Shown: one piece after another, positions 1 through 64,000 of the stretch
How positions within the stretch are numbered: the first letter of the stretch is position 1
How the letters are laid out: every line of letters starts with the position of its first letter
Assembly (NCBI GenBank): GCA_021790935.1
Contig: JAJYFL010000002.1
Coordinates: 62,001 to 126,000, forward strand
Reading direction: 5' to 3'
Source: a bacterium
GTDB taxonomy: Bacteria; Vulcanimicrobiota; Vulcanimicrobiia; Vulcanimicrobiales; Vulcanimicrobiaceae
DNA: 64,000 nucleotides
Translations under genes and position numbers: made by a program
Notes under the pieces: model-generated
Database searches by the model: none
The model's input: the letters and a program-made list of their open reading frames with translations, nothing else
What the model was told of the DNA's origin: nothing

Positions 1-5
1 AGTTC

Positions 6-527
6 ATGCATTTCTTTGGGAGCAAAAAGAAGCGGCCCGAGCATCGCCTCCTCCGGAGTGCCGGGCCAAGCGCGGAGCAAAAACGCTCGGCTTTTCGCAT
101 GCCCGTCGAGTTCGGCATCGTCTATACGCTTGAAGGGCGTGCCGGCCGCCGCAGCGCGCGTGCCAACGATTTGAGCGCGGGCGGCCTGCAGTTATCCTGC
201 GACGAAGACCTGCCGCTCGGGTCGCAGCTGCTGCTGGACTTCAAACTCCCGGCCGATTTTCTGGCATCGCTCACCGTCGAGAAGGAAGTTTACGAGCAGA
301 GCCCATTCGGCCTGCGCCCCGAAACCGTGAAAGTTACGCCGCCCGGATTCGCGCCGATGCGTTTGCGCGCGCAGGTGCTCGGCGCGGTCTTCGAGATGCA
401 GCGCCGCTCCTTTGGGTACGGCTTAGGCTTCGTCGAGATCGACGCCAAAGACCGGGAGGAGCTGCAGCGTTTCATGCATCTGTGGCAGATCCATTACTTG
501 CGTACGCGGCGCGGCGATTTGGAGTGA
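6..527 (+). CDS. PilZ domain protein
   Basis: A 173-aa soluble protein with a PilZ fold, the usual receptor for cyclic di-GMP. The two ligand-binding signatures are visible: an R-x3-R (R27-S-A-F-R31) and a D-x-S-x2-G motif (D55-L-S-A-G-G). The rest is an ordinary PilZ barrel ending in a short helical tail. It probably alters motility, adhesion or exopolysaccharide output when cyclic di-GMP rises, but no partner is encoded next to it. The ATG lies five bases from the window edge, so an upstream start cannot be excluded. It converges with the muramidase gene, with only 24 bp between the stops. Confidence 0.8.
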   Translation: MHFFGSKKKRPEHRLLRSAGPSAEQKRSAFRMPVEFGIVYTLEGRAGRRSARANDLSAGGLQLSCDEDLPLGSQLLLDFKLPADFLASLTVEKEVYEQSPFGLRPETVKVTPPGFAPMRLRAQVLGAVFEMQRRSFGYGLGFVEIDAKDREELQRFMHLWQIHYLRTRRGDLE

Positions 528-551
528 ACGCGGCCCAAGCCAGACAAACTC

Positions 552-1781
552 CTAGCGGTACAGCAGATACTTGGCGCGCAGTGCTTTGAAGCGCTCGAGC
601 GCGGGTTGCCATTCGCGTTCGATCGCACCCGCCGACTTACCCGATTCGAGGCCCAGCCGCAGCGTATCGGTTCCCCAATCGATGTCGAGGCCGCGCGCGT
701 CGACGTGCAGCGTCTGCGGCGAGATGTCGCGCACGGCCGTCAAGATTTCGACCGCCGTGCGTACCGGCCGGAAGGTTCGCGGATTGTAGACGACGAGTTG
801 GACGCCGCCGAACGGCGTGCCGGTCGCGGCGCCGAAGAGCGGGGACCAGTACGCAGGCCGGAAGAAGACGCCCGGCAGTTCCTGTTGGTCTAGGACGGCC
901 GCCAGGCGGTAAGCATCCAGACCCGGAGCGCCCGCGTATTTGAACGGCTTGGTCGTGCCGATGCCGCCGCTCAGGCCGGCGTTGTCGAGCAGGCCCGTGC
1001 ACGGGTAGACGACGGTGGTGCTCCATTCCGGAATGTTTGGCGAGGACTGGACCCAGTGCAGCCCCGTATCCGGCCAGAGCATCGATCGCTTCCAGCCCTT
1101 CATGCGGATCACGCGCAGCCTCGCGTGGATGCCGAATGCGTTGTTGAACATCTCGGCCAGCTCGCCGACGGTCATGCCATGCACCATCGCGATCGGGTAG
1201 AGCCCGATGAACGATCTGTAGCGTGGATCGAGCACCGGACCCTCTACGTTCTCGCCGCCCAGCGGGTTGGGCCGGTCGAGGATCCAAATCGACTTATGAT
1301 AACGCTTGGCCGCCTGCATCGCGTAGGCCATCGTCGAGACGAACGTGTACGGCCGGTCGCCGACATCTTGAATGTCGAAGAGCAGGACGCCGACGCCGCG
1401 AAGCATCGCGGCCGTCGGGCGCTTTTGCGCGCCGTAGAGGCTGTAGACCGGCAGGCCCGTGCGCTTGTCGACGTACGAGGAGACGAACGCACCGGCGGTG
1501 TGGTCGCCGCGGAAACCGTGCTCCGGAGAGTAGATCGCCTTAATACAGATGCGCGGGTTGGCTTTGATCGCATCGACGATGCTCACCATCTGCGAGGTTA
1601 CGCCGGTTTGATTGGTGATCACCCCGACGCAGCGCCCGTGAAGATCGTGCCACGCAGACTGCAAGAAGACTTCGTCGCCGAGCGTGACCTTCGCGCGCGG
1701 CAGCGGCCCGCCGGCCGCGGGCGCGCCGAGGCAGGCGCAGGCAAAGAGCGCGGCTAGGCCGGCTGCGATACGTCTATACAA
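552..1781 (-). CDS. namZ: DUF1343 / NamZ-type exo-beta-N-acetylmuramidase
   Basis: A 409-aa exported protein of the DUF1343 family, whose characterised member NamZ removes terminal MurNAc from peptidoglycan fragments. The mature part carries family blocks such as ITNQTGV, YSPEHGFRGDHTAG, FDIQDVGDRPYT and LDRPNPLGG. I chose the TTG at 1781 because it follows an AAGGAG ribosome site and begins a signal peptide (basic residues, then an Ala/Leu core ending near A-A-G-G). It overlaps the mqnD stop by 8 nt. It is the last gene of the minus-strand run, so it probably serves wall recycling in the periplasm. Assignment to NamZ rather than another DUF1343 subgroup is inferred. Confidence 0.8.
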   Translation of the reverse strand: MYRRIAAGLAALFACACLGAPAAGGPLPRAKVTLGDEVFLQSAWHDLHGRCVGVITNQTGVTSQMVSIVDAIKANPRICIKAIYSPEHGFRGDHTAGAFVSSYVDKRTGLPVYSLYGAQKRPTAAMLRGVGVLLFDIQDVGDRPYTFVSTMAYAMQAAKRYHKSIWILDRPNPLGGENVEGPVLDPRYRSFIGLYPIAMVHGMTVGELAEMFNNAFGIHARLRVIRMKGWKRSMLWPDTGLHWVQSSPNIPEWSTTVVYPCTGLLDNAGLSGGIGTTKPFKYAGAPGLDAYRLAAVLDQQELPGVFFRPAYWSPLFGAATGTPFGGVQLVVYNPRTFRPVRTAVEILTAVRDISPQTLHVDARGLDIDWGTDTLRLGLESGKSAGAIEREWQPALERFKALRAKYLLYR

Positions 1782-2613
1782 AGTTCGGCTCCTTGTGATC
1801 GGGGATGATGCCGGCCGCGTACGCTCGGCCGAAGAGTTCGCCGGCGGCCGCGATGCCGTCGTCTCCGACGTCGTCGCTGAAAGCGTTGACGTACAACTCG
1901 ACGTGTTTGCGCATGACCGCATCGTCCATCTCGAACGCGTGCCGGCGAACGTACTCGTAAACGCGCGATTCGTTCTCGCGGGCGAAGCGCAGACTCCGCG
2001 CAATCGCGTCGTTCGCGCGGCGCGCGAGCGCGCCGTCGAGATCGTTGCGCGCGAGAATCGCGCCCAGCGGTATGGGCATGCCGCTGGTGGATTCCCACCA
2101 GTCGCCGAGATCTGCGATCCGCACGAGCCCGGCTCTCTCGTAGGTGAAGCGCGACTCGTGGATGATGAGGCCCGCGTCGGCGGCTCCCGATGCGACCGCT
2201 TCGACGATCGTGTCGAAGCGCATCGAGATCGACGGCGGCGTGATGCCCAGCGCCAGGCGCAGCAGCATGAACGCCGTGGTCCTCTCTCCGGGGATGGCGA
2301 CGAGCCTTTCTTTGAAATCGGCGAGCGTATCGCCCGCGCCGGGCCGCGCCACGAGCAAGGGGCCGCAGCCGCGTCCGAGGGCCCCGCCGGAGCGCAGAAT
2401 GCGGTAGCGATCCATCAAGAACGGGATCGCACCGTAGCTCACTTTGGTGAGTTCGTACCTTCCCTCGAGAGCCGCGTCGTTGAGACGGTCGACATCCTCG
2501 AGGACCGCGCGCACGGGCGGCGCGTTCGGGAGCAGTCCGTTGGTCAGTGCGGCGAAGATATAGGTGTCGTTCGGGCAGGGTGAGTAGGCAAGCGAGAGCG
2601 TTCTCGTCGTCAT
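1774..2613 (-). CDS. mqnD: 1,4-dihydroxy-6-naphthoate synthase (futalosine pathway)
   Basis: A 279-aa protein of the periplasmic-binding-protein-like MqnA/MqnD family. It converts cyclic dehypoxanthinyl futalosine to 1,4-dihydroxy-6-naphthoate in menaquinone synthesis. The N-terminus SPCPNDTYIF is the MqnD signature and separates it from MqnA. Its ATG overlaps the mqnB TGA as ATGA, so the two are translationally coupled. With MqnB next door the window holds two of the four pathway enzymes; MqnA and MqnC are not here. The 3' end overlaps the next gene by 8 nt. Confidence 0.9.
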   Translation of the reverse strand: MTTRTLSLAYSPCPNDTYIFAALTNGLLPNAPPVRAVLEDVDRLNDAALEGRYELTKVSYGAIPFLMDRYRILRSGGALGRGCGPLLVARPGAGDTLADFKERLVAIPGERTTAFMLLRLALGITPPSISMRFDTIVEAVASGAADAGLIIHESRFTYERAGLVRIADLGDWWESTSGMPIPLGAILARNDLDGALARRANDAIARSLRFARENESRVYEYVRRHAFEMDDAVMRKHVELYVNAFSDDVGDDGIAAAGELFGRAYAAGIIPDHKEPNFV

Positions 2614-3212
2614 CGGTCTCCGGTCGCGGCGAGCAGGGCTGTGAGGATGCGTTCCAAACCGCGGACGCCTTCTTCGAAGTTCCACGCGCTCGCCGCTCGC
2701 TCCCCGACGATGTTGGAGACGCCTCGGAGTTCGACGGCTGCGACGCCGGCTATCTCGGCCGCGCGCAGTACGGCGAACCCCTCCATCGATTCGACGCCGG
2801 CGCCGCGAGCCGCCAAGCGCTGCGCGGTTGCACTCGTCGCCGTGACCCGGGAGACCGTAACCCCGCGTACGCAGGCAAAGCCCAGTTCGACCAAGCGCTC
2901 GACCAGCGAGAGATCCGAACTCGCCGCCTCGATCGCCCGTTGCCCTTCGGGTAAGCCGATCGGGCCGCCGGTCTCGAGACCGAGTTCGAAGAGTTCCTCC
3001 GAGACGACAACGCCGTCGCCGACATTCGCCGCGCCGGGGAAGGCGCCCGCGATGCCGGCGCCGACGACCAAGGCGTAACGGCTCTGCGCGAGCGCGCGCG
3101 AAAGCGCGGCGGCCGCTTCGACGGGTCCCACGCCGGTAACGAGCATCTCGACGTGTGCCGGCGGCTTGAAGAAACCGAGTTCCTGGCCCGTCGCGCAGGC
3201 TATGAGAATCAT
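2610..3212 (-). CDS. mqnB: Futalosine hydrolase
   Basis: A 200-aa nucleoside-phosphorylase-fold hydrolase that splits futalosine (or aminodeoxyfutalosine) to the dehypoxanthinyl form. Visible family blocks are ATGQELGFF at the start, VVGAGIAGAFP, GVESMEGFAVLRAA (active-site Glu region) and ELRGVSNIVGER. The ATG is only one base away from the end of the 167-bp repeat, and no Shine-Dalgarno sequence precedes it: the bases before it are CCTCCTAG. The repeat may therefore have replaced the native ribosome site, or the gene may depend on coupling from queE. It is coupled to mqnD by ATGA. Confidence 0.9.
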   Translation of the reverse strand: MILIACATGQELGFFKPPAHVEMLVTGVGPVEAAAALSRALAQSRYALVVGAGIAGAFPGAANVGDGVVVSEELFELGLETGGPIGLPEGQRAIEAASSDLSLVERLVELGFACVRGVTVSRVTATSATAQRLAARGAGVESMEGFAVLRAAEIAGVAAVELRGVSNIVGERAASAWNFEEGVRGLERILTALLAATGDR

Positions 3213-3213
3213 C

Positions 3214-3380
3214 TAGGAGGCTGTCGGGGTTGGGCCGTTTTCGGATTTGGCGCCGAATTTTGTTCGGAGACGAGGCGCGAAGAAGGAGCGAAGCCGTAGC
3301 TTCGTGACTGATGAGCAACGAAGTATGCGGGCAAAAGGCGGCCCAAAGACGGAAACATGCTCAACCCCGACAGCCTCCTA
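3214..3380 (-). repeat. 167-bp inverted-repeat element, copy 1
   Basis: This is the opposite orientation of copies 2 and 3. The ends are 18-nt inverted repeats, here TAGGAGGCTGTCGGGGTT and its complement. Both arms carry the same G/C change relative to the other copies, so self-pairing is kept. It fills the whole gap between queE and mqnB: its outer bases supply the queE TAG stop, and its other end abuts the mqnB ATG. It encodes no transposase. TA at both outer ends fits a TA target duplication, as used by IS630/Tc1-type transposases (inference). Confidence 0.85.
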
Positions 3381-3953
3381 CCGTATGCCGATGAATTTAT
3401 GCGTCTGCAGCGAAAGCCGGAAACGCTGCGGATGCGCCTTGGCGAATTCGACCGCGAGCGCGACGTTGCGTGGTTTGTTGCCTTCGGGCTGAAGCAGAAT
3501 GGTCGGCTTGTCGCTGAAGAGGTCGAGCCACCGCGTTGGGACGCAGCCGTCGACGATCACCTTGACCTCGTTTGCACGCCGCGCCATGGCGGCATCGACG
3601 CGCTCTTTCGGCGAAACGCATAGCCAGACGTCGTCGGGCAGTTCGGTCGCGATCGTCCCGTTGGATTCTACGTGCACGCGGCGGCCGGCGGCGCGCAGCG
3701 CGCCGATCAGCGCGGCGGTCTCTGCCTGCGCGAGCGGTTCGCCGCCCGTGAGCACGACCATGGGGCAATCGCCGCCGATCTCCGCTACGCGCAGTACGAT
3801 CTCGTCGACGCCGGCAAAGAATGCGAGCGCGTAATCGGTATCGCAGAAATCGCAGGCGAGGTTGCAGCCGGCGAGCCGCACGAAGACGGCGGGCGTTCCG
3901 GTGTAGGCGCCTTCACCTTGTATGCTGTAGAAGATCTCCGTTAGTTGCAGCAT
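3378..3953 (-). CDS. queE: 7-carboxy-7-deazaguanine synthase
   Basis: A 191-aa radical-SAM enzyme that contracts 6-carboxytetrahydropterin to 7-carboxy-7-deazaguanine for queuosine/archaeosine-type bases. The cluster motif is the standard C-x3-C-x2-C at C30, C34 and C37, followed by the TGGEPL block. The N-terminus LTEIFYSIQGEG is typical of QueE. The ATG at 3953 lies 8 bp after the queD stop, so the pair is one operon in pathway order (QueD product is QueE substrate). The last codon and stop run into the outer bases of the 167-bp repeat. Confidence 0.93.
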   Translation of the reverse strand: MLQLTEIFYSIQGEGAYTGTPAVFVRLAGCNLACDFCDTDYALAFFAGVDEIVLRVAEIGGDCPMVVLTGGEPLAQAETAALIGALRAAGRRVHVESNGTIATELPDDVWLCVSPKERVDAAMARRANEVKVIVDGCVPTRWLDLFSDKPTILLQPEGNKPRNVALAVEFAKAHPQRFRLSLQTHKFIGIR

Positions 3954-3961
3954 CCGGGACC

Positions 3962-4327
3962 TTAAGGGAGATCGGTCTTCCGCAGCACGGCGCAGGAGGT
4001 TGCCGTCTCCCAAAGCACGAGCTCGTCCAGGGACGGAAGAACCGGGAGAAGACGCTGCCAGATCCACAGCGCGATGCGTTCGCAAGTCGGGTTCTCGATG
4101 ATGTCGTTGAGCGACCGGTGGTCGAGTGCGTCGATCGCCTCGCGGCGTACCAGTTCCTTGATCGTATCGAAATCTTCGATCATTCCGCGCGCCGGTCCGT
4201 CGTCGCGGAGTGGACCGCGGACGCCCACCTCCAGACGATACGAATGCCCGTGCGGGCGGGCACACTTACCCGGATGGAACGGGAGCGCGTGCGCCGCCTC
4301 GAACGTAAAGCGCTTACGGATCTGCAT
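3962..4327 (-). CDS. queD: 6-carboxytetrahydropterin synthase
   Basis: A 121-aa protein of the QueD/PTPS family. It makes 6-carboxy-5,6,7,8-tetrahydropterin from dihydroneopterin triphosphate. Zinc ligands are H13, H26 and H28 (in ARPHGHSY). C22 just before them is the catalytic Cys expected in QueD, and DHRSLND plus PTCERIA hold the other catalytic residues. Start at ATG 4327; longer in-frame starts only add unrelated low-complexity residues. It follows the E2 gene by 22 bp in the same direction and feeds QueE. Confidence 0.92.
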   Translation of the reverse strand: MQIRKRFTFEAAHALPFHPGKCARPHGHSYRLEVGVRGPLRDDGPARGMIEDFDTIKELVRREAIDALDHRSLNDIIENPTCERIALWIWQRLLPVLPSLDELVLWETATSCAVLRKTDLP

Positions 4328-4349
4328 GCGATCTACGCCGATGCCGGGG

Positions 4350-5600
4350 TTACAGCGCGCCCGCAGGGCCCATCGCTTCGAGCCTGCGTTTGAGATCGGC
4401 GAGGAACCGCGAGGCAACGTAGCCGTCGACGACGCGGTGGTCGAGGGAGAGGCAGACGTTCATCATGTGACGGATCGCGATCGCATCGTCCTCGGTGACG
4501 ATGGGTTTCTTGACGATCGCCTCCATCGTGACGATCCCGGCTTGGCCGGCGTTGATGATCGGTGCCGACGCATACGATCCGTTCGCCCCGTTGTTGTTCA
4601 CGGTGAACGTGCCGCCTTGCAGATCGTCGGCGCTTAGTTTGTTCCTGCGAGCTCTGTCGATCAGCTCGCCCGACGCAATTGCGATGCCTTTGATCGAGAG
4701 CTTGTCGGCGTGTTTGACGACGGGCACGACGAGATTGGTCGCAAGCCCGATAGCGATACCGATATTCACGTCTTTCTCGACGTAGATGCCGGCTTGCCCC
4801 GAACTCGCCGAGGGCGCCGCGAATCTGGCGTTCATCAGCGGGAACGCGCCGAGAGATTCGACGACCGCGCGGATGAAGAACGGCAGTAGCGTGAGCTTGT
4901 AACCGGTTTCGCGCTCGAAATCATCCTTTTCGCGCGTCCGCCACTTCCACGCGTTGGTGACGTCCGCTTCGACCATCGACCACGCGTGTGGGGCGGCGTG
5001 CTTGCTCTCGACCATGCGCTCCGCGATGATGCGGCGCGCACCGGCGAGCGGGATCAGCGTGCCGGGAACGGGCTCACCGTAGGTGCTGGTTCCGCTCGCC
5101 GGACGCGCGGGAGCCGTGCGACTGGCGGCCAGCACGTCTTCGGCGGTCACGCGGCCGTTGGCGCCCGTCCCGCGGATCGCGCTCACGTCGATTTGGTGTT
5201 CGCGTGCCAGGCGCCGCACGGCAGGCGATGCGCCGCGCAGCGCCTGCTCGGGCGTTCCGGTCTGCACCAGTCCCCGTTTCGCCGCGGGATGGCTGTTGGT
5301 CGAGGCCGGGGCGGGCGCGCTCGCGGCGGCCGGCTCTGCATTTGCGTTAACGCTGGCTGCCGCGACCTCGTCGATGATCGCGATCGGCGTGCCGGTCGCG
5401 ACCGTCGTGCCCTCCGCGATGAGGAAATCGCGAATCGTGCCGGTCACCGGCGACGGGACTTCCGAGTTGACCTTGTCGGTCGAGACCTCGACGAACGCTT
5501 CGTACTTGTCGATGGCATCGCCCGGCTTCTTCAGCCAGCGCTCGACCGTACCTTCGGTAACGGTCTCGCCGAGCTGCGGCATCGTAATGGTAGTCGCCAC
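4350..5600 (-). CDS. 2-oxoacid dehydrogenase E2 (dihydrolipoamide acyltransferase)
   Basis: A 416-aa E2 core protein. Residues 1-76 form a lipoyl domain with the lipoylated lysine at K43 (STDKVNSE). A peripheral-subunit-binding domain follows an Ala/Pro linker (about residues 125-160, ASPAVRRLA...GRVTAEDVL). The C-terminal catalytic domain ends with DHRVVDG, holding the active-site His. It acts with the E1-beta and E1-alpha encoded upstream; the E3 gene is not in the window. Sequence alone does not tell pyruvate from branched-chain oxoacids. About eight extra residues (PSASSGQA) interrupt the catalytic domain where relatives have a short turn. Confidence 0.9.
   Translation of the reverse strand: MATTITMPQLGETVTEGTVERWLKKPGDAIDKYEAFVEVSTDKVNSEVPSPVTGTIRDFLIAEGTTVATGTPIAIIDEVAAASVNANAEPAAASAPAPASTNSHPAAKRGLVQTGTPEQALRGASPAVRRLAREHQIDVSAIRGTGANGRVTAEDVLAASRTAPARPASGTSTYGEPVPGTLIPLAGARRIIAERMVESKHAAPHAWSMVEADVTNAWKWRTREKDDFERETGYKLTLLPFFIRAVVESLGAFPLMNARFAAPSASSGQAGIYVEKDVNIGIAIGLATNLVVPVVKHADKLSIKGIAIASGELIDRARRNKLSADDLQGGTFTVNNNGANGSYASAPIINAGQAGIVTMEAIVKKPIVTEDDAIAIRHMMNVCLSLDHRVVDGYVASRFLADLKRRLEAMGPAGAL
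4791..4815. repeat. Short repeat-like insert inside the E2 coding region
   Basis: The stretch translates on the minus strand as PSASSGQA inside the E2 catalytic domain, between NARF and GIYVEKD. Its base sequence (GGCTTGCCCCGAACTCGCC and following) resembles the short palindromic repeats that I recall as widespread in some environmental genomes, where they appear as SSGQA-type peptides. The insertion is in frame and probably lies in a surface loop. I saw no second copy in this window, so its repeat status is by resemblance. Confidence 0.4.
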
Positions 5601-5604
5601 GATC

Positions 5605-6606
5605 TTAGAACCTCGCCATCTCTCGCATCGCCTCGGCCATCTCGCCGGGCGAGCTCATGTACTCTTCCTCGAGCGGGAGCGCGTAGCCCATCGCCGGGAC
5701 GTCGGGCGCGCAGTGACGGCGAATCGGCGCGTCCAGATCGAAGAGCGCTTCCTCGGCGACCATCGCGGAGATCTCCGCGCCGACGCCGCCGAATTTGTTG
5801 TCCTCGTGCACGATCAGCAGTTTGCGCGTCTTGCGGACGCTCTCGAGGATCGTTCCGCGGTCCATCGGACGTATGGAGCGCAGGTCGACCACCTCGACCG
5901 AGATGCCTTCGGTTTCGAGTTGGTTGGCCGCCTCGAGCGCCCAATGCACGTAGAGGCCATAGGAGACGACGGTCAACTGCGTTCCGGCCTTCTTGACGTC
6001 GGCCTTACCGAGCGGAATCGTGTAGTGTCCGCCGGGCACCTCGCCTTTGATCAGACGGTAGGTTTTCTTATGCTCGAGGAAGAGCACGGGATCGGGATCG
6101 TCGATCGCGGCATTGAGCAAGCCCTTGACGTCGGCCGGAAAGGCCGGCGCGACGATCTTCAGGCCCGGAACGTGATAGAACAGCGCTTCGATCGAGACCG
6201 AGTGCGATAGCGCGCCTCGCACGCCGCCGCCGTATGGCGTGCGTATTACGAGCGGACACGTGTATTCGCCGTTGCTCCGATAGCGCGTCTTGGCCGCTTC
6301 GCCGACGATTTGGTTGAACGCGGGGTAGATGAAATCCGCGAACTGGATCTCGGCGATCGGCCGCAGACCCTCCATGGCCATTCCGACTGCGATCCCTACG
6401 ATCGAAGCCTCGGCGATCGGCGTGTCGATCACGCGCTCCGGCCCAAACTCTTTGACGAAGTCCTTGGTAATGAGAAAGACGTTACCGCGGTCGCCGACGT
6501 CCTCGCCGAGAATCACGGTTCGATCGTCGTTCTTCATGGCCTCGTACAACGTCTCGCGGACGGTCTCGACGTTGTTCATCACCTTGGACGACGCGCTTAC
6601 TGCCAT
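5605..6606 (-). CDS. 2-oxoacid dehydrogenase E1 component, beta subunit
   Basis: A 333-aa transketolase-like E1-beta. Family landmarks are the N-terminal TVRETLYEAMKNDDR block, LGEDVGDRGNVF, the GIAVGMAMEGLRPIAEIQF segment and, near the end, RRHCAPDVPAMGYALPLEE. It pairs with E1-alpha to decarboxylate a 2-oxoacid and pass the acyl group to the E2 lipoyl arm. Its ATG overlaps the E1-alpha stop by 10 nt (ATGGCAGTAA) and it ends 4 bp before the E2 ATG, so all three are tightly co-expressed. Confidence 0.9.
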   Translation of the reverse strand: MAVSASSKVMNNVETVRETLYEAMKNDDRTVILGEDVGDRGNVFLITKDFVKEFGPERVIDTPIAEASIVGIAVGMAMEGLRPIAEIQFADFIYPAFNQIVGEAAKTRYRSNGEYTCPLVIRTPYGGGVRGALSHSVSIEALFYHVPGLKIVAPAFPADVKGLLNAAIDDPDPVLFLEHKKTYRLIKGEVPGGHYTIPLGKADVKKAGTQLTVVSYGLYVHWALEAANQLETEGISVEVVDLRSIRPMDRGTILESVRKTRKLLIVHEDNKFGGVGAEISAMVAEEALFDLDAPIRRHCAPDVPAMGYALPLEEEYMSSPGEMAEAMREMARF

Positions 6607-7628
6607 GGTTCCCAGGCTCCTTCGTAGAGGTTGGTGTAGAGTTCCGAGGCGGCCGGAAACGGCATCGCTTCCGCGCGGTCGGTGGCTTCGTTCGTTTCGC
6701 GCAGCACCTCTTTACGCATTGCGTCGATCTCCGGGGGGCCGAGGATGCCCAGTTCCAGCAATACGCGCTCGAAGCGCGGCAGCGGATCGTCCTTGCGGTG
6801 CGCGGTTACTTCATCGCGCGTGCGGTAGGTCATATCGTTGTCGTCGGTTGAGTGCGCGAGGAAGCGGTAGCAGACGCCTTCGAGCAGCGTCGGTCCGCCG
6901 CCGCCGCGCGCGCGGTCGAGTGCGCGTTTCACCGCTCCGTAGCTCGCAATCGGGTCGAAGCCGTCGAACTGCTCGCCGGGGATGCCGTACCCTTCGGCCC
7001 GCTTATAGATGTCCGGTTGCCCCATCTGCCGGCTCAGCGGAGTCGATATCGCCCATAGATTGTTCTCGACCAGCATGACCAGCGGCAACTTGTGGACCGC
7101 CGCGAAGTTCATCGACTCGTGCCATTCGCCTTCGCTGGTCGTGCCGTCGCCGCAGGTGACCAGCACCGCTCGGCCGGACTCCTTGCGGTACTGCATCGCG
7201 AAGGCCGCGCCGACCGCATGCGGGATGTGGGCGGCCAGAATAGACGAGAAGGAGATCAGCCCGGCCTTTTTCGAGGAATAGTGGTTTGGGAACTGACGCC
7301 CGCCGTTGTGGTCGGCGGCGCGCGCGAAGATCGAGAGCATGATCTCGTAGGGCGTCAAGCCGATGCCTAGCGCAAGCCCAAGATCGCGGTAGTAGGGCGC
7401 CAGGAGGTCCTTGCCGCGCTCGAAGGCCATGGCTGCGCCCGATTGCAGCGCCTCGTGGCCTTCGCTCCCGAGCGCGAACGGGACCTTGCCTTGGCGGTTG
7501 AGCTGGAAACCACGGTTGTCGAGCTGCCGCTGAAGGAGCATATTGCGAAAGATCGCCTTCAGCTGGTCGTCGGACAGACCCTGACGCTCCAGTGAGTTAC
7601 GCACTTGAGTGATCTCGGTTTTTGCCAT
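6597..7628 (-). CDS. 2-oxoacid dehydrogenase E1 component, alpha subunit (copy next to E1-beta)
   Basis: A 343-aa thiamine-diphosphate-binding E1-alpha. The cofactor motif is GDGTTSEGEWHESMNFA...VENN. The serine/threonine loop (TYRTRDEVT) that contacts substrate is present. ATG 7628 is preferred over the in-frame TTG 30 nt upstream because an AAGGA site lies about 8 nt before it. A second E1-alpha paralogue precedes it, 55 bp away. The longer match between the two copies (QLNRQGK, GSEGHEA/ASEGHEA, PYYRDLGLALGIGLT) shows they arose by tandem duplication. Confidence 0.9.
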   Translation of the reverse strand: MAKTEITQVRNSLERQGLSDDQLKAIFRNMLLQRQLDNRGFQLNRQGKVPFALGSEGHEALQSGAAMAFERGKDLLAPYYRDLGLALGIGLTPYEIMLSIFARAADHNGGRQFPNHYSSKKAGLISFSSILAAHIPHAVGAAFAMQYRKESGRAVLVTCGDGTTSEGEWHESMNFAAVHKLPLVMLVENNLWAISTPLSRQMGQPDIYKRAEGYGIPGEQFDGFDPIASYGAVKRALDRARGGGGPTLLEGVCYRFLAHSTDDNDMTYRTRDEVTAHRKDDPLPRFERVLLELGILGPPEIDAMRKEVLRETNEATDRAEAMPFPAASELYTNLYEGAWEPWQ

Positions 7629-7683
7629 CGCGTTTGTCCTTAGCGAGCGGTTGTTCAAGCGGGTTGCGGAAAAAGAGAAAGCG

Positions 7684-8700
7684 TCACTGCCACGGTTCCC
7701 ACGGGCCTTCGTAGAGGTTCTCGAACGCGGCGGCCGGCGGCGGATACGGCATGGCCTCGGCTCTGTCCGTAGCTTCGTTCGTTTCGGCCAGCACAGACGA
7801 CTTCAAATCTTCGATATCGGTTAGCGTCAAGACGCCGCGGGCGATCAAGAAGCGCTCGAATTTCGGCACGGGGTCGTCCTTGCGGCGCTCGGCGACCTCT
7901 TCGCGCGTGCGATAGGTGCGGTCGTCGTCGTCGGTCGTATGCGAGAGGAAGCGGTAGCACTTCGCCTCGAGCAGCGTCGGCCCGCCGCCCGATCGAGCCC
8001 GTTCCATCGCTTCGGCGACCGCCGCGTAAGACGCGATCGGGTCGAAACCGTCGACGACGGCGCCGGGAATACCATAGCCGGCTGCCCTCTTGTAGACGTC
8101 CGGCTGGCCCATCTGTTTGGAGAGCGGCGTGCTGATCGCCCACTCGTTGTTCTCGCAGAGAAAGACGACGGGCAGTTCCGCAACCGCGGCAAAGTTGACG
8201 GCTTCGTGCCACTCGCCTTCGCTGGTCGCGCCGTCGCCGAAGGTCGTCAAGACCGCGCGCCCGGCCTCCCGGCGCAACTTGACCGCGTAGGCTGCTCCGA
8301 CCGCGTGGCAGGTCTGCGCGGCGATGAGCGAACTGATGGTCTGCAGGCCGAGAGCCCGCGCCGCATAGTGATGGGGAAACTGCCGCCCGCCCGACCGGTC
8401 CGCGGCTCGCGCGAAGAGCGAGAGCAGGACGTCGTAAGCGGTGAGCCCGATGCCGAGCGCGAGGCCCAGATCGCGATAGTAGGGGACGAGGATGTCGTGG
8501 CCGCGCCGAAAGGCCATGGCGGCCCCCGCCTGCACCGCCTCGTGCCCTTCGCTCGCCGAAGCGAACGGAATCTTTCCTTGGCGGTTGAGCTGGAAGCCGC
8601 GGCTTTCGAGGGTGCGCTGCAGCAGCATCGTCCGCAGCATCGCAGCCAGTTGCCCGTCGCTTAGGCCGTGCCGCTCAAAGGGGGCCAGCTCGGGTCGCAT
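7684..8700 (-). CDS. Second E1-alpha paralogue of the 2-oxoacid dehydrogenase
   Basis: A 338-aa E1-alpha paralogous to the downstream copy and just as complete: GDGATSEGEWHEAVNFA...CENN for thiamine diphosphate and TYRTREEVA in the regulatory loop. The pair differ in substrate-side segments (PHHYAARALGLQTISSLIAAQTCHA here, PNHYSSKKAGLISF in the other copy), which suggests different oxoacid preference or a regulatory pairing. Only one E1-beta gene follows. The start may be ATG 8700 or an in-frame GTG at 8712; neither has a strong ribosome site. It is the first gene of the minus-strand run and diverges from the M20 amidohydrolase. Confidence 0.87.
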   Translation of the reverse strand: MRPELAPFERHGLSDGQLAAMLRTMLLQRTLESRGFQLNRQGKIPFASASEGHEAVQAGAAMAFRRGHDILVPYYRDLGLALGIGLTAYDVLLSLFARAADRSGGRQFPHHYAARALGLQTISSLIAAQTCHAVGAAYAVKLRREAGRAVLTTFGDGATSEGEWHEAVNFAAVAELPVVFLCENNEWAISTPLSKQMGQPDVYKRAAGYGIPGAVVDGFDPIASYAAVAEAMERARSGGGPTLLEAKCYRFLSHTTDDDDRTYRTREEVAERRKDDPVPKFERFLIARGVLTLTDIEDLKSSVLAETNEATDRAEAMPYPPPAAAFENLYEGPWEPWQ

Positions 8701-8790
8701 GTTTGCCGCCACGCAGCCTACATCGGTCGCCGCGGGCCGGAAATCCTGCGAGCAGTAAACGCCTTCTTCCGCGCCTAAGCAAGCGGCCTT

Positions 8791-9954
8791 GTGAGCGTTT
8801 TAGCGGGCGTGCCGCACGACGAGTTGGTCCGCGTGCGGCGGTATCTTCACCGCTGCCCGGAACTCTCGATGGCGGAGGTCGAAACGGCGGCGTTCGTCGA
8901 GCGCGAGCTGCGCGCTCTTGATTTCGACGAGATCCGTACTGGAGTCGGCGGGACGGGGATCCTCGCGACGCTTCGCGGGGGGCGCCCGGGTCCGGTGACG
9001 CTCCTGCGCGCGGATATGGATGCGCTCCCGGTCACCGAGCTCAACGACGTGCCGTACGCCTCCACGAAGCCGGGCGTGATGCACGCTTGTGGGCACGACG
9101 CGCACGTCGCGATCTTATCGTGTGCGGCCAAAGATCTCGCTCGCCGCAGGGCCGAGGTCCCCGGGACGCTCGTCTTCTGCTTCCAGCCCGGCGAAGAGGG
9201 AGCGGCGGGTAACAAACTCATGATCGACGACGGTGCGCTCGAGAACCCGCACGTCGACCGGGTCTTCGCGCTGCACGTCTACAGCGGCCTCGACGTGGGG
9301 AAGATCGGGGTGCGTGACGGCGCCTTCTTCGCTTCGTCCGATCGCTTCGTGCTGCGTTTGAAAGGCAGCGGCGGGCACGGTGCGATGCCGGACCTCAGCG
9401 TCGACCCGATCGTCGCCGCCTCGTACCTCGTTACGATGCTGCAGACGCTTGCGAGCCGCGAGGTCGCTCCGCGTGAGCCGGTCGTAGTGACCATCGGAAA
9501 GATCGAGAGCGGAAGCACGTTCAACGTCATCCCCGATGAAGCCGAGATGCTCGGGACGGTGCGAGCGTTCGACGAAGCCGTACGGCGCACGATGCCGGAG
9601 CGCATGGAGCGCATCGTTGCCGGCCTCTGCGCCTCGCTGCGCCTAACCTATGAGTTCGAGTACCTCTGGGGTTACCCGACGACGGTCAACGACGCGGCTG
9701 CCAACGAGGTCGTTCGCGAAGTTGGGCGCGGCGCGCTCGGCGCGGCCAACGTCGTTGACGGGCACGAGATCGTCATGTGGTCCGAGGATATGTCGTACAT
9801 GCAGGAGCTGCGGCCCGGATCGTATCTCCTGGTCGGCGCTCGTGGCCCGCAGCTCGGGACGTATCCGCAGCACAGCGCCCGCTACGATATCGACGAGCGG
9901 GCGCTGGACGTGGGCTACAGCGTAATGCTTGGCCTCGGGCTGCGAGGCGCTTAG
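8791..9954 (+). CDS. M20 family amidohydrolase (N-acyl-amino-acid type)
   Basis: A 387-aa two-metal peptidase/deacylase of the M20D group (hippurate hydrolase / N-acyl amino acid amidohydrolase). Metal and catalytic residues appear in LLRADMDALPV, MHACGHDAHVAIL and FCFQPGEEGAAG. The dimerisation insert has the GSGGHGAMPD segment with a conserved His. The expected late metal-binding His is visible as QHSARYDID. It probably hydrolyses an N-acylated amino acid or amino-acid ester in the cytoplasm; the substrate cannot be read from sequence. GTG start at 8791. Its TAG stop is the first three bases of a repeat-end remnant. Confidence 0.85.
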   Translation: MSVLAGVPHDELVRVRRYLHRCPELSMAEVETAAFVERELRALDFDEIRTGVGGTGILATLRGGRPGPVTLLRADMDALPVTELNDVPYASTKPGVMHACGHDAHVAILSCAAKDLARRRAEVPGTLVFCFQPGEEGAAGNKLMIDDGALENPHVDRVFALHVYSGLDVGKIGVRDGAFFASSDRFVLRLKGSGGHGAMPDLSVDPIVAASYLVTMLQTLASREVAPREPVVVTIGKIESGSTFNVIPDEAEMLGTVRAFDEAVRRTMPERMERIVAGLCASLRLTYEFEYLWGYPTTVNDAAANEVVREVGRGALGAANVVDGHEIVMWSEDMSYMQELRPGSYLLVGARGPQLGTYPQHSARYDIDERALDVGYSVMLGLGLRGA

Positions 9955-9970
9955 GAGGCTGTCGGAGTTA
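9952..9970. repeat. Solo end of the 167-bp repeat
   Basis: TAGGAGGCTGTCGGAGTTA is identical to the terminal repeat of copy 3, but no second arm or internal part follows. It lies exactly between two convergent genes and supplies both stop codons: TAG for the amidohydrolase on the plus strand and TAA (read from TTA) for the small gene on the minus strand. It is a remnant of an insertion or a partial deletion product. Confidence 0.6.
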
Positions 9971-10222
9971 GCCGGGGCGCTTGCCGATGTCGTCGCGAAT
10001 CGCTTGCGCGGCAGCTTCGGCGGCGGCTCTTGCCTTTCGAGCGCCGACCTTCAAGAGGCCGCCGATCTGGCTCAGCGCTTCTTGCGTCTGCGCCTGCGTC
10101 TCTAGCAGGGCCTCTCGCGCCTGCGGCGAGAGGCGCTCGCGCTGCCTCTCGATGCCGTCGCCGATCTGTTTACCGAGGTCTCGGGCTGCCTGCTTGGCTT
10201 TGTCGAGCGGGTCGTCATGCAT
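9968..10222 (-). CDS. Small charged helical protein, function unknown
   Basis: An 84-aa highly charged protein starting MHDDPLDKAKQAARD. It looks wholly helical and rich in Ala, Arg, Gln and Lys (IERQRERLSPQAREAL, ARKARAAAEAAAQAI), so it may form a coiled coil or an amphipathic bundle. I recognise no family. ATG 10222 is preferred to upstream in-frame codons, which would enter the neighbouring spacer. Its last residues and stop run into the solo repeat end. It is co-directional with the beta-CASP nuclease gene upstream (56-bp gap). Confidence 0.55.
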   Translation of the reverse strand: MHDDPLDKAKQAARDLGKQIGDGIERQRERLSPQAREALLETQAQTQEALSQIGGLLKVGARKARAAAEAAAQAIRDDIGKRPG

Positions 10223-10278
10223 GTTTCGGCCATCCTTCTCAGACGCTCTACCTTGCGAAAGCGGCGGGTGTTTCGCGG

Positions 10279-11634
10279 CTATATTTCGACGGTCGTGCCG
10301 CGCCGAGCGACCTCCGCAGGCCAGCCGAGACTCTCTCGGGCGAGCGTAGCCAGCGACGCGGCCGACTCCGGTTCGCCATGCACGGCGTAGAGGTGCGGCT
10401 TGGCCGAACACGTCGAAAGCCAGCGCCGCAGATCGTTCTCGTCGGCGTGCGCGCTGTAGCCGGCGAGATGGACGATCGCCGCTCGCACCGGCAGTGAATC
10501 GCCGTAGATCTTGATGACGTGGGCGCCATGCACCAGCGCGAATCCGAGGGTCCCTACCCCCTGGTAGCCGACGAAGACGATCGTAGCGCGTATGTCGGAG
10601 AGATGGTTGTGCAGATGGTGCAGAACGCGGCCGCCCGCCGCCATCCCGCTTGCCGAGACGACGATATGGGTGCCGCCGAGCGCGTTCAACGCTTTAGACT
10701 CCTCGGTCGTCACGGCCACCGTGAGATTCCGGCAGCCGAACGTGCCGTCGGCGGCGACGTCGGCCAGCGGCTTGTGCGCCTCCGGGAACGTGCGAAAGAG
10801 TGCATCTACCTTGGCTGCCATCGGGCTGTCCAAATATACCGGAATCGCCGCGATCGCCGGCTCCGAGCGCTGCAAGCGCCCTATAGAGTAGAGAATATCC
10901 TGCGTGCGCTCCACGGCAAACGCCGGAATCACGATCGGGCCGCGCCGGCGGGCGGCGTCGAGCAGCGCCGTTCGGAAGGCTCCGAGCGAATCCGGCGGGT
11001 GCACGCGGTCGCCGTACGTCGATTCGCAGACGATCGCGTCGGCGGCGCCGATCGGCGACGGATCGTAGAGCAGCGGACGGTCGTACCGGCCCACGTCGCC
11101 CGAGAAGACGACTCGCTTGCCTTCGATATCGATCTCGGCAAACGCCGAGCCGAGAATGTGCCCGGCGTTCTTGTAGGTCACGCGCGCGCCGCAGACCTCG
11201 AACGGCGTTTCAAGCGGTTCGGTCTGGATCAGCGATAGCGTACGCCTCACGTCGGACTCATCGTAAAACGGCGGGGGAGCGTGCGGGCGCTCGTGATGGA
11301 AGCCGCGCTGATAGAGGTGCTGCTGTAGGTTTGCGGCATCTTCGAGCACGATGTCGATCAGGGCCGCCGTCGCGGGCGTGCAGTGGATCGCACCGCGAAA
11401 GCCGTCTTTGACGAGCTTCGGAAGGTAACCGACGTGATCGACGTGCCCGTGCGTTACGACGACGGACTCGACGCCCGCGGGAGCGATCGGCAGGCGCGCG
11501 TCGTTGAGCGCGCGTACGTCTGCGGCCCCTTGAAAGAGGCCGCAATCTACGAAGAAGCGCCGCCCTTGAGTCTCGACGAGGTGCTTGCTCCCCGTCACGG
11601 TGCCGGCGGCACCGACGAAGGTGATCTCAGCCAC
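10279..11634 (-). CDS. Beta-CASP metallo-beta-lactamase nuclease
   Basis: A 451-aa MBL-fold protein with a beta-CASP insert, of the CPSF73/YsdC-like group of RNA nucleases. The zinc motif is T-H62-G-H64-V-D66-H67. The AGHILGSAF segment and SGDVGR block are also present. SASGMAAGGRVLHHL is the beta-CASP motif seen in these nucleases, followed by HSAHADENDL and VHGEPESA. It probably cuts or trims RNA in the cytoplasm. The GTG at 11634 overlaps the stop of the LOG-like gene by 8 nt, which fixes the start. Confidence 0.87.
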   Translation of the reverse strand: MAEITFVGAAGTVTGSKHLVETQGRRFFVDCGLFQGAADVRALNDARLPIAPAGVESVVVTHGHVDHVGYLPKLVKDGFRGAIHCTPATAALIDIVLEDAANLQQHLYQRGFHHERPHAPPPFYDESDVRRTLSLIQTEPLETPFEVCGARVTYKNAGHILGSAFAEIDIEGKRVVFSGDVGRYDRPLLYDPSPIGAADAIVCESTYGDRVHPPDSLGAFRTALLDAARRRGPIVIPAFAVERTQDILYSIGRLQRSEPAIAAIPVYLDSPMAAKVDALFRTFPEAHKPLADVAADGTFGCRNLTVAVTTEESKALNALGGTHIVVSASGMAAGGRVLHHLHNHLSDIRATIVFVGYQGVGTLGFALVHGAHVIKIYGDSLPVRAAIVHLAGYSAHADENDLRRWLSTCSAKPHLYAVHGEPESAASLATLARESLGWPAEVARRGTTVEI

Positions 11635-12244
11635 GGGCCCGTTGCGCGATCTGCGGGAGCTGCAGCGACTGCTCGAGGTTACGGTTGAAGGCGGTTGAGG
11701 ACGGCATCGCTTCGGCCAGATACCGGTCGAGGCAGCGATCGACCAGCTCTTCGGGGAGAGCACTCGTGAGGATCGTCGAGCCCGTATCCTTTTTCACCAG
11801 TGAGGCGATCGAGGTGAGGTCGTTCGATATGCCGCCGGAGCCGGTCAGAATGCCGATGAGTTTTCCTTCGTCGTAGGCGATACAAAACTCGCCGAGCGTC
11901 CCGCTGCGCCCGCCGAGGAAGAGTACGAAATCCGAACTATGGATGTTGTGCGTCTCTCGCCCCATCAAGCCCGACCCGGTGAAGACCATGGTGGTGTAGG
12001 GCTGCAGCGGAGAGTCGTAGACGTTGACGTGCTCCTCGCGAGAGTGCGCGGGCGAGACGCCGAGGCTCACGCCCCCCTTCTCGTGAGCGCCGAGTACCGC
12101 CGCATGCGGCAGACCGGGGCATGCGCCGGTTACGATGGTTGCGCCGTGCTCCGCAATTCGCCGCCCGAGCCGGTGCGCCAAGGCGAGACTTTCTTGCGTG
12201 ATGCGGCCGCCGGCCGATCCCATAACGCCGATTTGAATCTTCAT
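11627..12244 (-). CDS. LOG / TIGR00725-type nucleotide-binding Rossmann protein
   Basis: A 205-aa Rossmann protein of the LOG superfamily (cytokinin riboside monophosphate phosphoribohydrolases and relatives). It opens with IQIGVMGSAGGRI, has a GACPGLPHAA nucleotide loop, and the catalytic-type GGRSGTLGEF in place of the more common PGGxGTxxE. It may hydrolyse a nucleotide N-glycosidic bond. ATG 12244 begins the domain directly. It is coupled by an 8-nt overlap to the beta-CASP nuclease, so a joint role in nucleotide or RNA turnover is possible but only inferred. Confidence 0.75.
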   Translation of the reverse strand: MKIQIGVMGSAGGRITQESLALAHRLGRRIAEHGATIVTGACPGLPHAAVLGAHEKGGVSLGVSPAHSREEHVNVYDSPLQPYTTMVFTGSGLMGRETHNIHSSDFVLFLGGRSGTLGEFCIAYDEGKLIGILTGSGGISNDLTSIASLVKKDTGSTILTSALPEELVDRCLDRYLAEAMPSSTAFNRNLEQSLQLPQIAQRARG

Positions 12245-12360
12245 AGGGCCTCGTGCTAAGCAAACTTGGCAGCGTTTTTCGGTGCCGGGATACGACGACC
12301 TTGAACGCCGGCGGAAGGGGGCTAAGGTGCCGGGCATCCGTTGCTCGAAGCCAGATCGAT

Positions 12361-14016
12361 ATGGCAGAGCGCGACAGACTCGAAGTAGACGTCCTCTTCG
12401 TCGGCGCGGGACCGGCGAGCTTGGCCGGCGCGATCCGGCTCATGCAGCTCGCCAAAGCGGCCGGGCGCGAGCTCGAGGTGCTGGTGATCGACAAAGGCGC
12501 GGAGATAGGCAGCCACGGCATCTCAGGCGCCGTGATGGACCCGCGCGCGCTCGACGAGTTGCTGCCGGAGTGGCGGGAGCGGAACGCGCCCGTCGAGTCG
12601 CCGGTTACCGGAGATCGGCTATGGTTTCTCACCGAAAGCGGGAAGATCGAGGCCCCGATCGTGCCGCCGATGATGAACAATCACGGCAAGTACGTCGTTT
12701 CGCTGCAGAAGATGGCCCGATGGCTTGGCGAGCGTGCCGAGGAGGCGGGCGCGCAGGTCTTTCCAGCCTTTCCCGGCCAAGAGCTCCTTTGGGACGGCGA
12801 TCGCGCGATCGGCGTTCGCACCGGCGACAAAGGCGTCGACAAGCACGGCAACCCGAAGGCGAACTACGAACCGGGTGCCGACATCCTTGCGAAGATCGTC
12901 ATCCTCGGCGAGGGCCCACGCGGGACGCTTGCCAAGCAAGCCGTCAGCCGGCTGAAGCTCGATGCGGAACGCGAACCCCAAGTCTACGCCACCGGGGTGA
13001 AAGAGATCTGGCAGTGCGCGCCGGGGAGCGTGCGAGCGGGCAGCGTGATCCATACGCTGGGTTTTCCGTTGCGCGCCGAGACATTTGGCGGCGGCTTCGT
13101 CTACGGCATGGCCGGCGACGTTCTCGACGTCGGATTCGTGACGGGCTTGGACGCCAAAGATCCGACGAACGATCCGCACAACGAGTTTCAGCGCTTCAAG
13201 ACGCATCCGGCGATACGCAGGCTGCTCGAGGGTGCGGCGCTGCTGCGCTACGGGGCGAAGGCGATCCCGGAGGGCGGTCTCTTCGCGATGCCGCGGTTCT
13301 ACGCCGACGGGTTGATGATCGTCGGGGACTCGGCCGGCTTCTTGAACGGCATGCGCCTCAAAGGCTTACATCTGGGGATGAAGTCGGGGATGCTGGCCGC
13401 GCAGACTGCGTGGGAGGCGCTGCAGGCCGGCGCCTACGACCGGCGGCAGCTCGGCGCCTACGAGGTGGGTTTCAAAGCTTCGTGGGCCTACGACGAGATG
13501 CGTACCGCTCGCAACTTTCATCAAGGTTTCAGCGGCGGTCTCGCCGCGGGGCTGTTCAACGTCGGTCTAGGCATGATCTCGGGCGGCCGCGGCTTCGGGA
13601 CGACCGATCGGCTGCATGGCGAGCCGGGTCACGAGCGAATGGAGAAGCGCGGCTGGCAGCCGAAAGAATCGCCGCGGGCACCGATCGACGGCGTCCTCAC
13701 CTTCGACAAGGTGACCGACGTCTACAAGAGCGGTACGATGCATGAGGAAGACCAGCCGTGCCACCTGCAGGTTGCCGACACCGCTATCTGTCGCGATCGC
13801 TGCACCGTAGAGTACGGCAACCCATGCGCCTATTTTTGCCCGGCAGCGGTCTACGAACCGCTTTTTGAGAAGAAGGGCGACGGCTTCGAAGGGCGGCTGC
13901 AGATCAATTTCACCAACTGCGTTCACTGCAAGACCTGTGACATCGCCGATCCGTACCAGATCATCACGTGGGTACCTCCGCAGGGTGGCGAGGGCCCGGT
14001 CTATACGGGGCTTTGA
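12361..14016 (+). CDS. Electron-transfer flavoprotein-quinone oxidoreductase
   Basis: A 551-aa ETF:quinone oxidoreductase. It takes electrons from ETF and passes them to the membrane quinone pool, presumably menaquinone here. The FAD-binding start DVLFVGAGPASLAGA, the internal GDSAGFLNGMRLKGLH block and a C-terminal Fe-S segment with Cys residues in ICRDRCTVEYGNPCAYFCP and CVHCKTCDI are all in place. The length fits the single-chain ETF-QO family. ATG 12361 starts the FAD domain; the preceding 116 bp is the divergent spacer with the LOG gene. No ETF subunit genes lie nearby. thiS begins 1 bp after its stop. Confidence 0.9.
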   Translation: MAERDRLEVDVLFVGAGPASLAGAIRLMQLAKAAGRELEVLVIDKGAEIGSHGISGAVMDPRALDELLPEWRERNAPVESPVTGDRLWFLTESGKIEAPIVPPMMNNHGKYVVSLQKMARWLGERAEEAGAQVFPAFPGQELLWDGDRAIGVRTGDKGVDKHGNPKANYEPGADILAKIVILGEGPRGTLAKQAVSRLKLDAEREPQVYATGVKEIWQCAPGSVRAGSVIHTLGFPLRAETFGGGFVYGMAGDVLDVGFVTGLDAKDPTNDPHNEFQRFKTHPAIRRLLEGAALLRYGAKAIPEGGLFAMPRFYADGLMIVGDSAGFLNGMRLKGLHLGMKSGMLAAQTAWEALQAGAYDRRQLGAYEVGFKASWAYDEMRTARNFHQGFSGGLAAGLFNVGLGMISGGRGFGTTDRLHGEPGHERMEKRGWQPKESPRAPIDGVLTFDKVTDVYKSGTMHEEDQPCHLQVADTAICRDRCTVEYGNPCAYFCPAAVYEPLFEKKGDGFEGRLQINFTNCVHCKTCDIADPYQIITWVPPQGGEGPVYTGL

Positions 14017-14017
14017 G

Positions 14018-14233
14018 ATGACCGGCGAGACGGTTCTGGTTACAATCAATGGTGACCGACGCACCATGCCGGCGGGGATGACGGTCGAGCGGTTGCTCGA
14101 ACGTTTGGAGGCGGCGCCGGCCGGCATCGCCGTTGCGAAGAACGGGCACGTCGTGCGGCGATCCTCGTTTGGGCGCGAACGCATCGACGACGGCGACCGC
14201 ATCGAAATAATCAAGGCCGTGGCGGGCGGATAA
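14018..14233 (+). CDS. thiS: Sulfur carrier protein ThiS
   Basis: A 71-aa beta-grasp protein ending in the diagnostic Gly-Gly (AVAGG). The C-terminal glycine is adenylylated and thiocarboxylated to donate sulfur for the thiazole of thiamine. The ATG lies 1 bp after the ETF-QO stop, and thiG follows 4 bp later, so they are one operon. No thiF adenylyltransferase is encoded here; a rhodanese ends the operon. Confidence 0.9.
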
Positions 14234-14237
14234 GGAT

Positions 14238-15023
14238 ATGACTGACACCTTCAACATCGGCAAGTACGAATTCACGTCGCGACTCATCGTCGGAACCGGC
14301 AAGTATTCGACGATGGAGGCGATGCAGGCCGCGCATGCTGCGAGCGGAGCGCAGATGGTGACGGTTGCCATCCGGCGCATCGCTCTCGACGATCCACGCG
14401 GCAAGAGCATGCTCGATTTCATCGATCGTACGAAGTACGCGATACTGCCGAACACGGCCGGCTGCTATACGGCGGACGAGGCGGTCTTGACGGCGCAGCT
14501 CGCCCGAGAGTTGCTCGATACCGATCTGATCAAGCTCGAGGTCATCGGCGACGCACGCACGCTCTATCCGGATACGCGCGCAACCCTGGCGGCGGCCGAG
14601 AGACTCGTCAAAGACGGCTTTACGGTCCTGCCGTACATCCTGGACGACCCGGTCGCATGCAAGCAGTTGGAGGAGGTCGGCTGCTCGGCGGTGATGCCGC
14701 TGGCGGCGCCCATCGGCAGCGGCCTGGGCGTCTGCAACCCGTACTCGATTCGCATCATCAAGGAAGGCGCCCACGTTCCCGTGATCGTCGACGCCGGCGT
14801 CGGGACCGCAAGCGATGCTGCCGTGGCAATGGAGTTGGGTGCCGACGCACTGCTGATGAACACGGGGATCGCCGCCGCACGAGATCCGGCATTGATGGCC
14901 GAGGCGATGCGCGACGCAGTCGCCGCCGGGCGGAAAGCCTTTCTCGCCGGCCGGATGGAGAAGCGCCTCTATGCCAACGCCTCGAGCCCGATGCGCGATC
15001 TCATATCCAGCGCCGGAGCGTAG
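14238..15023 (+). CDS. thiG: Thiazole synthase
   Basis: A 261-aa TIM-barrel ThiG that joins 1-deoxyxylulose 5-phosphate, dehydroglycine and ThiS thiocarboxylate to form the thiazole phosphate. The start [10 protein letters not shown], the Schiff-base lysine in [15 protein letters not shown], and [12 protein letters not shown] with MNTGIA for phosphate binding are all standard. It sits between thiS and a rhodanese gene with 4- and 5-bp gaps. Confidence 0.94.
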
Positions 15024-15028
15024 ATCCG

Positions 15029-15346
15029 ATGCGAGATATCTCCGTTGAAGAACTAGGCGAATGGCGCCTCCAAGGGCGCACGTTCGTGCTGTTGGACGTG
15101 CGCGAACCGGTAGAACTGCGCCTTGCGCGGATCGAGGGCGCGCTGCATATTCCGATGCGCGCGCTGGCGCAGCGCACCGAAGAACTCGACCGCGAGGTGG
15201 AGATCGTGGTGTTGTGCCATTCGGGATCTCGCAGCGCGCACGCCGCGCGGTTTCTCGCAGCAAACGGCTTCACGCGGGTCTACAACCTACGGGGCGGAAT
15301 CGACGCATACGCGCGCCGCATCGATCCTACGATCCCGACCTACTAA
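15029..15346 (+). CDS. Rhodanese-domain protein
   Basis: A 105-aa single rhodanese domain. The active-site loop is VVLCHSGSRSAHAA, with the catalytic Cys that carries a persulfide, and the DVREPVE CH2A motif lies upstream. ATG 15029 follows thiG by 5 bp. Its place at the end of the thiS-thiG operon suggests it delivers sulfur for ThiS thiocarboxylate formation, as the rhodanese domain of ThiI does in enterobacteria; that role is inferred. Confidence 0.85.
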   Translation: MRDISVEELGEWRLQGRTFVLLDVREPVELRLARIEGALHIPMRALAQRTEELDREVEIVVLCHSGSRSAHAARFLAANGFTRVYNLRGGIDAYARRIDPTIPTY

Positions 15347-15349
15347 CTC

Positions 15350-15943
15350 CTAGGAGGCGTAGCGCTCGGGAGCCCGCACCGCCTTCGCGAACCAGTGCAC
15401 GCTTCCCGATAGGGGGGCGTTTGCGTGCGCCCAACTGCCGGCGATGCGATCGACGCCGACCGCCGTCAACGACTCCACCACGAACGACGCGCCAAGGATT
15501 GCGCGCAGCCGCCGTTCGTCGAAAAAGTGGTGGGGAACGCCGCGCTCGTCGCCCTCGGTGGGTGCGAAGGTGTTTTCGCCGAGCCCACGCCCGCGGGCGA
15601 AGCGCGCGTCTGAGGTGGAGCCAAACGTAGCGTAGAGCGGAGCGCCGGTTTCGAGTACGCGCGCGACGGCGAGCAGCATCGCCGCGAGATCGGAGGGCAT
15701 CCCGTGCAGAAAGGCGTGGGTGCTGAGCGCGGCGGCGAAGGGTCCCGATGGCATCGTGCAATCGCCGCCGATCGTCGTGACGGCGAATCCCGCTTGGAGC
15801 AGGGCCCTCGCGTTACGGGCGCTGCCGCCTCCGAGTTCGAGGATGGTGGCGCCGGGCCGCATCCGCATCCGCTCGATGAGCGCGAGGGCCAACGGATGCG
15901 GCGGCTGGATGTTCCCTTGCTCGGGCGGCGAACTCGGTAGCAT
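15350..15943 (-). CDS. SAM-dependent methyltransferase
   Basis: A 197-aa class I methyltransferase. The SAM loop is TILELGGGSARNA near residue 32 (motif I), and IGGDCTMPSGPF fits the acidic second strand region. The substrate is unknown. Its ATG is in the tetramer CATG, shared with the divergent channel gene, so the two start codons overlap by two bases. It converges with the rhodanese gene (3 bp between stops). Confidence 0.72.
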   Translation of the reverse strand: MLPSSPPEQGNIQPPHPLALALIERMRMRPGATILELGGGSARNARALLQAGFAVTTIGGDCTMPSGPFAAALSTHAFLHGMPSDLAAMLLAVARVLETGAPLYATFGSTSDARFARGRGLGENTFAPTEGDERGVPHHFFDERRLRAILGASFVVESLTAVGVDRIAGSWAHANAPLSGSVHWFAKAVRAPERYAS

Positions 15944-17648
15944 GCGTGCGCTGCCTCTCATTATCGTCGTCGGCGCGGACGACCTCGCGCTGCGCGTCTG
16001 CGAGGAACTCTGTGCTACGCAAGGACACGAGGTCCTGCTCCTGTGCGACGACGACCCGGCCATAGCCGAACGTGCGCGCACGGCGGGCGCGACGTTCGTC
16101 GGCCTTCCACCCAACGAGTACGAATCGCTGCGAGCCGCAGGCATCCTGGAGGCGACCTCCATCATGCCGGTATCGTCGGACGATCGCCTCAATCTGCAGG
16201 TCGCGCTCAAAGCTCGCGATCTCAATCCGGATATACGCATCGTGTTGCGTCAGTTTAACCGAACGCTCGGGCGAAAGATCGAGCAGAACGTGGCGAACTG
16301 CACGGCCGTCTCGCCGGCGGCGCACGCGGCGGCAAGCTACGCGGCGGCTGCCGTCGACCCTGCCTGTACCTATGCCATTCAGTTCCCGGATATCGAGGGC
16401 GACCTCGTAGGTTTCTCGCAGCGCCGGGCCGAGGATTTCGGCGTCGTAGGAATGGCGGCGAGCGACGCCGAGCGGCGGGCCGGGATGCGGATCGTCTGCG
16501 TCAACGGCAACACCGCCTACGCGCCTTTGCGCGCGTTGGCGGCGGACGACCGCATCGTGGCGTTCGGGCCGCTGCCCGCGCTCGAAGCGGCGTGGCCGAA
16601 GGACCCCGGACGCGCCAAGTCGCCGTTTCGGCGGCGCTTGCGATCGGTGCTGGTTGGCTTACCGCGATCGATCGCGCGGACGGAGCCGCTTCTCGTGCGG
16701 ATACTAACCGCCGGCGCGCTTACCTTCGCCGCCGCATCGATCTACTTCATGTGGGTGCTGCGGCTCAACTTGGTGACTGCGGCGTACTTCGTGACCCAAA
16801 CGATGGCGGCCGTGGGATACGGAGATATCACGCCGTACGATCGCGCGGCCGGTTGGCCGGTGCTGCTCGCGACGATGGCGATCATGCTGGCCGGGGTCTC
16901 GATCTCGGGCATATTCATCGCCTCGATCGCGAGCGCGCTCAGCCGCGCGCAGATCGTCGCCTTGCAGGGTCTGCGGCACATCCACGCCGAGGGTCACGTC
17001 GTCGTCTGCGGAGCCGGTAACGTGGGCCTTAGCGTGATCGAGCTCCTCCTGCGCATGCGCCGCCGCGTGGTCGTGATCGAACAGAACCCGAGTTCTCTGC
17101 TGATCGAGATGGCGCGCGACCGGCGCATCGAACTCTTGACCGGCGACGCGACCAACGACGAAACGCTCGGGTTCTGCGATCTGGCAACGGCCCACAGTTT
17201 CGTGGCAGTCACCAATAGCGATACCGCGAACCTCGAGGCCGTACTCGGCGCCCGCGTTGTCAACCCCGCGCTCTCGGTCGTGATGCGCGTCATGGATCGG
17301 GCCTTCGCCCGCTCCGTGGAACGGAATTTCACGATTGCAAAGTCGTTTTCGACGAGCGAGCTGGCCGTCGCGATGATTGCGGGACTCTCACGGTTCCCGG
17401 GGACGCGCGGCCGCGTCGCGTTCGAGGGCGGTACCTACGATCTCGGCGAACGCCCGGAGAAGGAGATCATCGAAGAGGCGCCGCCGCCGGCGGGCAAGCG
17501 CATCCCGCTCTACGTTCGCAGGGACGGGAGGTTGCTGCCGCTGCACGACTTCTCCGAGATGAAGCCGAACGATCGGGTCCTGTTTCTCGCACCGCTCTCG
17601 CAGGGCAACGTGCACCCTGAGTCCAGCCCCGAAGCAGCCTCGCGTTAA
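15942..17648 (+). CDS. Potassium channel with two TrkA/RCK regions
   Basis: A 568-aa potassium channel-like protein. Residues 1-135 form a TrkA-N (RCK) nucleotide-binding fold starting IIVVGADDLALRV. A TrkA-C-like part follows. Two membrane helices flank a pore with the filter TMAAVGYGDI (about residues 286-295). A second RCK domain (VVVCGAGNVGLSVIELL) and a C-terminal TrkA-C-like segment complete it. RCK domains normally gate K+ flow in response to nucleotides or ions. Having one RCK before and one after a single pore in the same chain is less common. ATG 15942 overlaps the divergent methyltransferase start. Confidence 0.85.
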   Translation: MRALPLIIVVGADDLALRVCEELCATQGHEVLLLCDDDPAIAERARTAGATFVGLPPNEYESLRAAGILEATSIMPVSSDDRLNLQVALKARDLNPDIRIVLRQFNRTLGRKIEQNVANCTAVSPAAHAAASYAAAAVDPACTYAIQFPDIEGDLVGFSQRRAEDFGVVGMAASDAERRAGMRIVCVNGNTAYAPLRALAADDRIVAFGPLPALEAAWPKDPGRAKSPFRRRLRSVLVGLPRSIARTEPLLVRILTAGALTFAAASIYFMWVLRLNLVTAAYFVTQTMAAVGYGDITPYDRAAGWPVLLATMAIMLAGVSISGIFIASIASALSRAQIVALQGLRHIHAEGHVVVCGAGNVGLSVIELLLRMRRRVVVIEQNPSSLLIEMARDRRIELLTGDATNDETLGFCDLATAHSFVAVTNSDTANLEAVLGARVVNPALSVVMRVMDRAFARSVERNFTIAKSFSTSELAVAMIAGLSRFPGTRGRVAFEGGTYDLGERPEKEIIEEAPPPAGKRIPLYVRRDGRLLPLHDFSEMKPNDRVLFLAPLSQGNVHPESSPEAASR

Positions 17649-17677
17649 CAGGTTGCGGGTTTTCCCGCAACCTGTTA
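17646..17677. terminator. Bidirectional hairpin between channel gene and pyrE
   Basis: A perfect 14-bp stem (TAACAGGTTGCGGG and its complement) closes a TTTT loop. The stop codon TAA of the channel gene forms the first three bases of one arm, and the pyrE TAA (read from TTA) the last three of the other. No long T tract follows on either side, but position and perfect symmetry between convergent genes argue for a two-way terminator or mRNA 3'-end stabiliser. Confidence 0.75.
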
Positions 17678-18238
17678 GTTCTCGCTCTGCGCCTGTCCGC
17701 GCGGCAGCGAGAATTGGATGAGCGAACGAACGGCGGCCAGGCCGCGGCTGACGACCGCACAGGGTGTGACCCGCAGGCCGAGCTCTTCGAGGCGCGTCTT
17801 CGCCGACAAGAGCTCGCGTCCGCTGGTCACGACGTCCTCGAGTAGGAGTACGTGATGACCCTTTTCGTAGGGCCCTTCTACGAACTCGCCGGGGAACGCC
17901 CCGTAGCCCTTCGGTTCTTTACGCACCGCGATCATTGGGATACCGGCCATCTGCGAGACGGCCGTGGCGATAACGACACCGCCCAACTCCGTTCCCGCGA
18001 TAAGATCGGGGTTGATCTCGGCGATGACCGGCGTGAACATCCGTGCCACGCGGCGCAGGACGTGGGGGTCGGAGAAGAGCCGGAACTTGTCGATGTAGTA
18101 GTCGCTGCGCGCGCCGCCCGAGAGGAGGTAGTCGCCGCGGGTGAGCGCGCGTTCGACGATCATCTTTCGTAACCACGTGAGCTCCGTGATACGAATGGGA
18201 TCCGGCGAACCTAGATACTCCATTGCCATGCATTCCAC
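17675..18238 (-). CDS. pyrE: Orotate phosphoribosyltransferase
   Basis: A 187-aa PRTase that makes orotidine 5'-phosphate in pyrimidine synthesis. The PRPP loop is VLLLEDVVTSGREL; the upstream YYIDKFRLFSDP and AVRKEPKGYG segments match OPRT. Three nested starts (GTG 18238, ATG 18229, ATG 18223) all overlap the 3' end of the peptide-binding lipoprotein gene by 13-28 nt, and none has a clear ribosome site. The true start is therefore uncertain by up to five residues. No other pyrimidine genes are nearby. Confidence 0.88.
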   Translation of the reverse strand: MECMAMEYLGSPDPIRITELTWLRKMIVERALTRGDYLLSGGARSDYYIDKFRLFSDPHVLRRVARMFTPVIAEINPDLIAGTELGGVVIATAVSQMAGIPMIAVRKEPKGYGAFPGEFVEGPYEKGHHVLLLEDVVTSGRELLSAKTRLEELGLRVTPCAVVSRGLAAVRSLIQFSLPRGQAQSEN

Positions 18239-19818
18239 GATTCGATTACCGGATTCGGGTGGAAACCTTTGAAGTTCGGGTTGATCGGCTGCATCTGCCG
18301 TTCGTAATACGTAAAGAGCTCGGGAACGTCGCGCTTGAGCAGTTCTTGGATGCGAGCGTAGGCGATCTTCCGCGTCGCGATATCGTAATGGGTGAGCGCG
18401 ACCCGCTGAGCGGCGTCCATAGCTTTGCTGCAGTAGCGCGAGTAGTTGTAACCGTGCGGCGCGACGTTCTTGCAGGTGAACTGGGAAGAGTCGTCCGGGT
18501 CCGTTCCCGAATACCAGCCCGCAAGGTTCAAATCGAAGCGTCCGCCTTGGAGGATGCCGCCTTCGCCGACCGGGGCGAATAGAACGTCGGCCTGGTAGTA
18601 TTTCACCTCGGCCTCGATGCCGATCTTGCGCAGCATCGCCTGAACCTCGACGCTACCGCGGCGACGCGTGACGTTGCTGGCGTTGGTCGTGAGAACGAGG
18701 ATCAGGCGGTGCCCGTTCTTACGCATGATGCCGCCGGGACCCGGCGACCACCCGGCCTGCTCCAGCAGTTGCCGGGCCTTGGCCGGATCGTACGGGTAGT
18801 TGGTCACCTTCGGATCGTACGCCCACATGAAAGGGGGTTGATCTTCGGTCGCGATGCGTTCCTGGCCGAAGGTGAGCGTCTTTACCAGCCGCTCCTTATC
18901 GATGCCGTACGCGATCGCCCGGCGCACGCGCACGTCGCGAAGGTACGGTCGTTGGACGTTGAGCTGCAGATCCTCGTAGCCGTTCACGTTCACCCAGACG
19001 ATCTTGATACCGGGGATGGACTTCACTTGCGGGTAGTTGTCCACCGAGGCTTCGAACATCCAATCGATATCGTGGGTGCGCAGCATATTGACGGTCGTGC
19101 TTTCGTCCGGGACGATGTGGATGACGATGCGCTTGAGCTTCGGCTTGCCCAGGAAGAAGTTTGGATTTCTCGCGAATACCATGTGGTCGCCACGTACCCA
19201 AATCACGAATTTGAATGGCCCGTCGCTGACGTCCGGGTCGCTGTTGAACGGGATCTGGTTGATGTTCGGGTACTTCGCGAGGATATGGGCCGGTGCGATC
19301 GGATACGGCTGGTCGCTGTCGGCGAAAAACGTATTGACGAACGGAGAAAACTTCTTCTTGAGGTGAACGACCACGGTATAGGGTGACGGGGTGTCGATGC
19401 TCTTGATGAGATCGTACCCGTGGCGCGAGATGATGTTGTTGTTGGGATTCATGAGCGCCTGCCAGGACCATTTCACGTCCGCGCTCGTGACCGGAACGCC
19501 GTCGGTCCACTTCACGTCTTTACGCAGGTGATAGGTGATCGTCAGCCCGTCCTTGCTGATTCCGCCATTGCGCAGCGTGGGCACCTGGGCGGCCAGCATC
19601 GGGATCGTCTTGCCTTGCGCGTCGGCCGAGACCAGGGGCTCGAACATCAGCCGCGCGATCATGCCGTCGGTCGTGTTCGAGTTGAGCAGCGGGTTGAGGT
19701 TCTTGACGTCGGATTGGATCGCGATGCGCAGCACGCCGGGTTGCGTTCCGGGAGCGCTCCCCTGCGAGCAGCCGGCTACGGCGGCGCCGAGCACCGCAAG
19801 TGCGAGAAGGCGTTTCAA
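18211..19818 (-). CDS. Peptide/nickel-type ABC transporter substrate-binding lipoprotein
   Basis: A 535-aa family 5 solute-binding protein. The lipobox AVAG-C17 marks it as a lipoprotein. The mature chain shows the usual SBP_bac_5 blocks (YHLRKDVKWTDGVPVTSADV, RRAIAYGIDKERLV, YPYDPAKARQLLEQAGW). It would bind oligopeptides or similar ligands outside the inner membrane, but no permease or ATPase genes adjoin it. It is distantly paralogous to the two tandem lipoproteins at 57-60 kb. pyrE overlaps its 3' end. Confidence 0.87.
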   Translation of the reverse strand: MKRLLALAVLGAAVAGCSQGSAPGTQPGVLRIAIQSDVKNLNPLLNSNTTDGMIARLMFEPLVSADAQGKTIPMLAAQVPTLRNGGISKDGLTITYHLRKDVKWTDGVPVTSADVKWSWQALMNPNNNIISRHGYDLIKSIDTPSPYTVVVHLKKKFSPFVNTFFADSDQPYPIAPAHILAKYPNINQIPFNSDPDVSDGPFKFVIWVRGDHMVFARNPNFFLGKPKLKRIVIHIVPDESTTVNMLRTHDIDWMFEASVDNYPQVKSIPGIKIVWVNVNGYEDLQLNVQRPYLRDVRVRRAIAYGIDKERLVKTLTFGQERIATEDQPPFMWAYDPKVTNYPYDPAKARQLLEQAGWSPGPGGIMRKNGHRLILVLTTNASNVTRRRGSVEVQAMLRKIGIEAEVKYYQADVLFAPVGEGGILQGGRFDLNLAGWYSGTDPDDSSQFTCKNVAPHGYNYSRYCSKAMDAAQRVALTHYDIATRKIAYARIQELLKRDVPELFTYYERQMQPINPNFKGFHPNPVIESWNAWQWSI

Positions 19819-19873
19819 AGGCCTGATTCCTCCGGGCGAGCTGGGGGGAAGAGAGTGTTTGAGTTCGGCGGCG

Positions 19874-21913
19874 CTAGACGGCCGCCTTCGGCCCGGCCCA
19901 CTTGCCGGGAACGGGCTCGAAGCGGTCGTGCCGCCAGGCGTACGTTCCGAGCCCTTGCGTAGCGGTGCGCAGTTCCGTGATGTAGCGAGCGATCTCTACT
20001 TGCGGGACGTACGCCTCGACGACGTCGACGCCGGGCTTATCGCCGGGATTCATGCCGAGAATCTGGCCGCGTTTTCCGGTTAATTGCTGGATGACGGCGG
20101 AGGTGTAGGCTGTAGGGACGGTGACCGTCACGTGCACGATCGGCTCCAGAACGACCGGGCCGCACTTCGGCAAAGCCTCTCGGATGCCCATGCCGGCCGC
20201 CGTTTTGAAGGCCTGTTCGCTCGAGTCCACGTCGTGGTACGCGCCGTCGAAGAGGATTACGTTGATGTCGGTCACCGGATAGCCGCCGAGGCTGCCGTGC
20301 ATCAGCGCTTCGCGCACCCCCTTCTCGACGGCCGGGATGAACTGACGCGGAACGACGCCGCCGACGATCTTCTCTTCAAACGTAACGCCGTGGCCTCGTT
20401 CGCACGGCGCAATCCGCAGCCACACGTCGGCGAACTGGCCGTGCCCTCCGGTTTGGTGTTTGTAGCGCGAATGGATCTCGGTCCCGGTCGAGATGGTCTC
20501 TTGATACGGAATGGCCGGCGGGTGCGTCTCGACCTCGACCTTGTACTTGCGCCCGAGACGTTCGACGGCAATCGAGACGTGTTGCTCGCCGCTGCCCATG
20601 AGCTGCAGTTCGTTGGTGATTTCGGCGCGCTGGAGGCGCAGCGCCGGGTCCTCGTCGACGATGCGCGCGAGCATCTGTGAGATCTTCGCCTCGTCTATGC
20701 GCTCCTTGGGACGGACCGCGACGGCGAAGACGGGCTCTGCCCGCCGAACGTGCGGCAGTAAGATTCGCAGACCGTTGGTGGTGAGCGTGTCGCCGGTCGC
20801 GACCGATTCCAAGCGGGCGAGCGCGACGACGCTCCCCGGCCCGGCCTCGGCGATCGGCTCCTGTTTTTTCCCCTGCAGACGATAGAGGCCGCCGGCGCGT
20901 ACTTTTTCGTCGCCGCGAGAGACGTTCGTCAAGGTCGCATCCGGTTTCAACGTTCCGGAGAGCACGCGAACGATCGAAAGTTTGCCGGATTGGGGGTGGA
21001 TCGTCGTCTTAATTACATGCGCGATCACCGGACCGTCGGGGCGCAGCTCGATCGGGCGCCCTTCGGCGTCTACGGTGGGTGCGTCGGCCGGAGACGGGAA
21101 CCAACGCTCCATCGCACGCAGCAACGCGGTCACTCCGTACCCGGGCAGCCCCGCGGCGACTAATACCGGCACGATTTGGTCGTGCGAGCACTCCGCACAG
21201 AGGTCCCTCTCGACGACCTCCTGCGACGGCTCGATGCCTTCGAGAATCTGTTCCATCAAATGGTCGTCGAAATCGGCCATCGCCTCCAGCAATTCGCCGC
21301 GCGCGCGGTCGACTCGATCGCGCAACTCCTCAGGGAGCGCGCTTTCCCGCTCTCGCGTGCCGTCGTAAAGATAGGCCTTACGGGTGGCGAGGTCGGCGTA
21401 GCCTCGGAACGACTCGGCCATACCGATCGGCCAATGCTCCGCCACGACGTGCCGCCCATAGGCGGACTGCAACGCTGCGAGCGTGCCGGCGAAATCCGAT
21501 CCGGCGCGATCGAGTTTGTTGATGACGAAGAGGTGCGGCAGGCGGCGCGCTTCTAGAAAATCGACGAGGTTTTGGATCTGCGCGACGCGCGTGGGATCGG
21601 CTTCAATCGCGATGGCGACCGCGTCGGCACCCGAGATCGCAAGCCGCGTCTCCTCGAGAAAGTCGACGAAGCCCGGGCAATCGATCAGCGTCATGTCGAT
21701 ATCGGCGTCGCTGCAGTGCGCGAAACCGACGGTCGTGGACTGCGCGTGCGCGATGCACTCCGGCTCATGGTCGGTGGTCGACGTGCCGTCGACCACCGAT
21801 CCCTTGCGCGAAACGGCACCGCAATGCGAAAGGAGAGCTTCGACGAGCGTGGTCTTTCCCGCATGGTGCGAGCCTACGATCGCGATATTACGCGCGCGTG
21901 AAACATCCGTCAT
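19874..21913 (-). CDS. EF-G-like translation GTPase (FusA2 type)
   Basis: A 679-aa paralogue of elongation factor G. GTPase motifs are GSHHAGKTT (G1), DCPGF in place of the usual DTPGH (G3) and NKLD (G4). Domains II-V follow and end with the EF-G-like LTGKRGQILGM block. The H-to-F change at the G3 histidine, which in EF-G promotes GTP hydrolysis, marks it as one of the EF-G-like proteins of unclear role rather than the housekeeping factor. ATG 21913 is preferred over GTG 21922 because AAGGTGAG sits just before it. The 167-bp repeat lies directly upstream. Confidence 0.85.
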   Translation of the reverse strand: MTDVSRARNIAIVGSHHAGKTTLVEALLSHCGAVSRKGSVVDGTSTTDHEPECIAHAQSTTVGFAHCSDADIDMTLIDCPGFVDFLEETRLAISGADAVAIAIEADPTRVAQIQNLVDFLEARRLPHLFVINKLDRAGSDFAGTLAALQSAYGRHVVAEHWPIGMAESFRGYADLATRKAYLYDGTRERESALPEELRDRVDRARGELLEAMADFDDHLMEQILEGIEPSQEVVERDLCAECSHDQIVPVLVAAGLPGYGVTALLRAMERWFPSPADAPTVDAEGRPIELRPDGPVIAHVIKTTIHPQSGKLSIVRVLSGTLKPDATLTNVSRGDEKVRAGGLYRLQGKKQEPIAEAGPGSVVALARLESVATGDTLTTNGLRILLPHVRRAEPVFAVAVRPKERIDEAKISQMLARIVDEDPALRLQRAEITNELQLMGSGEQHVSIAVERLGRKYKVEVETHPPAIPYQETISTGTEIHSRYKHQTGGHGQFADVWLRIAPCERGHGVTFEEKIVGGVVPRQFIPAVEKGVREALMHGSLGGYPVTDINVILFDGAYHDVDSSEQAFKTAAGMGIREALPKCGPVVLEPIVHVTVTVPTAYTSAVIQQLTGKRGQILGMNPGDKPGVDVVEAYVPQVEIARYITELRTATQGLGTYAWRHDRFEPVPGKWAGPKAAV

Positions 21914-21944
21914 TCGACTCACCTTATCCGATTGGAGATCGCTT

Positions 21945-22111
21945 TAGGAGCCTGTCGGAGTTAAGCGCGTTTCCGTCTTTGGGCCGCCTTTTGCCCGGAT
22001 ACTTCGTTGCTCATCAGTCACGAAGCTACGGCTTCGCTCCTTCTTCGCGCCTCGTCTCCGAACAAAATTCGGCACCAAATCCGAAAACGGCTCAACTCCG
22101 ACAGGCTCCTA
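21945..22111 (+). repeat. 167-bp inverted-repeat element, copy 2
   Basis: Same length and orientation as copy 3. The ends read TAGGAGCCTGTCGGAGTT and the complement; the G-to-C change at base 7 is mirrored in the other arm, so the ends still pair. It separates the PHP gene from the EF-G-like gene and gives the PHP gene its TAG stop. Inside is a smaller hairpin (CGAAGC / GCTTCG) as in the other copies, and no protein-coding capacity. Confidence 0.85.
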
Positions 22112-23791
22112 GCGGCGCTTGCGTGCGGCTTTCTTAGCAGCCGCGGGCTTCTTGGCATGCGCGGGCTTCTTAGCGGGCGCGGACTTCTTAGCGGGCGCGG
22201 GCTTCTTAGCGGGCGCGGGCTTCTTAGCCGGCGCATGCTTCTTAGCCGACGCAGGCTTTTTGGCCGGCGCAGGCTTTTTGGCCGGCGCGGATTTTTTGGC
22301 GGGCGTGGCCTTTCTAGTGGGCGTGGGCTTCTTAGTGGACGCGAGTTTTTTAGTGGGCGCGAGTTTTTTAGCGGGCGCGGACTTTTTGGCGGGCGCGGAC
22401 TTTTTGGCGGGCGCGGCCTTTCTAGTGGGCGCGAGTTTTTTAGCGGGCGCGGGCTTTTTCGTGGGCGCGGACTTTTTGGCCGGCGCAGGCTTCTTCGTGG
22501 GCGTGGCTCTTTTCGGTGAGGCAACGCGTTCTTGGGGCGCGGCAGCGTGCGGTTCGGCGGCGGTTTTCGGCTTTTTGGCGCGCGTGGTTCTCGGCGCACC
22601 ACCGCGAGCAGAGGGCTCCTTGGCCGGTCCTTTGGTCGCTCGCGACGAACCGCCGGCGCGACGCTTGGGGCCGGCAGCGTGCCGGGCCTTCGCGGCAGCC
22701 TTCGCCTCGCGAAGTTCGGCCGCTTCGTCGCGTTCGGGCAGGCCGAGCTCGGCGCGGCCGAAGCCCGTGATGCTGCTGCCTGCCAACGGAGGCTCCTGTG
22801 ATTTCGCCTTTTCGAGATGTTCCTTGGTCGCCCGCAGGGCCACGCGCGCGAGCCTCCCACCGACCGGGAAGACGATCTCGTTGATGCCGGCCTCGTCGAG
22901 CATTTTGAGGACGAAATCGAACATTCCGCCCTGATCTTTCGGACTGTGTGCGTCCGAGCCGATGGCGATGCCGACGCCTTTTGCTTTGGCTTTCTTCATC
23001 AAGCGCAGATTGGCGGCGCGGTAGCGCTGCCGATCTCCTTCGGCGCCTTCGTACTCCGCATCTCGGTACAGGAAGCGCGTATTGATCTCGATCGCCATCC
23101 CGCGCGCTCGGCACGCGTCGATGAGTTGGTCCTCGTAGCGCTCGAGCGTAGCCTTATCGGGCCAATGGCCAAACGTCGCCGGAACGTAGAAGTGCCCGAC
23201 GATATGGCCCGGGAGTTTTTCGATGTCGTCCAGCAGTTTGGCCATGTAGAGTTGCCACGTCTTCTCGACCCCGACGATTTCGTAGAAACCCTTGAACTCC
23301 GCATTGTCGAACGGCCATTGCCAATCCGCACCCTTCTCCGGGTGGTCGATAGCCAGGAAGTGTACCGAGCGGATCATGCCGTCCGGCCGCATGGCGTCGA
23401 CGATATTCTGCGCGTCCGGTCTCGCGCGCGGATCGTTGTCGATCTCGGCGCCGATCGAGAAGCGCATCCCGCGGCGCAGGCCTTCCGAAACGATCGCCGC
23501 GTGCGTGACGTCGACGCCCGCCGTTTCGGCGGCGCCGTAGAGATCGCCGGCCTCGGCGAGTTTCAGCGCGCGGCGCACCGTGTTGACGGCTCCGGGATCC
23601 TCGAACGTCAAGTAGTTGACGTGGTCGGTCACCATCAAGAAGCGCGGCAGACCGCGCCGGCACGCGTGGTAAAACCACAGAAACAGCATACGCGCGGAGT
23701 ACGCTATGGGGCGCTCCTCCGAGTAGAGTTTGTGTTCGCCCTTGGCGTGCCCGTGGATGTCGGGGATGGCGGCGATGCGTGGGTCGCTCAG
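22109..23791 (-). CDS. PHP-domain phosphoesterase fused to a histone-H1-like Lys/Ala/Pro tail
   Basis: A 560-aa protein in two parts. Residues 1 to about 330 are a PHP metal-dependent phosphoesterase: D11-I-H13-G-H15 near the start, VTDHVNYL, GAEIDNDP and SDAHSPKD provide metal ligands. After a charged helical linker, residues about 433-560 are 20 hexapeptide units of the type KK-x-A-P-A ending ARKRR, like the basic tails of histone H1 and AlgP-type proteins. The tail suggests nucleic-acid or polyanion binding. No ATG/GTG/TTG fits; CTG 23791 is likely, since it overlaps the upstream stop as CTGA after AAAGGAAG. Confidence 0.8.
   Translation of the reverse strand: MSDPRIAAIPDIHGHAKGEHKLYSEERPIAYSARMLFLWFYHACRRGLPRFLMVTDHVNYLTFEDPGAVNTVRRALKLAEAGDLYGAAETAGVDVTHAAIVSEGLRRGMRFSIGAEIDNDPRARPDAQNIVDAMRPDGMIRSVHFLAIDHPEKGADWQWPFDNAEFKGFYEIVGVEKTWQLYMAKLLDDIEKLPGHIVGHFYVPATFGHWPDKATLERYEDQLIDACRARGMAIEINTRFLYRDAEYEGAEGDRQRYRAANLRLMKKAKAKGVGIAIGSDAHSPKDQGGMFDFVLKMLDEAGINEIVFPVGGRLARVALRATKEHLEKAKSQEPPLAGSSITGFGRAELGLPERDEAAELREAKAAAKARHAAGPKRRAGGSSRATKGPAKEPSARGGAPRTTRAKKPKTAAEPHAAAPQERVASPKRATPTKKPAPAKKSAPTKKPAPAKKLAPTRKAAPAKKSAPAKKSAPAKKLAPTKKLASTKKPTPTRKATPAKKSAPAKKPAPAKKPASAKKHAPAKKPAPAKKPAPAKKSAPAKKPAHAKKPAAAKKAARKRR
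22112..22495 (-). repeat. 18-bp coding repeats for the KKxAPA tail
   Basis: About twenty imperfect 18-bp units encode KKPAPA, KKSAPA, KKLAPT, RKAAPA and similar hexapeptides at the C-terminus of the PHP protein. Third-position and x-residue variation shows the units have diverged, but a few adjacent ones (PAPAKK, SAPAKK) remain nearly identical. Such arrays change length easily by slippage, so copy number may vary between strains. Confidence 0.85.
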
Positions 23792-24519
23792 CGTTCTACT
23801 TCCTTTACACCGCGCGGTATCCACATCTCGGAGCTGCGGGCGCGCGTTGAAACGTCGCGCTCGAGCGGGTGATGGTCGACCCACGGTACGATTGTTTCCA
23901 AAAGAATCTCCATCGCTCGTTTCATCGTCTCGAACGACATCGATGCGGTGGACTCCGAGCCTGCGGTGATGGCCTGCGCCGGAAGGTAGGGCAGATGTAC
24001 GAACCCGGCGACGATGGCGGAGGCGGTCGCCTCTACGAGACCGAGCAGCTCGTAGAGCGCTTGGTTGCAGATGAAGGTGCCGGCGGAGTTCGACACGTAG
24101 CCCGGCACGCCGTTCTCATGCCACGCCTCGACGATCTTTTCAAACGGCAGGTTCGATAGACGGGCATCGGGGCCCGCGCGCTGGATCTGCTCCTGCCTGC
24201 GCACGACGCCGACGTTGTCGGGCCGCTCGAAGTCTAGGACGTTGACCGCCACGCGCTCGAGTGCAACGGCGGTCCGGCCGCCGCCTTGCCCCATGCACAG
24301 CACGATGTCGGGCGATTCTTCCAGGAGCGCGCGCTCCAAGCGGTCGCGAAGATTGCGAGTCTCGACCGGTAGAACGCACGATACGACGAGACGCTCTGCA
24401 ATGAGGCGCCCTTCGAGGCTGCGCGCGACGAGTTCGCTCGGGTTCACCTTCTCGCCGCCAAACGGTTCGAACCCTGTGATGAGGACGTGCTTTGCCACCT
24501 TCCTGATGATTAAAAGCAA
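23788..24519 (-). CDS. pcp: Pyroglutamyl peptidase I (C15 cysteine peptidase)
   Basis: A 243-aa peptidase that removes N-terminal pyroglutamate. Catalytic residues lie in SNSAGTFICNQ (nucleophile Cys), the Glu region near LCMGQGGGR, and HLPYLP (His). The N-terminal ITGFEPFGG is diagnostic. The start is uncertain: TTG 24519 has an AAGGGGA about 9 nt upstream, while an in-frame GTG seven codons later begins closer to the usual N-terminus. The C-terminal extension beyond the catalytic domain is short. A terminator hairpin sits just upstream, and the stop overlaps the proposed CTG start of the PHP gene. Confidence 0.88.
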   Translation of the reverse strand: MLLIIRKVAKHVLITGFEPFGGEKVNPSELVARSLEGRLIAERLVVSCVLPVETRNLRDRLERALLEESPDIVLCMGQGGGRTAVALERVAVNVLDFERPDNVGVVRRQEQIQRAGPDARLSNLPFEKIVEAWHENGVPGYVSNSAGTFICNQALYELLGLVEATASAIVAGFVHLPYLPAQAITAGSESTASMSFETMKRAMEILLETIVPWVDHHPLERDVSTRARSSEMWIPRGVKEVER

Positions 24520-24541
24520 CGTCTGCGTTCCCCTTCGGGCG

Positions 24542-24571
24542 AAAAAAAAGCCGGCTCTCGAGCGAGCCGGC
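24542..24571 (-). terminator. Intrinsic terminator upstream of pcp
   Basis: On the minus strand the stem GCCGGCTC/GAGCCGGC (loop GCTCGA) is followed by eight T residues. It would stop transcripts coming from the sigma/anti-sigma-alkyltransferase operon before pcp. Because only 22 bp separate it from the pcp start it could also act as an attenuator. Confidence 0.8.
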
Positions 24572-24775
24572 GGAAGTGGTATCGGTTCCGGGGCGCCGGC
24601 TAGCCGCCGGCACCTCCGATCATCGTTATGCTAGATATCGTGCTACTGTCTGTACGAACGACGATCACCTCCTTCGTCCGGCCGTTTACCCTCCTTTATC
24701 TCTTATCTGAGGGAGCTTGCGGACACCGTATGGTCACTCCGGTTCGCGTGTCGGCAGGAATGCCCTGTCGGCCGG
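24572..24775 (-). other. 204-bp transcribed spacer with a perfect ribosome-binding sequence
   Basis: Between the alkyltransferase stop and the terminator, the minus strand has AAGGAGGTGATC (24674 to 24663), a 12-base perfect complement of the usual 16S rRNA 3' end, and another AAAGGAGGG about 25 nt upstream. A 22-codon frame (24668 to 24600, GTG start, ending GGAGG) begins inside the site, so spacing to its start codon is wrong for normal initiation. Flanking ACGAA/TTCGT could pair around the site. It may encode a leader peptide or be a regulatory or decoy ribosome site; neither is established. Confidence 0.35.
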
Positions 24776-25510
24776 TCAGCGGGAGTGGTAGCCTTCCATG
24801 CGGAGCAGGCGGGCCTTCATCTCGAGGCCATATCCGTAGTCGTGGAGCGCGCCGCTCGAGTCGACGACCCGGTGACATGGGAAGAGCAGCGGAAGCGGAT
24901 TGCGTGCCATGACCTGGCCGACGGCTCGCGCCGCTTTGGGATGCCCGATCTCGCGCGCCACCCAGGCGTAGGAGCGCACCTCGCCCGGCGGAATCTGCGC
25001 CGTCTTCTTGAGAGTCGCTTGTTCGAATGGAGTCAGGTCGCTGATGTCGACGAGGTGTTCGTCGACGTGCCACGTCTGGAAAAACTCCGCGATGAGCGAC
25101 TTGACCCAGGGCGGCGGATCGCCTTGCTCCACCGGGCGGCGGAGCCGGCGCCGGGCCTGCTCCAGAACCGCTGCGACCGGTTCGCCGCGGTCGATGCCGA
25201 CGAAGGCGATGCGCGACTGCTTGAAGCCGACGTAGACGCGCCCGATCGGCGTCTGCACCGCCGTCAGCGTGACGGCGGCACTCCGTACGTTATGGGTCAG
25301 CTGGGCTATGTGCGCAACGACTCTCTTCGCCAGGTCGCAAGAAGGCTCGGGTGCCGGTAAGCAGGAGAGGCAGTAGGCTACGCCTTCGTACTGTTCGTAG
25401 AGCTCTTGGCACGGGGGACAGGCATGCAGGTGGATTGCGACGGCCTCGTGGATCGACGGCGCCCCTTGGCGGACGTCGTCCCAGAGCGCGTCGACGTCAC
25501 GGCAGCGCAT
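24776..25510 (-). CDS. Anti-sigma zinc-finger domain fused to O6-alkylguanine-DNA alkyltransferase
   Basis: A 244-aa fusion. Residues 1-65 are a zinc anti-sigma (zf-HC2/ZAS) domain with C3 and H27-x3-C31-x2-C34, followed by the usual PxxDLAxRV helix. Residues about 80-244 are a complete Ogt/MGMT: the acceptor C212 in FPCHRVV, the Arg finger R195 in KAARAVG, N204, and the C-terminal EG. It should both hold the sigma factor and remove alkyl groups from O6-alkylguanine on to C212. It overlaps the sigma gene by 14 nt. Modification of C212 could release sigma, an Ada-like switch; that mechanism is inferred. Confidence 0.88.
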   Translation of the reverse strand: MRCRDVDALWDDVRQGAPSIHEAVAIHLHACPPCQELYEQYEGVAYCLSCLPAPEPSCDLAKRVVAHIAQLTHNVRSAAVTLTAVQTPIGRVYVGFKQSRIAFVGIDRGEPVAAVLEQARRRLRRPVEQGDPPPWVKSLIAEFFQTWHVDEHLVDISDLTPFEQATLKKTAQIPPGEVRSYAWVAREIGHPKAARAVGQVMARNPLPLLFPCHRVVDSSGALHDYGYGLEMKARLLRMEGYHSR

Positions 25511-26120
25511 GGATGGTTGCTCCTTGGGGCACGATTCGATCGATCTGTGGACCGAGTATCCGCCGCAGAACGCGCACGGCGCGGTGGACGTGCGACTTCA
25601 CCGTTCCGATCGGCTGGCCGAGGATCTCGGCGATCTCCGGATGGCTGCGCCCTTCGACGAACCGGAGCGTCGCCGCGGCGCGAAGGTGCATGGGCAGTTG
25701 CAGGAGCGCGCGTTCCACGAGCGCCATGTCGGCATTCTGCTCGACGATGCGCTCGGGCTGCGGCGGGCCGTCTTGCGAGGCGCGCAGCAATGCATCGGGA
25801 TCCGCCAGCGCATCGAGGGCCACGTGGGCGGGCCGCTTGCTGCGCAAGCGGTTGCGGGTCACGTTGAGCGTGATCGTGTAGAGCCACGGCTGCAAGCGCA
25901 GTTCGGCGCGCTGCTGAGGCGACATCTTGGCGAGCGCTCGATAGGCGCGGACGAATGCATCCTGGACGATCTCTTCGGCATCCTCCCGGTTTCCCGTCAT
26001 GCGCAGGGCGAAGCCGTACAGCCGGCGCTGGTACTCGTCGACGATCGTCTCGAAACGCTCGGTTCCCGTCGTGACCGGTTGCGCTTTGAGCGACTTCCTC
26101 GGCGCAGCCGCAGTTGGCAC
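25497..26120 (-). CDS. ECF-type RNA polymerase sigma factor
   Basis: A 207-aa ECF sigma factor: region 2 with DAEEIVQDAFVRAYRAL (about residues 45-62) and a region 4 helix-turn-helix (HPEIAEILGQPIGTVKSHVHRA). No extra C-terminal domain. GTG 26120 is preferred because GGGGGAG lies 6 nt before it; in-frame starts further upstream (ATG 26156, ATG 26219) lack good sites. The 3' end overlaps the anti-sigma/alkyltransferase gene, the standard layout of a sigma/anti-sigma pair. Its regulon probably includes this operon and responds to the fused partner. Confidence 0.9.
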   Translation of the reverse strand: MPTAAAPRKSLKAQPVTTGTERFETIVDEYQRRLYGFALRMTGNREDAEEIVQDAFVRAYRALAKMSPQQRAELRLQPWLYTITLNVTRNRLRSKRPAHVALDALADPDALLRASQDGPPQPERIVEQNADMALVERALLQLPMHLRAAATLRFVEGRSHPEIAEILGQPIGTVKSHVHRAVRVLRRILGPQIDRIVPQGATIHALP

Positions 26121-26165
26121 GATAAACTCCCCCAGGAGTGGTGCGAGGGCGCTCATACACGCGTC

Positions 26166-26194
26166 CCAACACCGCCTCGCCCTGGAAAGTTTCA
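26166..26194 (-). promoter_or_regulatory. Possible ECF-type promoter of the sigma operon
   Basis: On the minus strand TGAAAC (26194-26189) has the look of an ECF -35 element, with TTT after it, and TGTTGG lies 17 nt downstream. It stands 46 nt before the preferred GTG. The -10 match is weak, so this is only a candidate for autoregulation. Confidence 0.25.
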
Positions 26195-26355
26195 AACGGG
26201 CCCGGTGGCCACCTTCCATCGGCGAAGGTCCCGGCGCTGCCTCGGCGAACCTCGCTGCATGACGCCTGGGAAGATGTCATGAGAGACCGTTAGCCGTTCG
26301 ACGCGCAGCGCCGAGCGGTTTTTTGTTTGTCGCCGGAAGATGGGGAGTGAACGGT

Positions 26356-26748
26356 ATGGAAAACGCCATCGAGGCCAAAGAGGTTGCGTTTGACGGCTAC
26401 ACGATGTGCAGCTTTATTCCCGAGCTCGATTCCGCTCGAGCGATCCCACTCGTGCTCATCGGGTACCACCGCGGCGAGGATCCGTGGTTCGTTTGGCTGG
26501 TGCCGAAAGAGGGCCTCAGCCCGCAAGGCCTGACCGGCGACCCCTATTATGCGAAAGTGCTGCGCGATCCGCACGCGTACTTCGTCAAGAAGCTTAACAA
26601 ATACGTGGAGGAGTCCGGCAGCGTCAAGCGCGGTATCGAACGATTGGTCGATTGCCACCAGAACCATCTGGCTTTTACGCCGCTGGTTTCGTTGACGGAG
26701 GTTCCGTTCGCGCATCCGATGGCGGTCGAACTCATCGCCGCGTCGTAG
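26356..26748 (+). CDS. Hypothetical protein
   Basis: A 130-aa acidic soluble protein of no family I recognise. It begins MENAIEAKEVAFDGYTM and has a hydrophobic strand (IPLVLIGYHRG) and a central amphipathic helix (YFVKKLNKYVEE). GGGGAG lies about 8 nt before the ATG. It diverges from the sigma factor gene across 235 bp and converges with the next gene, overlapping its 3' end by 17 bp. Confidence 0.6.
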   Translation: MENAIEAKEVAFDGYTMCSFIPELDSARAIPLVLIGYHRGEDPWFVWLVPKEGLSPQGLTGDPYYAKVLRDPHAYFVKKLNKYVEESGSVKRGIERLVDCHQNHLAFTPLVSLTEVPFAHPMAVELIAAS

Positions 26749-27427
26749 CGTTCTGCGCGTGGATGCGCCGCGCGTACACGATTTTGACGGGCGTGGTGAC
26801 GGCGCGATCCTCGAACGTGCCGGCGATCGTCATCCGTTCGTTCAGCGCGAGCAGCAGCGTACCGTGGATGTCGTAGTACGCCGTGCCCCGCATGTGCATG
26901 GCACCGCTCATCGCGATCCCCACGCGGTTGGGTAGAGGGCCTGCCATCGGGCCCGTTGCGTCGAACTTCACGGCGACGACCAGCTGCGAGCCGATGCGTC
27001 CGATCGGCCCGCGCTCGAGGTATCCGTGGAGCGTTCCGCCGGCCAGCGGAGCCGGGAAGGAAAACGGGGCCCGGCCACGGAGGCGCAGGATCTCGCGCAG
27101 CGTCTGGGCGCCGAGCTCGACCGCGAACGGCTGGTTGAGAATGGTGAGGTAGTCCGGGTCGAGGTCGGCACGGTCGGCCAGCTCGCCATTGGGAAGCAAG
27201 TCTTGAGCGAAAGAGGCCTGCGAGGGAGCCGAGCCCGAGCGGCCGGTGGCGACGTAGCGGACGGTTGCAAAGAAATGCGTCGAAGAGCCCGCGTGCGATA
27301 TTGCGAGCGTCTGGGTACCGGTGTACGTAACGGTCTCGGGTGCCTGGTGCCGGCCGATCCGATAGCAGTCCAGCCCCGTGACGGTGTACTGCTGGCGCTG
27401 TGCGGCGGCCGAGGCGCCGGCCGACAA
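26732..27427 (-). CDS. Probable exported protein, function unknown
   Basis: At least 231 aa. Upstream of the first usable TTG the frame stays open and encodes a convincing signal peptide core (IRLPRIASIALCVALALSAG), so the true start is probably near 27475. No ATG, GTG or TTG is available there: the frame offers only ATA or CTG. The mature part is beta-rich (TVTGLDCYRIGRH, IVYARRIHA) without a known domain; its repeated GTxxL and VRYVATG-like strands suggest a lipocalin- or barrel-like fold, which is a guess. The 3' end overlaps the convergent neighbour by 17 bp. Confidence 0.55.
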   Translation of the reverse strand: MSAGASAAAQRQQYTVTGLDCYRIGRHQAPETVTYTGTQTLAISHAGSSTHFFATVRYVATGRSGSAPSQASFAQDLLPNGELADRADLDPDYLTILNQPFAVELGAQTLREILRLRGRAPFSFPAPLAGGTLHGYLERGPIGRIGSQLVVAVKFDATGPMAGPLPNRVGIAMSGAMHMRGTAYYDIHGTLLLALNERMTIAGTFEDRAVTTPVKIVYARRIHAQNATTRR

Positions 27428-27566
27428 GGCCAGCGCTACGCACAGAGCGATGCTTGCAATGCGGGGCAGTCGTATGGTTGTCGCTCGCTTTCTATCCGTA
27501 CGGCGCAGATTCTCGCATATGAATTCGACGTATAACGGGTTGCATCATCGTTACGCCGCGCATTCG

Positions 27567-28376
27567 TCAACGCATCGTTTCGCGCTCGCGCGCGACGCAG
27601 TACAGGTAGATGGTAGTCGTCCAAGCGGCGACGGGAGCCGCGGCCAGAGTGAAGACGGCGGCGCTCGTCCAATAGTCGACGAGACCCGCCGGGCTCGCTT
27701 TCGTGGCTGCGTCGATCTCCAGTACGACCAACGCGAGCGCGAGTTGGGCCGCCAGCAGAACCATCACGCGCGGAAGATTCTGCCACGACAGCAGCGTGCT
27801 GCGCGCGAATGCCAGCGGTACCAGCGTCAGCGCCGGGCGGTCCGGTTCGACGCATGCATAGACGTCGGCAAAGAAGAGCGTAGCGAGGAATGCCAGCGCC
27901 AGCGCGTCCAGGAGCAGCATGCCAAAGCCTGCGCCGCTTGCGGCCCCTCCCGCCCCGGCGGGCCACAGCAGCGAGATGATCGAGTCGATCGCGATGACGG
28001 CCCACAAGCGTTCGAGCACTCGCTCCCAGCGCGCGGGCCAGCCGGGCTCGTCCGGCCCGTTGCCGAGAGCGCTGTCGGCTGCAACATTGACGTTGGTGAT
28101 CGCGACGATGACCGGACCGACGAGCAGGGTGGTTACTGCGTCGGCGACCACCGCGTGCAACGCATAGTGTACGGCGGTTTGGATCGCGAGCGCCGCTGCG
28201 CTTACGGCCGCGTATAGCGGCCAGCGACGAACGAGAAGGCGCCCCGCGCGGGCGGCGAGGGCGAGGTTCGAAGGCGGCGGAGTCGAGGGCTCAGCGTTTG
28301 GGGAGTGCTGGTTCAGGATGGCGTACCGCAGCGCGAGACGTGTGGGGAAGATAGAAGCGAACCTGCGCGACGGCAT
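27567..28376 (-). CDS. Multi-pass membrane protein, function unknown
   Basis: About five membrane helices are visible (AAVSAAALAIQTAVHYAL, VTTLLVGPVIVAI, FGMLLLDALALAFLATLFF, MVLLAAQLALALVV, SAAVFTLAAAPVAAW). The end is a short charged tail ARERETMR. I recognise no family. ATG 28376 is the first standard start, but it overlaps the upstream small gene by 86 bp; two CTG codons nearer that gene's stop are alternatives. It is probably co-transcribed with the small upstream gene. Confidence 0.6.
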   Translation of the reverse strand: MPSRRFASIFPTRLALRYAILNQHSPNAEPSTPPPSNLALAARAGRLLVRRWPLYAAVSAAALAIQTAVHYALHAVVADAVTTLLVGPVIVAITNVNVAADSALGNGPDEPGWPARWERVLERLWAVIAIDSIISLLWPAGAGGAASGAGFGMLLLDALALAFLATLFFADVYACVEPDRPALTLVPLAFARSTLLSWQNLPRVMVLLAAQLALALVVLEIDAATKASPAGLVDYWTSAAVFTLAAAPVAAWTTTIYLYCVARERETMR

Positions 28377-28629
28377 CGCAGACGACGACGGCCTCGGGGT
28401 CTCGGACGCGTCGCCCGTCGATATGGACGGCGTATCGGCCGCCGGAGAGGCCGTCGAGCGTCGCACGGAGGCTGCGCTGGAAGATCTCGCGTGGGGCGCG
28501 CGCGCCGATCGCTTCGCGGACGGCCAGCGCGACCACGTGCCGCACGCGCAGCGGCGTGCCGCAGGCAAAGACTGCCGACCCCGTGCGTGTGACGGCGTGA
28601 AGATCGAGGGGCACCCTGACGCATATCAC
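28291..28629 (-). CDS. Hypothetical protein
   Basis: A 112-aa soluble protein starting MICVRVPLDLHAV. It has a plausible mixed alpha/beta composition (CGTPLRVRHVVALAVREAIGA, GGRYAVHIDGRRV) and no domain I can name. It is probably real because codon use is even along its length and it is followed by the membrane protein gene. It diverges from the next plus-strand gene. Confidence 0.5.
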   Translation of the reverse strand: MICVRVPLDLHAVTRTGSAVFACGTPLRVRHVVALAVREAIGARAPREIFQRSLRATLDGLSGGRYAVHIDGRRVRDPEAVVVCDAVAQVRFYLPHTSRAAVRHPEPALPKR

Positions 28630-28758
28630 GACCCGAGAGTTTTGGGCGAATTTCGAGGAGCCGCCTGCTGCCGGGGAGTAACGACCTTGCGAATGCCCGT
28701 ATTTGGGAAGTCGTGCCGGACCGATATCGTTGAGGCGGCGGAGAGATTCATCGCAAAA

Positions 28759-29088
28759 ATGGACGAACGCGCGTTAGCCCGAGCGTTGGCGCAGAGCGAA
28801 CCCACGCTGCCGCCCGATAGCCGTGCGGCGCTGCTCGAAGCGATTTTCGACGCCTTTCGCCGGCGCGGCGAATCGTCCGAAGATGCGGTCGAGGCCGCCG
28901 GGACGACGCTCGATGGTATCGACCGCGGCGAGGCGCCTGCGATAGCGGCGTTGCTGCGCTATGCCGGAGATAATCCCGGGTTGCTGCGCGAAGCGACGGT
29001 CGCGCTCGTCGAACGGGAGCCGGATCTCATCGCGCGCTTGCCTCGGGATGTGATCGACGGCATCTCCCGGCGGCTGCGCGAGCCATGA
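28759..29088 (+). CDS. Small helical protein, function unknown
   Basis: A 109-aa acidic, helix-rich protein (MDERALARALAQSEP...). Its stop overlaps the next ATG as ATGA, so it is translationally coupled to the tethered Pro-rich protein. An upstream in-frame ATG at 28692 would add 22 residues; the shorter form starts at the conserved-looking helix. No domain recognised. Confidence 0.5.
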   Translation: MDERALARALAQSEPTLPPDSRAALLEAIFDAFRRRGESSEDAVEAAGTTLDGIDRGEAPAIAALLRYAGDNPGLLREATVALVEREPDLIARLPRDVIDGISRRLREP

Positions 29089-29876
29089 GCGATAGGCCAA
29101 GGCGGCGCCGACGCAGCGGTTTCGATCCCGCGCCGGGACGCGGTTCGGGGGGTGGAGAGTTCCCGTTGATTCCGGCCGTCATCATCGTCGTGCTCGTCGG
29201 TCTGTTTTTTGGCGGCGCGCTCGCGCACTTTCTCGGGCGGGCATCGACTCGCGGCAGCGCCCTGCCGACCGTCGAACCGACCTCGGCTGCGACCGCTGCC
29301 GGGCCGCCGTCGCCGCTTCCGGCGCCGCGCCCCGCTCCGCGCCCTACCGCCACCGCCACCTCGCATCCCACGCCGCATCCGACGCCGCATCCAACGGCAA
29401 GCAGCACCAGCAGCCCAAGGCCCTCCGCGTCGCCGAGCCCCCTGCCGAGCCCGTTGCCGAGCGCACGCCCGAGTCCCGTACCTACGCGCAAGCACGTGAA
29501 CGCGCGGGCGACCAAGCCTCCAAGCCCGGCTCCGGTTCCCAAGCGGACGATCGCGCCCGAGCCGCGCACCGTGCCCCGTTCGGCATCGACGACCGCGCCG
29601 GCGAGCCTCGGCCCGGCCGAGCGGCTCGTCGAGCGTTATATCGATGCTCTAAAACGCGGCGACACGGGGGCCGCCGCAGCGATGTTGGCCAGCGGCTCGC
29701 CGACCGAGTCCGCATTTATCGGTTCCAGCACGCGCATCCAAAGCCTGAGCCAGCGCCGAAACGCCGACGGGAGCTATAAGGTCGATGCGGATCTCGCGAC
29801 ATCGAAGGGCGAGTACTTCATCACCTTCACCGTCTCGGGCGGCATCATCACGGCAAAGACCGCGATCAAGCCTTGA
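29085..29876 (+). CDS. Membrane-tethered protein with Pro/Thr/Ser-rich stalk
   Basis: A 263-aa protein. Residues about 1-26 are basic and cytoplasmic, followed by one hydrophobic helix (LIPAVIIVVLVGLFFGGAL). A long Pro/Ser/Thr/Arg-rich stalk follows (repeats of PTPHP and PSPLP) to about residue 175, then a compact C-terminal domain of about 80 residues (ERLVERYIDALKRGDT...ITAKTAIKP) that resembles NTF2/lumazine-like folds. It probably presents this domain outside the membrane. ATGA-coupled to the upstream small gene. Confidence 0.6.
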   Translation: MSDRPRRRRRSGFDPAPGRGSGGGEFPLIPAVIIVVLVGLFFGGALAHFLGRASTRGSALPTVEPTSAATAAGPPSPLPAPRPAPRPTATATSHPTPHPTPHPTASSTSSPRPSASPSPLPSPLPSARPSPVPTRKHVNARATKPPSPAPVPKRTIAPEPRTVPRSASTTAPASLGPAERLVERYIDALKRGDTGAAAAMLASGSPTESAFIGSSTRIQSLSQRRNADGSYKVDADLATSKGEYFITFTVSGGIITAKTAIKP

Positions 29877-30079
29877 TATGGGCCGCACCCGCGGCGTCCT
29901 CAACGCCGCGCACATCTCCGCCGAGGAGTAGCGCTACTGGCCCGACAGCGTGAGAACGTGCCACATTGCGCGCTCTACTTCAGATCTGCGAGCCTCCGAC
30001 CAATACGCTCAGGCAGCAAACGACAATCGGCCGCACCTTATACATGCCTACATCCACACAAGCGCTAGGCGTCGGCGGG
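29877..30079. other. 203-bp convergent spacer
   Basis: A GC hairpin (CGCGGCGT / ACGCCGCG, 29890-29910, loop CCTCA) sits 13 bp after the stalk-protein stop and could end that transcript, though no T tract follows. Composition then drops toward AT as the spacer meets the barstar-like gene. Nothing else is recognisable. Confidence 0.4.
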
Positions 30080-30610
30080 TTATACATGCGGAATCGTAAC
30101 ATAGATTTCATGCTCGCGCAGAAGTGCGGCTAGTGCCGGCAGCTCTTCTGGAATCGAATGAAAGACAATAGAAAGCCTCGCGTCAACCCGAGGCGGGGAG
30201 TCTAGCGTCAACGCATCTTGGTGGCGCCCATCGACAAAGCGCTGGGGCGCAACACGCATAATCTCGAAGAATGATGAGCGCGCTTCTGGCTCACGGCAGA
30301 GCACTCGGGAGGTATGGGTTTGATAGAGCGTTATGCGCTCCGCTGATGCAAAAATCGGCCAGTCGAGATCTATGACGCACTCGTGGAAGGAATCCCAACC
30401 AGCCCCTATTGCGTACGAAGGAAACTGCAATGCCGCCGCCCACTCCTGATATAATGACGAAACGGTCCCGCAGCGCTCCCCGCGCATTATCCGGAGCACG
30501 CGCTCGCATGAGTTGAGAGCCGGATCGTAATAGGGACCGTCGCAGCCCTCGGCGGCGTAAACGAATATATTATCAGCGCTCGTGAGGAGAAACTGACTCT
30601 CAGCCTGCAT
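30080..30610 (-). CDS. Barstar-family (RNase inhibitor-like) protein
   Basis: A 176-aa protein. Its central part (ALQFPSYAIGAGWDSFHECVID) matches the barstar signature for inhibitors of secreted barnase-type RNases, here in a longer chain with N- and C-terminal additions. ATG 30610 has GGAGG six nt upstream. No nuclease toxin gene is next to it, so it may be an orphan immunity gene. Codon use and local base composition are visibly more AT-rich than in neighbouring genes, a sign of transfer. Confidence 0.75.
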   Translation of the reverse strand: MQAESQFLLTSADNIFVYAAEGCDGPYYDPALNSCERVLRIMRGERCGTVSSLYQEWAAALQFPSYAIGAGWDSFHECVIDLDWPIFASAERITLYQTHTSRVLCREPEARSSFFEIMRVAPQRFVDGRHQDALTLDSPPRVDARLSIVFHSIPEELPALAALLREHEIYVTIPHV

Positions 30611-30717
30611 TCCGCGCCTCCGGACTTTCAAGTAATAGCAGATTCATTTCTCGAAATTTCGTCCATGTGGCCTAAGTAGCGACATCGTAAGCGTACTCCG
30701 CTGCCGCACATCTCTGG

Positions 30718-31434
30718 TCACACGCTAAGTTCTACGTGATAGCCGGGCGCGCCGTACACTTTACGGCCCTGGCTATCCCACGCCGCTAAGATCACGTGGC
30801 CGTGCGGAGAGTAATCTACCGTTCCCCGGCTGATGCTGCCGAGAGCGCGTATCACAGCGGTGCCGTTGAGGAGGAACGCGCGGTCGGCCAGCCGCAACGT
30901 AACGCCGCTCGAAAACGGAATCGCCACGATCTGCATGGGGCCTGTCGTTCGCAGGTAGTGTGCGGCGCGCAGGTCGCGCTTCACCGGCAGTCGCATCGCG
31001 AGCCACGAGATTCCGGCAACGATCGCGGCGGTCACCACCCCGAGGCCCCCGAAGACGCCTAACATTACAGTACCCTCTCCCGGAGCCGCATTCAATAGGT
31101 CGATCAGCGCGCCGATCACGGCGAAAACGACGATGAAACCACCGGCGACGTACAGCACGCGTCGCCAATCCCGTGCGTTCTGCTGCGCTAAGGCCATCGC
31201 TATCCCTGGGAACATCGGCATCTCTACCGTCGCCGGCTCCGCGCTTGTGCCGGCCGGTACCTGTACTTGTACGATCGCTCTTCCAGACTTGACGAAGCTC
31301 CATCCCATGGCGCCGAGAAAGACCGAGATGAAGAACGGCAGTACGCCAACATGTCCGCCGCCGATTTCGGCCATGACGAACAAGATAAGGAAGAGCGAGC
31401 TCGCAATCAGTATGACGTATCCCGCGATGCGCAT
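30718..31434 (-). CDS. Membrane protein, function unknown
   Basis: A 238-aa protein with about four membrane helices (GYVILIASSLFLILFVM, FFISVFLGAMGWSF, VLYVAGGFIVVFAVIGAL, MLGVFGGLGVVTAAIV). A soluble C-terminal part follows with beta-strand character (LRLADRAFLLNGTAVIRA...YGAPGYHVEL). No family recognised. It lies in the lower-GC segment, 3 bp after the end of the lipoprotein gene upstream of it. Confidence 0.6.
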   Translation of the reverse strand: MRIAGYVILIASSLFLILFVMAEIGGGHVGVLPFFISVFLGAMGWSFVKSGRAIVQVQVPAGTSAEPATVEMPMFPGIAMALAQQNARDWRRVLYVAGGFIVVFAVIGALIDLLNAAPGEGTVMLGVFGGLGVVTAAIVAGISWLAMRLPVKRDLRAAHYLRTTGPMQIVAIPFSSGVTLRLADRAFLLNGTAVIRALGSISRGTVDYSPHGHVILAAWDSQGRKVYGAPGYHVELSV

Positions 31435-31437
31435 CTC

Positions 31438-32412
31438 TCAGTTCTCCCAGGTGATGTCCGTTATGTACGGTGGGGTTTGGGCAGTGCGTGAATCGGCGTT
31501 CAGATCGGCGTATAACTCTTCGTATCCACGTTGCGGTGAGTTCGTACCGTTTCCACAGGCGCACGCCGCGTACTGCGTCATGGGGCCAGAGAATCGGATC
31601 GCCTTTCCGTACTTGAGATAGCCGTAGAGACTGATATTGTACCACTGTGCGGCCATAATGCCGCCGGTGTCATAGATCTCAGGCATCGGCGCGCTGGGTC
31701 CGCTGCCGAATGCCACGTAGTATTCATCGTCTTGCGTCCAGCCGTTCGCGCACGAGCCGCCTTGACCGGTTGGGCAGTTGTCGGCCGATCCATAGTCAAC
31801 GAGCGATGCAGTAGCGTTCTGATGGTAGCCGTCAACCCAGTTGCGCGCGTACTGCGCAAGGCCCCAGCCCGGCTCGATATCGTCGGCTCCATATACGGTT
31901 TCGTACGCCGCCGCGCCCTGATTTTCAACGTACGTTACGAGCGTATCGATCATCCCGGCCCAGGCTGCGCCATGCTGCGACGTTACCGTCCCTTGTGCTT
32001 GGTTGTCGCTGCCCGGGTAGTTGCTCGTCCCGACGGCGAGCGCCAACGCCTCCGAACCTACGCGGCATGCGGAGAAACCGCCGAGATACGATTGTGCCGC
32101 CGAGGTGATTGCCGCAATCGAGGCAAACGGATTGTTTGCGGCAAACGTGTGCGAGCCGTATTGGCCGCTCGTGGCGTCGTAGGCCGGCATACCGAAATCG
32201 AGCACGACGAGCGCGTTTGCATCTTCTTTACCTTGAGTACAGCCCTCGTCGTAGAGCGTCGTCGGGTCCGCCGTCGCCATGTAGCGCGATACGCTGACTG
32301 CCGGCACCGTGACGGGAGGGCTGGTTGGGCGCGGCAGCGGTGAAACGCCTCCACCACCGCCGCCGCAAGCAGTGAGTGCGGCAACGAGCAGGACGGAGAA
32401 CCACGCTCTCAA
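31438..32412 (-). CDS. Lipoprotein, function unknown
   Basis: A 324-aa lipoprotein with signal MRAWFSVLLVAALTAC (lipobox LTA-C16) followed by a glycine run. The mature part has many aromatic residues and eight or so cysteines, some paired close together (CTQGKED, ACACGNG), typical of an extracellular carbohydrate-binding or hydrolase fold. I name no family. The TTG at 32412 directly begins the signal peptide; the longer frame upstream lacks a plausible N-terminus. It belongs to the lower-GC segment. Confidence 0.6.
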   Translation of the reverse strand: MRAWFSVLLVAALTACGGGGGGVSPLPRPTSPPVTVPAVSVSRYMATADPTTLYDEGCTQGKEDANALVVLDFGMPAYDATSGQYGSHTFAANNPFASIAAITSAAQSYLGGFSACRVGSEALALAVGTSNYPGSDNQAQGTVTSQHGAAWAGMIDTLVTYVENQGAAAYETVYGADDIEPGWGLAQYARNWVDGYHQNATASLVDYGSADNCPTGQGGSCANGWTQDDEYYVAFGSGPSAPMPEIYDTGGIMAAQWYNISLYGYLKYGKAIRFSGPMTQYAACACGNGTNSPQRGYEELYADLNADSRTAQTPPYITDITWEN

Positions 32413-32721
32413 CCTACGCTGAACCCGGCAGCGATGCGATTGCGGGCTCCAGATCGCCGATGTCGATGCCGAAGCGTTCGGCCAAACGCAGCAGCATGCG
32501 ATTTCGATCGGTACTACCCATATGGGCGGCCTTTTCGAGCCCGGATTCTCGACTTCCGGCCCTGCGGAGACGCCCCGGCGCTTTTGGGGCGGCTTTCCGA
32601 GGCATCCGGCGCCGAAAAAGCAGCGTAGCGGCCGTGGCTGACCGCTTTCGCGCCGATCTCGATCAGCTTCTCGCATAGATCGGCTGGAATTCTATCGAAA
32701 ATTCCAGCCAAAGCGGGACGG
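32413..32721 (-). pseudogene. 309-bp gap with possible remnant of a small gene
   Basis: No intact gene is convincing. Two minus-strand frames each hold a plausible piece: IPADLCEKLIEIGAKAVSHG (near 32690-32631) and MLLRLAERFGIDIGDLEPA (near 32500-32440), but in different frames, as if a frameshift had broken a single gene. A perfect 10-bp stem (32682-32691 with 32700-32709, GGCTGGAATT / AATTCCAGCC, 8-nt loop) lies at the upstream end, close to the sufU stop, and may serve as its terminator. Confidence 0.35.
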
Positions 32722-33114
32722 CTAATCTTCGTCGGGCCAGCTTGCCAGTTGGCCGACGGCCGCGGTCTTGAGCACCTTCAAGCCGAGCATCGCGCACTTG
32801 AGGCGAGCCGGGCTGATGCCGATGCCGACGTTTTCGAGCACGGCCTCTTTGGTCAGGCGCGCGACGTCTGCGAGCGGGCGACCTTTGACCGTCTCGGTGA
32901 GCATCGACGCCGAAGCTTGGCTGATGGCGCAGCCCTTGCCGAAGAAGCGCACGTCGGCGACGATTCCGTTCGCGTCGACCAGAAGCTCCATGCGGATCCG
33001 ATCTCCGCAGAGCGGATTCGTATCCTCCGCGACGACGTCCGGATGTTCGAGATGCCCGAAGTTCCGCGGGTTGCGGTAATGATCGAGGATGTAGTCACGG
33101 TAGAAGTCGTCCAT
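32722..33114 (-). CDS. sufU: Fe-S cluster scaffold / sulfur acceptor SufU
   Basis: A 130-aa NifU-N/IscU-like protein of the SufU group. The three cluster/zinc ligands C36 (CGD), C62 (GKGCAIS) and C107 (LKCAML) are present, and the YRDYILDHYRNPRNFG start is typical. It takes sulfur from SufS. It follows sufS by 18 bp as the last gene of the suf operon. Confidence 0.92.
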   Translation of the reverse strand: MDDFYRDYILDHYRNPRNFGHLEHPDVVAEDTNPLCGDRIRMELLVDANGIVADVRFFGKGCAISQASASMLTETVKGRPLADVARLTKEAVLENVGIGISPARLKCAMLGLKVLKTAAVGQLASWPDED

Positions 33115-33132
33115 CGTGCCCAGCGTTTCGCG

Positions 33133-34419
33133 TTAGCCGCCGAGAGCACCGGCCGCGCCGGCCCGGTCGATCTTGAATATCGCTGCCGCTTTTCCGAGGG
33201 CGTCGATCAGCGCGTCGACGTCCTGCCGCGTGTTGTAAATATAGAATGACGCGCGCGCGGTTGCGGGCCAGCCCATCTTCTCCATGAGCGGCATCGTGCA
33301 GTGGTGACCGGCCCGGATGCAGACCCCTTCGCCATCGAGGATCGAAGCGAGGTCGTGCGGATGAATGTCCGCGTAGTTAAACGAGATAACGTCGGCGACG
33401 AGGTCGGGGTCGCGCGGTCCGTAGACCACCAGCCCCCGAGGCTCGAGTTCGCGCAAACGTTCGAATGCGTAGCTCACAAGCGAACGTTCGTGTTCGCGAA
33501 CCCATTCCATGCCGATCTGCGAGAGGTACTCAACGGCCGCGCCGAACCCGATCGCTCCGGCAATGTTGCTGGTTCCGGCCTCGAATTTCCATGGCAGATC
33601 GTTATAGGTCGCGCCGTCGTAGGTCACCGTCCGGATCATATCTCCCCCGGTGAGGAAGGGAGGCATCGCTTCGAGTAGGGCGCGTTTACCGTAAAGCGCG
33701 CCGATGCCGGTCGGCGCGCACATCTTGTGACCGCTGAACGCGTAGAAATCGACGTCGAGCGCCTTTACGTCGACCGGCATGTTCGGTGCCGCCTGCGCTC
33801 CGTCGACCAACACGACCGCGCCGGCCGCGTGGGCTCTGGGCACGATGATGTCGAGCGGCGCGATCGTTCCGAGCGTGTTGCTCACGTGCGAGAGCGCAAC
33901 GAGTTTGACGCCGTCCAACAGATCGTCCAGGTCGTCGAGGACGTGCAAGCCACGGTCGTCGACCGGTACGTAGGTTAGGCGCGCGCCAGTTCGCGCTGCC
34001 AGCTCCTGCCACGGCACGAGGTTGGAATGGTGTTCCAACTGTGTGACGAGAATGACGTCTCCCGGCTTGATGTTCGCGCCGCCCCACGAATGGGCGACCA
34101 GATTGATGGCTTCGGTCGTGTTGCGCGTCCACACCAGTTCGCGCGGATTGGCGTTGACGAAACGCGCAACTTTTCCCCGAGCGCCTTCGAAGGCATCGGT
34201 CGCGCGCTCGGCGATCTCGTAGACGCCGCGGTGGATGTTGGCGTTGTAGGTGGAATAGTACGTCACCAACGCGTCGATCACGCACTGGGGTTTTTGGGAG
34301 GTGGCGGCGGAGTCTAGATAGACCAGGCGCCGGCCCCGCACCGTGCGCTCGCGCAGGATCGGGAAATCGTCGACGATGCGCGCGAGCTTCGAGGCGTCGT
34401 CTGCAACGCAGGCGCGCAC
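33133..34419 (-). CDS. sufS: Cysteine desulfurase SufS
   Basis: A 428-aa PLP enzyme that takes sulfur from cysteine as a persulfide. The PLP lysine is in AFSGHKMCAPTGIG and the catalytic Cys is in IRAGHHCTMPLMEK, both group II (SufS) forms. The GTG at 34419 lies 1 bp after the sufD stop. With SufU as the partner the pair follows the Gram-positive-style SufS/SufU arrangement rather than SufS/SufE. Confidence 0.94.
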   Translation of the reverse strand: MRACVADDASKLARIVDDFPILRERTVRGRRLVYLDSAATSQKPQCVIDALVTYYSTYNANIHRGVYEIAERATDAFEGARGKVARFVNANPRELVWTRNTTEAINLVAHSWGGANIKPGDVILVTQLEHHSNLVPWQELAARTGARLTYVPVDDRGLHVLDDLDDLLDGVKLVALSHVSNTLGTIAPLDIIVPRAHAAGAVVLVDGAQAAPNMPVDVKALDVDFYAFSGHKMCAPTGIGALYGKRALLEAMPPFLTGGDMIRTVTYDGATYNDLPWKFEAGTSNIAGAIGFGAAVEYLSQIGMEWVREHERSLVSYAFERLRELEPRGLVVYGPRDPDLVADVISFNYADIHPHDLASILDGEGVCIRAGHHCTMPLMEKMGWPATARASFYIYNTRQDVDALIDALGKAAAIFKIDRAGAAGALGG

Positions 34420-34420
34420 G

Positions 34421-35632
34421 TTAGCCCACCTTTGCTTGAAGCGCCGCGCGTATCCGCTCGCGCAACTCTCGCGTGGGGAAGCGGTCGATGACCGGTTCGA
34501 AGAATCCGAGCACGATCATGCGCTCGGCCTCGTCGCGCTCGATGCCGCGGCTGGTCATATAGAAGATCTGCTCTTCGTCGAGCGCTCCTACGGTAGCGCC
34601 GTGGTAGGCTTTGACGTCGTTGGCGGCGATCTCGAGTGCCGGGACCGAATCGACGTGCGCTTTTTTCGAGAGGAGCAGCGCGTCGTCGCGCAGCGATGCG
34701 TTGCTGCCTTGCGCGTGCGCGGCGATGTTGATGTTGCCGAGGTAGCGCGCCTGCCCGCTTCCGGTCGCGGCCGATCTCACGATCGTCTCCGAGCGAGCCT
34801 GGCCGACCCTGTGATCGACTGACGAGACGAGGTCGACGTGCTGGTCGCCGCTCGGGCAGAAGACGGCGGCGATCTGCGCGTCGACGCCGGTCTGCTCGAT
34901 CTCGATCTCGACCGTGCTCGCGCACAGATCAGCGCCCAGTTCGGCGATCGCCCAGGCGAGGTGCGCATCCTTGCCCGGCCGGGCGGCGCGCGTGAAAAGC
35001 GAACGCGCGCCGAGTGCCAGCATCTGCACGGAAGCAAACGAGACGCTCGCACGTTCGCCGGTAACGATCTCATCGATGCCGCAGACGAACGAGCCTTCAG
35101 CGCCGCCCTCGAGCGTGCAGATCACCGTGCAGCGGGCGCCTGCTTCGGCCAGCACGATCGTGTGCGGGAAGAGCGCGATCTCGCCGGCAGCGTATGCGAT
35201 CTCGATCGGGTTGTCGACGGAGACGCCGGCGGGAACGTACACGAACGCACCGGTATTGCCGAACGCGTTTGCGAGCGACGCGAACTTTCTCGTTCGCGCG
35301 TCGACCGCCGTCCCGAGCGCGCGCTCGAGGAGTTGGGGGTGCGCGCGCCGAGCGGTCGCCAGGTCGCATGCAATCGCGCCACGCGAGAGCGTGGCAGCGA
35401 TGCGCGGAGGCGTGGTTTCGGCGCGCACCTCGACCCGCGAGAGGTCCAAAGCATCGAGGTCGACCTTCCAATAGCGGCCGGCCGGAGCGCGGCCGGAGGC
35501 CAGCGCGAAGTACGCAGCGAGCGCCTCGCTTCGCGCCGCGCGCAAGAGCGGCGACGTTTCGAAACGTTGGACGAGCGCCTCTGCGTTCTCGGGAACGATC
35601 CCAAGGACGGGCGCCGCGAGCGAGCTAGGCAA
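34421..35632 (-). CDS. sufD: SufD-like cluster assembly protein
   Basis: A 403-aa (or longer) SufB/SufD-family beta-helix protein. The C-terminal KAYHGATVGALDEEQIFYM block is SufD-like. The TTG at 35632 overlaps the sufC stop as TTGCCTAG (8 nt), a pattern repeated elsewhere in this window; an upstream ATG at 35668 would give a 44-nt overlap. It should form the SufBCD-type complex with SufC, but no sufB gene is in this operon, so SufB must be elsewhere or this protein must act alone with SufC. Confidence 0.88.
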   Translation of the reverse strand: MPSSLAAPVLGIVPENAEALVQRFETSPLLRAARSEALAAYFALASGRAPAGRYWKVDLDALDLSRVEVRAETTPPRIAATLSRGAIACDLATARRAHPQLLERALGTAVDARTRKFASLANAFGNTGAFVYVPAGVSVDNPIEIAYAAGEIALFPHTIVLAEAGARCTVICTLEGGAEGSFVCGIDEIVTGERASVSFASVQMLALGARSLFTRAARPGKDAHLAWAIAELGADLCASTVEIEIEQTGVDAQIAAVFCPSGDQHVDLVSSVDHRVGQARSETIVRSAATGSGQARYLGNINIAAHAQGSNASLRDDALLLSKKAHVDSVPALEIAANDVKAYHGATVGALDEEQIFYMTSRGIERDEAERMIVLGFFEPVIDRFPTRELRERIRAALQAKVG

Positions 35633-36395
35633 TCGCTTCGATCTCTTCGCGAATCTTGTCGTAGCCATCGCGTTCGATCAGTTCGGCGAGATCCGCGCCG
35701 CCCTGCTTGACGATGCGGCCGCCGACCATCACGTGAACGGCGTCGGGCTTGACGTGATGGAGGATGCGCGGGTAATGCGTGATGATGAGGAAGCCGGTCG
35801 CGCGGCCTTCGTCGGAGTCGCGCATCGCTCTCACAGATTCGCCGACGGCTCGAAGCGCATCGACGTCGAGCCCGGAGTCGGTCTCGTCGAGAATGGCGTA
35901 ACGCGGTGCGAGCACTGCGAGCTGGAGCATCTCCAGACGCTTTTTCTCGCCGCCGGAGAAGCCGTCGTTCAGGTAGCGGCCCAAAAACGTCGGGTCCATA
36001 TCGAGCAGTTCCATCTTCTCGACGAGCAGCGCGCGAAACTTCGCGGGCGTCAGATCGCCGGGGCGAACGGCTTGGCGTGCGGCGTACAGAAAGTTCGCCA
36101 CCTTGACGCCCGGGATCGCGGCGGGATACTGAAACGAGAGGAAGAGGCCGGCTTTGGCGCGTTTATCGGGCAGAAGGTCGAGGAGGTTCTCGCCGTCGAG
36201 CGTCGCCGTACCGCCCGTAACCACGTAACCGGGATGACCGCTGAGCGAGAAGGCGAGCGTCGATTTGCCGCTGCCGTTGGGGCCCATCAAGGCGTGAACC
36301 TTGCCGGGCTCGACCGTCAAGTCGATGCCCTTCAGAATATCGTTGCCCGCGACGCTCGCGCGCAGATCGTGGATGCGAAGTCCCGGCTCGGACAC
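35625..36395 (-). CDS. sufC: Fe-S assembly ATPase SufC
   Basis: A 256-aa ABC-type ATPase. Walker A is GPNGSGKST, the signature is DGFSGGEKKR, Walker B runs into AILDETDSGLD, and the switch His is in IITHYPR. The start codon is GTG 36395. It drives the SUF scaffold complex in the cytoplasm. It is the first gene after the divergent SufR promoter region and is followed immediately by sufD. Confidence 0.95.
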   Translation of the reverse strand: MSEPGLRIHDLRASVAGNDILKGIDLTVEPGKVHALMGPNGSGKSTLAFSLSGHPGYVVTGGTATLDGENLLDLLPDKRAKAGLFLSFQYPAAIPGVKVANFLYAARQAVRPGDLTPAKFRALLVEKMELLDMDPTFLGRYLNDGFSGGEKKRLEMLQLAVLAPRYAILDETDSGLDVDALRAVGESVRAMRDSDEGRATGFLIITHYPRILHHVKPDAVHVMVGGRIVKQGGADLAELIERDGYDKIREEIEAIA

Positions 36396-36489
36396 GCTGG
36401 CTCCTTTGAATGTGGGGTGACGTTTCGGTGTTGCAGGGTGGGCGCACGTCTATCCTATCGGATGCGGCGGCGGAAAGTCAAGGAAAACC

Positions 36490-36518
36490 TGGACTATCTA
36501 GTGTTTCCGTGGTAGTAT
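36490..36518 (+). promoter_or_regulatory. Promoter and probable operator of the sufR-like gene
   Basis: TGGACT (36490-36495) and TAGTAT (36513-36518) are spaced 17 bp apart. The spacer contains ACTA-TC-TAGT, an imperfect palindrome within GGAAA...TTTCC flanks (36482-36507), a likely SufR operator. The -10 box ends 10 bp before the ATG at 36529, so transcription would start only a few bases before the start codon, giving a leaderless or nearly leaderless mRNA. Confidence 0.5.
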
Positions 36519-36528
36519 CGGGTTAGAT

Positions 36529-37170
36529 ATGCAAGCAGACCGTTTCTTCCAGACGACCCGCGGAAAGATCGTGGCGGAGCTGCGCCAGTGCCGTACGGCC
36601 TCCGCGGTGGAGCTTGCCAAGGTTTTCGGCCTTTCGCCCAACGCGATTCGCCAGCAGTTGGTCGTGCTCGAGCGCGACGGTCTCGTCGTCGAGCGCTCGG
36701 TCCGGCGGGGACCGACCAAGCCGACCTACGAGTTTTCGCTAACGCCCGACGCCGAGAAGATCTTTCCGCAGCAGTACGACAAGATGCTCGGCGCGGTGCT
36801 GCGCGAGGTGCGCGAACGTTTCGGACCGGAGGCGGTCGGCGACGTCTTCGACGGCATCGCCAAGCGCGCGACCGAGAAGGCGCGCGACCGCATGACGGCG
36901 CCCGACGCCGAAGGGAAGGTCGCGCAGCTCGCCGTCATGCTGCGCGAGCAGGGGGTCGTAGCCGAGTACGATTCGATCGACGGCGGCTTCGCACTGCAAG
37001 AGCACAACTGCCCGTACTCCGAGGTCGCCAAGGAGAATCCCGAAGTGTGCTCGGTGATTCACAACGTCATCGATCGGACGATCGGCGGCCGGCACGTGCA
37101 GACCGACTCGCTCGCAGCCGGCGGCGACCGGTGCCGTTTCGAACTCCAAGTGGATCCGGTTCGTCCCTAA
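36529..37170 (+). CDS. sufR: SufR-like Fe-S-sensing transcriptional repressor
   Basis: A 213-aa winged-helix regulator (HTH around residues 24-45, ASAVELAKVFGLSPNAIRQQL). The cluster ligands C161, C174 and C202 have the spacing of SufR (13 and 28 residues apart). SufR proteins repress suf operons when loaded with an Fe-S cluster and release them when it is lost. It diverges from sufC, and the shared 133-bp region holds the operator-like palindrome. Start ATG 36529 lies almost at the predicted transcription start. Confidence 0.85.
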   Translation: MQADRFFQTTRGKIVAELRQCRTASAVELAKVFGLSPNAIRQQLVVLERDGLVVERSVRRGPTKPTYEFSLTPDAEKIFPQQYDKMLGAVLREVRERFGPEAVGDVFDGIAKRATEKARDRMTAPDAEGKVAQLAVMLREQGVVAEYDSIDGGFALQEHNCPYSEVAKENPEVCSVIHNVIDRTIGGRHVQTDSLAAGGDRCRFELQVDPVRP

Positions 37171-37199
37171 TGCGGTATCTTTGAGAAGGATTTAAAACC

Positions 37200-37688
37200 T
37201 TGGATTTCCCGAAATTTCAGCGTTTAGTCGAGGACCGCACGGGTTTCCGCACCATGGACCATCCGACCGCCAGCGGTGAATATTTCAGCGATTCGTGCGG
37301 CGATATGTATAATTTCTTCCTGAAGGTCGGACCGGGAGCGATCGTCGAGGATATCTCGTATTTTACGACCGGCTGTGGATTCGGTACCGCAACGTGCAGT
37401 TTGGTCGTGGACCTCGTCCGGGGGAAGACCATCGACGAAGCGGCGCGCCTGAGCGAGCGCGAGATCGAAGACGAGCTGGGAGGGTATCCCGAGAAGAAGA
37501 AAGATTATCCGCAGCGTGCGCTCGAAGCGCTGCACGTAGCGATCGACGATTACCGCCGCAAGGTTGCTTCGGGTGCGATACCTGACTACGCCGCCATGCC
37601 GGCGCCGCGGAGCGCCGCGCCCGCGCAACAATCGCCTACGCCGCCTGCTCCCGCTCGCGACGGCAGGATCGTCATCCAACTGCACTGA
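37200..37688 (+). CDS. Second Fe-S scaffold (IscU/NifU-N-like) protein
   Basis: A 162-aa scaffold paralogue: C33 (SDSCGD), C59 and C66 (TTGCGFGTATCSL) form the ligand set. A Pro/Ala-rich tail follows (about residues 126-152). It starts at TTG 37200 with AAGGA 9 nt upstream and lies 29 bp after the sufR gene in the same direction. It is distinct from SufU in the divergent operon; two scaffolds under one regulator may split housekeeping and stress duties (inference). Confidence 0.75.
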   Translation: MDFPKFQRLVEDRTGFRTMDHPTASGEYFSDSCGDMYNFFLKVGPGAIVEDISYFTTGCGFGTATCSLVVDLVRGKTIDEAARLSEREIEDELGGYPEKKKDYPQRALEALHVAIDDYRRKVASGAIPDYAAMPAPRSAAPAQQSPTPPAPARDGRIVIQLH

Positions 37689-37712
37689 TTCGCCGCGTTA
37701 TCGTACGCGGCA

Positions 37713-37732
37713 CCCGAGTAGCGAGACTCGGG
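37713..37732. terminator. Bidirectional terminator-like hairpin
   Basis: CCCGAGT / ACTCGGG with an AGCGAG loop, extendable by GGC/GCC across one mismatch, lies between the convergent scaffold gene and a small membrane-protein gene. It is followed by only short T stretches. Confidence 0.55.
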
Positions 37733-37741
37733 CGCCGCCCT

Positions 37742-37966
37742 TCAATCTCTTGGCGGATCTGGAGACGTATAGCCGGGCGGTGGATTTGGGAACTCCATCT
37801 CACCGGTTACCGTGTACTCGCGGAGCGGTACCGGGTTCAGCGGCGCGCGATCGTACGTGCCGTCAAAGTCGTCATCGGCGTTATCCCGTCGCTCGCGTGA
37901 CCGCAGTATCAGCCAGCATAACAGGGCGGGTATCGCCAGTACGGCTATAAGGATTAAGCCTAGCAT
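37742..37966 (-). CDS. Small single-pass membrane protein
   Basis: A 74-aa protein with one N-terminal helix (MLGLILIAVLAIPALLCWLIL) and a charged, proline-rich cytoplasmic-looking tail. No domain recognised. It ends near the terminator hairpin and may be a small stress or phage-shock-like protein, but there is no sequence evidence for a role. Confidence 0.5.
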   Translation of the reverse strand: MLGLILIAVLAIPALLCWLILRSRERRDNADDDFDGTYDRAPLNPVPLREYTVTGEMEFPNPPPGYTSPDPPRD

Positions 37967-38011
37967 CTTCGACCTTTCTTGCCGACGTGCTGTAGCCGGC
38001 GGGTCACAGGA

Positions 38012-38653
38012 CTAGCTGCCGAGCAGATAGGGGTTGGTGCGCCGTTCGGTGCCGATGGTCGTGGAGGGGCCGTGCCCCGGGATCACCGGCGCGTCGTCGG
38101 GGTAACCCATGAGTTTGCGCTGGATCGACGACACGATATCCTGCATCGACGTGCCGCCGAGATCCCATCGCCCGATGGAGCCCGCGAAGAGTGTGTCGCC
38201 GGAAAGAATCGTCGTCGTCGATCCGCCGGCGACTTCGAAACAGACGCTGCCGGGGGTATGGCCCGGAGTGTGGAGCACGGAGATGCGTCCGTCGCCCAGG
38301 CGCAGCACGTCACCGTCGTGGAGCTCGCCGTCGAGATCCACGACCGCGGGGGCCGCAGCCAAGCCGATCCAGCTCGCCTGCAGCGCGAGCGTACGATAGA
38401 GCGGCAGGTCGGCCGGGTGCAGGAAACCACGCGCGCCCGTGCGCTCGCGCAGGCGACCGAGGTCGCCGATATGGTCGATGTGGGCGTGCGTGTGCAAGAG
38501 GTGCGTCGCGCGCAGGCCGCGGGCGGCTAGGCGCCTGACGACTTCGTCGATGCCGTCGCCGCCATCCACGACGAGAGCTTCGCCGCTGCGCTCATCGGCG
38601 ACGATCGTGCAGTTGCAAGCGAGCGGACCGACCGCAAAGTGCTCCAGGACCAT
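38012..38653 (-). CDS. Metallo-beta-lactamase-fold hydrolase (glyoxalase II-like)
   Basis: A 213-aa MBL hydrolase. The metal motif T-H56-A-H58-I-D60-H61 is complete, with TPGHTPGSVCF and SGDTLFAGSIGRWD following, as in YcbL/GloB-type thioester hydrolases. The substrate is unknown. It ends a co-directional run that begins with folD, 3 bp after the flavin reductase gene. Confidence 0.85.
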   Translation of the reverse strand: MVLEHFAVGPLACNCTIVADERSGEALVVDGGDGIDEVVRRLAARGLRATHLLHTHAHIDHIGDLGRLRERTGARGFLHPADLPLYRTLALQASWIGLAAAPAVVDLDGELHDGDVLRLGDGRISVLHTPGHTPGSVCFEVAGGSTTTILSGDTLFAGSIGRWDLGGTSMQDIVSSIQRKLMGYPDDAPVIPGHGPSTTIGTERRTNPYLLGS

Positions 38654-38656
38654 CTC

Positions 38657-39142
38657 CTAACCGCGAACCTGAAAGTCGTGGAACGCGCCGTCGAAGTATC
38701 CGAGCGGGCTTTCGGCGTACCCGGAACACGCGAGTACGCGTCCGACGAAGATCGAATGCGAGCCGGCGCGCAGCTCTTCAACCACCTCGCAGTCGAAATA
38801 CGCGATCGTTCCATCGAGAACGGCCGCGCCGGTCGCCTCGGTGCGGTAGGCTATGCCGTCGAATTGATCGTCCTGCAGCTTCCCGGAGAAGCGTTCGGCC
38901 AGGTCGCGCTGATTTAAGCTCAAGACGTTGACGCAAAAGATCTTCGACGCCGCTATGAAGAGGTAGGTTCGCGCTTCGCGGTTGACGCAGATCAGCACGG
39001 TCGGCGGGTCGGCGGAGACGCCGGCGAACGCACTTACGGTCGCGCCGCGGGGCTCGCGCTCGCGCAGGCTGGTCACGACGGTTACGCCGGTGGGCACGCG
39101 GCGCATGGCGTTCTTGAACTCCGCCGCGGCCGGCGGATTCAC
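38657..39142 (-). CDS. Flavin reductase-like FMN-binding protein
   Basis: A 161-aa split-barrel flavin reductase-like domain (MRRVPTGVTVVTS, GATVSAFAGVSADPPTVLICV, FCVNVLSLNQRDLAERFSG). Such proteins reduce FMN for two-component oxygenases or serve as small flavoproteins. The GTG at 39142 overlaps the O-methyltransferase stop as GTGA, which fixes the start. No oxygenase partner is adjacent. Confidence 0.85.
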   Translation of the reverse strand: MNPPAAAEFKNAMRRVPTGVTVVTSLREREPRGATVSAFAGVSADPPTVLICVNREARTYLFIAASKIFCVNVLSLNQRDLAERFSGKLQDDQFDGIAYRTEATGAAVLDGTIAYFDCEVVEELRAGSHSIFVGRVLACSGYAESPLGYFDGAFHDFQVRG

Positions 39143-39780
39143 CGTTTGCGAGCCCCGATACCCGTTCCGCCGCCCAGCGGAATGATCGTCGCATCGAGAT
39201 CGGGACGGCTCAGGAAGGCCTCGTTGAAACGCCGGATGGCGACGACTGCCGCATCGTCGCCGCGCGCCGGTTTGCGCGCGACCCGGCCGCCGAGCAAGAC
39301 GTTGTGCACGACGATTAGTCCCGAGAGTTTGAGGAGCGGCGCGCAGAGTTCGAGATAGGCTTCGTACTCGGTCTTCTCGCCGTCGATGAAGACGATGTCC
39401 AGATTGCGTTGCGGGAAGGTTGGCAGTACCGGGAGCGCCGATTGGTTGATGATCTCGATGCGATCGGAGATGCCGGCGCGGTCGAAATACGAGCGCGCGA
39501 CCTCCGTGCGCTCGATGTCGGGGTCGAAGCTCCATATCCGCCCGGCAGGCGGTAGGGCCAGCGCCATCCATAGGGTCGCATACCCGTATGCGGTGCCGAT
39601 CTCGAGGATGCGGTTGGCCTGCATGCAGTGAACCAGCACCGAGAGGAGCCGGCCGACCGGGCGCGTCACGCCGGGGATATCCTCTTTGCGGCCGTACTGT
39701 TCGAGCTCCAGCAGCAACGGATCCGGCTCCGGATGCGCCGCTTCCAGATAGGCTGAGAGGTCGTCGTACATTCGCATCAT
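39139..39780 (-). CDS. O-methyltransferase (COMT-like family 3)
   Basis: A 213-aa SAM-dependent O-methyltransferase. Motif I is ILEIGTAYGYATLWMA, the acidic strand is WSFDPDIERTE, and VFIDGEKTEYEAYLE with VHNVLLGG (usually DNVLWxG) covers the metal-binding region. Replacement of the usual Asp of DNVL by His is notable. The ATG overlaps the folD stop as ATGA. It probably methylates a catechol-like or small acceptor; the substrate is not known. Confidence 0.82.
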   Translation of the reverse strand: MMRMYDDLSAYLEAAHPEPDPLLLELEQYGRKEDIPGVTRPVGRLLSVLVHCMQANRILEIGTAYGYATLWMALALPPAGRIWSFDPDIERTEVARSYFDRAGISDRIEIINQSALPVLPTFPQRNLDIVFIDGEKTEYEAYLELCAPLLKLSGLIVVHNVLLGGRVARKPARGDDAAVVAIRRFNEAFLSRPDLDATIIPLGGGTGIGARKR

Positions 39781-40688
39781 TCTTGCGGCTGCGCTTGGGC
39801 GATTCCTGGACGAAGGCCGTCAGAGCGGGAAGCCGCCTCGATAACGTTGCGCAGCAGCGCGACGTTGGTGAGCGGGCCGACCCCACCCGGCACGGGCGTG
39901 ATCGCGCCGGCGACCGCAACGGCCGAAGCGAAATCCACGTCGCCGCGCAGCGTGCCCCCGACCACGGTCGTTCCGACGTCGATGACCGTCGCGCCCGGAG
40001 CGATGTCGGCTCCGCCGATCAACCCCGGAACGCCGGTGGCCGTCACCACCACCTCGGCCAAGCGAACGTAGGGCTGCAGATCCACCGACTCTTTGTGCAG
40101 GATGGTGACCGTTGCATCGTGGGCGAGCATCAGCATGGCGACCGGCGCGCCCACGACGATCGAGCGGCCGATCATCACCGCTCGGCGGCCGCGCAACGGC
40201 CAGTGCGGACTGCGTTCCAACAACAGCATGACGGCGGCGGGCGTCGCCGGCACGAACTCCGCGCCGCTGCCGAATGCCAAGTTCCCTTGGTTCGCGGGAT
40301 GCGTTCCGTCGACGTCCTTCCCGATCGGCATCGCGTCGGCGACGTTGCGGATCGAGAGATGGGGAGGCAGCGGTTGCTGGAGGATGACGCCGTGCACGGC
40401 ACGATCGTCCTGGAGGCGTTCCAGATGCGCGCGAACTTGCGACGCCGTCGCGTCCTCGCGCAGCTCGTCGATTTGTATCGCGATGCCGACTCGCTCGCCG
40501 GTCTTGACGAGGTTACGAACGTAGGCAAGCGAGGATACGTCCTTACCGACCAGTACCACCGCTAGCCGCGGATGGATCCCAAGCACGCGCAACGCCGCGC
40601 TGCGGGCGGTGAGTTCGGCGCGCAAATCGTTGGCGATAGCGCGACCGTCGAGGATCTGAGCCGGCACGGCATCGCGGTTTCGCCGCAC
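39777..40688 (-). CDS. folD: FolD-family methylenetetrahydrofolate dehydrogenase/cyclohydrolase, catalytic Lys replaced
   Basis: A 303-aa FolD. Family blocks are GVILQQPLPPHL, IGKDVDGTHPAN, MIGRSIVVGAP (NADP loop) and PGGVGPLT. In the catalytic Y-x3-K motif the tyrosine is Y56 but position 60 is Leu (YVRNLVKTGERVGI), with K62 two residues further on. The missing Lys is required for cyclohydrolase activity in studied FolDs, so this enzyme may be only a dehydrogenase, unless K62 takes over. GTG 40688 or the in-frame GTG eight codons later could be the start. Confidence 0.88.
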   Translation of the reverse strand: MRRNRDAVPAQILDGRAIANDLRAELTARSAALRVLGIHPRLAVVLVGKDVSSLAYVRNLVKTGERVGIAIQIDELREDATASQVRAHLERLQDDRAVHGVILQQPLPPHLSIRNVADAMPIGKDVDGTHPANQGNLAFGSGAEFVPATPAAVMLLLERSPHWPLRGRRAVMIGRSIVVGAPVAMLMLAHDATVTILHKESVDLQPYVRLAEVVVTATGVPGLIGGADIAPGATVIDVGTTVVGGTLRGDVDFASAVAVAGAITPVPGGVGPLTNVALLRNVIEAASRSDGLRPGIAQAQPQE

Positions 40689-40759
40689 GAGGGGGCTTAC
40701 CTACGGTGCTCGTGGCGCAAAGAAGGTGAGTGGCCTAGGTAGCGCCGATTAGGAGATTG

Positions 40760-41293
40760 GTGACCAAACGCCTCACATGGATATACTGGGCGGTCGGCTT
40801 GCTGGTGGCGGCGATCGTCGTGGCAGGCTATTTTCGTAATGGCCCACCCCATGCTGCGGGCCCGGCTGCGCTTGCCGGCCATAGAGCTCCGAGCTTCGAG
40901 GTGCGCTCGCTCGATGGCAAGCAAGGCTCGTTGGCGCAGTATCGCGGGCACATCGTTTTCATGAATCTTTGGGCTTCGTGGTGTCCGCCGTGCCGCCTCG
41001 AGATGCCGGATCTCCAGCGCTTTTACGCGGCCTACAGATCGCGCAACGTGGTCGTGCTGGGCGTCAATCAGGGCGAATCCGCACGCCGGGCGCGAGCCTT
41101 TGCAGATTCGCTCGGCATCCACTTTCCCGTATTGCTGGACGAAGATCAGCAGTACGGACGCGTCTATGCGGCCCTGGGTCTGCCGACCACGATCGTCATC
41201 GATCCGGCCGGCATCGTCGAACGCGGCTTCGACGGGCCGCTCACCTACGACCAGATGGTCGCAGCCGTTCGGCCGCTCCTGCGGAGAAAGTAG
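40760..41293 (+). CDS. TlpA/ResA-like thiol-disulfide oxidoreductase
   Basis: A 177-aa membrane-anchored thioredoxin-fold protein. One N-terminal helix (WAVGLLVAAIVVAGYF) anchors it with the domain outside the cytoplasm. The redox motif is W-C75-P-P-C78, followed by the cis-Pro region LGLPTTIVID. It reduces or isomerises exported thiols, often in cytochrome c maturation. AGGAG lies about 5 nt before GTG 40760 (a TTG one codon earlier is possible). A membrane protein gene follows 3 bp later. Confidence 0.87.
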   Translation: MTKRLTWIYWAVGLLVAAIVVAGYFRNGPPHAAGPAALAGHRAPSFEVRSLDGKQGSLAQYRGHIVFMNLWASWCPPCRLEMPDLQRFYAAYRSRNVVVLGVNQGESARRARAFADSLGIHFPVLLDEDQQYGRVYAALGLPTTIVIDPAGIVERGFDGPLTYDQMVAAVRPLLRRK

Positions 41294-41296
41294 TTC

Positions 41297-42226
41297 GTGG
41301 GCTCGTTGTTCTTCGCGGCGGCGGCCGCTGTCGTTATGGTCGCCGTCCAGGATATCTGGCCGGGAAGGCCCGTCTACCAGTATGGCTGGTACAACGCGAT
41401 CGTTGCGGCGGCGATCGCGTACGCGCTCTTTCGGATGCAGGCGCTTCGGCGCTCCCGGCCCGGCCTCACCGGTGCGGCGGCGGTGCTGCTGCTGGGCGCC
41501 GGCGTCGTTGCGTTTGCAGGCATCGCCAGCGGTCTGCTCGGACCCGGACCGCATACGGTGATCGGTGCGCCCGGCTCGACCGTCCACGACGCGGATCTCG
41601 GCGGCTCGCTCGTCTTTCCGTTCCTGCAATCTGATGGCGCCGGCACGGGCAGCGTAACGGTGGATCTGCGCCGCGCGGGCGCGGCGCAGATAGCGATCCC
41701 GCCGAATCGTCGCCGCTACGTTGGAGGCTTCATCCTTCGGCAACGCCCGCGACCGGTGGTTCACGTCAGCGTGCGCGACGCGCGCGGCAACCATCTCACG
41801 ATCACGCAACCGGCCAACAGCGTCTTCTTGTCGCCGGTTCTGCTGATGGCGCAGTCGACGACGATCGCCGGAATGACGGTGCCGTTCGATAGCTTTGCCG
41901 TGCCGGCGGCGGCACGGCAAGTCAAGGCCGTGCTGTTCTCCGCGCAGCAGGCGGCGCAACTGCACGCGAGCCCGCCGCTCGATGGTCTACCGGCGGTGCT
42001 CTTCGCCGTCTCGACGAGCGGGGACCAGGTTTTACCCGGCGGCATCGGCATCGTCGCCGACGGCTCCAGCCGGTCGATCGGCGGTCTCAACCTGACCGCG
42101 AAGGTCGCCTCCTATCCCGCGATAGTCGCCGTCTCGGCGCCATCGTTCTTCGTGCTCTGGATCGGCGTGGCAATCTTTCTTGCGGGTGCCGCCGGGCTCG
42201 CGATACGCTACCGGGCCCGCGTATAA
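41297..42226 (+). CDS. Membrane protein with periplasmic beta domain
   Basis: A 309-aa protein with three hydrophobic segments near the start (LFFAAAAAVVMVAV, NAIVAAAIAYALFRM, AVLLLGAGVVAFAGI). A large beta-rich soluble part follows (VFPFLQSDGAG...VASYPAIVAV), then a final helix (FFVLWIGVAIFLAGAAGL). The overall plan resembles ResB-type cytochrome c biogenesis proteins beside a ResA, but I see no heme motif and do not assign it. It starts with GTG three bases after the TlpA-like gene. The sequence TATAACGCG is repeated at its stop. Confidence 0.55.
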   Translation: MGSLFFAAAAAVVMVAVQDIWPGRPVYQYGWYNAIVAAAIAYALFRMQALRRSRPGLTGAAAVLLLGAGVVAFAGIASGLLGPGPHTVIGAPGSTVHDADLGGSLVFPFLQSDGAGTGSVTVDLRRAGAAQIAIPPNRRRYVGGFILRQRPRPVVHVSVRDARGNHLTITQPANSVFLSPVLLMAQSTTIAGMTVPFDSFAVPAAARQVKAVLFSAQQAAQLHASPPLDGLPAVLFAVSTSGDQVLPGGIGIVADGSSRSIGGLNLTAKVASYPAIVAVSAPSFFVLWIGVAIFLAGAAGLAIRYRARV

Positions 42227-42239
42227 CGCGTATAACGCG

Positions 42240-43571
42240 TTAGAATCCCGTTCCGCTGCTGAACGTGAAGTTCTCGATCTTCACCGCGGGGACGACGATC
42301 GAATAGGAGTAGCCGCCGGTCCGAGACAACTCGCTTGCAAACTCGCAATGACGCAACGCCTCGAGGATGCTTTGGTTGAAGCGCATGTTGCGCACGCCGC
42401 CCGTCACCTTTCCATCTTCGATGAGGAAGGTTCCGTCGCGGGTCATGCCGGTTACGATCGCCTTCTTTTGGTCGACGGTGCGAATGTACCAGAAGCGGGT
42501 AACGAGCAGACCGCGCTTGGTCTCGGCAACGAGTTGCGCGGCGTTCTTGCTTCCGGCGGAGACGACGAGATTCCGGGCCTGCGGTCCCGACGCGTTCGGG
42601 GCCGGGAGCGCATGCCCGGTGTTCTCGCGGCCGAGTTTGTGCGCCCAGTAGCTGTCCGTGACGATGGCACGGGCGACGCCGTGCTCGACGAGCGCCAGAC
42701 GTTTGGTTGGGAATCCCTCGAAATCGAAGGGCATGCCGGGCGCGAGTGGCTGCGCGTAGTCGTCGGAAATCGTGACGTTTTCACCAAGATACGTGCGGCC
42801 GAGTCCGTCGCTGAGGAACGACGAGCCCTCGTCGAACGAGAGCGCAGAGAAGTGATCGGCGATATAGGAGAAGAGCTCGCCGAAGGCAGCCGGTTCGAGG
42901 ATCACGGTCCAGGGGCCGGGTTCGACATCCCTCGGATGCGCGGATTCGCGGGCCTTGCGTGCGGCGATCGCGCCGAGCAGGGTCCCGTCGAGGCGCCGCA
43001 CGTCGGTGTCGTAGGCCTCGGCGAAGCCGCTGGAATCGCCGCCGTTCATTTTGACGTTTGCGGCGGCATCCGAACCGTCGAACGAGGCGCGCGCTCCGTT
43101 CGAGTTCGCGACCGTAATGCCGCCGCGTTCGGTCGCTGCGTATCCAGCGGCCCATAGCCCATCGGCTTCGCCGGCGCGGAAGATATCCTCGCAGATCTGC
43201 GCGCGAAGCTGGGGCGTCGCGCGGGCGGTAGCCTCGGCGAAGGCCTCCGCCGGAGCGGGCGGCGGCGCGCCGACCGGGAGTGCGGGCTGTTCGGGATCGG
43301 CCGGTGCGTGCCGAGCGATCGCGAGCGCGCGCGCTACGACGTCGCGCAGCGACGGCTCGTCGAGTACGTTGGTGCGGGCTACGCCGGTGCGCCCTTCGGC
43401 GATCGCGCGAACGGCGATCGAGAGGTCGGCGCTCGCGACGTTCTGATGGATCGCGTCGTGCGTGAACCGCGAGAGCGAAGCGTCGCGGTCGACGAGCAGA
43501 ACCTCGGTTTGATCGGCCTGGGAGAATGCGAGGACGCGCCGCGCGAGATCCTCCCGCTGCTCTCTATCCAC
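42240..43571 (-). CDS. tldE: TldE/PmbA metalloprotease partner
   Basis: A 443-aa TldE. It lacks the HExxxH zinc motif of TldD, as TldE proteins do, and shows the family blocks GMPFDFEGFPTKRLALVEHG and VTGGVRNMRFNQSI. It forms a heterodimer with TldD that degrades unfolded peptides and processes some ribosomal peptides. GTG 43571 overlaps the tldD stop by 8 nt (GTGGATAG). No small precursor peptide is visible beside it. Confidence 0.9.
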   Translation of the reverse strand: MDREQREDLARRVLAFSQADQTEVLLVDRDASLSRFTHDAIHQNVASADLSIAVRAIAEGRTGVARTNVLDEPSLRDVVARALAIARHAPADPEQPALPVGAPPPAPAEAFAEATARATPQLRAQICEDIFRAGEADGLWAAGYAATERGGITVANSNGARASFDGSDAAANVKMNGGDSSGFAEAYDTDVRRLDGTLLGAIAARKARESAHPRDVEPGPWTVILEPAAFGELFSYIADHFSALSFDEGSSFLSDGLGRTYLGENVTISDDYAQPLAPGMPFDFEGFPTKRLALVEHGVARAIVTDSYWAHKLGRENTGHALPAPNASGPQARNLVVSAGSKNAAQLVAETKRGLLVTRFWYIRTVDQKKAIVTGMTRDGTFLIEDGKVTGGVRNMRFNQSILEALRHCEFASELSRTGGYSYSIVVPAVKIENFTFSSGTGF

Positions 43572-45015
43572 CGTAGCCCACTCCCACGCGTACCCCGCGA
43601 AAACGTGCCGGCGAGGCGGCTTGCGTCGTGCGGCCGGACTGCATCGGTTCCCCTTTGCCGCAGTTTGGCGTGCCCCACGCGACCCACGACGCGGCGTCGG
43701 CGACCGCGTCGCACGAATTCCAGAACGCGGGGGTGATCCCACCGTAGGTGGGATTCTTCAACAGGCGACCGCGCTTGCCGTTTTTTATCTCCCACGCGAT
43801 CTCGCAACCGAACTGAAAATTCAGGCGGTGATCGTCGATGGACCACGAGCGGTTGCTCTCCATGTAGATTCCGTCGCGCACGTCGTCGAAAAGATGCTCG
43901 AACGGTATCTCGCCCGGCCGCAGGTTCAAATTGCACATGCGGATCATGGGTACGTACTCCCAACTCTCCGCGCGCACGCATGCATTGCTGTCGCGCCCGA
44001 TGAGCCGTGCGGTATCGTTGCTCATCTCGTATCCGACCAGCACTCCGTCGCGAACGATATCCGAGCGTACGCTCCGGCTGCCCTCGTCGTCATAGCCCAC
44101 GGTCGCCATACCGCCCGGCATGGTGTTGTCGATCGATATCGTGACGATCTCCGAACCATATTTCAGCTTGTCGAGCTGGTCGAGTTCTAGGAAACTGACG
44201 CCGGAGAAATTTGCCTCCCAGCCCATTACGCGATCGAGTTCGGCCGGATGGCCGCACGATTCGTGTATCTGCAAGGAGACCTGCGAGCCGCCTAGGACGA
44301 CATCGGTTACGCCGCTGGGCGCCTGCGGCGCCGAAAGGAGCGCGACCGCCTCTTCGGCGATGCGCTGTGCGTTCTCGCGAAGGCCGGCGCGTTCGACGAT
44401 CTCCCATCCGCCCGAAGCGTAGAGCCCGATATCGCCCGGAAACGTTCGCGTCTGCACGTCGCCGTTGCCGACGGCGAGTGCCTGCAGCCCGCAACCCGTC
44501 TGGCGAATCGATTGCTCGATCTTCGAGCCGATCGTGCTGTAAAAATACTTGTCGGTGCGCCATAGATCGATCCAGGCGCGCCCCACGCCGATCTGGGGAC
44601 CGGCGTGCAGCAGGCGTTCGGCTTCGAGCAGAAGGTTGACGCGATCGTTCAGCGGCACGTCTTCAGGATCGCGATGCACTGGGGTGGCGAAGACGTCGGC
44701 ATACGCTTTCGGCGGTGCTTCGCCGAACCGGCGGCGGGCGATCGCCGCGCCGGCCTTAGCGATCTCGACGGCACGTGCCGCGGTGCGATCCAATCCGGCG
44801 TCGCTCGTATCGGAGGCGGCCGCAAAGCCCCACGTCCCGTCGACGAGCGCGCGGATTCCATACCCGCGGCTGGTGGAGTCCGAGAGCGTTGCGACGACGC
44901 CGTTGCGCGCCTCGATGCGCTCGGTACGCGCGACCTCGAAACGAATGTCGGCATAGGCGGCTCCGCGCGCGGAGGCGGTATCGAGCGCGCGCGAAGCCGT
45001 CGAATCAAAACTCAT
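43564..45015 (-). CDS. tldD: TldD metalloprotease subunit
   Basis: A 483-aa TldD with the zinc motif H-E-S-C-G-H near residue 250 and the distal CNLNLRPGE cysteine region typical of the family. Paired with TldE it forms the active protease, which acts on unfolded or ribosomally made modified peptides. ATG 45015 follows the glycosidase-family gene stop by 7 bp. The tldE GTG overlaps its stop. Confidence 0.93.
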   Translation of the reverse strand: MSFDSTASRALDTASARGAAYADIRFEVARTERIEARNGVVATLSDSTSRGYGIRALVDGTWGFAAASDTSDAGLDRTAARAVEIAKAGAAIARRRFGEAPPKAYADVFATPVHRDPEDVPLNDRVNLLLEAERLLHAGPQIGVGRAWIDLWRTDKYFYSTIGSKIEQSIRQTGCGLQALAVGNGDVQTRTFPGDIGLYASGGWEIVERAGLRENAQRIAEEAVALLSAPQAPSGVTDVVLGGSQVSLQIHESCGHPAELDRVMGWEANFSGVSFLELDQLDKLKYGSEIVTISIDNTMPGGMATVGYDDEGSRSVRSDIVRDGVLVGYEMSNDTARLIGRDSNACVRAESWEYVPMIRMCNLNLRPGEIPFEHLFDDVRDGIYMESNRSWSIDDHRLNFQFGCEIAWEIKNGKRGRLLKNPTYGGITPAFWNSCDAVADAASWVAWGTPNCGKGEPMQSGRTTQAASPARFRGVRVGVGYGG

Positions 45016-45022
45016 CGCCGCA

Positions 45023-47197
45023 CTAGTTCCGGGGAGAGGGACCGCTGCCTGCCAGGGTCGTGCGAACGTTGCGAATGGCGATGCTGCCGGCGACGACGAC
45101 TGGGGCGCCACCAAACCTGCTGACGACGTACAGCGACTGCAGCGTTGCCGCTCCCTGGAGGCTAGGCGGAAGACGCACGGAGACGCTCCGCCAACCGGTC
45201 CAGGTGATTCGCGCGACGGTGACGAGCGCGCGGCCGTACGCCCCACTCGCGAACGCCGCGCGCAGAACTTCGCCGTTGCCGTCGCCTAGGACGTTCATGC
45301 GCAAGCCGATGGTTCCGGCGGGGAGCGCGATCGGCCCGGCCATATATGCGGCGCGTTCGCCGCCGGTGAAATCGTAGCGCAGAGCGATGCATTCCGGGCA
45401 AGGCGTGCCCGGCGCCAGCCCGCCCGGATCGCCGCGCGGATACGTGACGAAGCGGACGCGTGCGGCAATATCTAACGGGCGCTCGTGCTGGCCGACGAAG
45501 ACGTGCGCGTCGGCCGCGCTCGTTCCGAGGCGCGCGGTCACGACCGCGTCGTGCGATCCCGCAACGAAGAGGCCATCGCCGCTGACGCGTCCCGCGGTCG
45601 CGTTCCAGGCCACGCGCTCGGGAAGCGCGATCGGATAACCGCGGCGGTCGAAGGCTCGCACGACCAGGTGCGCGCGTCCTCCGGGCGGCAGATCGAGCGT
45701 ATGGGGAAAGATCTCGACGCGCGCGGCCGCATCGAAGACGCGCACGGGAATCTCGGTTGAGAGATTGCCGCGCGCGACGCGCAGGATGCCGGTCTCCGGT
45801 GTCGCGCCCGCGACGAACGCGGTGGCGTTTGCGCTCCCGAGCGTCGCCGGCCGGCTGCTGAATCGTGCAGCGCCGAGCGTAGCGAGCAGGTGGCCGCCAG
45901 CGTCGGTAGTGGCGACGTGCAGCGGAACCGTCGCGCCCACGAACGCGCGGATCGTCTGCGGCGTAACCGCCAAGCGCGCCGGCGGACCGAGCGGTGCGTG
46001 GCTGTACACGAACAATCCGTCGGCGACGGGGCGTTCGTTGCCGTCGGAGGGTGCGTTGCGCAAGACGGCGCCCGCGTAGCCCAAACGGCGCGCGACCAAC
46101 GTCGAACTTCCTCCGCCGTCAAACGCCATTCCCTCGGTTGCGCCGAACGCGAGCATGAGCGCGGCAAACTGCGGGCGCGTCAAGCCGATCGAGAGCGCCG
46201 GCTGGCGGCCGTCGACTTCGAAGAGCAGCAGCGTGCCGGCGGCCGTTACGGCCGCCCCGCTACACGGGATCGGATCCGCGAACCCGCCGCCCGACGGTCC
46301 GTCCGGATCGTCGTACGGCATCCCGTCTTTGACGAGCAGCGGACCTCCGCCGACGGCGGCGACGACGCCGGCGAGCGACGGCGTCGTATCGTCTTCAGCC
46401 TCGATGGTGCTGCCCGCGCCGAGAGCGCCGACCGTGCCGTATGCATCGAGGCCGACGGCGAGATAGTAACCGGGCGGCTGCGTTACGGTGTTGTCGTCGA
46501 TGCCGGTCACGCGATAGCGCGCGAACGGCGGCGTTCCGCCGAGCGGCTCAAGCGCGGCAAGCGTAAGATTCTGTTCCGGTGCGACCGGGCCGAACTCAGG
46601 CGTTAATATCGCGGTGCCGTCCTCGGGAGGAGGCAGTGCGTTGACGCCGTCGAGTTGGGCGTAGGTGCCGTCCGGGAGTTGTAGGCTTGCGCCGAAGGTG
46701 AACTGCTTGAAGAGGACGGTGCGCCGAGCCGTTACCGCAAGCGCGTATCGAGGCCGGGGCAGATGCAGCAGGCTCCCGTTCTCGACGAGAATATTGGTCG
46801 GTTGATTGGTTGCGCCGATATCGAAATAGTCGCCGTTGATGCCGGCGACCGCGCCGGTGCGCTGCGCCATAGCGGAGACGGTTTCGCCGTTCGAGGTCAG
46901 CTCGTTGGAGGCGAGTGCCGTTTGCAGAGAGACGCTCGGGTCGTGCAGGTCGACGGCGACCACGCGAACCGCGAGCGGCCCGTCGGCGGTGACCATCTCG
47001 TAGAAGCCGTAGGTAACGCCCGGCGCTACGAACGAGATCGTTGGCGCGTCGGTCACGATCTTCGGGAAAGGGGCGGCCGGCAGCGGTGCCTTTGGCAGCG
47101 GCGACGCCCCGGCGCGTGCGCCGCCGAGCCAAGCGGCGACGAAAAAGAAGAACGCGGCGCAGCGCAGCGTCGTCATGCCCGAAATACGTTCGGACAC
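45023..47197 (-). CDS. Secreted phosphodiester-glycosidase (NAGPA) family protein
   Basis: A 724-aa exported protein. A signal peptide (FFFFVAAWLGGARAGA, perhaps from the internal ATG at residue 8) precedes a NAGPA/DUF2233 domain of about 350 residues with INGDYFD, the SGGGFADPIPCSGAAVT segment and a terminal MAFDGGGSSTLV block that holds the catalytic Asp region. C-terminal beta-sandwich modules (PPARLAVTPQTIRAF...) follow. Such proteins cleave N-acetylglucosamine phosphodiesters or wall glycopolymers; the substrate here is unknown. Confidence 0.83.
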   Translation of the reverse strand: MSERISGMTTLRCAAFFFFVAAWLGGARAGASPLPKAPLPAAPFPKIVTDAPTISFVAPGVTYGFYEMVTADGPLAVRVVAVDLHDPSVSLQTALASNELTSNGETVSAMAQRTGAVAGINGDYFDIGATNQPTNILVENGSLLHLPRPRYALAVTARRTVLFKQFTFGASLQLPDGTYAQLDGVNALPPPEDGTAILTPEFGPVAPEQNLTLAALEPLGGTPPFARYRVTGIDDNTVTQPPGYYLAVGLDAYGTVGALGAGSTIEAEDDTTPSLAGVVAAVGGGPLLVKDGMPYDDPDGPSGGGFADPIPCSGAAVTAAGTLLLFEVDGRQPALSIGLTRPQFAALMLAFGATEGMAFDGGGSSTLVARRLGYAGAVLRNAPSDGNERPVADGLFVYSHAPLGPPARLAVTPQTIRAFVGATVPLHVATTDAGGHLLATLGAARFSSRPATLGSANATAFVAGATPETGILRVARGNLSTEIPVRVFDAAARVEIFPHTLDLPPGGRAHLVVRAFDRRGYPIALPERVAWNATAGRVSGDGLFVAGSHDAVVTARLGTSAADAHVFVGQHERPLDIAARVRFVTYPRGDPGGLAPGTPCPECIALRYDFTGGERAAYMAGPIALPAGTIGLRMNVLGDGNGEVLRAAFASGAYGRALVTVARITWTGWRSVSVRLPPSLQGAATLQSLYVVSRFGGAPVVVAGSIAIRNVRTTLAGSGPSPRN

Positions 47198-47203
47198 GGA
47201 TCC

Positions 47204-48442
47204 TTAGTTCCCGACGGCGACGTCGAGCGGAAAGCCGCCGGTGCGGAAAGGCGCGCCGCGCACGCGGGTCAGGGTGGCGACATTGAAGACGTCGACCTCG
47301 TTTGCCCGGGCGCACGGAACGTAGAGGCGGTTGCTGCGTGCGTCGAAGTGCGGCAGCCACGGCGTCGAACAGGTGCGCAGCGGCGCGTGCGTCGCGCGCA
47401 GCGTCCTCGCGTCGAGGACGTAGACGAGATTGGCACCTTCGTCCGTGACGAAGACGGAATGCGTGCGCGGGTCGAAGGCAATGCCGAGCGGAAGCGTCAT
47501 GCGGGCGCTTCGCGCGACGATGCGCCCCTGCGGCGAACCTACGTCGATCGCGGCGACGTAGCCGCCGCCGTCGCGCATCGACGGGCTCGTGTTCGACGCG
47601 ACGAAGAGCCGCTGCGCCGCGGTGTCGAGTGCCAGTCCGAAGGTGCGCGGCACGCTGCGATATCGTCGGAGGATCCGCATCGTCCGCGCGTCGACGGCAG
47701 CGACGCTCGCATCGTTGACGTTGCCGACGTATACGATCTGGCGCTGCGGATCCAGCGCGAGGCCCTCGGCCGTCATGCCGGTCCTCGTCGTGCGAATCTT
47801 CCGGCCGGCGATGCGCGTGAGCGCGCCGTAGCCGCCGCCGGCGTCCCGGTCGCTCACGAAGACGGCGTGCAGCGCGGGGTCTTCGAGCACTTCGTTACCG
47901 AAGGCGACGCCTGCGACCCTTCGGATTCGCCACGGCGCGCGCGCGATCGAAACGAGCGAATCGCCCGTGGTGATCGGCGCGTCGATCGTGCCGTCGCGTT
48001 CGAATGCGACGCCGCCTGGTGCCCCGTGCGTCGGCACGACGCCGACGACCGCGAACGTGCGCGGGTCGTGCAAGACGATGCCGTCGTCGTAGGTTGCGAC
48101 CGCGATAAGCGGAGCCGCGGCTTCGGGCGGGGGTACGATTCGCAGCGCAGCCATCCCCACGGCACTCGCGCTCGTAGCGACGATCGTCGCCTCGAACGGC
48201 ATCGCGGCGGCGGGGGCCAGATAATCGTGTGCGGCGATGCTTCCAGGGCCGATCACCGATAGTGCGTACGAATCGCTCGAACTGCGGAGGCCGATGGGAA
48301 TGCTGCTGCCCGCGATGTACGGCATGCGGGTGACGTCCAGCGCGATCGTTCCGAAGCGGTGAGACGCCGGCGGGCGTGCGGCGGCTCCGGCGAGCGCCAG
48401 CGCCGTCGCGCCGGCGAGCGCGCGCAGCCACGATCCGCGCAT
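47204..48442 (-). CDS. Secreted YVTN-type beta-propeller protein
   Basis: A 412-aa exported protein with a signal peptide (LRALAGATALALAGAAA). It has repeated propeller strands of the YVTN class (IVYVGNVNDASVAAVDARTM, LFVASNTSPSM, SVFVTDEGANLVYVLDARTL, RLYVPCARANEVDVFNVATL). It probably binds a partner or surface ligand. It lies between the repeat element and the NAGPA-type gene and is likely co-transcribed with the latter (6-bp gap). Confidence 0.82.
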   Translation of the reverse strand: MRGSWLRALAGATALALAGAAARPPASHRFGTIALDVTRMPYIAGSSIPIGLRSSSDSYALSVIGPGSIAAHDYLAPAAAMPFEATIVATSASAVGMAALRIVPPPEAAAPLIAVATYDDGIVLHDPRTFAVVGVVPTHGAPGGVAFERDGTIDAPITTGDSLVSIARAPWRIRRVAGVAFGNEVLEDPALHAVFVSDRDAGGGYGALTRIAGRKIRTTRTGMTAEGLALDPQRQIVYVGNVNDASVAAVDARTMRILRRYRSVPRTFGLALDTAAQRLFVASNTSPSMRDGGGYVAAIDVGSPQGRIVARSARMTLPLGIAFDPRTHSVFVTDEGANLVYVLDARTLRATHAPLRTCSTPWLPHFDARSNRLYVPCARANEVDVFNVATLTRVRGAPFRTGGFPLDVAVGN

Positions 48443-48463
48443 GCGTCAGTTCCTCCGTTCGGC

Positions 48464-48630
48464 TAGGAGGCTGTCGGAGTTAAGCACGTTTCCGTCTTTG
48501 GGCCGCCTTTTGCCCGAATACTTCGTTGCTCATCAGTCACGAAGCTACGGCTTCGCTCCTTCTTCGCGCCTCGTCTCCGAACAAAATTCGGCGCCAAATC
48601 CGAAAACGGCTCAACTCCGACAGCCTCCTA
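48464..48630 (+). repeat. 167-bp inverted-repeat element, copy 3
   Basis: Identical in length and orientation to copy 2, with terminal arms TAGGAGGCTGTCGGAGTT and perfect complement. It separates the nitrilase-family gene from the beta-propeller gene. Here the upstream gene reads seven codons into the element (ending GGCRS) before a TGA inside it. In copies 1 and 2 the outer TAG itself is the stop. Internal bases differ from copies 1 and 2 at few positions. Confidence 0.85.
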
Positions 48631-49918
48631 GATCGTGCACGCGCTCGAGCCCCGCGAGTACGTCCGTGCCCGGTGCGACGTGCGTCTGTGCGGTGCGTGA
48701 CGGATCGAGCGTGAAACTCGCGAGTTCGTAACCGTCGAAGGTCCCGCACACGATCGCACCGTCGGGATCGGCGGCGCAAGCCCGTCGTCGCTCGATGTCG
48801 ATCGCCACTACGTACATGCGTAGTTCGAGCGCGCGCGCGCGCATCACCTCGTCCCGCCAGGCGGCGGCGGCGCGCGTCTCCCAGACCGCTAGTTGGTAGC
48901 CCGCGCGCCGATAGACCTCGAGTCCTGCGGGATCAAAGATCGCCGCATCGTCAACGAACGCCGTCGGAACGAGCGCATCGAGGGCGGCGCGCGCCGCGTC
49001 GGGTGCGCCGGGAGCGATCGATGCCTGAACTTCGAGGATGCGCAACCGTTCGGGCGTTGCGGCGGTGGGTGCGATCGCCGAGATGGCGATGCGGATCGAG
49101 CGCGCGCAGGCCGTACGCGAGGACGGCGCGGGCAGATGCGCTCGCTGCGCGGCGGGTCGTGCGAGTTCCACCTTGGCCGCGAGCGTATCGTCGCCGTCTT
49201 GCGATGCGAGCGCGGTAAGCGTTCCGTCCGCCGCGACGATCTGGCTCTTGCCGCAATAGAGCACGCAGCCGCGCTCGACGCCCGTTTTGTTCGCTGCGAC
49301 GAACGGTACGCGGTTCTCCTTCGCGCGTACGCGCACGAGCAGATCGGCTTGTGCGTTTTCGAGGTCGTTCGGATTGCGGCCGCTCGAAACCCAGGCGGTC
49401 GGCATGACGAGGATCTCGGCGCCGCGATCGACGAGCGTGCGCGCGATGGTCGGGATGCGGCCATCGGCGCAGACCAGCGCGCCGATCGTGCCGATCTGCG
49501 TCCGAATCGGTTCCAACCGCTCGCCCGCCGAGAACCATTGCCGGTCGAAGTGCCATAGGAACTGCTTGTCGGCCCAGCCGGCAACCGACCCGTCGCCATC
49601 GATCGTGAGCGCGCCGTTATACAGGCGGCCGCCGTCTTGCCGCGCGGCGCCGACGACGATCACGCTCCTCGTGCGGCGCGCAATCTCTCGGAGTTCTTCG
49701 ATCGCGCGCTCCGTTGGGGATGGGTCGTAGGGCTCGTAGCCGATGACGTAGGCGGGCACCGTGCCCTCCGGCAGGACGACGAGCCGCGCCCCGCAGGCGG
49801 CCGCGCGTTCGATGCGCTGCAGTACGGAAGGCCATACGGTCGGGAACGCCTCGCGATCGTGCGCGCGCAGTTGCAGCACACCGACCGCGATCTCGCGCGG
49901 CCGCTTCAGGGAATCCAC
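48611..49918 (-). CDS. Carbon-nitrogen hydrolase (nitrilase superfamily) with a degenerate second domain
   Basis: A 435-aa protein. Residues about 10-265 are a complete nitrilase domain with the Glu (VVLPEGTVPA), Lys (WADKQFLWHF) and Cys (LVCADGRIPT) triad. The remaining part again resembles a nitrilase C-terminal half (ARALELRMYVVAIDI...CGTFDGYELASFTLD) but lacks the triad, as if a tandem copy had decayed. It probably hydrolyses an amide; the substrate is unknown. GTG 49918 is the likeliest start. The last seven residues are encoded by the repeat element. Confidence 0.8.
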   Translation of the reverse strand: MDSLKRPREIAVGVLQLRAHDREAFPTVWPSVLQRIERAAACGARLVVLPEGTVPAYVIGYEPYDPSPTERAIEELREIARRTRSVIVVGAARQDGGRLYNGALTIDGDGSVAGWADKQFLWHFDRQWFSAGERLEPIRTQIGTIGALVCADGRIPTIARTLVDRGAEILVMPTAWVSSGRNPNDLENAQADLLVRVRAKENRVPFVAANKTGVERGCVLYCGKSQIVAADGTLTALASQDGDDTLAAKVELARPAAQRAHLPAPSSRTACARSIRIAISAIAPTAATPERLRILEVQASIAPGAPDAARAALDALVPTAFVDDAAIFDPAGLEVYRRAGYQLAVWETRAAAAWRDEVMRARALELRMYVVAIDIERRRACAADPDGAIVCGTFDGYELASFTLDPSRTAQTHVAPGTDVLAGLERVHDLGGCRS

Positions 49919-49982
49919 AACACGTAGAGAACGTTGTACGGCAAAAGATCTCCTCTTGCGAGAAAGGGCTGTAGGGAAAAGT

Positions 49983-50837
49983 TTGAAACGCGCGTTGACC
50001 TCCATCACCGCACTAGCCGTCGCCGCCGGCACGATCGGCTTGGGCCTTGCCTCACCCGCCGAGCGGGCGCCCAAGCTCACCAAATGGCAGCAAGAGCAAC
50101 AGCACATGGTGCGCATCTCGGCACCGGGTGACGAGTATTTTGGGCGCATGAAGATGAGCTTCTTAGGGATCGGCAACACCTTTCACGACGATTTTATTCG
50201 AGCGGGCGCCTATACGACCGATTCCGGGATCATCCAATCCGTAGGCTTCGCCGACGAAGCGCTGCAAGACTGGACGCACAAGTACCCGCAAGACCCGCAG
50301 CTGCCGCGTGCCTGGTTTCTGGCGATGCAGGCGTACGAGAAAATCTACACGAGATCGGCTCAGGAGAAGGCCTGGAACGACATGCACGAGATCGAGCGCC
50401 GCTGGCCCAAGAGTTATTTCGGGAAACTCATGGCCGGTTACATCAAGAACGGTTTTACCGAGCACTACTTCGCGACCCCGGCACCTTGCGCGACCGCGCT
50501 TGCGGTCTTTCCGCTAGCCTCCTCGAAACCGTCGCCGGGACCGGGGCTCACGCCGGTTCCCTTGCCGACGCCGGCCGCGCCGCCGGTCGGGAACGAGAGC
50601 CCGCAGGTCGACATCCTACCGGTGCCGTGCTTTACGCCGCAGCCGACCCCGATCGCGACGCTCGCGCCGACCGCTGCGCCGACGGTTGCACCGGCTACGT
50701 CGCCGACGGGTGCGCCGACTGCTGCGTTGCCGACCGGTGTGCCGAGCGCTCTGCCGAGCGGTGCGCCGAGCGCTCTGCCGAGCGGTGCGCCGGCTGTGTC
50801 GCCGACCGCTACGCCGAGCGCTCTGCCGAGCGGCTAG
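49983..50837 (+). CDS. Secreted protein with Pro-rich repeat tail
   Basis: A 284-aa exported protein: a short basic start, then TSITALAVAAGTIGLGLA (signal peptide). A compact region to about residue 165 is helical with aromatic residues (WQQEQQHMV, FADEALQDWTHKYP), possibly TPR-like. The last 100 residues are a Pro/Ala/Thr/Ser linker with 24-bp repeats (GAPSALPS). TTG 49983 follows AGGGAAAAG. It diverges from the nitrilase-type gene and ends before a strong terminator. Confidence 0.6.
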   Translation: MKRALTSITALAVAAGTIGLGLASPAERAPKLTKWQQEQQHMVRISAPGDEYFGRMKMSFLGIGNTFHDDFIRAGAYTTDSGIIQSVGFADEALQDWTHKYPQDPQLPRAWFLAMQAYEKIYTRSAQEKAWNDMHEIERRWPKSYFGKLMAGYIKNGFTEHYFATPAPCATALAVFPLASSKPSPGPGLTPVPLPTPAAPPVGNESPQVDILPVPCFTPQPTPIATLAPTAAPTVAPATSPTGAPTAALPTGVPSALPSGAPSALPSGAPAVSPTATPSALPSG

Positions 50838-50853
50838 CGCGAATGGCCGAAAA

Positions 50854-50886
50854 CCAAAGCCCCCCGGCAGTGCCGGGGGGCTTTGG
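50854..50886. terminator. Strong bidirectional terminator
   Basis: CCAAAGCCCCCCGGCA pairs perfectly with TGCCGGGGGGCTTTGG around a small loop. The stem ends in AAAG/CTTT on both sides, so transcripts from either convergent gene would finish in a short U run. Confidence 0.85.
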
Positions 50887-50906
50887 CATTCGGTCGCCGA
50901 TTGCGA

Positions 50907-52304
50907 CTAGAACTTGATACCGAGGCCCACGTACGGGCCGTTGTGCGTGAAGCTGACCGGAGCATTTGACTTGTTCTGACCGCGGTCGCCAAGGAAGCCG
51001 AGGTCTAGGAAGACCGGGCTGTTGCCGAACGAGATCGCTCCGCCGATGTCGTACTTCAGGATGTTGTAGGCCAGGGTGTATGGACCACCCGGGCAGACGT
51101 CGGTGCCGCACGTGCCGCGCACGTTCGGGTAGTACCAGACGCTGCCGTAGACCGAGAACGGCTGGTTGAGATCCGGCAGCTTCTCCGCGCCGAAACCGAC
51201 GCCGTGGAGCCGCGGATAGCCGTAGTTGCCGGAGCGGGCCATGTAGCCGACGCCGACATAGATGCGGGGATTGGCGACCTTCAGGCCGAGGCGGCCGTCG
51301 AAGTCGTAATCGCGCACCGTGAACGCCGGAACGAAGGTCTGGAACTGGCCGCCGATTGCGGTGACGCATCCAGGATCGCCCGACGCGGGATTACCCGGCG
51401 TGCTGCACTGCGCGCCGATGTTGCCGCCGCTCGCCACGGGGCCGGTCGAGGCAACGCCTTGGTTGTGCGGGTAGTTGTACTGCCGGTAGTCACCTTCCAA
51501 CATCCAGGGGAGGTTGAAGAGGTTGAACTCCATGGCGGCGCGGAGGCGGTAAGACATGCCTTCGCCTTGCTTGCCCGTGTTTCCAGGGCTGAACTCGTTG
51601 TAGACCTTGGGCGCGAAGATGTAATCACCCGCGACGAAGCGGTCCATGTACGGCGTCGGAGCCGGCGGAGCCGGAGTCGGCGTCGGAGCCATGGTCGGCA
51701 TCGGCGTTGGCGGCGGCGGCGGTGCCGTCGGCATCGGGGTCGGCACGATGTACCGCACCACGACGACGCGCTGGTCGGGAACCCACTCGACGTAGGCGCC
51801 CATGCCTTCGGAGATGACGCGGACCGGGACGACGACGTGGCCCTGGTAGATCTCGGGCGGGACGTCGAGAGGACGTGACTCGCCGTTGATCGTGACCTCC
51901 GGCTTTCCGACGGTCACTTGGACGTCGGCGCCGGGCTTGCTTACGTCGACCGTCTTGGAAGCCGCGTCGTATTTGACGGTGGCACCCATCTGCTCGAACA
52001 TCGCGCGCAACGGGATCAAGATCGTTCCGTTCTTGACCAGCGCCGCTAGAACGCGACCCTGCTTGAGGGTGTCGGGCTTGGTGTAGACGTGGTGGTCGTT
52101 GTAGAGGATCGGGATTTGGCCCGACGGCGGGGAACCGAAGTCCGCCGGCGGGGCCATCGAAGTCGTCGTGACCGTCGAGTCCTGGGCTATCGCGTTGGGT
52201 CCAACGTTGCCATGCGACGCGGGATTCGACGGAGCGGCGACCGCGTTAAGTCCGAGGCCGGCTGCGAACAGCACGGCTAGGACTCCGGTGCTCAGTCGTT
52301 TCAA
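50907..52304 (-). CDS. Copper-amine-oxidase-N-like (stalk) domain protein with C-terminal outer-membrane barrel
   Basis: A 465-aa exported protein. A signal peptide (MKRLSTGVLAVLFAAGLG) is followed by a Cu-amine-oxidase-N/stalk domain (LVKNGTILIPLRAMFEQMGATV, VVVPVRVISEGMGAYVEW), a Pro/Thr linker (TPMPTAPPPPPTPMPT) and then about 230 residues of alternating aromatic strands ending in LGIKF. A terminal Phe is the usual insertion signal of outer membrane barrels. The protein therefore probably anchors a wall-facing stalk domain in the outer membrane. TTG start with AGGAGG about 5 nt upstream. Confidence 0.75.
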   Translation of the reverse strand: MKRLSTGVLAVLFAAGLGLNAVAAPSNPASHGNVGPNAIAQDSTVTTTSMAPPADFGSPPSGQIPILYNDHHVYTKPDTLKQGRVLAALVKNGTILIPLRAMFEQMGATVKYDAASKTVDVSKPGADVQVTVGKPEVTINGESRPLDVPPEIYQGHVVVPVRVISEGMGAYVEWVPDQRVVVVRYIVPTPMPTAPPPPPTPMPTMAPTPTPAPPAPTPYMDRFVAGDYIFAPKVYNEFSPGNTGKQGEGMSYRLRAAMEFNLFNLPWMLEGDYRQYNYPHNQGVASTGPVASGGNIGAQCSTPGNPASGDPGCVTAIGGQFQTFVPAFTVRDYDFDGRLGLKVANPRIYVGVGYMARSGNYGYPRLHGVGFGAEKLPDLNQPFSVYGSVWYYPNVRGTCGTDVCPGGPYTLAYNILKYDIGGAISFGNSPVFLDLGFLGDRGQNKSNAPVSFTHNGPYVGLGIKF

Positions 52305-52485
52305 TGTTTCCTCCTAATTAGAATGATACCTCAGCTGCCTAGGCTCCCCCGGACGCGCCGGGAGCACCTCGATAGCGAGCCGAGCTGCGCTCGGGTTCCG
52401 CCCACAAGGTACCCAAAGACAGTCCTTTGTAATCCTTCGGGGAGAGCAGATTGCCCCCCCTGCAGTATAACCCGCGGAGGCAGGA
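52305..52485. other. 181-bp spacer, promoter region of the stalk-barrel gene
   Basis: The AGGAGG ribosome site of the barrel gene is at 52310-52315. The rest has a G/C run and no clear -10/-35 pair that I would defend. The next gene upstream, also on the minus strand, ends at 52486. Confidence 0.4.
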
Positions 52486-52881
52486 TTACGCGAGCTTATC
52501 CTGCAGCCTGGCGATAAATTTTGCCCGGTCCATCACGTAGCGCTCGTGTGTTCCCTCGGCTACGGGCTCCTGTTCGTCGAAAACTTGGACGGCGAAACTG
52601 ATCCGCGGGCCGTCCACCAGGACGACCTCGACTTCGGTTCTGACGATGAATCCGACCGGCACCGGCCTGTGGTGCTCGAGGTCCACGTGGGTTCCCAGGG
52701 TAATCTGCCCCTCTTCGAGCACGGGGGCGACGCACGCTATCGCAGCATCTTCGACGAGTTGGACGAGCATCGGAGTAGACAACACGTCGACCCCTTTGTT
52801 CCCGGCTTTTTCCGCCGTCATCCACTCCTCTACGCGGCTCTGCCTGCTGTAGGTCCGACCGATATCGAGTTTCGCACTCAT
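52486..52881 (-). CDS. Hotdog-fold thioesterase (FlK-like)
   Basis: A 131-aa hotdog protein similar to fluoroacetyl-CoA thioesterase-type enzymes: VLSTPMLVQLVEDAAIACV on the long helix and GTHVDLEHHRPVPVG on the following strand, with the E/H pair expected in this group. It probably hydrolyses a small acyl-CoA. It stands alone between the stalk-barrel gene and the adaptor protein gene. ATG 52881. Confidence 0.8.
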   Translation of the reverse strand: MSAKLDIGRTYSRQSRVEEWMTAEKAGNKGVDVLSTPMLVQLVEDAAIACVAPVLEEGQITLGTHVDLEHHRPVPVGFIVRTEVEVVLVDGPRISFAVQVFDEQEPVAEGTHERYVMDRAKFIARLQDKLA

Positions 52882-52918
52882 GGCACCACAGAATACGTCG
52901 CCGGCGCCCGCGCTCCCC

Positions 52919-52963
52919 TAGGAGACTGTCGGAGTACCAGGTGGTTTTAAGGTTTGGGCCCTA
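52919..52963 (+). repeat. Degenerate end of the 167-bp repeat
   Basis: TAGGAGACTGTCGGAGT matches the terminal arm with one change, and TTTGGGCC further on aligns with the same internal segment of the full copies. The match then fades, so it looks like a decayed left end. It lies upstream of the adaptor protein gene. Confidence 0.4.
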
Positions 52964-53040
52964 GTACTTGAATCAAACCGGCCGGTGCGCCGTAGTAACC
53001 AAGGAACGTTACGCCGTCCTCGATCACATACAGGAGTACC

Positions 53041-54279
53041 ATGCAGCATCACCGCTTGGCGATCGTATTTACGTTCGCCGCCGCCGCCGGGCTGGCCGGA
53101 TGTGCCCACGGGGCATCGCAACGCGGCCCGGCCGCGCTCAACGTGGACGTCGCCGCCGCGCAGCGGCGCAACATCGCCACCTATACTACGCTCGACGGTC
53201 AGATCGCGCCGCTCGAGGAGTCGACGCTCTCGTTTCAGCAGTCCGGGCCGATCGTCGGGATCTATGCGAACGTCGGCGACGCGGTTGCGCGCGGCCAGTT
53301 GCTCGCGAAGGTCGACGACTCTACGTTTCGCGCGGAACTCGCGCAGGACCAAACGCTCGTCGCGCAAGCTGCGGCACGCGCGCGGAGCTCCACGCTGAGC
53401 GTGCCCATCACGCGCTCGCAGACCTCTGCCGCGGTCGAGTCGGCCAAGGCCGCGCTGGCTAGTGCCAAGCTCACCTACGATCAAAACGCGCAGCTCTTCA
53501 AGCAGGGATACGTTTCGCAGTTGCAACTCGAACAGTCGCGTTCGGCCTACGTCGCGGCGCAGAGCCAGTACAGCAGCGCCCTCGCAAACCGCCAGAGCAC
53601 CGGCGTATCGAGCGCCAACGCGGCGGCGGATCGCGCCGCGGTGCAATCGGCGCAGGCGCAAGCCGCTACGCTGCGCACTCAAATCGCGCAGACCGCGCTC
53701 TACGCTCCGTTTACCGGCATCGTCACCGCGCGCTACATGGACCCCGGAGCGATGGCGGGCCCCGCTACTCCGGTACTCCAGGTGTCGAAGATCGACCGAG
53801 TTTGGGTAAACGTGAACGTACCGGATCGAGATCTCTCGTTCGTGCATGCGGGAACGCCGGTAACGTTCGACACCACCTCGCTCGGCCGGCGAACGTTTGC
53901 GGCCCGCATCGCTGCGGTCAACGCCGTACCGACGCAGGGCACGCTCTCCTATCTGGCGCGCATCCTGCAGCCCAATCCCGGTAATCTGCTGCGTGGCGGT
54001 ATGCTGGTTTCGGTCACGATCCAGACGGCGCGACACGATGGTGCCGTCGTGGTTCCGCGTTCGGCCCTGTCCCAGAGCGACGCGGGGACCAGCGTCTTCA
54101 TCGTTCGTGCGGGCAAAGCCGAACAGGTCCCCGTCTCCGTCGGCCTGCAAACCGGCACGCTCTCCGAAGTTCGCAGTCCGAAAATCGTGCCCGGAACCCT
54201 CGTCATCACGACGCGGCCAGACGCGCTGCAAAACGGCAGCACGGTAGCCGTCAACGGAGGTCGCAAAGCGAAACCGTGA
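53041..54279 (+). CDS. RND-type periplasmic adaptor lipoprotein (membrane fusion protein)
   Basis: A 412-aa membrane fusion protein. The lipobox is LAG-C21. A first lipoyl-like half (STLSFQQSGPIVGIY...VGDAVARGQLLAKVDD) is followed by a coiled-coil hairpin rich in Ala/Gln and the beta-barrel segment TALYAPFTGIVTARYMDPGAMAG. It should join an inner-membrane transporter to the TolC protein encoded next, but no RND or ABC pump gene is adjacent. The TolC GTG overlaps its stop. Confidence 0.9.
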   Translation: MQHHRLAIVFTFAAAAGLAGCAHGASQRGPAALNVDVAAAQRRNIATYTTLDGQIAPLEESTLSFQQSGPIVGIYANVGDAVARGQLLAKVDDSTFRAELAQDQTLVAQAAARARSSTLSVPITRSQTSAAVESAKAALASAKLTYDQNAQLFKQGYVSQLQLEQSRSAYVAAQSQYSSALANRQSTGVSSANAAADRAAVQSAQAQAATLRTQIAQTALYAPFTGIVTARYMDPGAMAGPATPVLQVSKIDRVWVNVNVPDRDLSFVHAGTPVTFDTTSLGRRTFAARIAAVNAVPTQGTLSYLARILQPNPGNLLRGGMLVSVTIQTARHDGAVVVPRSALSQSDAGTSVFIVRAGKAEQVPVSVGLQTGTLSEVRSPKIVPGTLVITTRPDALQNGSTVAVNGGRKAKP

Positions 54280-55742
54280 GACCGTATCGATTCTTCGGCG
54301 CGGCGATCGCGGCCGCCGCGCTCGCGGCTCTGAGTGCGCAAGTCGCCTCCGCGCGAACGCTGCCGGCGCCCGTCGCGACGCCGACGCCGATCCCGAGCGC
54401 ATCATCGCCGCTGCCGTATCCTGCATACGGTAGGCCGGCGCCGAGCGTATCGGCGACGAAAGTGCGGCCGGGGATACCGCCGCGCGTCACGCTCGCGCAG
54501 TCGTTGGCGATCGCCGCGGCGTCGTCGCCCGTGCTTGCGGCGGCGCGTGCGAACTACCGGCTCGCCAAAGTGCCCGTCAACCTTGCTAAGTCGGCGATCT
54601 TTCCGAGCGTTACGGGTCAGGCGTCGATAACGCGAACGGGCGGCGCGCTCGTCTTTGGCGGCTCCTCCTTCCGCTCGGGCCAGCGGGCCTTCGTCTCCAA
54701 GGGCATCTCGCTGAACGTCAGGCAACTCATCTACGACGGCGGCAAGGTGATTGCGGAGATCCATTCGGCAAAGGCGACGGAGAGCGGCGCGGCCGACACC
54801 TACGAGCGCGAGCTTCAGACGCTCGCCTACGACGTCGCGCAAGCATACTACAGCGCGCTGCAAGCCGAACGGGCGACGAGCCTAGCCGTGCAGGTCGTGC
54901 ACCAGAACGAAGTGCAGGAGAACTTGGTGCGCGCGCAGATTCGCGCCGGAACGACCGCGCCGGCGGATCTCATGACGGCGGAGCTGCCGACCGCGCAAGC
55001 GCGCGTCGCGCTCGTGAAAGCGCAAGGAGCGGAACTTTCGTCCCTCGCGGCATTTGCCAACGTCCTCGGGCTCGACGCCGATACGCGCATTCGCCCGGTC
55101 GACGATACGCCGGCCGATCGGGCCGCGACTCTGCTGCAAGCGCCGGTCTTGCCGTACCGAACGGCGTTGAAACGAGCGCTCGCGCTGCGGCCGGATTATC
55201 TTGCGGCCGAACGGACCGTCGAGGCCGACCAATATACGCTGCAAGCGCAGCGTCTGGGGCGCTTTCCGGTGCTGACCGCGACCGCGAGCACCGGCGCGAA
55301 CTCGACCAACCCCGTTAACGGCACGCAATTTTTGAACGCGAACTCCATCGGCGCGCAGATCTCCCTTCCGATCTTCGACCAGGGCGTTACTGCAGCGTAC
55401 GTCGCACAAGCGGCCGCGGTACTGGATACGGCGGAGGCGCAGCTCCGTTCGGCCAAACTCGGCATCCAGCTCGGCGTGCGCCAGGCACTCGTCGGTCTGG
55501 TTTCGGCACAGGCGGCGCTCGGCGAGACGCAGGCCGAGCTCAACACGGCGCAGGAGGTGTTGAAGGCGACGCAGGCGCAGTACAGGGCCGGCGTTACGAC
55601 ACTGCCGCTCTTGCTCAACGCGCAAGTGGGTCTGACGCAAGCCGAGACCGACCGGCTCAACGCCGTCTACGCTCTGCGGCAAGCCGAGCAAACCTACGCG
55701 TATGCGCTGGGGGAGTCGGACCTGATGCCCGCAGGGCCGTAG
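54276..55742 (+). CDS. TolC-family outer membrane efflux protein
   Basis: A 488-aa outer membrane factor with signal peptide, Pro-rich stretch and two repeated halves of long helices (KGISLNVRQLIYDGGKVIAEI...; AQISLPIFDQGVTAAYVAQ). The DxGxR/V-type aperture segments are in the usual positions. It forms a trimeric channel across the outer membrane, evidence that the organism is diderm. GTG start overlaps the adaptor stop as GTGA. Confidence 0.9.
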   Translation: MRPYRFFGAAIAAAALAALSAQVASARTLPAPVATPTPIPSASSPLPYPAYGRPAPSVSATKVRPGIPPRVTLAQSLAIAAASSPVLAAARANYRLAKVPVNLAKSAIFPSVTGQASITRTGGALVFGGSSFRSGQRAFVSKGISLNVRQLIYDGGKVIAEIHSAKATESGAADTYERELQTLAYDVAQAYYSALQAERATSLAVQVVHQNEVQENLVRAQIRAGTTAPADLMTAELPTAQARVALVKAQGAELSSLAAFANVLGLDADTRIRPVDDTPADRAATLLQAPVLPYRTALKRALALRPDYLAAERTVEADQYTLQAQRLGRFPVLTATASTGANSTNPVNGTQFLNANSIGAQISLPIFDQGVTAAYVAQAAAVLDTAEAQLRSAKLGIQLGVRQALVGLVSAQAALGETQAELNTAQEVLKATQAQYRAGVTTLPLLLNAQVGLTQAETDRLNAVYALRQAEQTYAYALGESDLMPAGP

Positions 55743-55793
55743 CGAGGTGCAACGGCGCGTCCGGCGCCATTTGTAGGGGACTCGGGTTCCGAG

Positions 55794-56975
55794 GTGCCAA
55801 TACCGGGCTCTATGCCTTCTGGAACCATCCTTCCGAGCGCGACCAACGATCCGGTCAACGCCGCCATCCTAGCGATCTCCGAAGATCGCCTCTCCGGTTT
55901 CCAAGAAGATCCGTTCGGCGAGGTTGCGGCGCGCTGCGGGATTCCCGTGGAGACCGTTCTCGAGCGGGTCGAAGCGATGCTGCGCGCGGGAACGATCCGC
56001 CGGGTTCGGCAGACCCTCATGGCGACGAACCTGGCGGAGGGCGCGCTCGTCGCGTGGCAGATCTCGCCCGAGCGGCTCGACGCCGCCTTCGACTACCTGT
56101 ATAAAGAAGACCCGTTTTCGGGACACGTCGTGATCCGCACGGCGGATCCCGCAACGCCCGGTTCGGCCTACCGGCTCTGGACGACGCTGAAGGTGCCGCA
56201 GGGGTATGCGATCGCCAAGCACGCGGAGTTCCTCCGCGCGCGCGTCGGCGCCGAGCGCTTCCGCTTGATGCCGGCCCGGAAACTCTTTGCGCTCGGCGTG
56301 GGCCATATGCGTCGCCGAGGCATAGAGCCGGGTAGCCGCGCCGAGGTGCTGGCCGAGCCGCTCGACACCAAGGTCGTCGAGCTGAACGATCTCGACTGGC
56401 GCGTGCTCGGTGCCCTCAAGCGCGAATTCCGGCCCGAGGAGCTTTCGCGGGACCTGTGGCGCGCACGCGCGCAGGAAGCCGGCGTCGATCTGCCGGCGTT
56501 TTTCGAGGTGGCGCGTTCGCTCAATGCACGCAGCGTGATCGGCCGCTTCTCGACGTTTCTCGAGCACGTCAAGAAAACGTCGAACGACGAACGCGTAACG
56601 CGCTACAACGCGCTCTTTCACTGGGCCGTCCCGCCGGGCCGCGAGCTCGACGCCGGACGCGAGGTGGGCCGCCACCATATCATCACGCATGCGTACTGGC
56701 GCGAGGGCGGTCCGGAGTTTCGCAACGTCAACATTATGGCCGTCGCGCACGGCTTGGATAAGAACGTCGTATTGGCGCATAAGACGGCCATCGACGATCA
56801 CCTGCGCGATGAGGGCATCCCGTTTGCGTATACCAACGTCTTTTGGGGCGGGCGCAGCGAGATCAAGCCTTCGGAGATTGCGCCGAGCGCGTATCGCGAG
56901 TTCTGCGCGAAAAACGGCCTAGACCCCGCCGCGATGATCGAGGATAACCCCCACGGGAGTAGGAGTAATCGATGA
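55794..56975 (+). CDS. Two-domain AsnC/Lrp-type protein, siroheme decarboxylase-like
   Basis: A 393-aa fused protein. Each half begins with a winged helix (AAILAISEDRLSGFQEDPFGEVAARCGI; LDWRVLGALKREFRPEEL) and continues in an AsnC-like ferredoxin fold (LMATNLAEGALVAW; HHIITHAYWREGGPEFRNVN). The combination is typical of AhbA/AhbB-like siroheme decarboxylases, which remove acetate side chains in heme or heme d1 synthesis, here in one chain. Whether it is an enzyme or a regulator cannot be settled from sequence. Start at GTG 55794 or ATG 55812. The stop overlaps the next gene as ATGA. Confidence 0.65.
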   Translation: MPIPGSMPSGTILPSATNDPVNAAILAISEDRLSGFQEDPFGEVAARCGIPVETVLERVEAMLRAGTIRRVRQTLMATNLAEGALVAWQISPERLDAAFDYLYKEDPFSGHVVIRTADPATPGSAYRLWTTLKVPQGYAIAKHAEFLRARVGAERFRLMPARKLFALGVGHMRRRGIEPGSRAEVLAEPLDTKVVELNDLDWRVLGALKREFRPEELSRDLWRARAQEAGVDLPAFFEVARSLNARSVIGRFSTFLEHVKKTSNDERVTRYNALFHWAVPPGRELDAGREVGRHHIITHAYWREGGPEFRNVNIMAVAHGLDKNVVLAHKTAIDDHLRDEGIPFAYTNVFWGGRSEIKPSEIAPSAYREFCAKNGLDPAAMIEDNPHGSRSNR

Positions 56976-58618
56976 AACGACTGGCCGCGCTTGCCCTCAC
57001 GCTCGCCATCGCCGCCGCCGGCTGCAGCCGGTCCGGCACGGGCCCCGCGGGCCCCGCAGGCAAGAACGGGCGGCTGAACGCCTGGACGGTCCCGCACGTC
57101 TTGCGCTACGCGACGGGCGAGGACTTCAGCACGCTCAACCCGCTGCTGAACCAGCAGACCACGCTCAGCCTGATGTCCTCGCTCACGATGGCCTGGTTAA
57201 TCAAGTGGAACGAGCACGACCGGCCCTATCCCGAACTCGCGACGGAGGTCCCCACCAAGGCGGACGGCGGGGTCAGCAAGGACGGCCTGACGATAACCTA
57301 TCACCTGCGTAAGGGCGTCAAGTGGTCGGACGGAGCGCCGTTTACGGCCGACGACGTCGTGTGGACGATTCACGCGATAATGAATCCTGCCAACAATGTC
57401 ACGAGCCGGACCGGCTGGGATTTGATCCGCAAGGTCGACGAACCCAACAAGTATACGGTCGTGCTGCACATGAGCAAACCGTACTCGCCGTTCGTGGAGA
57501 ACTTCTTCTCGACGGCCGGCGGCAATCCGTGCATTCTGCCCAAGCACCTGCTGGCGAAGTACCCGAACATCAACCACGTGCCGTACAACTCGTTGCCGGT
57601 CGGCATCGGGCCGTTCAAATACAAGGAATGGGACCGGGGTTCGAGGGTCGTCATGGTTCGCAATCCGCTCTATTGGCGCGGCTTGCCGAAGCTCAAGGAG
57701 ATCGACTTCGAGATCATCCCCGATACCAACACGGTCATCACCCAGCTCGAAGCCAAAGAACTCGACATGTTCTACAACGCGCCGCCGGCGCAGATCGGCC
57801 AGCTGCGTTCGCTGCTTCCGTTCACGACGTACGTGATGCCGGACTACTACTACCGCCACCTCGACTTCAATCTCTCCAGCCCGAAATTGAAGGACCGGGC
57901 GGTGCGCGAAGCTCTGCGCTACGCCACCGACCGCCCGGCGATCATCGCGAAAATCTACAAGGGCATCGGTTCGTTGCAGGAGCAGCCCTCACCGAAGTCG
58001 GCGCCATATTACGACCCGAGCATCAAACTGGTGCCGTTCGACATCGCCAAAGCCAACCAGATTCTCGACCGCGCGGGCTGGAAGCGCGGGCCGGACGGCG
58101 TGCGCGAGAAGAACGGCGTGCGCCTCTCGCTGAACGTAGCGCTGGACTCGGCCGATCCGCAAGCCGCCTCCATGATGGAATTGATACGCGCCTGGTGGAA
58201 GCAGATCGGCGTGCGCTTCGACATCCGCCAGTATCCGTCTTCGCTGTTGTTTGCCGATTACGCCGATCACGGCATCATCTACCGCGGCAAGTTCGACGTC
58301 TCGTACTTCCAGTGGAGCGACGATCCGCTTGGGGACTTCTCGCCGATCTACGCATGCGACGGCATTCCGCCCAACGGTCAGAACGACGTTCGCTGGTGCA
58401 ACCGGAAGGCGGACGCGGCGATGCGCGCGCTCTACACGCACTTCACGCAGCGGCAACGCAACGCCGACGACCGCATCGTGATGCGCGAACTCTATAAGGA
58501 CGTACCGACGATCGTCGTCATGGGCACCGATACCGTCTGGGTCTGGAACAAGGATCTCAAGCACTTCCACCCCAACGCCATCTCACCGTTCGACAACATG
58601 ATGAACGTCGACATCTGA
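56972..58618 (+). CDS. Peptide/nickel-type solute-binding lipoprotein A
   Basis: A 548-aa SBP_bac_5 lipoprotein (lipobox AAAG-C18). Blocks HLRKGVKWSDGAPFTADDV, EALRYATDRPAIIAKIY and KANQILDRAGW are typical. It is coupled to the siroheme decarboxylase-like gene by ATGA, so the two are made together. No permease or ATPase genes are present. It shares most of its length with the next gene. Confidence 0.87.
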   Translation: MKRLAALALTLAIAAAGCSRSGTGPAGPAGKNGRLNAWTVPHVLRYATGEDFSTLNPLLNQQTTLSLMSSLTMAWLIKWNEHDRPYPELATEVPTKADGGVSKDGLTITYHLRKGVKWSDGAPFTADDVVWTIHAIMNPANNVTSRTGWDLIRKVDEPNKYTVVLHMSKPYSPFVENFFSTAGGNPCILPKHLLAKYPNINHVPYNSLPVGIGPFKYKEWDRGSRVVMVRNPLYWRGLPKLKEIDFEIIPDTNTVITQLEAKELDMFYNAPPAQIGQLRSLLPFTTYVMPDYYYRHLDFNLSSPKLKDRAVREALRYATDRPAIIAKIYKGIGSLQEQPSPKSAPYYDPSIKLVPFDIAKANQILDRAGWKRGPDGVREKNGVRLSLNVALDSADPQAASMMELIRAWWKQIGVRFDIRQYPSSLLFADYADHGIIYRGKFDVSYFQWSDDPLGDFSPIYACDGIPPNGQNDVRWCNRKADAAMRALYTHFTQRQRNADDRIVMRELYKDVPTIVVMGTDTVWVWNKDLKHFHPNAISPFDNMMNVDI

Positions 58619-58643
58619 TGAACGTCGACATCTAGGAGGCAGC

Positions 58644-60296
58644 ATGAAGCAATTCTTTCGACCCGTCGCGCTCGTTGCGGCGTGCGTCGCTCTCGCAGCC
58701 TGCACGCACGCGGCGGGGGGGCCGGGCGGCCCGGCTTCCGCCGGCCACCGGGTCAACTCCTGGACGGTTCCGCACGTCTTACGGTACGCGACGGGCGAGG
58801 ACGTCAACACGCTCAATCCGCTGCTCGGGCAGCAAGAGTCGCTGGGATTCATGTCCTCGCTCACGATGGCTTGGCTCATCAAGTGGGACCGGCATAACCG
58901 CCCCTACCCCGAACTCGCGACGGAGGTGCCGAGCAAGGCCAACGGTGGCGTCAGCAAAGACGGCTTGACGATAACCTACCATCTGCGCAAGGGCGTCAAG
59001 TGGTCGGACGGCGCGCCCTTTACCGCCGACGACGTGGTGTGGACGATCCATGCGATCCTAAACCCAGCCAACGACGTCATCAGTCGCGAGGGCTGGGATC
59101 GCATCAAGAAGATCGGCGAACCGAACAAATACACCGTCGTGCTCCATTTGAGCAAGCCCTACTCGCCGTTTATCGAGACGTTCTTTTCGTCGGCCGGCGC
59201 GAACCCGTGCATCCTGCCCAAACACCTCCTGGCAAAGTACCCGAACATCAACCACGTCGCGTACAACTCGCTGCCCGTCGGCATCGGCCCCTTCAAGTAC
59301 GAAGCGTGGGATCGCGGCCAGAAGGTCGTGATGGTGCGCAATCCGTACTATTGGCGCGGCGAGCCGAAACTCAAAGAGATCGACTTTGAGATCGTCCCCG
59401 ATCGCACCACCGTGCTCACCGAGCTCGAAGCCAAAGAGTTGGATATGTGGGCCCTCGTGTCGGGCAACTACTTCCAGCGCGCGAAGGCGCTGGCACCATT
59501 CACCTACGTGCGGCAGCCGGGCTACAGTTTCGATCACCTCGACTTCAATTTGACCCGCCCGCGCGTCAAAGATCTCGCCGTGCGCGAGGCCTTGCAATAT
59601 GCCACCAACCGCGCGGAGCTCATCAAGAAGGTCGGTCACGGCGTCGGCATCCTTCGGGAAGAGCCCGCCCCAAGCATCGCGCCCTATTACGACCCGGCGA
59701 TCAAGATGGTCCCCTACGACATCGCCAAGGCGAACCGGATCCTGGACGCGGCGGGCTGGAAGCGCGGGCGCGACGGCATCCGTGCCAAGAACGGCGTTCG
59801 CTTGGTGCTGGATTTCGCCACGAGTTCCGGCACGCCCGACGTTGACGAAGAGATCGAGCTGATTCGGCAGTCCTGGAAGAAGATCGGCGTCGGCATAAAC
59901 GTGCGCCATTACCCGGCGAGCCTGCTCTTCGCGCCGTATGCGGAGGGCGGAATCGTCTACAAAGGTAACTGGGACGTCGTCGGTTTCCAGTGGTTCATCG
60001 ATCCGATCGGTGATTTCTCGTCCGAATACGCCTGCAATCAGATCCCACCCAACGGCCAGAACGACCTGCACTGGTGCAACGCCAAGGCCGACGCGGCGAT
60101 GCGCGCCCTCTACACCCACTACGACCAGGCCAAACGCAATAAGGACGATGCGATCGTGATGGAGCAGCTCGACCACGACGTGCCGACGATCGTCACGTCG
60201 GGCACCGAAAACATCTACGTCTTCAACCGCGATCTGCGAAACTTCCACCCGAACCAAGTCACCCCGTTCGACAACATGATGGACGTGGATATCTGA
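58644..60296 (+). CDS. Peptide/nickel-type solute-binding lipoprotein B
   Basis: A 550-aa tandem paralogue of the preceding gene (lipobox ALAA-C20; DNA identity high across WTVPHVLRYATGED and YHLRKGVKWSDGAPFTADDV). It diverges most in the ligand-facing middle (ALVSGNYFQRAKAL here; FYNAPPAQIGQL in copy A), as expected if the two bind different ligands. AGGAGG precedes the ATG. Its 3' end overlaps the convergent glycosyltransferase gene by 82 bp. Confidence 0.88.
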   Translation: MKQFFRPVALVAACVALAACTHAAGGPGGPASAGHRVNSWTVPHVLRYATGEDVNTLNPLLGQQESLGFMSSLTMAWLIKWDRHNRPYPELATEVPSKANGGVSKDGLTITYHLRKGVKWSDGAPFTADDVVWTIHAILNPANDVISREGWDRIKKIGEPNKYTVVLHLSKPYSPFIETFFSSAGANPCILPKHLLAKYPNINHVAYNSLPVGIGPFKYEAWDRGQKVVMVRNPYYWRGEPKLKEIDFEIVPDRTTVLTELEAKELDMWALVSGNYFQRAKALAPFTYVRQPGYSFDHLDFNLTRPRVKDLAVREALQYATNRAELIKKVGHGVGILREEPAPSIAPYYDPAIKMVPYDIAKANRILDAAGWKRGRDGIRAKNGVRLVLDFATSSGTPDVDEEIELIRQSWKKIGVGINVRHYPASLLFAPYAEGGIVYKGNWDVVGFQWFIDPIGDFSSEYACNQIPPNGQNDLHWCNAKADAAMRALYTHYDQAKRNKDDAIVMEQLDHDVPTIVTSGTENIYVFNRDLRNFHPNQVTPFDNMMDVDI

Positions 60297-61681
60297 GGCT
60301 GCGATGAAGCGGTGGAGCAGCAGTAGGCGAGCAGCCCGCACCCGAGGAGCGGGCCGCAGCGGAGCAGCGCCCAAAACGCGTTAGGCGCGAACAGGCCGGT
60401 GGCGCGCTGCTCCGCGTGCCAGATCGAAGCGAGGGGCGTGCCGGGCGCGATCGGCGGGAGCGCGCGCATCGCGTCGGGCCAGATCGGTGCCGGATGGGCT
60501 TGCGCGTAGGTGCCCGCCAGCGCCAGCAGTACCAGGACGCCGAGGGGCGCCGCCAACGCAGCGGGGCGCACTCCGCGGTGCAGCGCCGCGTAGGCGAGCA
60601 GCGCCCCTACGGCGAGCAAGAACGTCTGCAGCACGCCGTCCGGCCTCTGCGCGAGGCCGAGCCAGTCGACGGCGACCAGGAGCGCACCGGCAGCGGCGAT
60701 CGGCCAGCGGCGCGCGTCGGCGCGCGCGACTGCGAAGATCGCGGCGAAGTACGCGACGGTGAGATCTTGTTCGTGAAAGAACGGTACGACGAACGGCAGC
60801 AGCGCGCAGGTGATCGCGATCGCACCGGCGCCGCGCTCCTTGCGCACGACGAGCGCCGCCCACGCGAAGACGGCCGCCACGCCGGCCGCCAACGCGACGA
60901 ACGTTGCAACTTCGTGGCTGGCGCCGAAGCCCGACGCGATAGCGTACGGCGTCGTTTGGATGGTCGATCCGGCCTCCGCCGCGCCCTGTGCTGCGAGGAG
61001 CCGCTGGTATGCCCACAGCGACCGAAAGCCGCCGCCGGCTGCGGCCGCGAGCAGTTCGAACGCGAGGAACGCCGCGGCGAAGACCGGCCACGACCGCAGG
61101 CGCCGCAGGCGCGCGAGCAGCACCAGCGCGACGTTCGGCTGCAGCGCGGCGAAGACGGTTGCTGCTCCGGCGGCGAGCGCGTTGCGCTCGAGCCAGGCGA
61201 GCGCGAGCAACGCGCTCGCGAACGCCGGCAGCACGACCTGCCCGAGTGCGATGCCGCTCGTGACCGGCCCGAACGCCAGTGCGGCGAGGAGCAGCGTGCC
61301 GAAAGCCAGCGGGGTCACGCGCATATCGAGCAAGCGCAGCGTGACGAGGATGACGACGGCGAGCGAGGCGCCCAGGACGGCGCCCCATACGGCGACCGCG
61401 CTTGCGAACGGCAGGCGCGCGAGCAGACCCCAAAGCGGCAGAGTCGCCGGCGGGCCGACGAACGGCAGCACTTCGTAGCGATGCGGATCGACGCCGGGGA
61501 TCCTGCGCTCGGCCTTCCAGATTGCGACGCCGTACGGGTTGCCGCCGTGCGACCAGGTCCGCCCCGCGGCGTAGTACGCTTCGAAATCCCGCATCGCCGG
61601 CCCGGGCGTGGAATGCGGGCGCGCGAAGAGCAGCGCGCACGCTACCGCGAGGGCCGCAAGCGCGAAGCGCGCGGCCCTCAT
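60215..61681 (-). CDS. GT87-like (DUF2029) integral membrane glycosyltransferase
   Basis: A 488-aa polytopic protein. After one signal-like helix comes the DFEAYYAAGRTWSHGGNPYG segment, whose DxxxYY acidic start is the catalytic loop of GT-C family 87 mannosyltransferase-like enzymes, and 8 to 10 membrane helices follow. It probably adds a sugar from a lipid-linked donor outside the membrane. ATG 61681 overlaps the M50 protease stop as ATGA. About 27 C-terminal residues are encoded antisense to the lipoprotein B gene, so the true end may be shorter in function. Confidence 0.75.
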   Translation of the reverse strand: MRAARFALAALAVACALLFARPHSTPGPAMRDFEAYYAAGRTWSHGGNPYGVAIWKAERRIPGVDPHRYEVLPFVGPPATLPLWGLLARLPFASAVAVWGAVLGASLAVVILVTLRLLDMRVTPLAFGTLLLAALAFGPVTSGIALGQVVLPAFASALLALAWLERNALAAGAATVFAALQPNVALVLLARLRRLRSWPVFAAAFLAFELLAAAAGGGFRSLWAYQRLLAAQGAAEAGSTIQTTPYAIASGFGASHEVATFVALAAGVAAVFAWAALVVRKERGAGAIAITCALLPFVVPFFHEQDLTVAYFAAIFAVARADARRWPIAAAGALLVAVDWLGLAQRPDGVLQTFLLAVGALLAYAALHRGVRPAALAAPLGVLVLLALAGTYAQAHPAPIWPDAMRALPPIAPGTPLASIWHAEQRATGLFAPNAFWALLRCGPLLGCGLLAYCCSTASSQPQISTSIMLSNGVTWFGWKFRRSRLKT

Positions 61682-62598
61682 TGCGCGATCGGGTGGCCCG
61701 CTACGGGGACGTGCGTCAGCAGCATTCCGGCGAACAGGAGCGCCGCAAGCCCGAAATAGAGCGCCGTTACGCCGATGCGCTGCCCGATCGGGATGTCGTA
61801 GTAGCGCGGATCCAGGCGGCCTTTCCACGCGGCCCAGACTTGCGGCAAGCTCAGCAGCACGAGGATCCAGATCAGCGGGTTAAAGATGCGAAAGACGAAG
61901 ATCGCGACGAGGAAGAGCGCGAGCCCCGCGATCCAGATGCGCGGCGAGATCGATCCGACCACGCGCCCGCCGTCCAGCGGCATCACCGGCGCGAGGTTGA
62001 ACAGATTCAGGAAGAAGCCCAGATACGCGGCCGCGAGCCAAAACGGTTGGCCGGTTTGGAAACCGATCCACGCGCAGACGGCGGAGGCGACGGTTCCGGT
62101 CAACGGACCTGCGAAGGCGATCAGCGATTCGTGAAACGCCGAGGCAGGCCGGCCGCGCATATTCACGAGCGCGCCCATCCCGGGGATGAAGAACGGGAGG
62201 CTGCTCGGTACGCCGTAGTAGCGCATCGCAAACCAATGGCCGAACTCGTGGACGGCGATCAAGAGCAGGAAGATCAATCCGAACGTCCAGCCGAAGAAGA
62301 GCGCGTAAAACCACAGCGATAACAAGAAGGAGCCGGCAAACCAAAAGACCTTGAGCCCGATGACGAACCATTTTAGGTTGAGCAGCAAGAACAGCAGCGC
62401 CTTGAACTTCGCAAAGAGCGCCGCCGCCGCCACCGCGATGGCGCCCAGGCCCTTTTTCTTGCTCTTGTGCTCCGGGGGTGCGACCGCCGGCTGCTGCGTC
62501 TGCGCCTCCTCCGGTGCCGGCCGTTCGGCGCTCCAGGAACTCGTGTATGGATTGGGCGGCACGCGTGCGGGCAGGATCGGGCGTTGCTGGTCGTCCAC
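61678..62598 (-). CDS. Site-2 protease-like M50 zinc metalloprotease
   Basis: A 306-aa intramembrane protease with HEFGH near residue 117 and LDGGRV near residue 208, the two zinc motifs of the M50 family. A Pro/Gln-rich cytoplasmic start of about 50 residues and six or so membrane segments surround them. It may cleave a membrane-bound substrate, such as an anti-sigma factor or signal-peptide remnant; none is adjacent. No PDZ domain is visible. Confidence 0.87.
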   Translation of the reverse strand: MDDQQRPILPARVPPNPYTSSWSAERPAPEEAQTQQPAVAPPEHKSKKKGLGAIAVAAAALFAKFKALLFLLLNLKWFVIGLKVFWFAGSFLLSLWFYALFFGWTFGLIFLLLIAVHEFGHWFAMRYYGVPSSLPFFIPGMGALVNMRGRPASAFHESLIAFAGPLTGTVASAVCAWIGFQTGQPFWLAAAYLGFFLNLFNLAPVMPLDGGRVVGSISPRIWIAGLALFLVAIFVFRIFNPLIWILVLLSLPQVWAAWKGRLDPRYYDIPIGQRIGVTALYFGLAALLFAGMLLTHVPVAGHPIAQ

Positions 62599-62703
62599 GG
62601 AGGCTTCTTACCCGCCGCTGCCGTCGGTGGCCTGCGCACAGGCCGCGCCTATCGCGGGGCGAAGTCTTGGCGGCATACCGCATTCGGGGGACGGTCGTCT
62701 ATC

Positions 62704-64000
62704 ATGGAATTCCGCGAGCCTATCGAGCGCCTGATTCGCGATCCGCGCGAGTTCACGAAAGACGTGCGTTTCCCGGAGCCTTCGCAGATACGCCTGTACG
62801 ACGAGACGCTGCGCGACGGCGAGCAGATGCCCGGCATCTGTTACACGCCCGAACAGAAGTACGAGATCGCCAAGCACCTGGCCGATATCGGCGTGCACGT
62901 CATGAGCGTCGGGTTCCCGGCCGCCTCCTCCGGCGATCGCAAGACGCTCCAACTCGTGATGCAGGGGAAGCGCCGCGGCGAACTCGGCGACGTCGAGGTC
63001 GTGGTGATGTGCCGTTGCACCCCGGCGGATATCGACATTACGGCCGATACGCTGGAGCAAGCCGGCATCTCGCCCGCGGAAGTGACGTTCTTCGTCTTCA
63101 CCAGCGGGAGCGACTTGCACCTAAAATACAAGATCGGCAAGACGCTGCTGAAGCTGGAGGGGCGCGACGAGAGCGAGTGGCTCGATCTGCCGCTGGAGTT
63201 CTACCGCAACGCCAACGTCAAGTTGCAATGCGATGCTATTCGCCACGCGAAGGCGCGCGGCGCGACGCGCGTCGAGTTCGGCGGCGAGGACGGCAGCCGG
63301 GGCGACGTCGACTACTTCATCGCGTGCTTCAAGGCCGGGCTGGAAGCCGGCGGCGACCGCCCGTCGTGGCCGGATACCGTCGGGTGCTTGACTCCCGAGG
63401 CCACGCGCTGGTACTGCTCGCGGATCGTCGGTGCGATGCCCGCGGGATTGCCGCTGGTCTGTCACTTTCACAACGATTACGGTCTCGGAACGATCAATGC
63501 GATTACGGCCGTCACCTGCGGCTTCAAGGTCGTCTCGGTGACGGCCAACGGTTACGGCGAACGGGCCGGCAACGTCAAGCTGCACGAGTTCGTGACCGCG
63601 CTCAACGTCCTCTACGGCGTCGAGATTCCCGGCTTCAAGTACCATAAGCTCCGCGAGCTGGCGCGTTTCATGGAACGGCTCAGCGGCATCCCGCTTCAGC
63701 CGCACGAACCGATCGTCGGCAGCCGGGTCTTCACCCACGAGTCCGGCATTCACACGCACGCGATGCTGATCGATCGCCGGATGTACGAAGCGGTTCCGGC
63801 TCGACTCGTCGGTGCGGAGATGTCGTGGGTCTTCGGCAAGCACTCGGGCGTCGCGCTCGTCGAGGAGACGCTCAAGCGGCACGGGGCGAGCCTCGCGCAA
63901 CGGGGCGTCGAGGTGACGGGCGAGCTCGCGCACCGCGTGACCGAAGAAGTCAAACGCCTGCGCGAGGAACGCGCCGGCGCGGGCATCAGCCGGCAGACGA
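62704..64000 (+). CDS. HMGL-family (isopropylmalate/homocitrate synthase-like) enzyme, truncated by the window
   Basis: At least 432 residues of a DRE-TIM synthase; the stop lies beyond the window. LYDETLRDGEQMPG (D33 to about G44) holds the catalytic and metal residues, HFHNDYGLGT near residue 253 the metal His pair, and ANGYGERAGN the family loop. A C-terminal part follows with GSRVFTHESGIHTHAM and FGKHSGV, as in isopropylmalate and homocitrate synthases. It condenses acetyl-CoA with a 2-oxoacid. It is divergent from the M50 gene across about 105 bp. The exact product is undecided. Confidence 0.88.
   Translation, partial: MEFREPIERLIRDPREFTKDVRFPEPSQIRLYDETLRDGEQMPGICYTPEQKYEIAKHLADIGVHVMSVGFPAASSGDRKTLQLVMQGKRRGELGDVEVVVMCRCTPADIDITADTLEQAGISPAEVTFFVFTSGSDLHLKYKIGKTLLKLEGRDESEWLDLPLEFYRNANVKLQCDAIRHAKARGATRVEFGGEDGSRGDVDYFIACFKAGLEAGGDRPSWPDTVGCLTPEATRWYCSRIVGAMPAGLPLVCHFHNDYGLGTINAITAVTCGFKVVSVTANGYGERAGNVKLHEFVTALNVLYGVEIPGFKYHKLRELARFMERLSGIPLQPHEPIVGSRVFTHESGIHTHAMLIDRRMYEAVPARLVGAEMSWVFGKHSGVALVEETLKRHGASLAQRGVEVTGELAHRVTEEVKRLREERAGAGISRQT

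Follow-up and report, generated by a model that had tools for sequence, protein, structure and literature searches.

The 167-bp repeat that occurs three times in the 64,000-nt stretch of DNA analysed here (the window) is a MITE family, real and abundant. We are highly confident that this family belongs to the IS1182 group, is moved in trans, inserts at TA within CTAG, shrinks by deletion and keeps the two arms of each copy identical, a picture that builds on the observed mobility, copy number, IS1182-matching ends, position at stop codons and coupling of the arms. In the mechanism that we propose, the 18-bp ends TAGGAG..TGTC would be recognised by a DDE transposase of the IS1182 family that acts in trans, either now decayed in the host or introduced at intervals; insertion would take place at TA, with a strong preference for CTAG and with duplication of the TA. 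In this GC-rich genome, CTAG often coincides with a TAG stop, which would place the insertion at a gene 3′ end with the stop retained. Copies would later shrink through deletion, and their close-set arms would be kept mutually identical, most likely via replication template switching or gene conversion between the arms.

Three copies in the window

The three copies have exactly equal length and a mutual identity of 94-97%. Their positions, with those of two solo ends, are as follows:

3214-3380, minus strand: MITE copy 1, 167 bp
3214-3231, minus strand: 18-bp terminal inverted repeat of copy 1, TAGGAGGCTGTCGGGGTT
3363-3380, minus strand: opposite 18-bp terminal inverted repeat of copy 1, with a CTA edge that serves as stop codon for ORF 3378-4265 (minus)
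3271-3323, minus strand: conserved core of copy 1, hairpin CGAAGC-TACG-GCTTCG
21945-22111, plus strand: MITE copy 2, 167 bp
22002-22054, plus strand: conserved core of copy 2
48464-48630, plus strand: MITE copy 3, 167 bp
48464-48481, plus strand: left 18-bp terminal inverted repeat of copy 3, TAGGAGGCTGTCGGAGTT, an IS1182-type end
48613-48630, plus strand: right 18-bp terminal inverted repeat of copy 3, the inverse complement of the left end
48521-48573, plus strand: conserved core of copy 3
9952-9969, plus strand: solo 18-bp end, TAGGAGGCTGTCGGAGTT; its TAG is the stop codon of ORF 8791-9954
52919-52936, plus strand: solo end (2 mismatches) where ORF 52918-54426 (minus) has its CTAG stop

The 18-bp terminal inverted repeats of the window copies are perfect or near-perfect and read TAGGAG[G/C]CTGTCGG[A/G]GTT; in copy 1, an A-to-G variant occurs in both 18-bp arms. 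Beyond them, an imperfect inverted repeat (74–76% complementary) extends the arms to 58-59 bp around a 51-bp middle. Both outer edges of each copy are TA, in a context that is mostly CTAG, and no gene-like ORF was found inside any of the three. Each of the three has a predicted minus-strand gene on either side, its neighbours being co-directional: PNP_UDP_1 and radical SAM for copy 1, an EF-G-like gene and a weak PHP-domain match for copy 2, and a weak beta-propeller-like match and a carbon-nitrogen hydrolase for copy 3. An earlier note on this DNA had described three copies of exactly 167 bp, with long terminal inverted repeats and no coding capacity, between co-directional genes in either orientation, and had expected many more genome-wide; the sequences bear this out, with copy 1 on the minus and copies 2 and 3 on the plus strand, and so does the copy number given below. 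The solo ends at 9952 and 52919 are probably element remnants.

The window also holds other repeats. An 18-bp tandem repeat array (19 registers, 22066-22579) directly adjoins copy 2 and overlaps ORFs where the gene 22109-23884 has its 3′ end. Tandem duplication of genes is likely at two places, 6600-8700 and 57070-59810, which show direct repeats with spacings of 1087 and 1678 bp and identities of 70–83%.

Family size and distribution

In the host genome (G000; 2.65 Mb in 33 contigs, 98.8% complete), BLAST finds about 40 more or less full copies, with E values down to 5e-83, and the 18-bp end pattern, allowing up to 3 mismatches, gives 93 matches versus 1 for the reversed control pattern, together placing the repeat family far beyond chance. 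By type, these copies comprise about 23 of family A (167 bp), about 10 of a subfamily B (166 bp) with ends TAGGAGTTTGTCTGACTT, and 6 of 220-221 bp; deletion derivatives of 72-129 bp and, from the end-pattern search, about 15 solo ends are also present. Among 80 elements from G000, G001, G002 and G028, the shortest measures 72 bp and the longest 222 bp, and lengths cluster at 166-167 and 220-221 bp.

Beyond the host, 14 of 60 relatives' genomes match the repeat family, as do 30 of the 149 species searched in the phylum, in a patchy pattern that lies entirely within one family; copies in G028, which belongs to a different genus, are 98% identical to those of the window. Searches of phages and of plasmids (the latter with the core only) gave no match, nor did an exact-pattern search of viral contigs.

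The family has the properties of a MITE. Its members are short, lack a transposase gene, carry terminal inverted repeats and occur in multiple copies; they show insertion polymorphism with target duplication, visible as empty sites in G001 and G002; and their ends are those of autonomous IS1182 elements in other genomes, the sole counterpart within the host being a decayed copy in which one end is still recognisable.

Insertion at TA within CTAG

The element is mobile, as empty sites in relatives show. These were read against the same-genus genomes G001 and G002, which are about 95% identical to the host over aligned stretches. The site of copy 1 is empty in G002, at CGCGCTAG, and holds, in G001, a 185-bp element belonging to the insert-bearing type described below; the sites of copies 2 and 3 are empty in both relatives, reading CTAG and CCAG, respectively. 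Over about 15 readable empty sites, the junction is TA in 11 and CA (two), GA or TG in the other four, slightly more exceptions than about 5% divergence predicts, and some junctions have nearby indels. The check on empty sites that the earlier note had proposed thus returned a TA duplication and the expected length, with no contrary outcome.

At CTAG targets, a 4-bp CTAG duplication looks identical to a TA duplication, and two observations lead us to favour TA, with C and G as its preferred context, a duplication of all 4 bp being less likely. First, at 160 ends, the base outside the TA is C 136 times (T 16, G 4 and A 4 times) and the base inside is G 159 times; were CTAG the duplicated unit, outer C and inner G would vary alike. 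Second, one locus (L109_2358) has a CTAT target in filled and empty alleles alike, which fits TA duplication and not a 4-bp one.

Ends shared with IS1182 elements

The MITE ends, TAGGAG[G/C]CTGTCGGAGTT, are the ends of an IS1182 subgroup. The closest match comes from 15 IS1182 copies of Endozoicomonas ascidiicola (L136-L149, L164), nearly all of which have ends CTAGGAG[C/G]CTGTCGGACTT; the left end reads CTAGGAGCCTGTCGGACTT and the right end CTAGGAG[G/T]CTGTCGGACTT, all are flanked by CTAG, and at best 17 of 18 letters are identical to a MITE end. Their 487-aa transposase scores 352 bits against NF033551 (cut-off 270) and has the Pfam domains DUF772, DDE_Tnp_1 and DDE_Tnp_1_6. More widely, the motif TAGGAGNNYGT, whose background is 0.01 per kb per strand, lies within 450 bp of the gene in 22 of 41 other IS1182-type loci and at both ends in 9; the same ends flank IS1182-family transposases in several phyla. 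We therefore infer the identity of the acting transposase from the ends: the window repeat is best read as an IS1182-group MITE, and an IS1182-type enzyme is almost certainly its mover.

The earlier note had proposed, from the TA at both outer ends, an IS630/Tc1-type transposase acting in trans. Its reading of a non-autonomous element that targets TA holds, and IS630 elements favour CTAG, in keeping with the TA duplication and CTAG preference seen here; the host also contains one IS630/DDE_3 fragment (contig C24), and G001 has intact copies. The end motif, however, is found in 0 of 21 IS630-type loci, and near-identical ends flank IS1182 genes. IS630/DDE_3 genes are rare (6 of 60 genomes) and absent from most MITE-bearing relatives (G002, G028, G008, G013, G020, G033), and searches for an autonomous partner through IS630/DDE_3 and generic DDE_Tnp_1 genes yielded no matching ends. 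Mobilisation by an IS630/Tc1/mariner-type transposase is scarcely credible on this evidence. Contig C24 (L092-L094) is IS-rich, measures 49 kb and accounts for the majority of transposase fragments in the host, broken DDE_Tnp_1 genes among them.

For the IS1182-type enzyme, the full transposon with the same ends that the earlier note suggested seeking exists in other genomes, as the IS1182 elements above, but a search for this family in the host and 11 relatives returned no IS1182 element that is both intact and bounded by exactly these ends. Its nearest autonomous partners come from other phyla and resemble the MITE in their ends alone. The host's only sizeable IS1182-type gene (C20:173769-175112) is broken by one TGA and one TAG; about 120 bp downstream of this pseudogene lies CTAGGAGTTTGTCGACTTTGAGCGC, which closely resembles the subfamily-B MITE end TAGGAGTTTGTCTGACTTGAGCGC. 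Relatives of this gene in other genomes provided the comparison of ends given above.

A search of 8 relatives for end pairs 1-2.5 kb apart gave one 2.5-kb pair, at G001:C60:10902-13375 (L279), whose family-type ends are oppositely oriented and come from different subfamilies; it could be a composite or due to chance.

Stop codons as landing sites

Insertions fall mostly on TAG stop codons and leave genes unbroken. By our home-made ORF filter, on which these gene-end counts rest, the stop codon lies inside the element for 21 of the 32 predicted gene 3′ ends that adjoin a copy, and 17 of those 21 stops fall on the element's own first TAG; no predicted ORF was found to span a copy. Outside the MITEs, 185 of 1,227 CTAGs in 2.0 Mb of host sequence overlap predicted stop codons. 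An element that prefers CTAG and inserts on a TAG stop does no damage to the gene, and this accounts for the location of copies between genes, a placement in which target preference and survival after insertion are inseparable in these data.

The two ends of a copy vary together

The two 18-bp ends of one copy differ from each other at 0.78 positions on average, compared with 2.46 after shuffling of the right ends across copies, and the coupling persists within family A alone (0.75 versus 1.44). Symmetric departures from the consensus number 26, against 3.3 expected and a maximum of 11 in 5000 shuffles; shared ancestry of copies inflates such counts, and several of the symmetric variants look independent because they differ in position and letter. 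In two elements (L018 and L037), the left arm holds right-arm sequence. Template switching between arms (PMC8794818, PMC8604942) is a ready explanation of the coupled ends.

Alternatively, symmetric ends might reflect selection on the transposase substrate, in which the ends would have to pair, much as for IS1272, an IS1182-family element for which stem-loop-dependent transposition has been proposed and which is reported to target and replace stem-loops (PMC5678879). Consistent with this, the 26 symmetric variants lie in the outer 18 bp, and the inner arms of the 167-bp copies have 1 symmetric versus 18 one-sided variants. The IS1182 elements of Endozoicomonas, however, are asymmetric in most of the 15 copies (left GAGCC, right GAGGC), unequal ends also occur at other IS1182-type loci, and simple TA-centred insertion fits most empty sites. 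That autonomous IS1182 elements can have unequal ends speaks against symmetry being strictly required, and we regard substrate selection, rather than template switching, as a doubtful though arguable source of the coupling.

A core shared by elements with unrelated ends

The middle of the element, roughly 50 nt (CTTCGTTGCTCATCAGTCACGAAGCTACGGCTTCGCTCCTTCTTCGCGCCTCG), recurs in elements of near-equal length whose ends are unrelated. The host has a second MITE set of about 167 bp, with ends TAGCAGGTTGCGG, two arm types and at least 8 copies, that contains the core of the window element and is also inserted at TA, mostly in CTAG context:

L219:25-191, L243:7680-7844, L314:17127-17293 and L322:15901-16067: TAGCAGGTTGCGG-ended copies in the host
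L325:5969-6135, L336:9097-9263, L338:16859-17025 and L236:15790-15958: further TAGCAGGTTGCGG-ended copies in the host

In relatives, the core is found in elements with still other ends (L073, L076, L085), and at one site a 221-bp element in G000 stands where G001 has a TAGCAGG-type element (L035 versus L110). As a partner for the TAGCAGG type, an TAGCAGGCTGCGG end beside an IS630 gene (L118) was considered and dropped, since the IS630 element ends just there.

The 220-222-bp form is the 167-bp form with 54 nt added at one place in the core, as at the following loci:

L201:10854, L214:11825, L096:7031, L096:8269 and L270:2257: 54-nt domain

The insert has three sequence types (one in G000 and G001, one in a single G001 copy, one in G002), which differ in their stems and have the same two-hairpin layout, with loops that contain GGA. 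It is present or absent at two orthologous sites (L037 versus G001:C147, and window copy 1 versus G001:C70), and a 126-bp G000 copy is orthologous to a 221-bp G002 copy. A CsrA-sponge reading of the GGA loops was set aside, no convincing CsrA having been found in 2.05 Mb of host sequence.

Across 15 core variants, which were hand-picked, the 6-bp hairpin of the core covaries: 13 cells are changed on both sides versus 6.7 in shuffles, and the covariation of 0.305 versus 0.133 shuffled was reached by 0 of 500 shuffles. Template switching can also yield such covariation, which is therefore not proof of an RNA function. Hammerhead-like letters in the core, CTGATGAG, are unconserved in other families. 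In 21 host copies, the core has 0 shared variants and 6 singletons, and the arms have many shared variants; core singletons are not clearly depleted, so conservation may sit in master copies and not in each copy.

These features could also be read as signs that the repeat is kept mainly for a host role, for example as a transcription terminator or a structured RNA or DNA site, and that its mobility comes second. The hairpin is very stable (RNA z -9.0, DNA z -8.3), and placement at gene 3′ ends, the absence of shared core variants among the 21 copies and the covarying core hairpin would all suit such a role. Set against it are the variable orientation to neighbouring genes in the window (copy 1 versus copies 2 and 3), a presence that differs among strains and is patchy among genera, and an Rfam search with the element that gave no match; we judge a primary host role very unlikely. 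We tentatively suggest that the MITEs may be modular: a fixed-length cassette of about 167 nt, with core hairpin RAMGC-TACG-GCKTY and an optional 54-nt domain, might be what persists, rather than the unrelated outer ends, possibly through a role of the core for the cell or for transposition.

Relation to known elements

IS1182-family insertion sequences (NF033551; Endozoicomonas, IS1272, ISPse1, ISPsy36) resemble the MITE in their ends TAGGAG[C/G]CTGTCGGACTT, CTAG flanks and the DDE transposase family that such ends accompany. They differ in being about 1.6 kb long, with a transposase gene and left and right ends that are often unequal, and in target site: ISPse1 reportedly makes a 4-bp duplication (PMC3281130) and ISPsy36 one of GGCC (PMC8027508), and IS1272 is reported to replace a stem-loop with no duplication (PMC5678879). 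Insertion at TA within CTAG would add a further target mode to the IS1182 group. No dedicated MITE study for this transposase group turned up in the literature searched.

Bacterial MITEs such as MITEAba12 (PMC6382973) are likewise short, geneless and multi-copy, with target duplication and terminal inverted repeats that match an IS; the present family differs in its coupled end variants and in a core common to same-length elements with unrelated ends. REP and REPIN palindromes (PMC3116915, PMC3733652) are also short extragenic palindromes with many intergenic copies, whereas the element here is 167 bp long, duplicates TA and has DDE-type ends.

The analysis assigns to IS1182 a large and patchy repeat family, found in 30 of 149 species and confined to one family of the phylum. 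The 80 paired ends form a natural data set on whether arm symmetry arises by template switching or by selection, and the occurrence of one core in elements whose ends are unrelated poses a specific puzzle that can be tested. For the element itself, CTAG targeting is a way for a MITE to multiply at stop codons with little harm.
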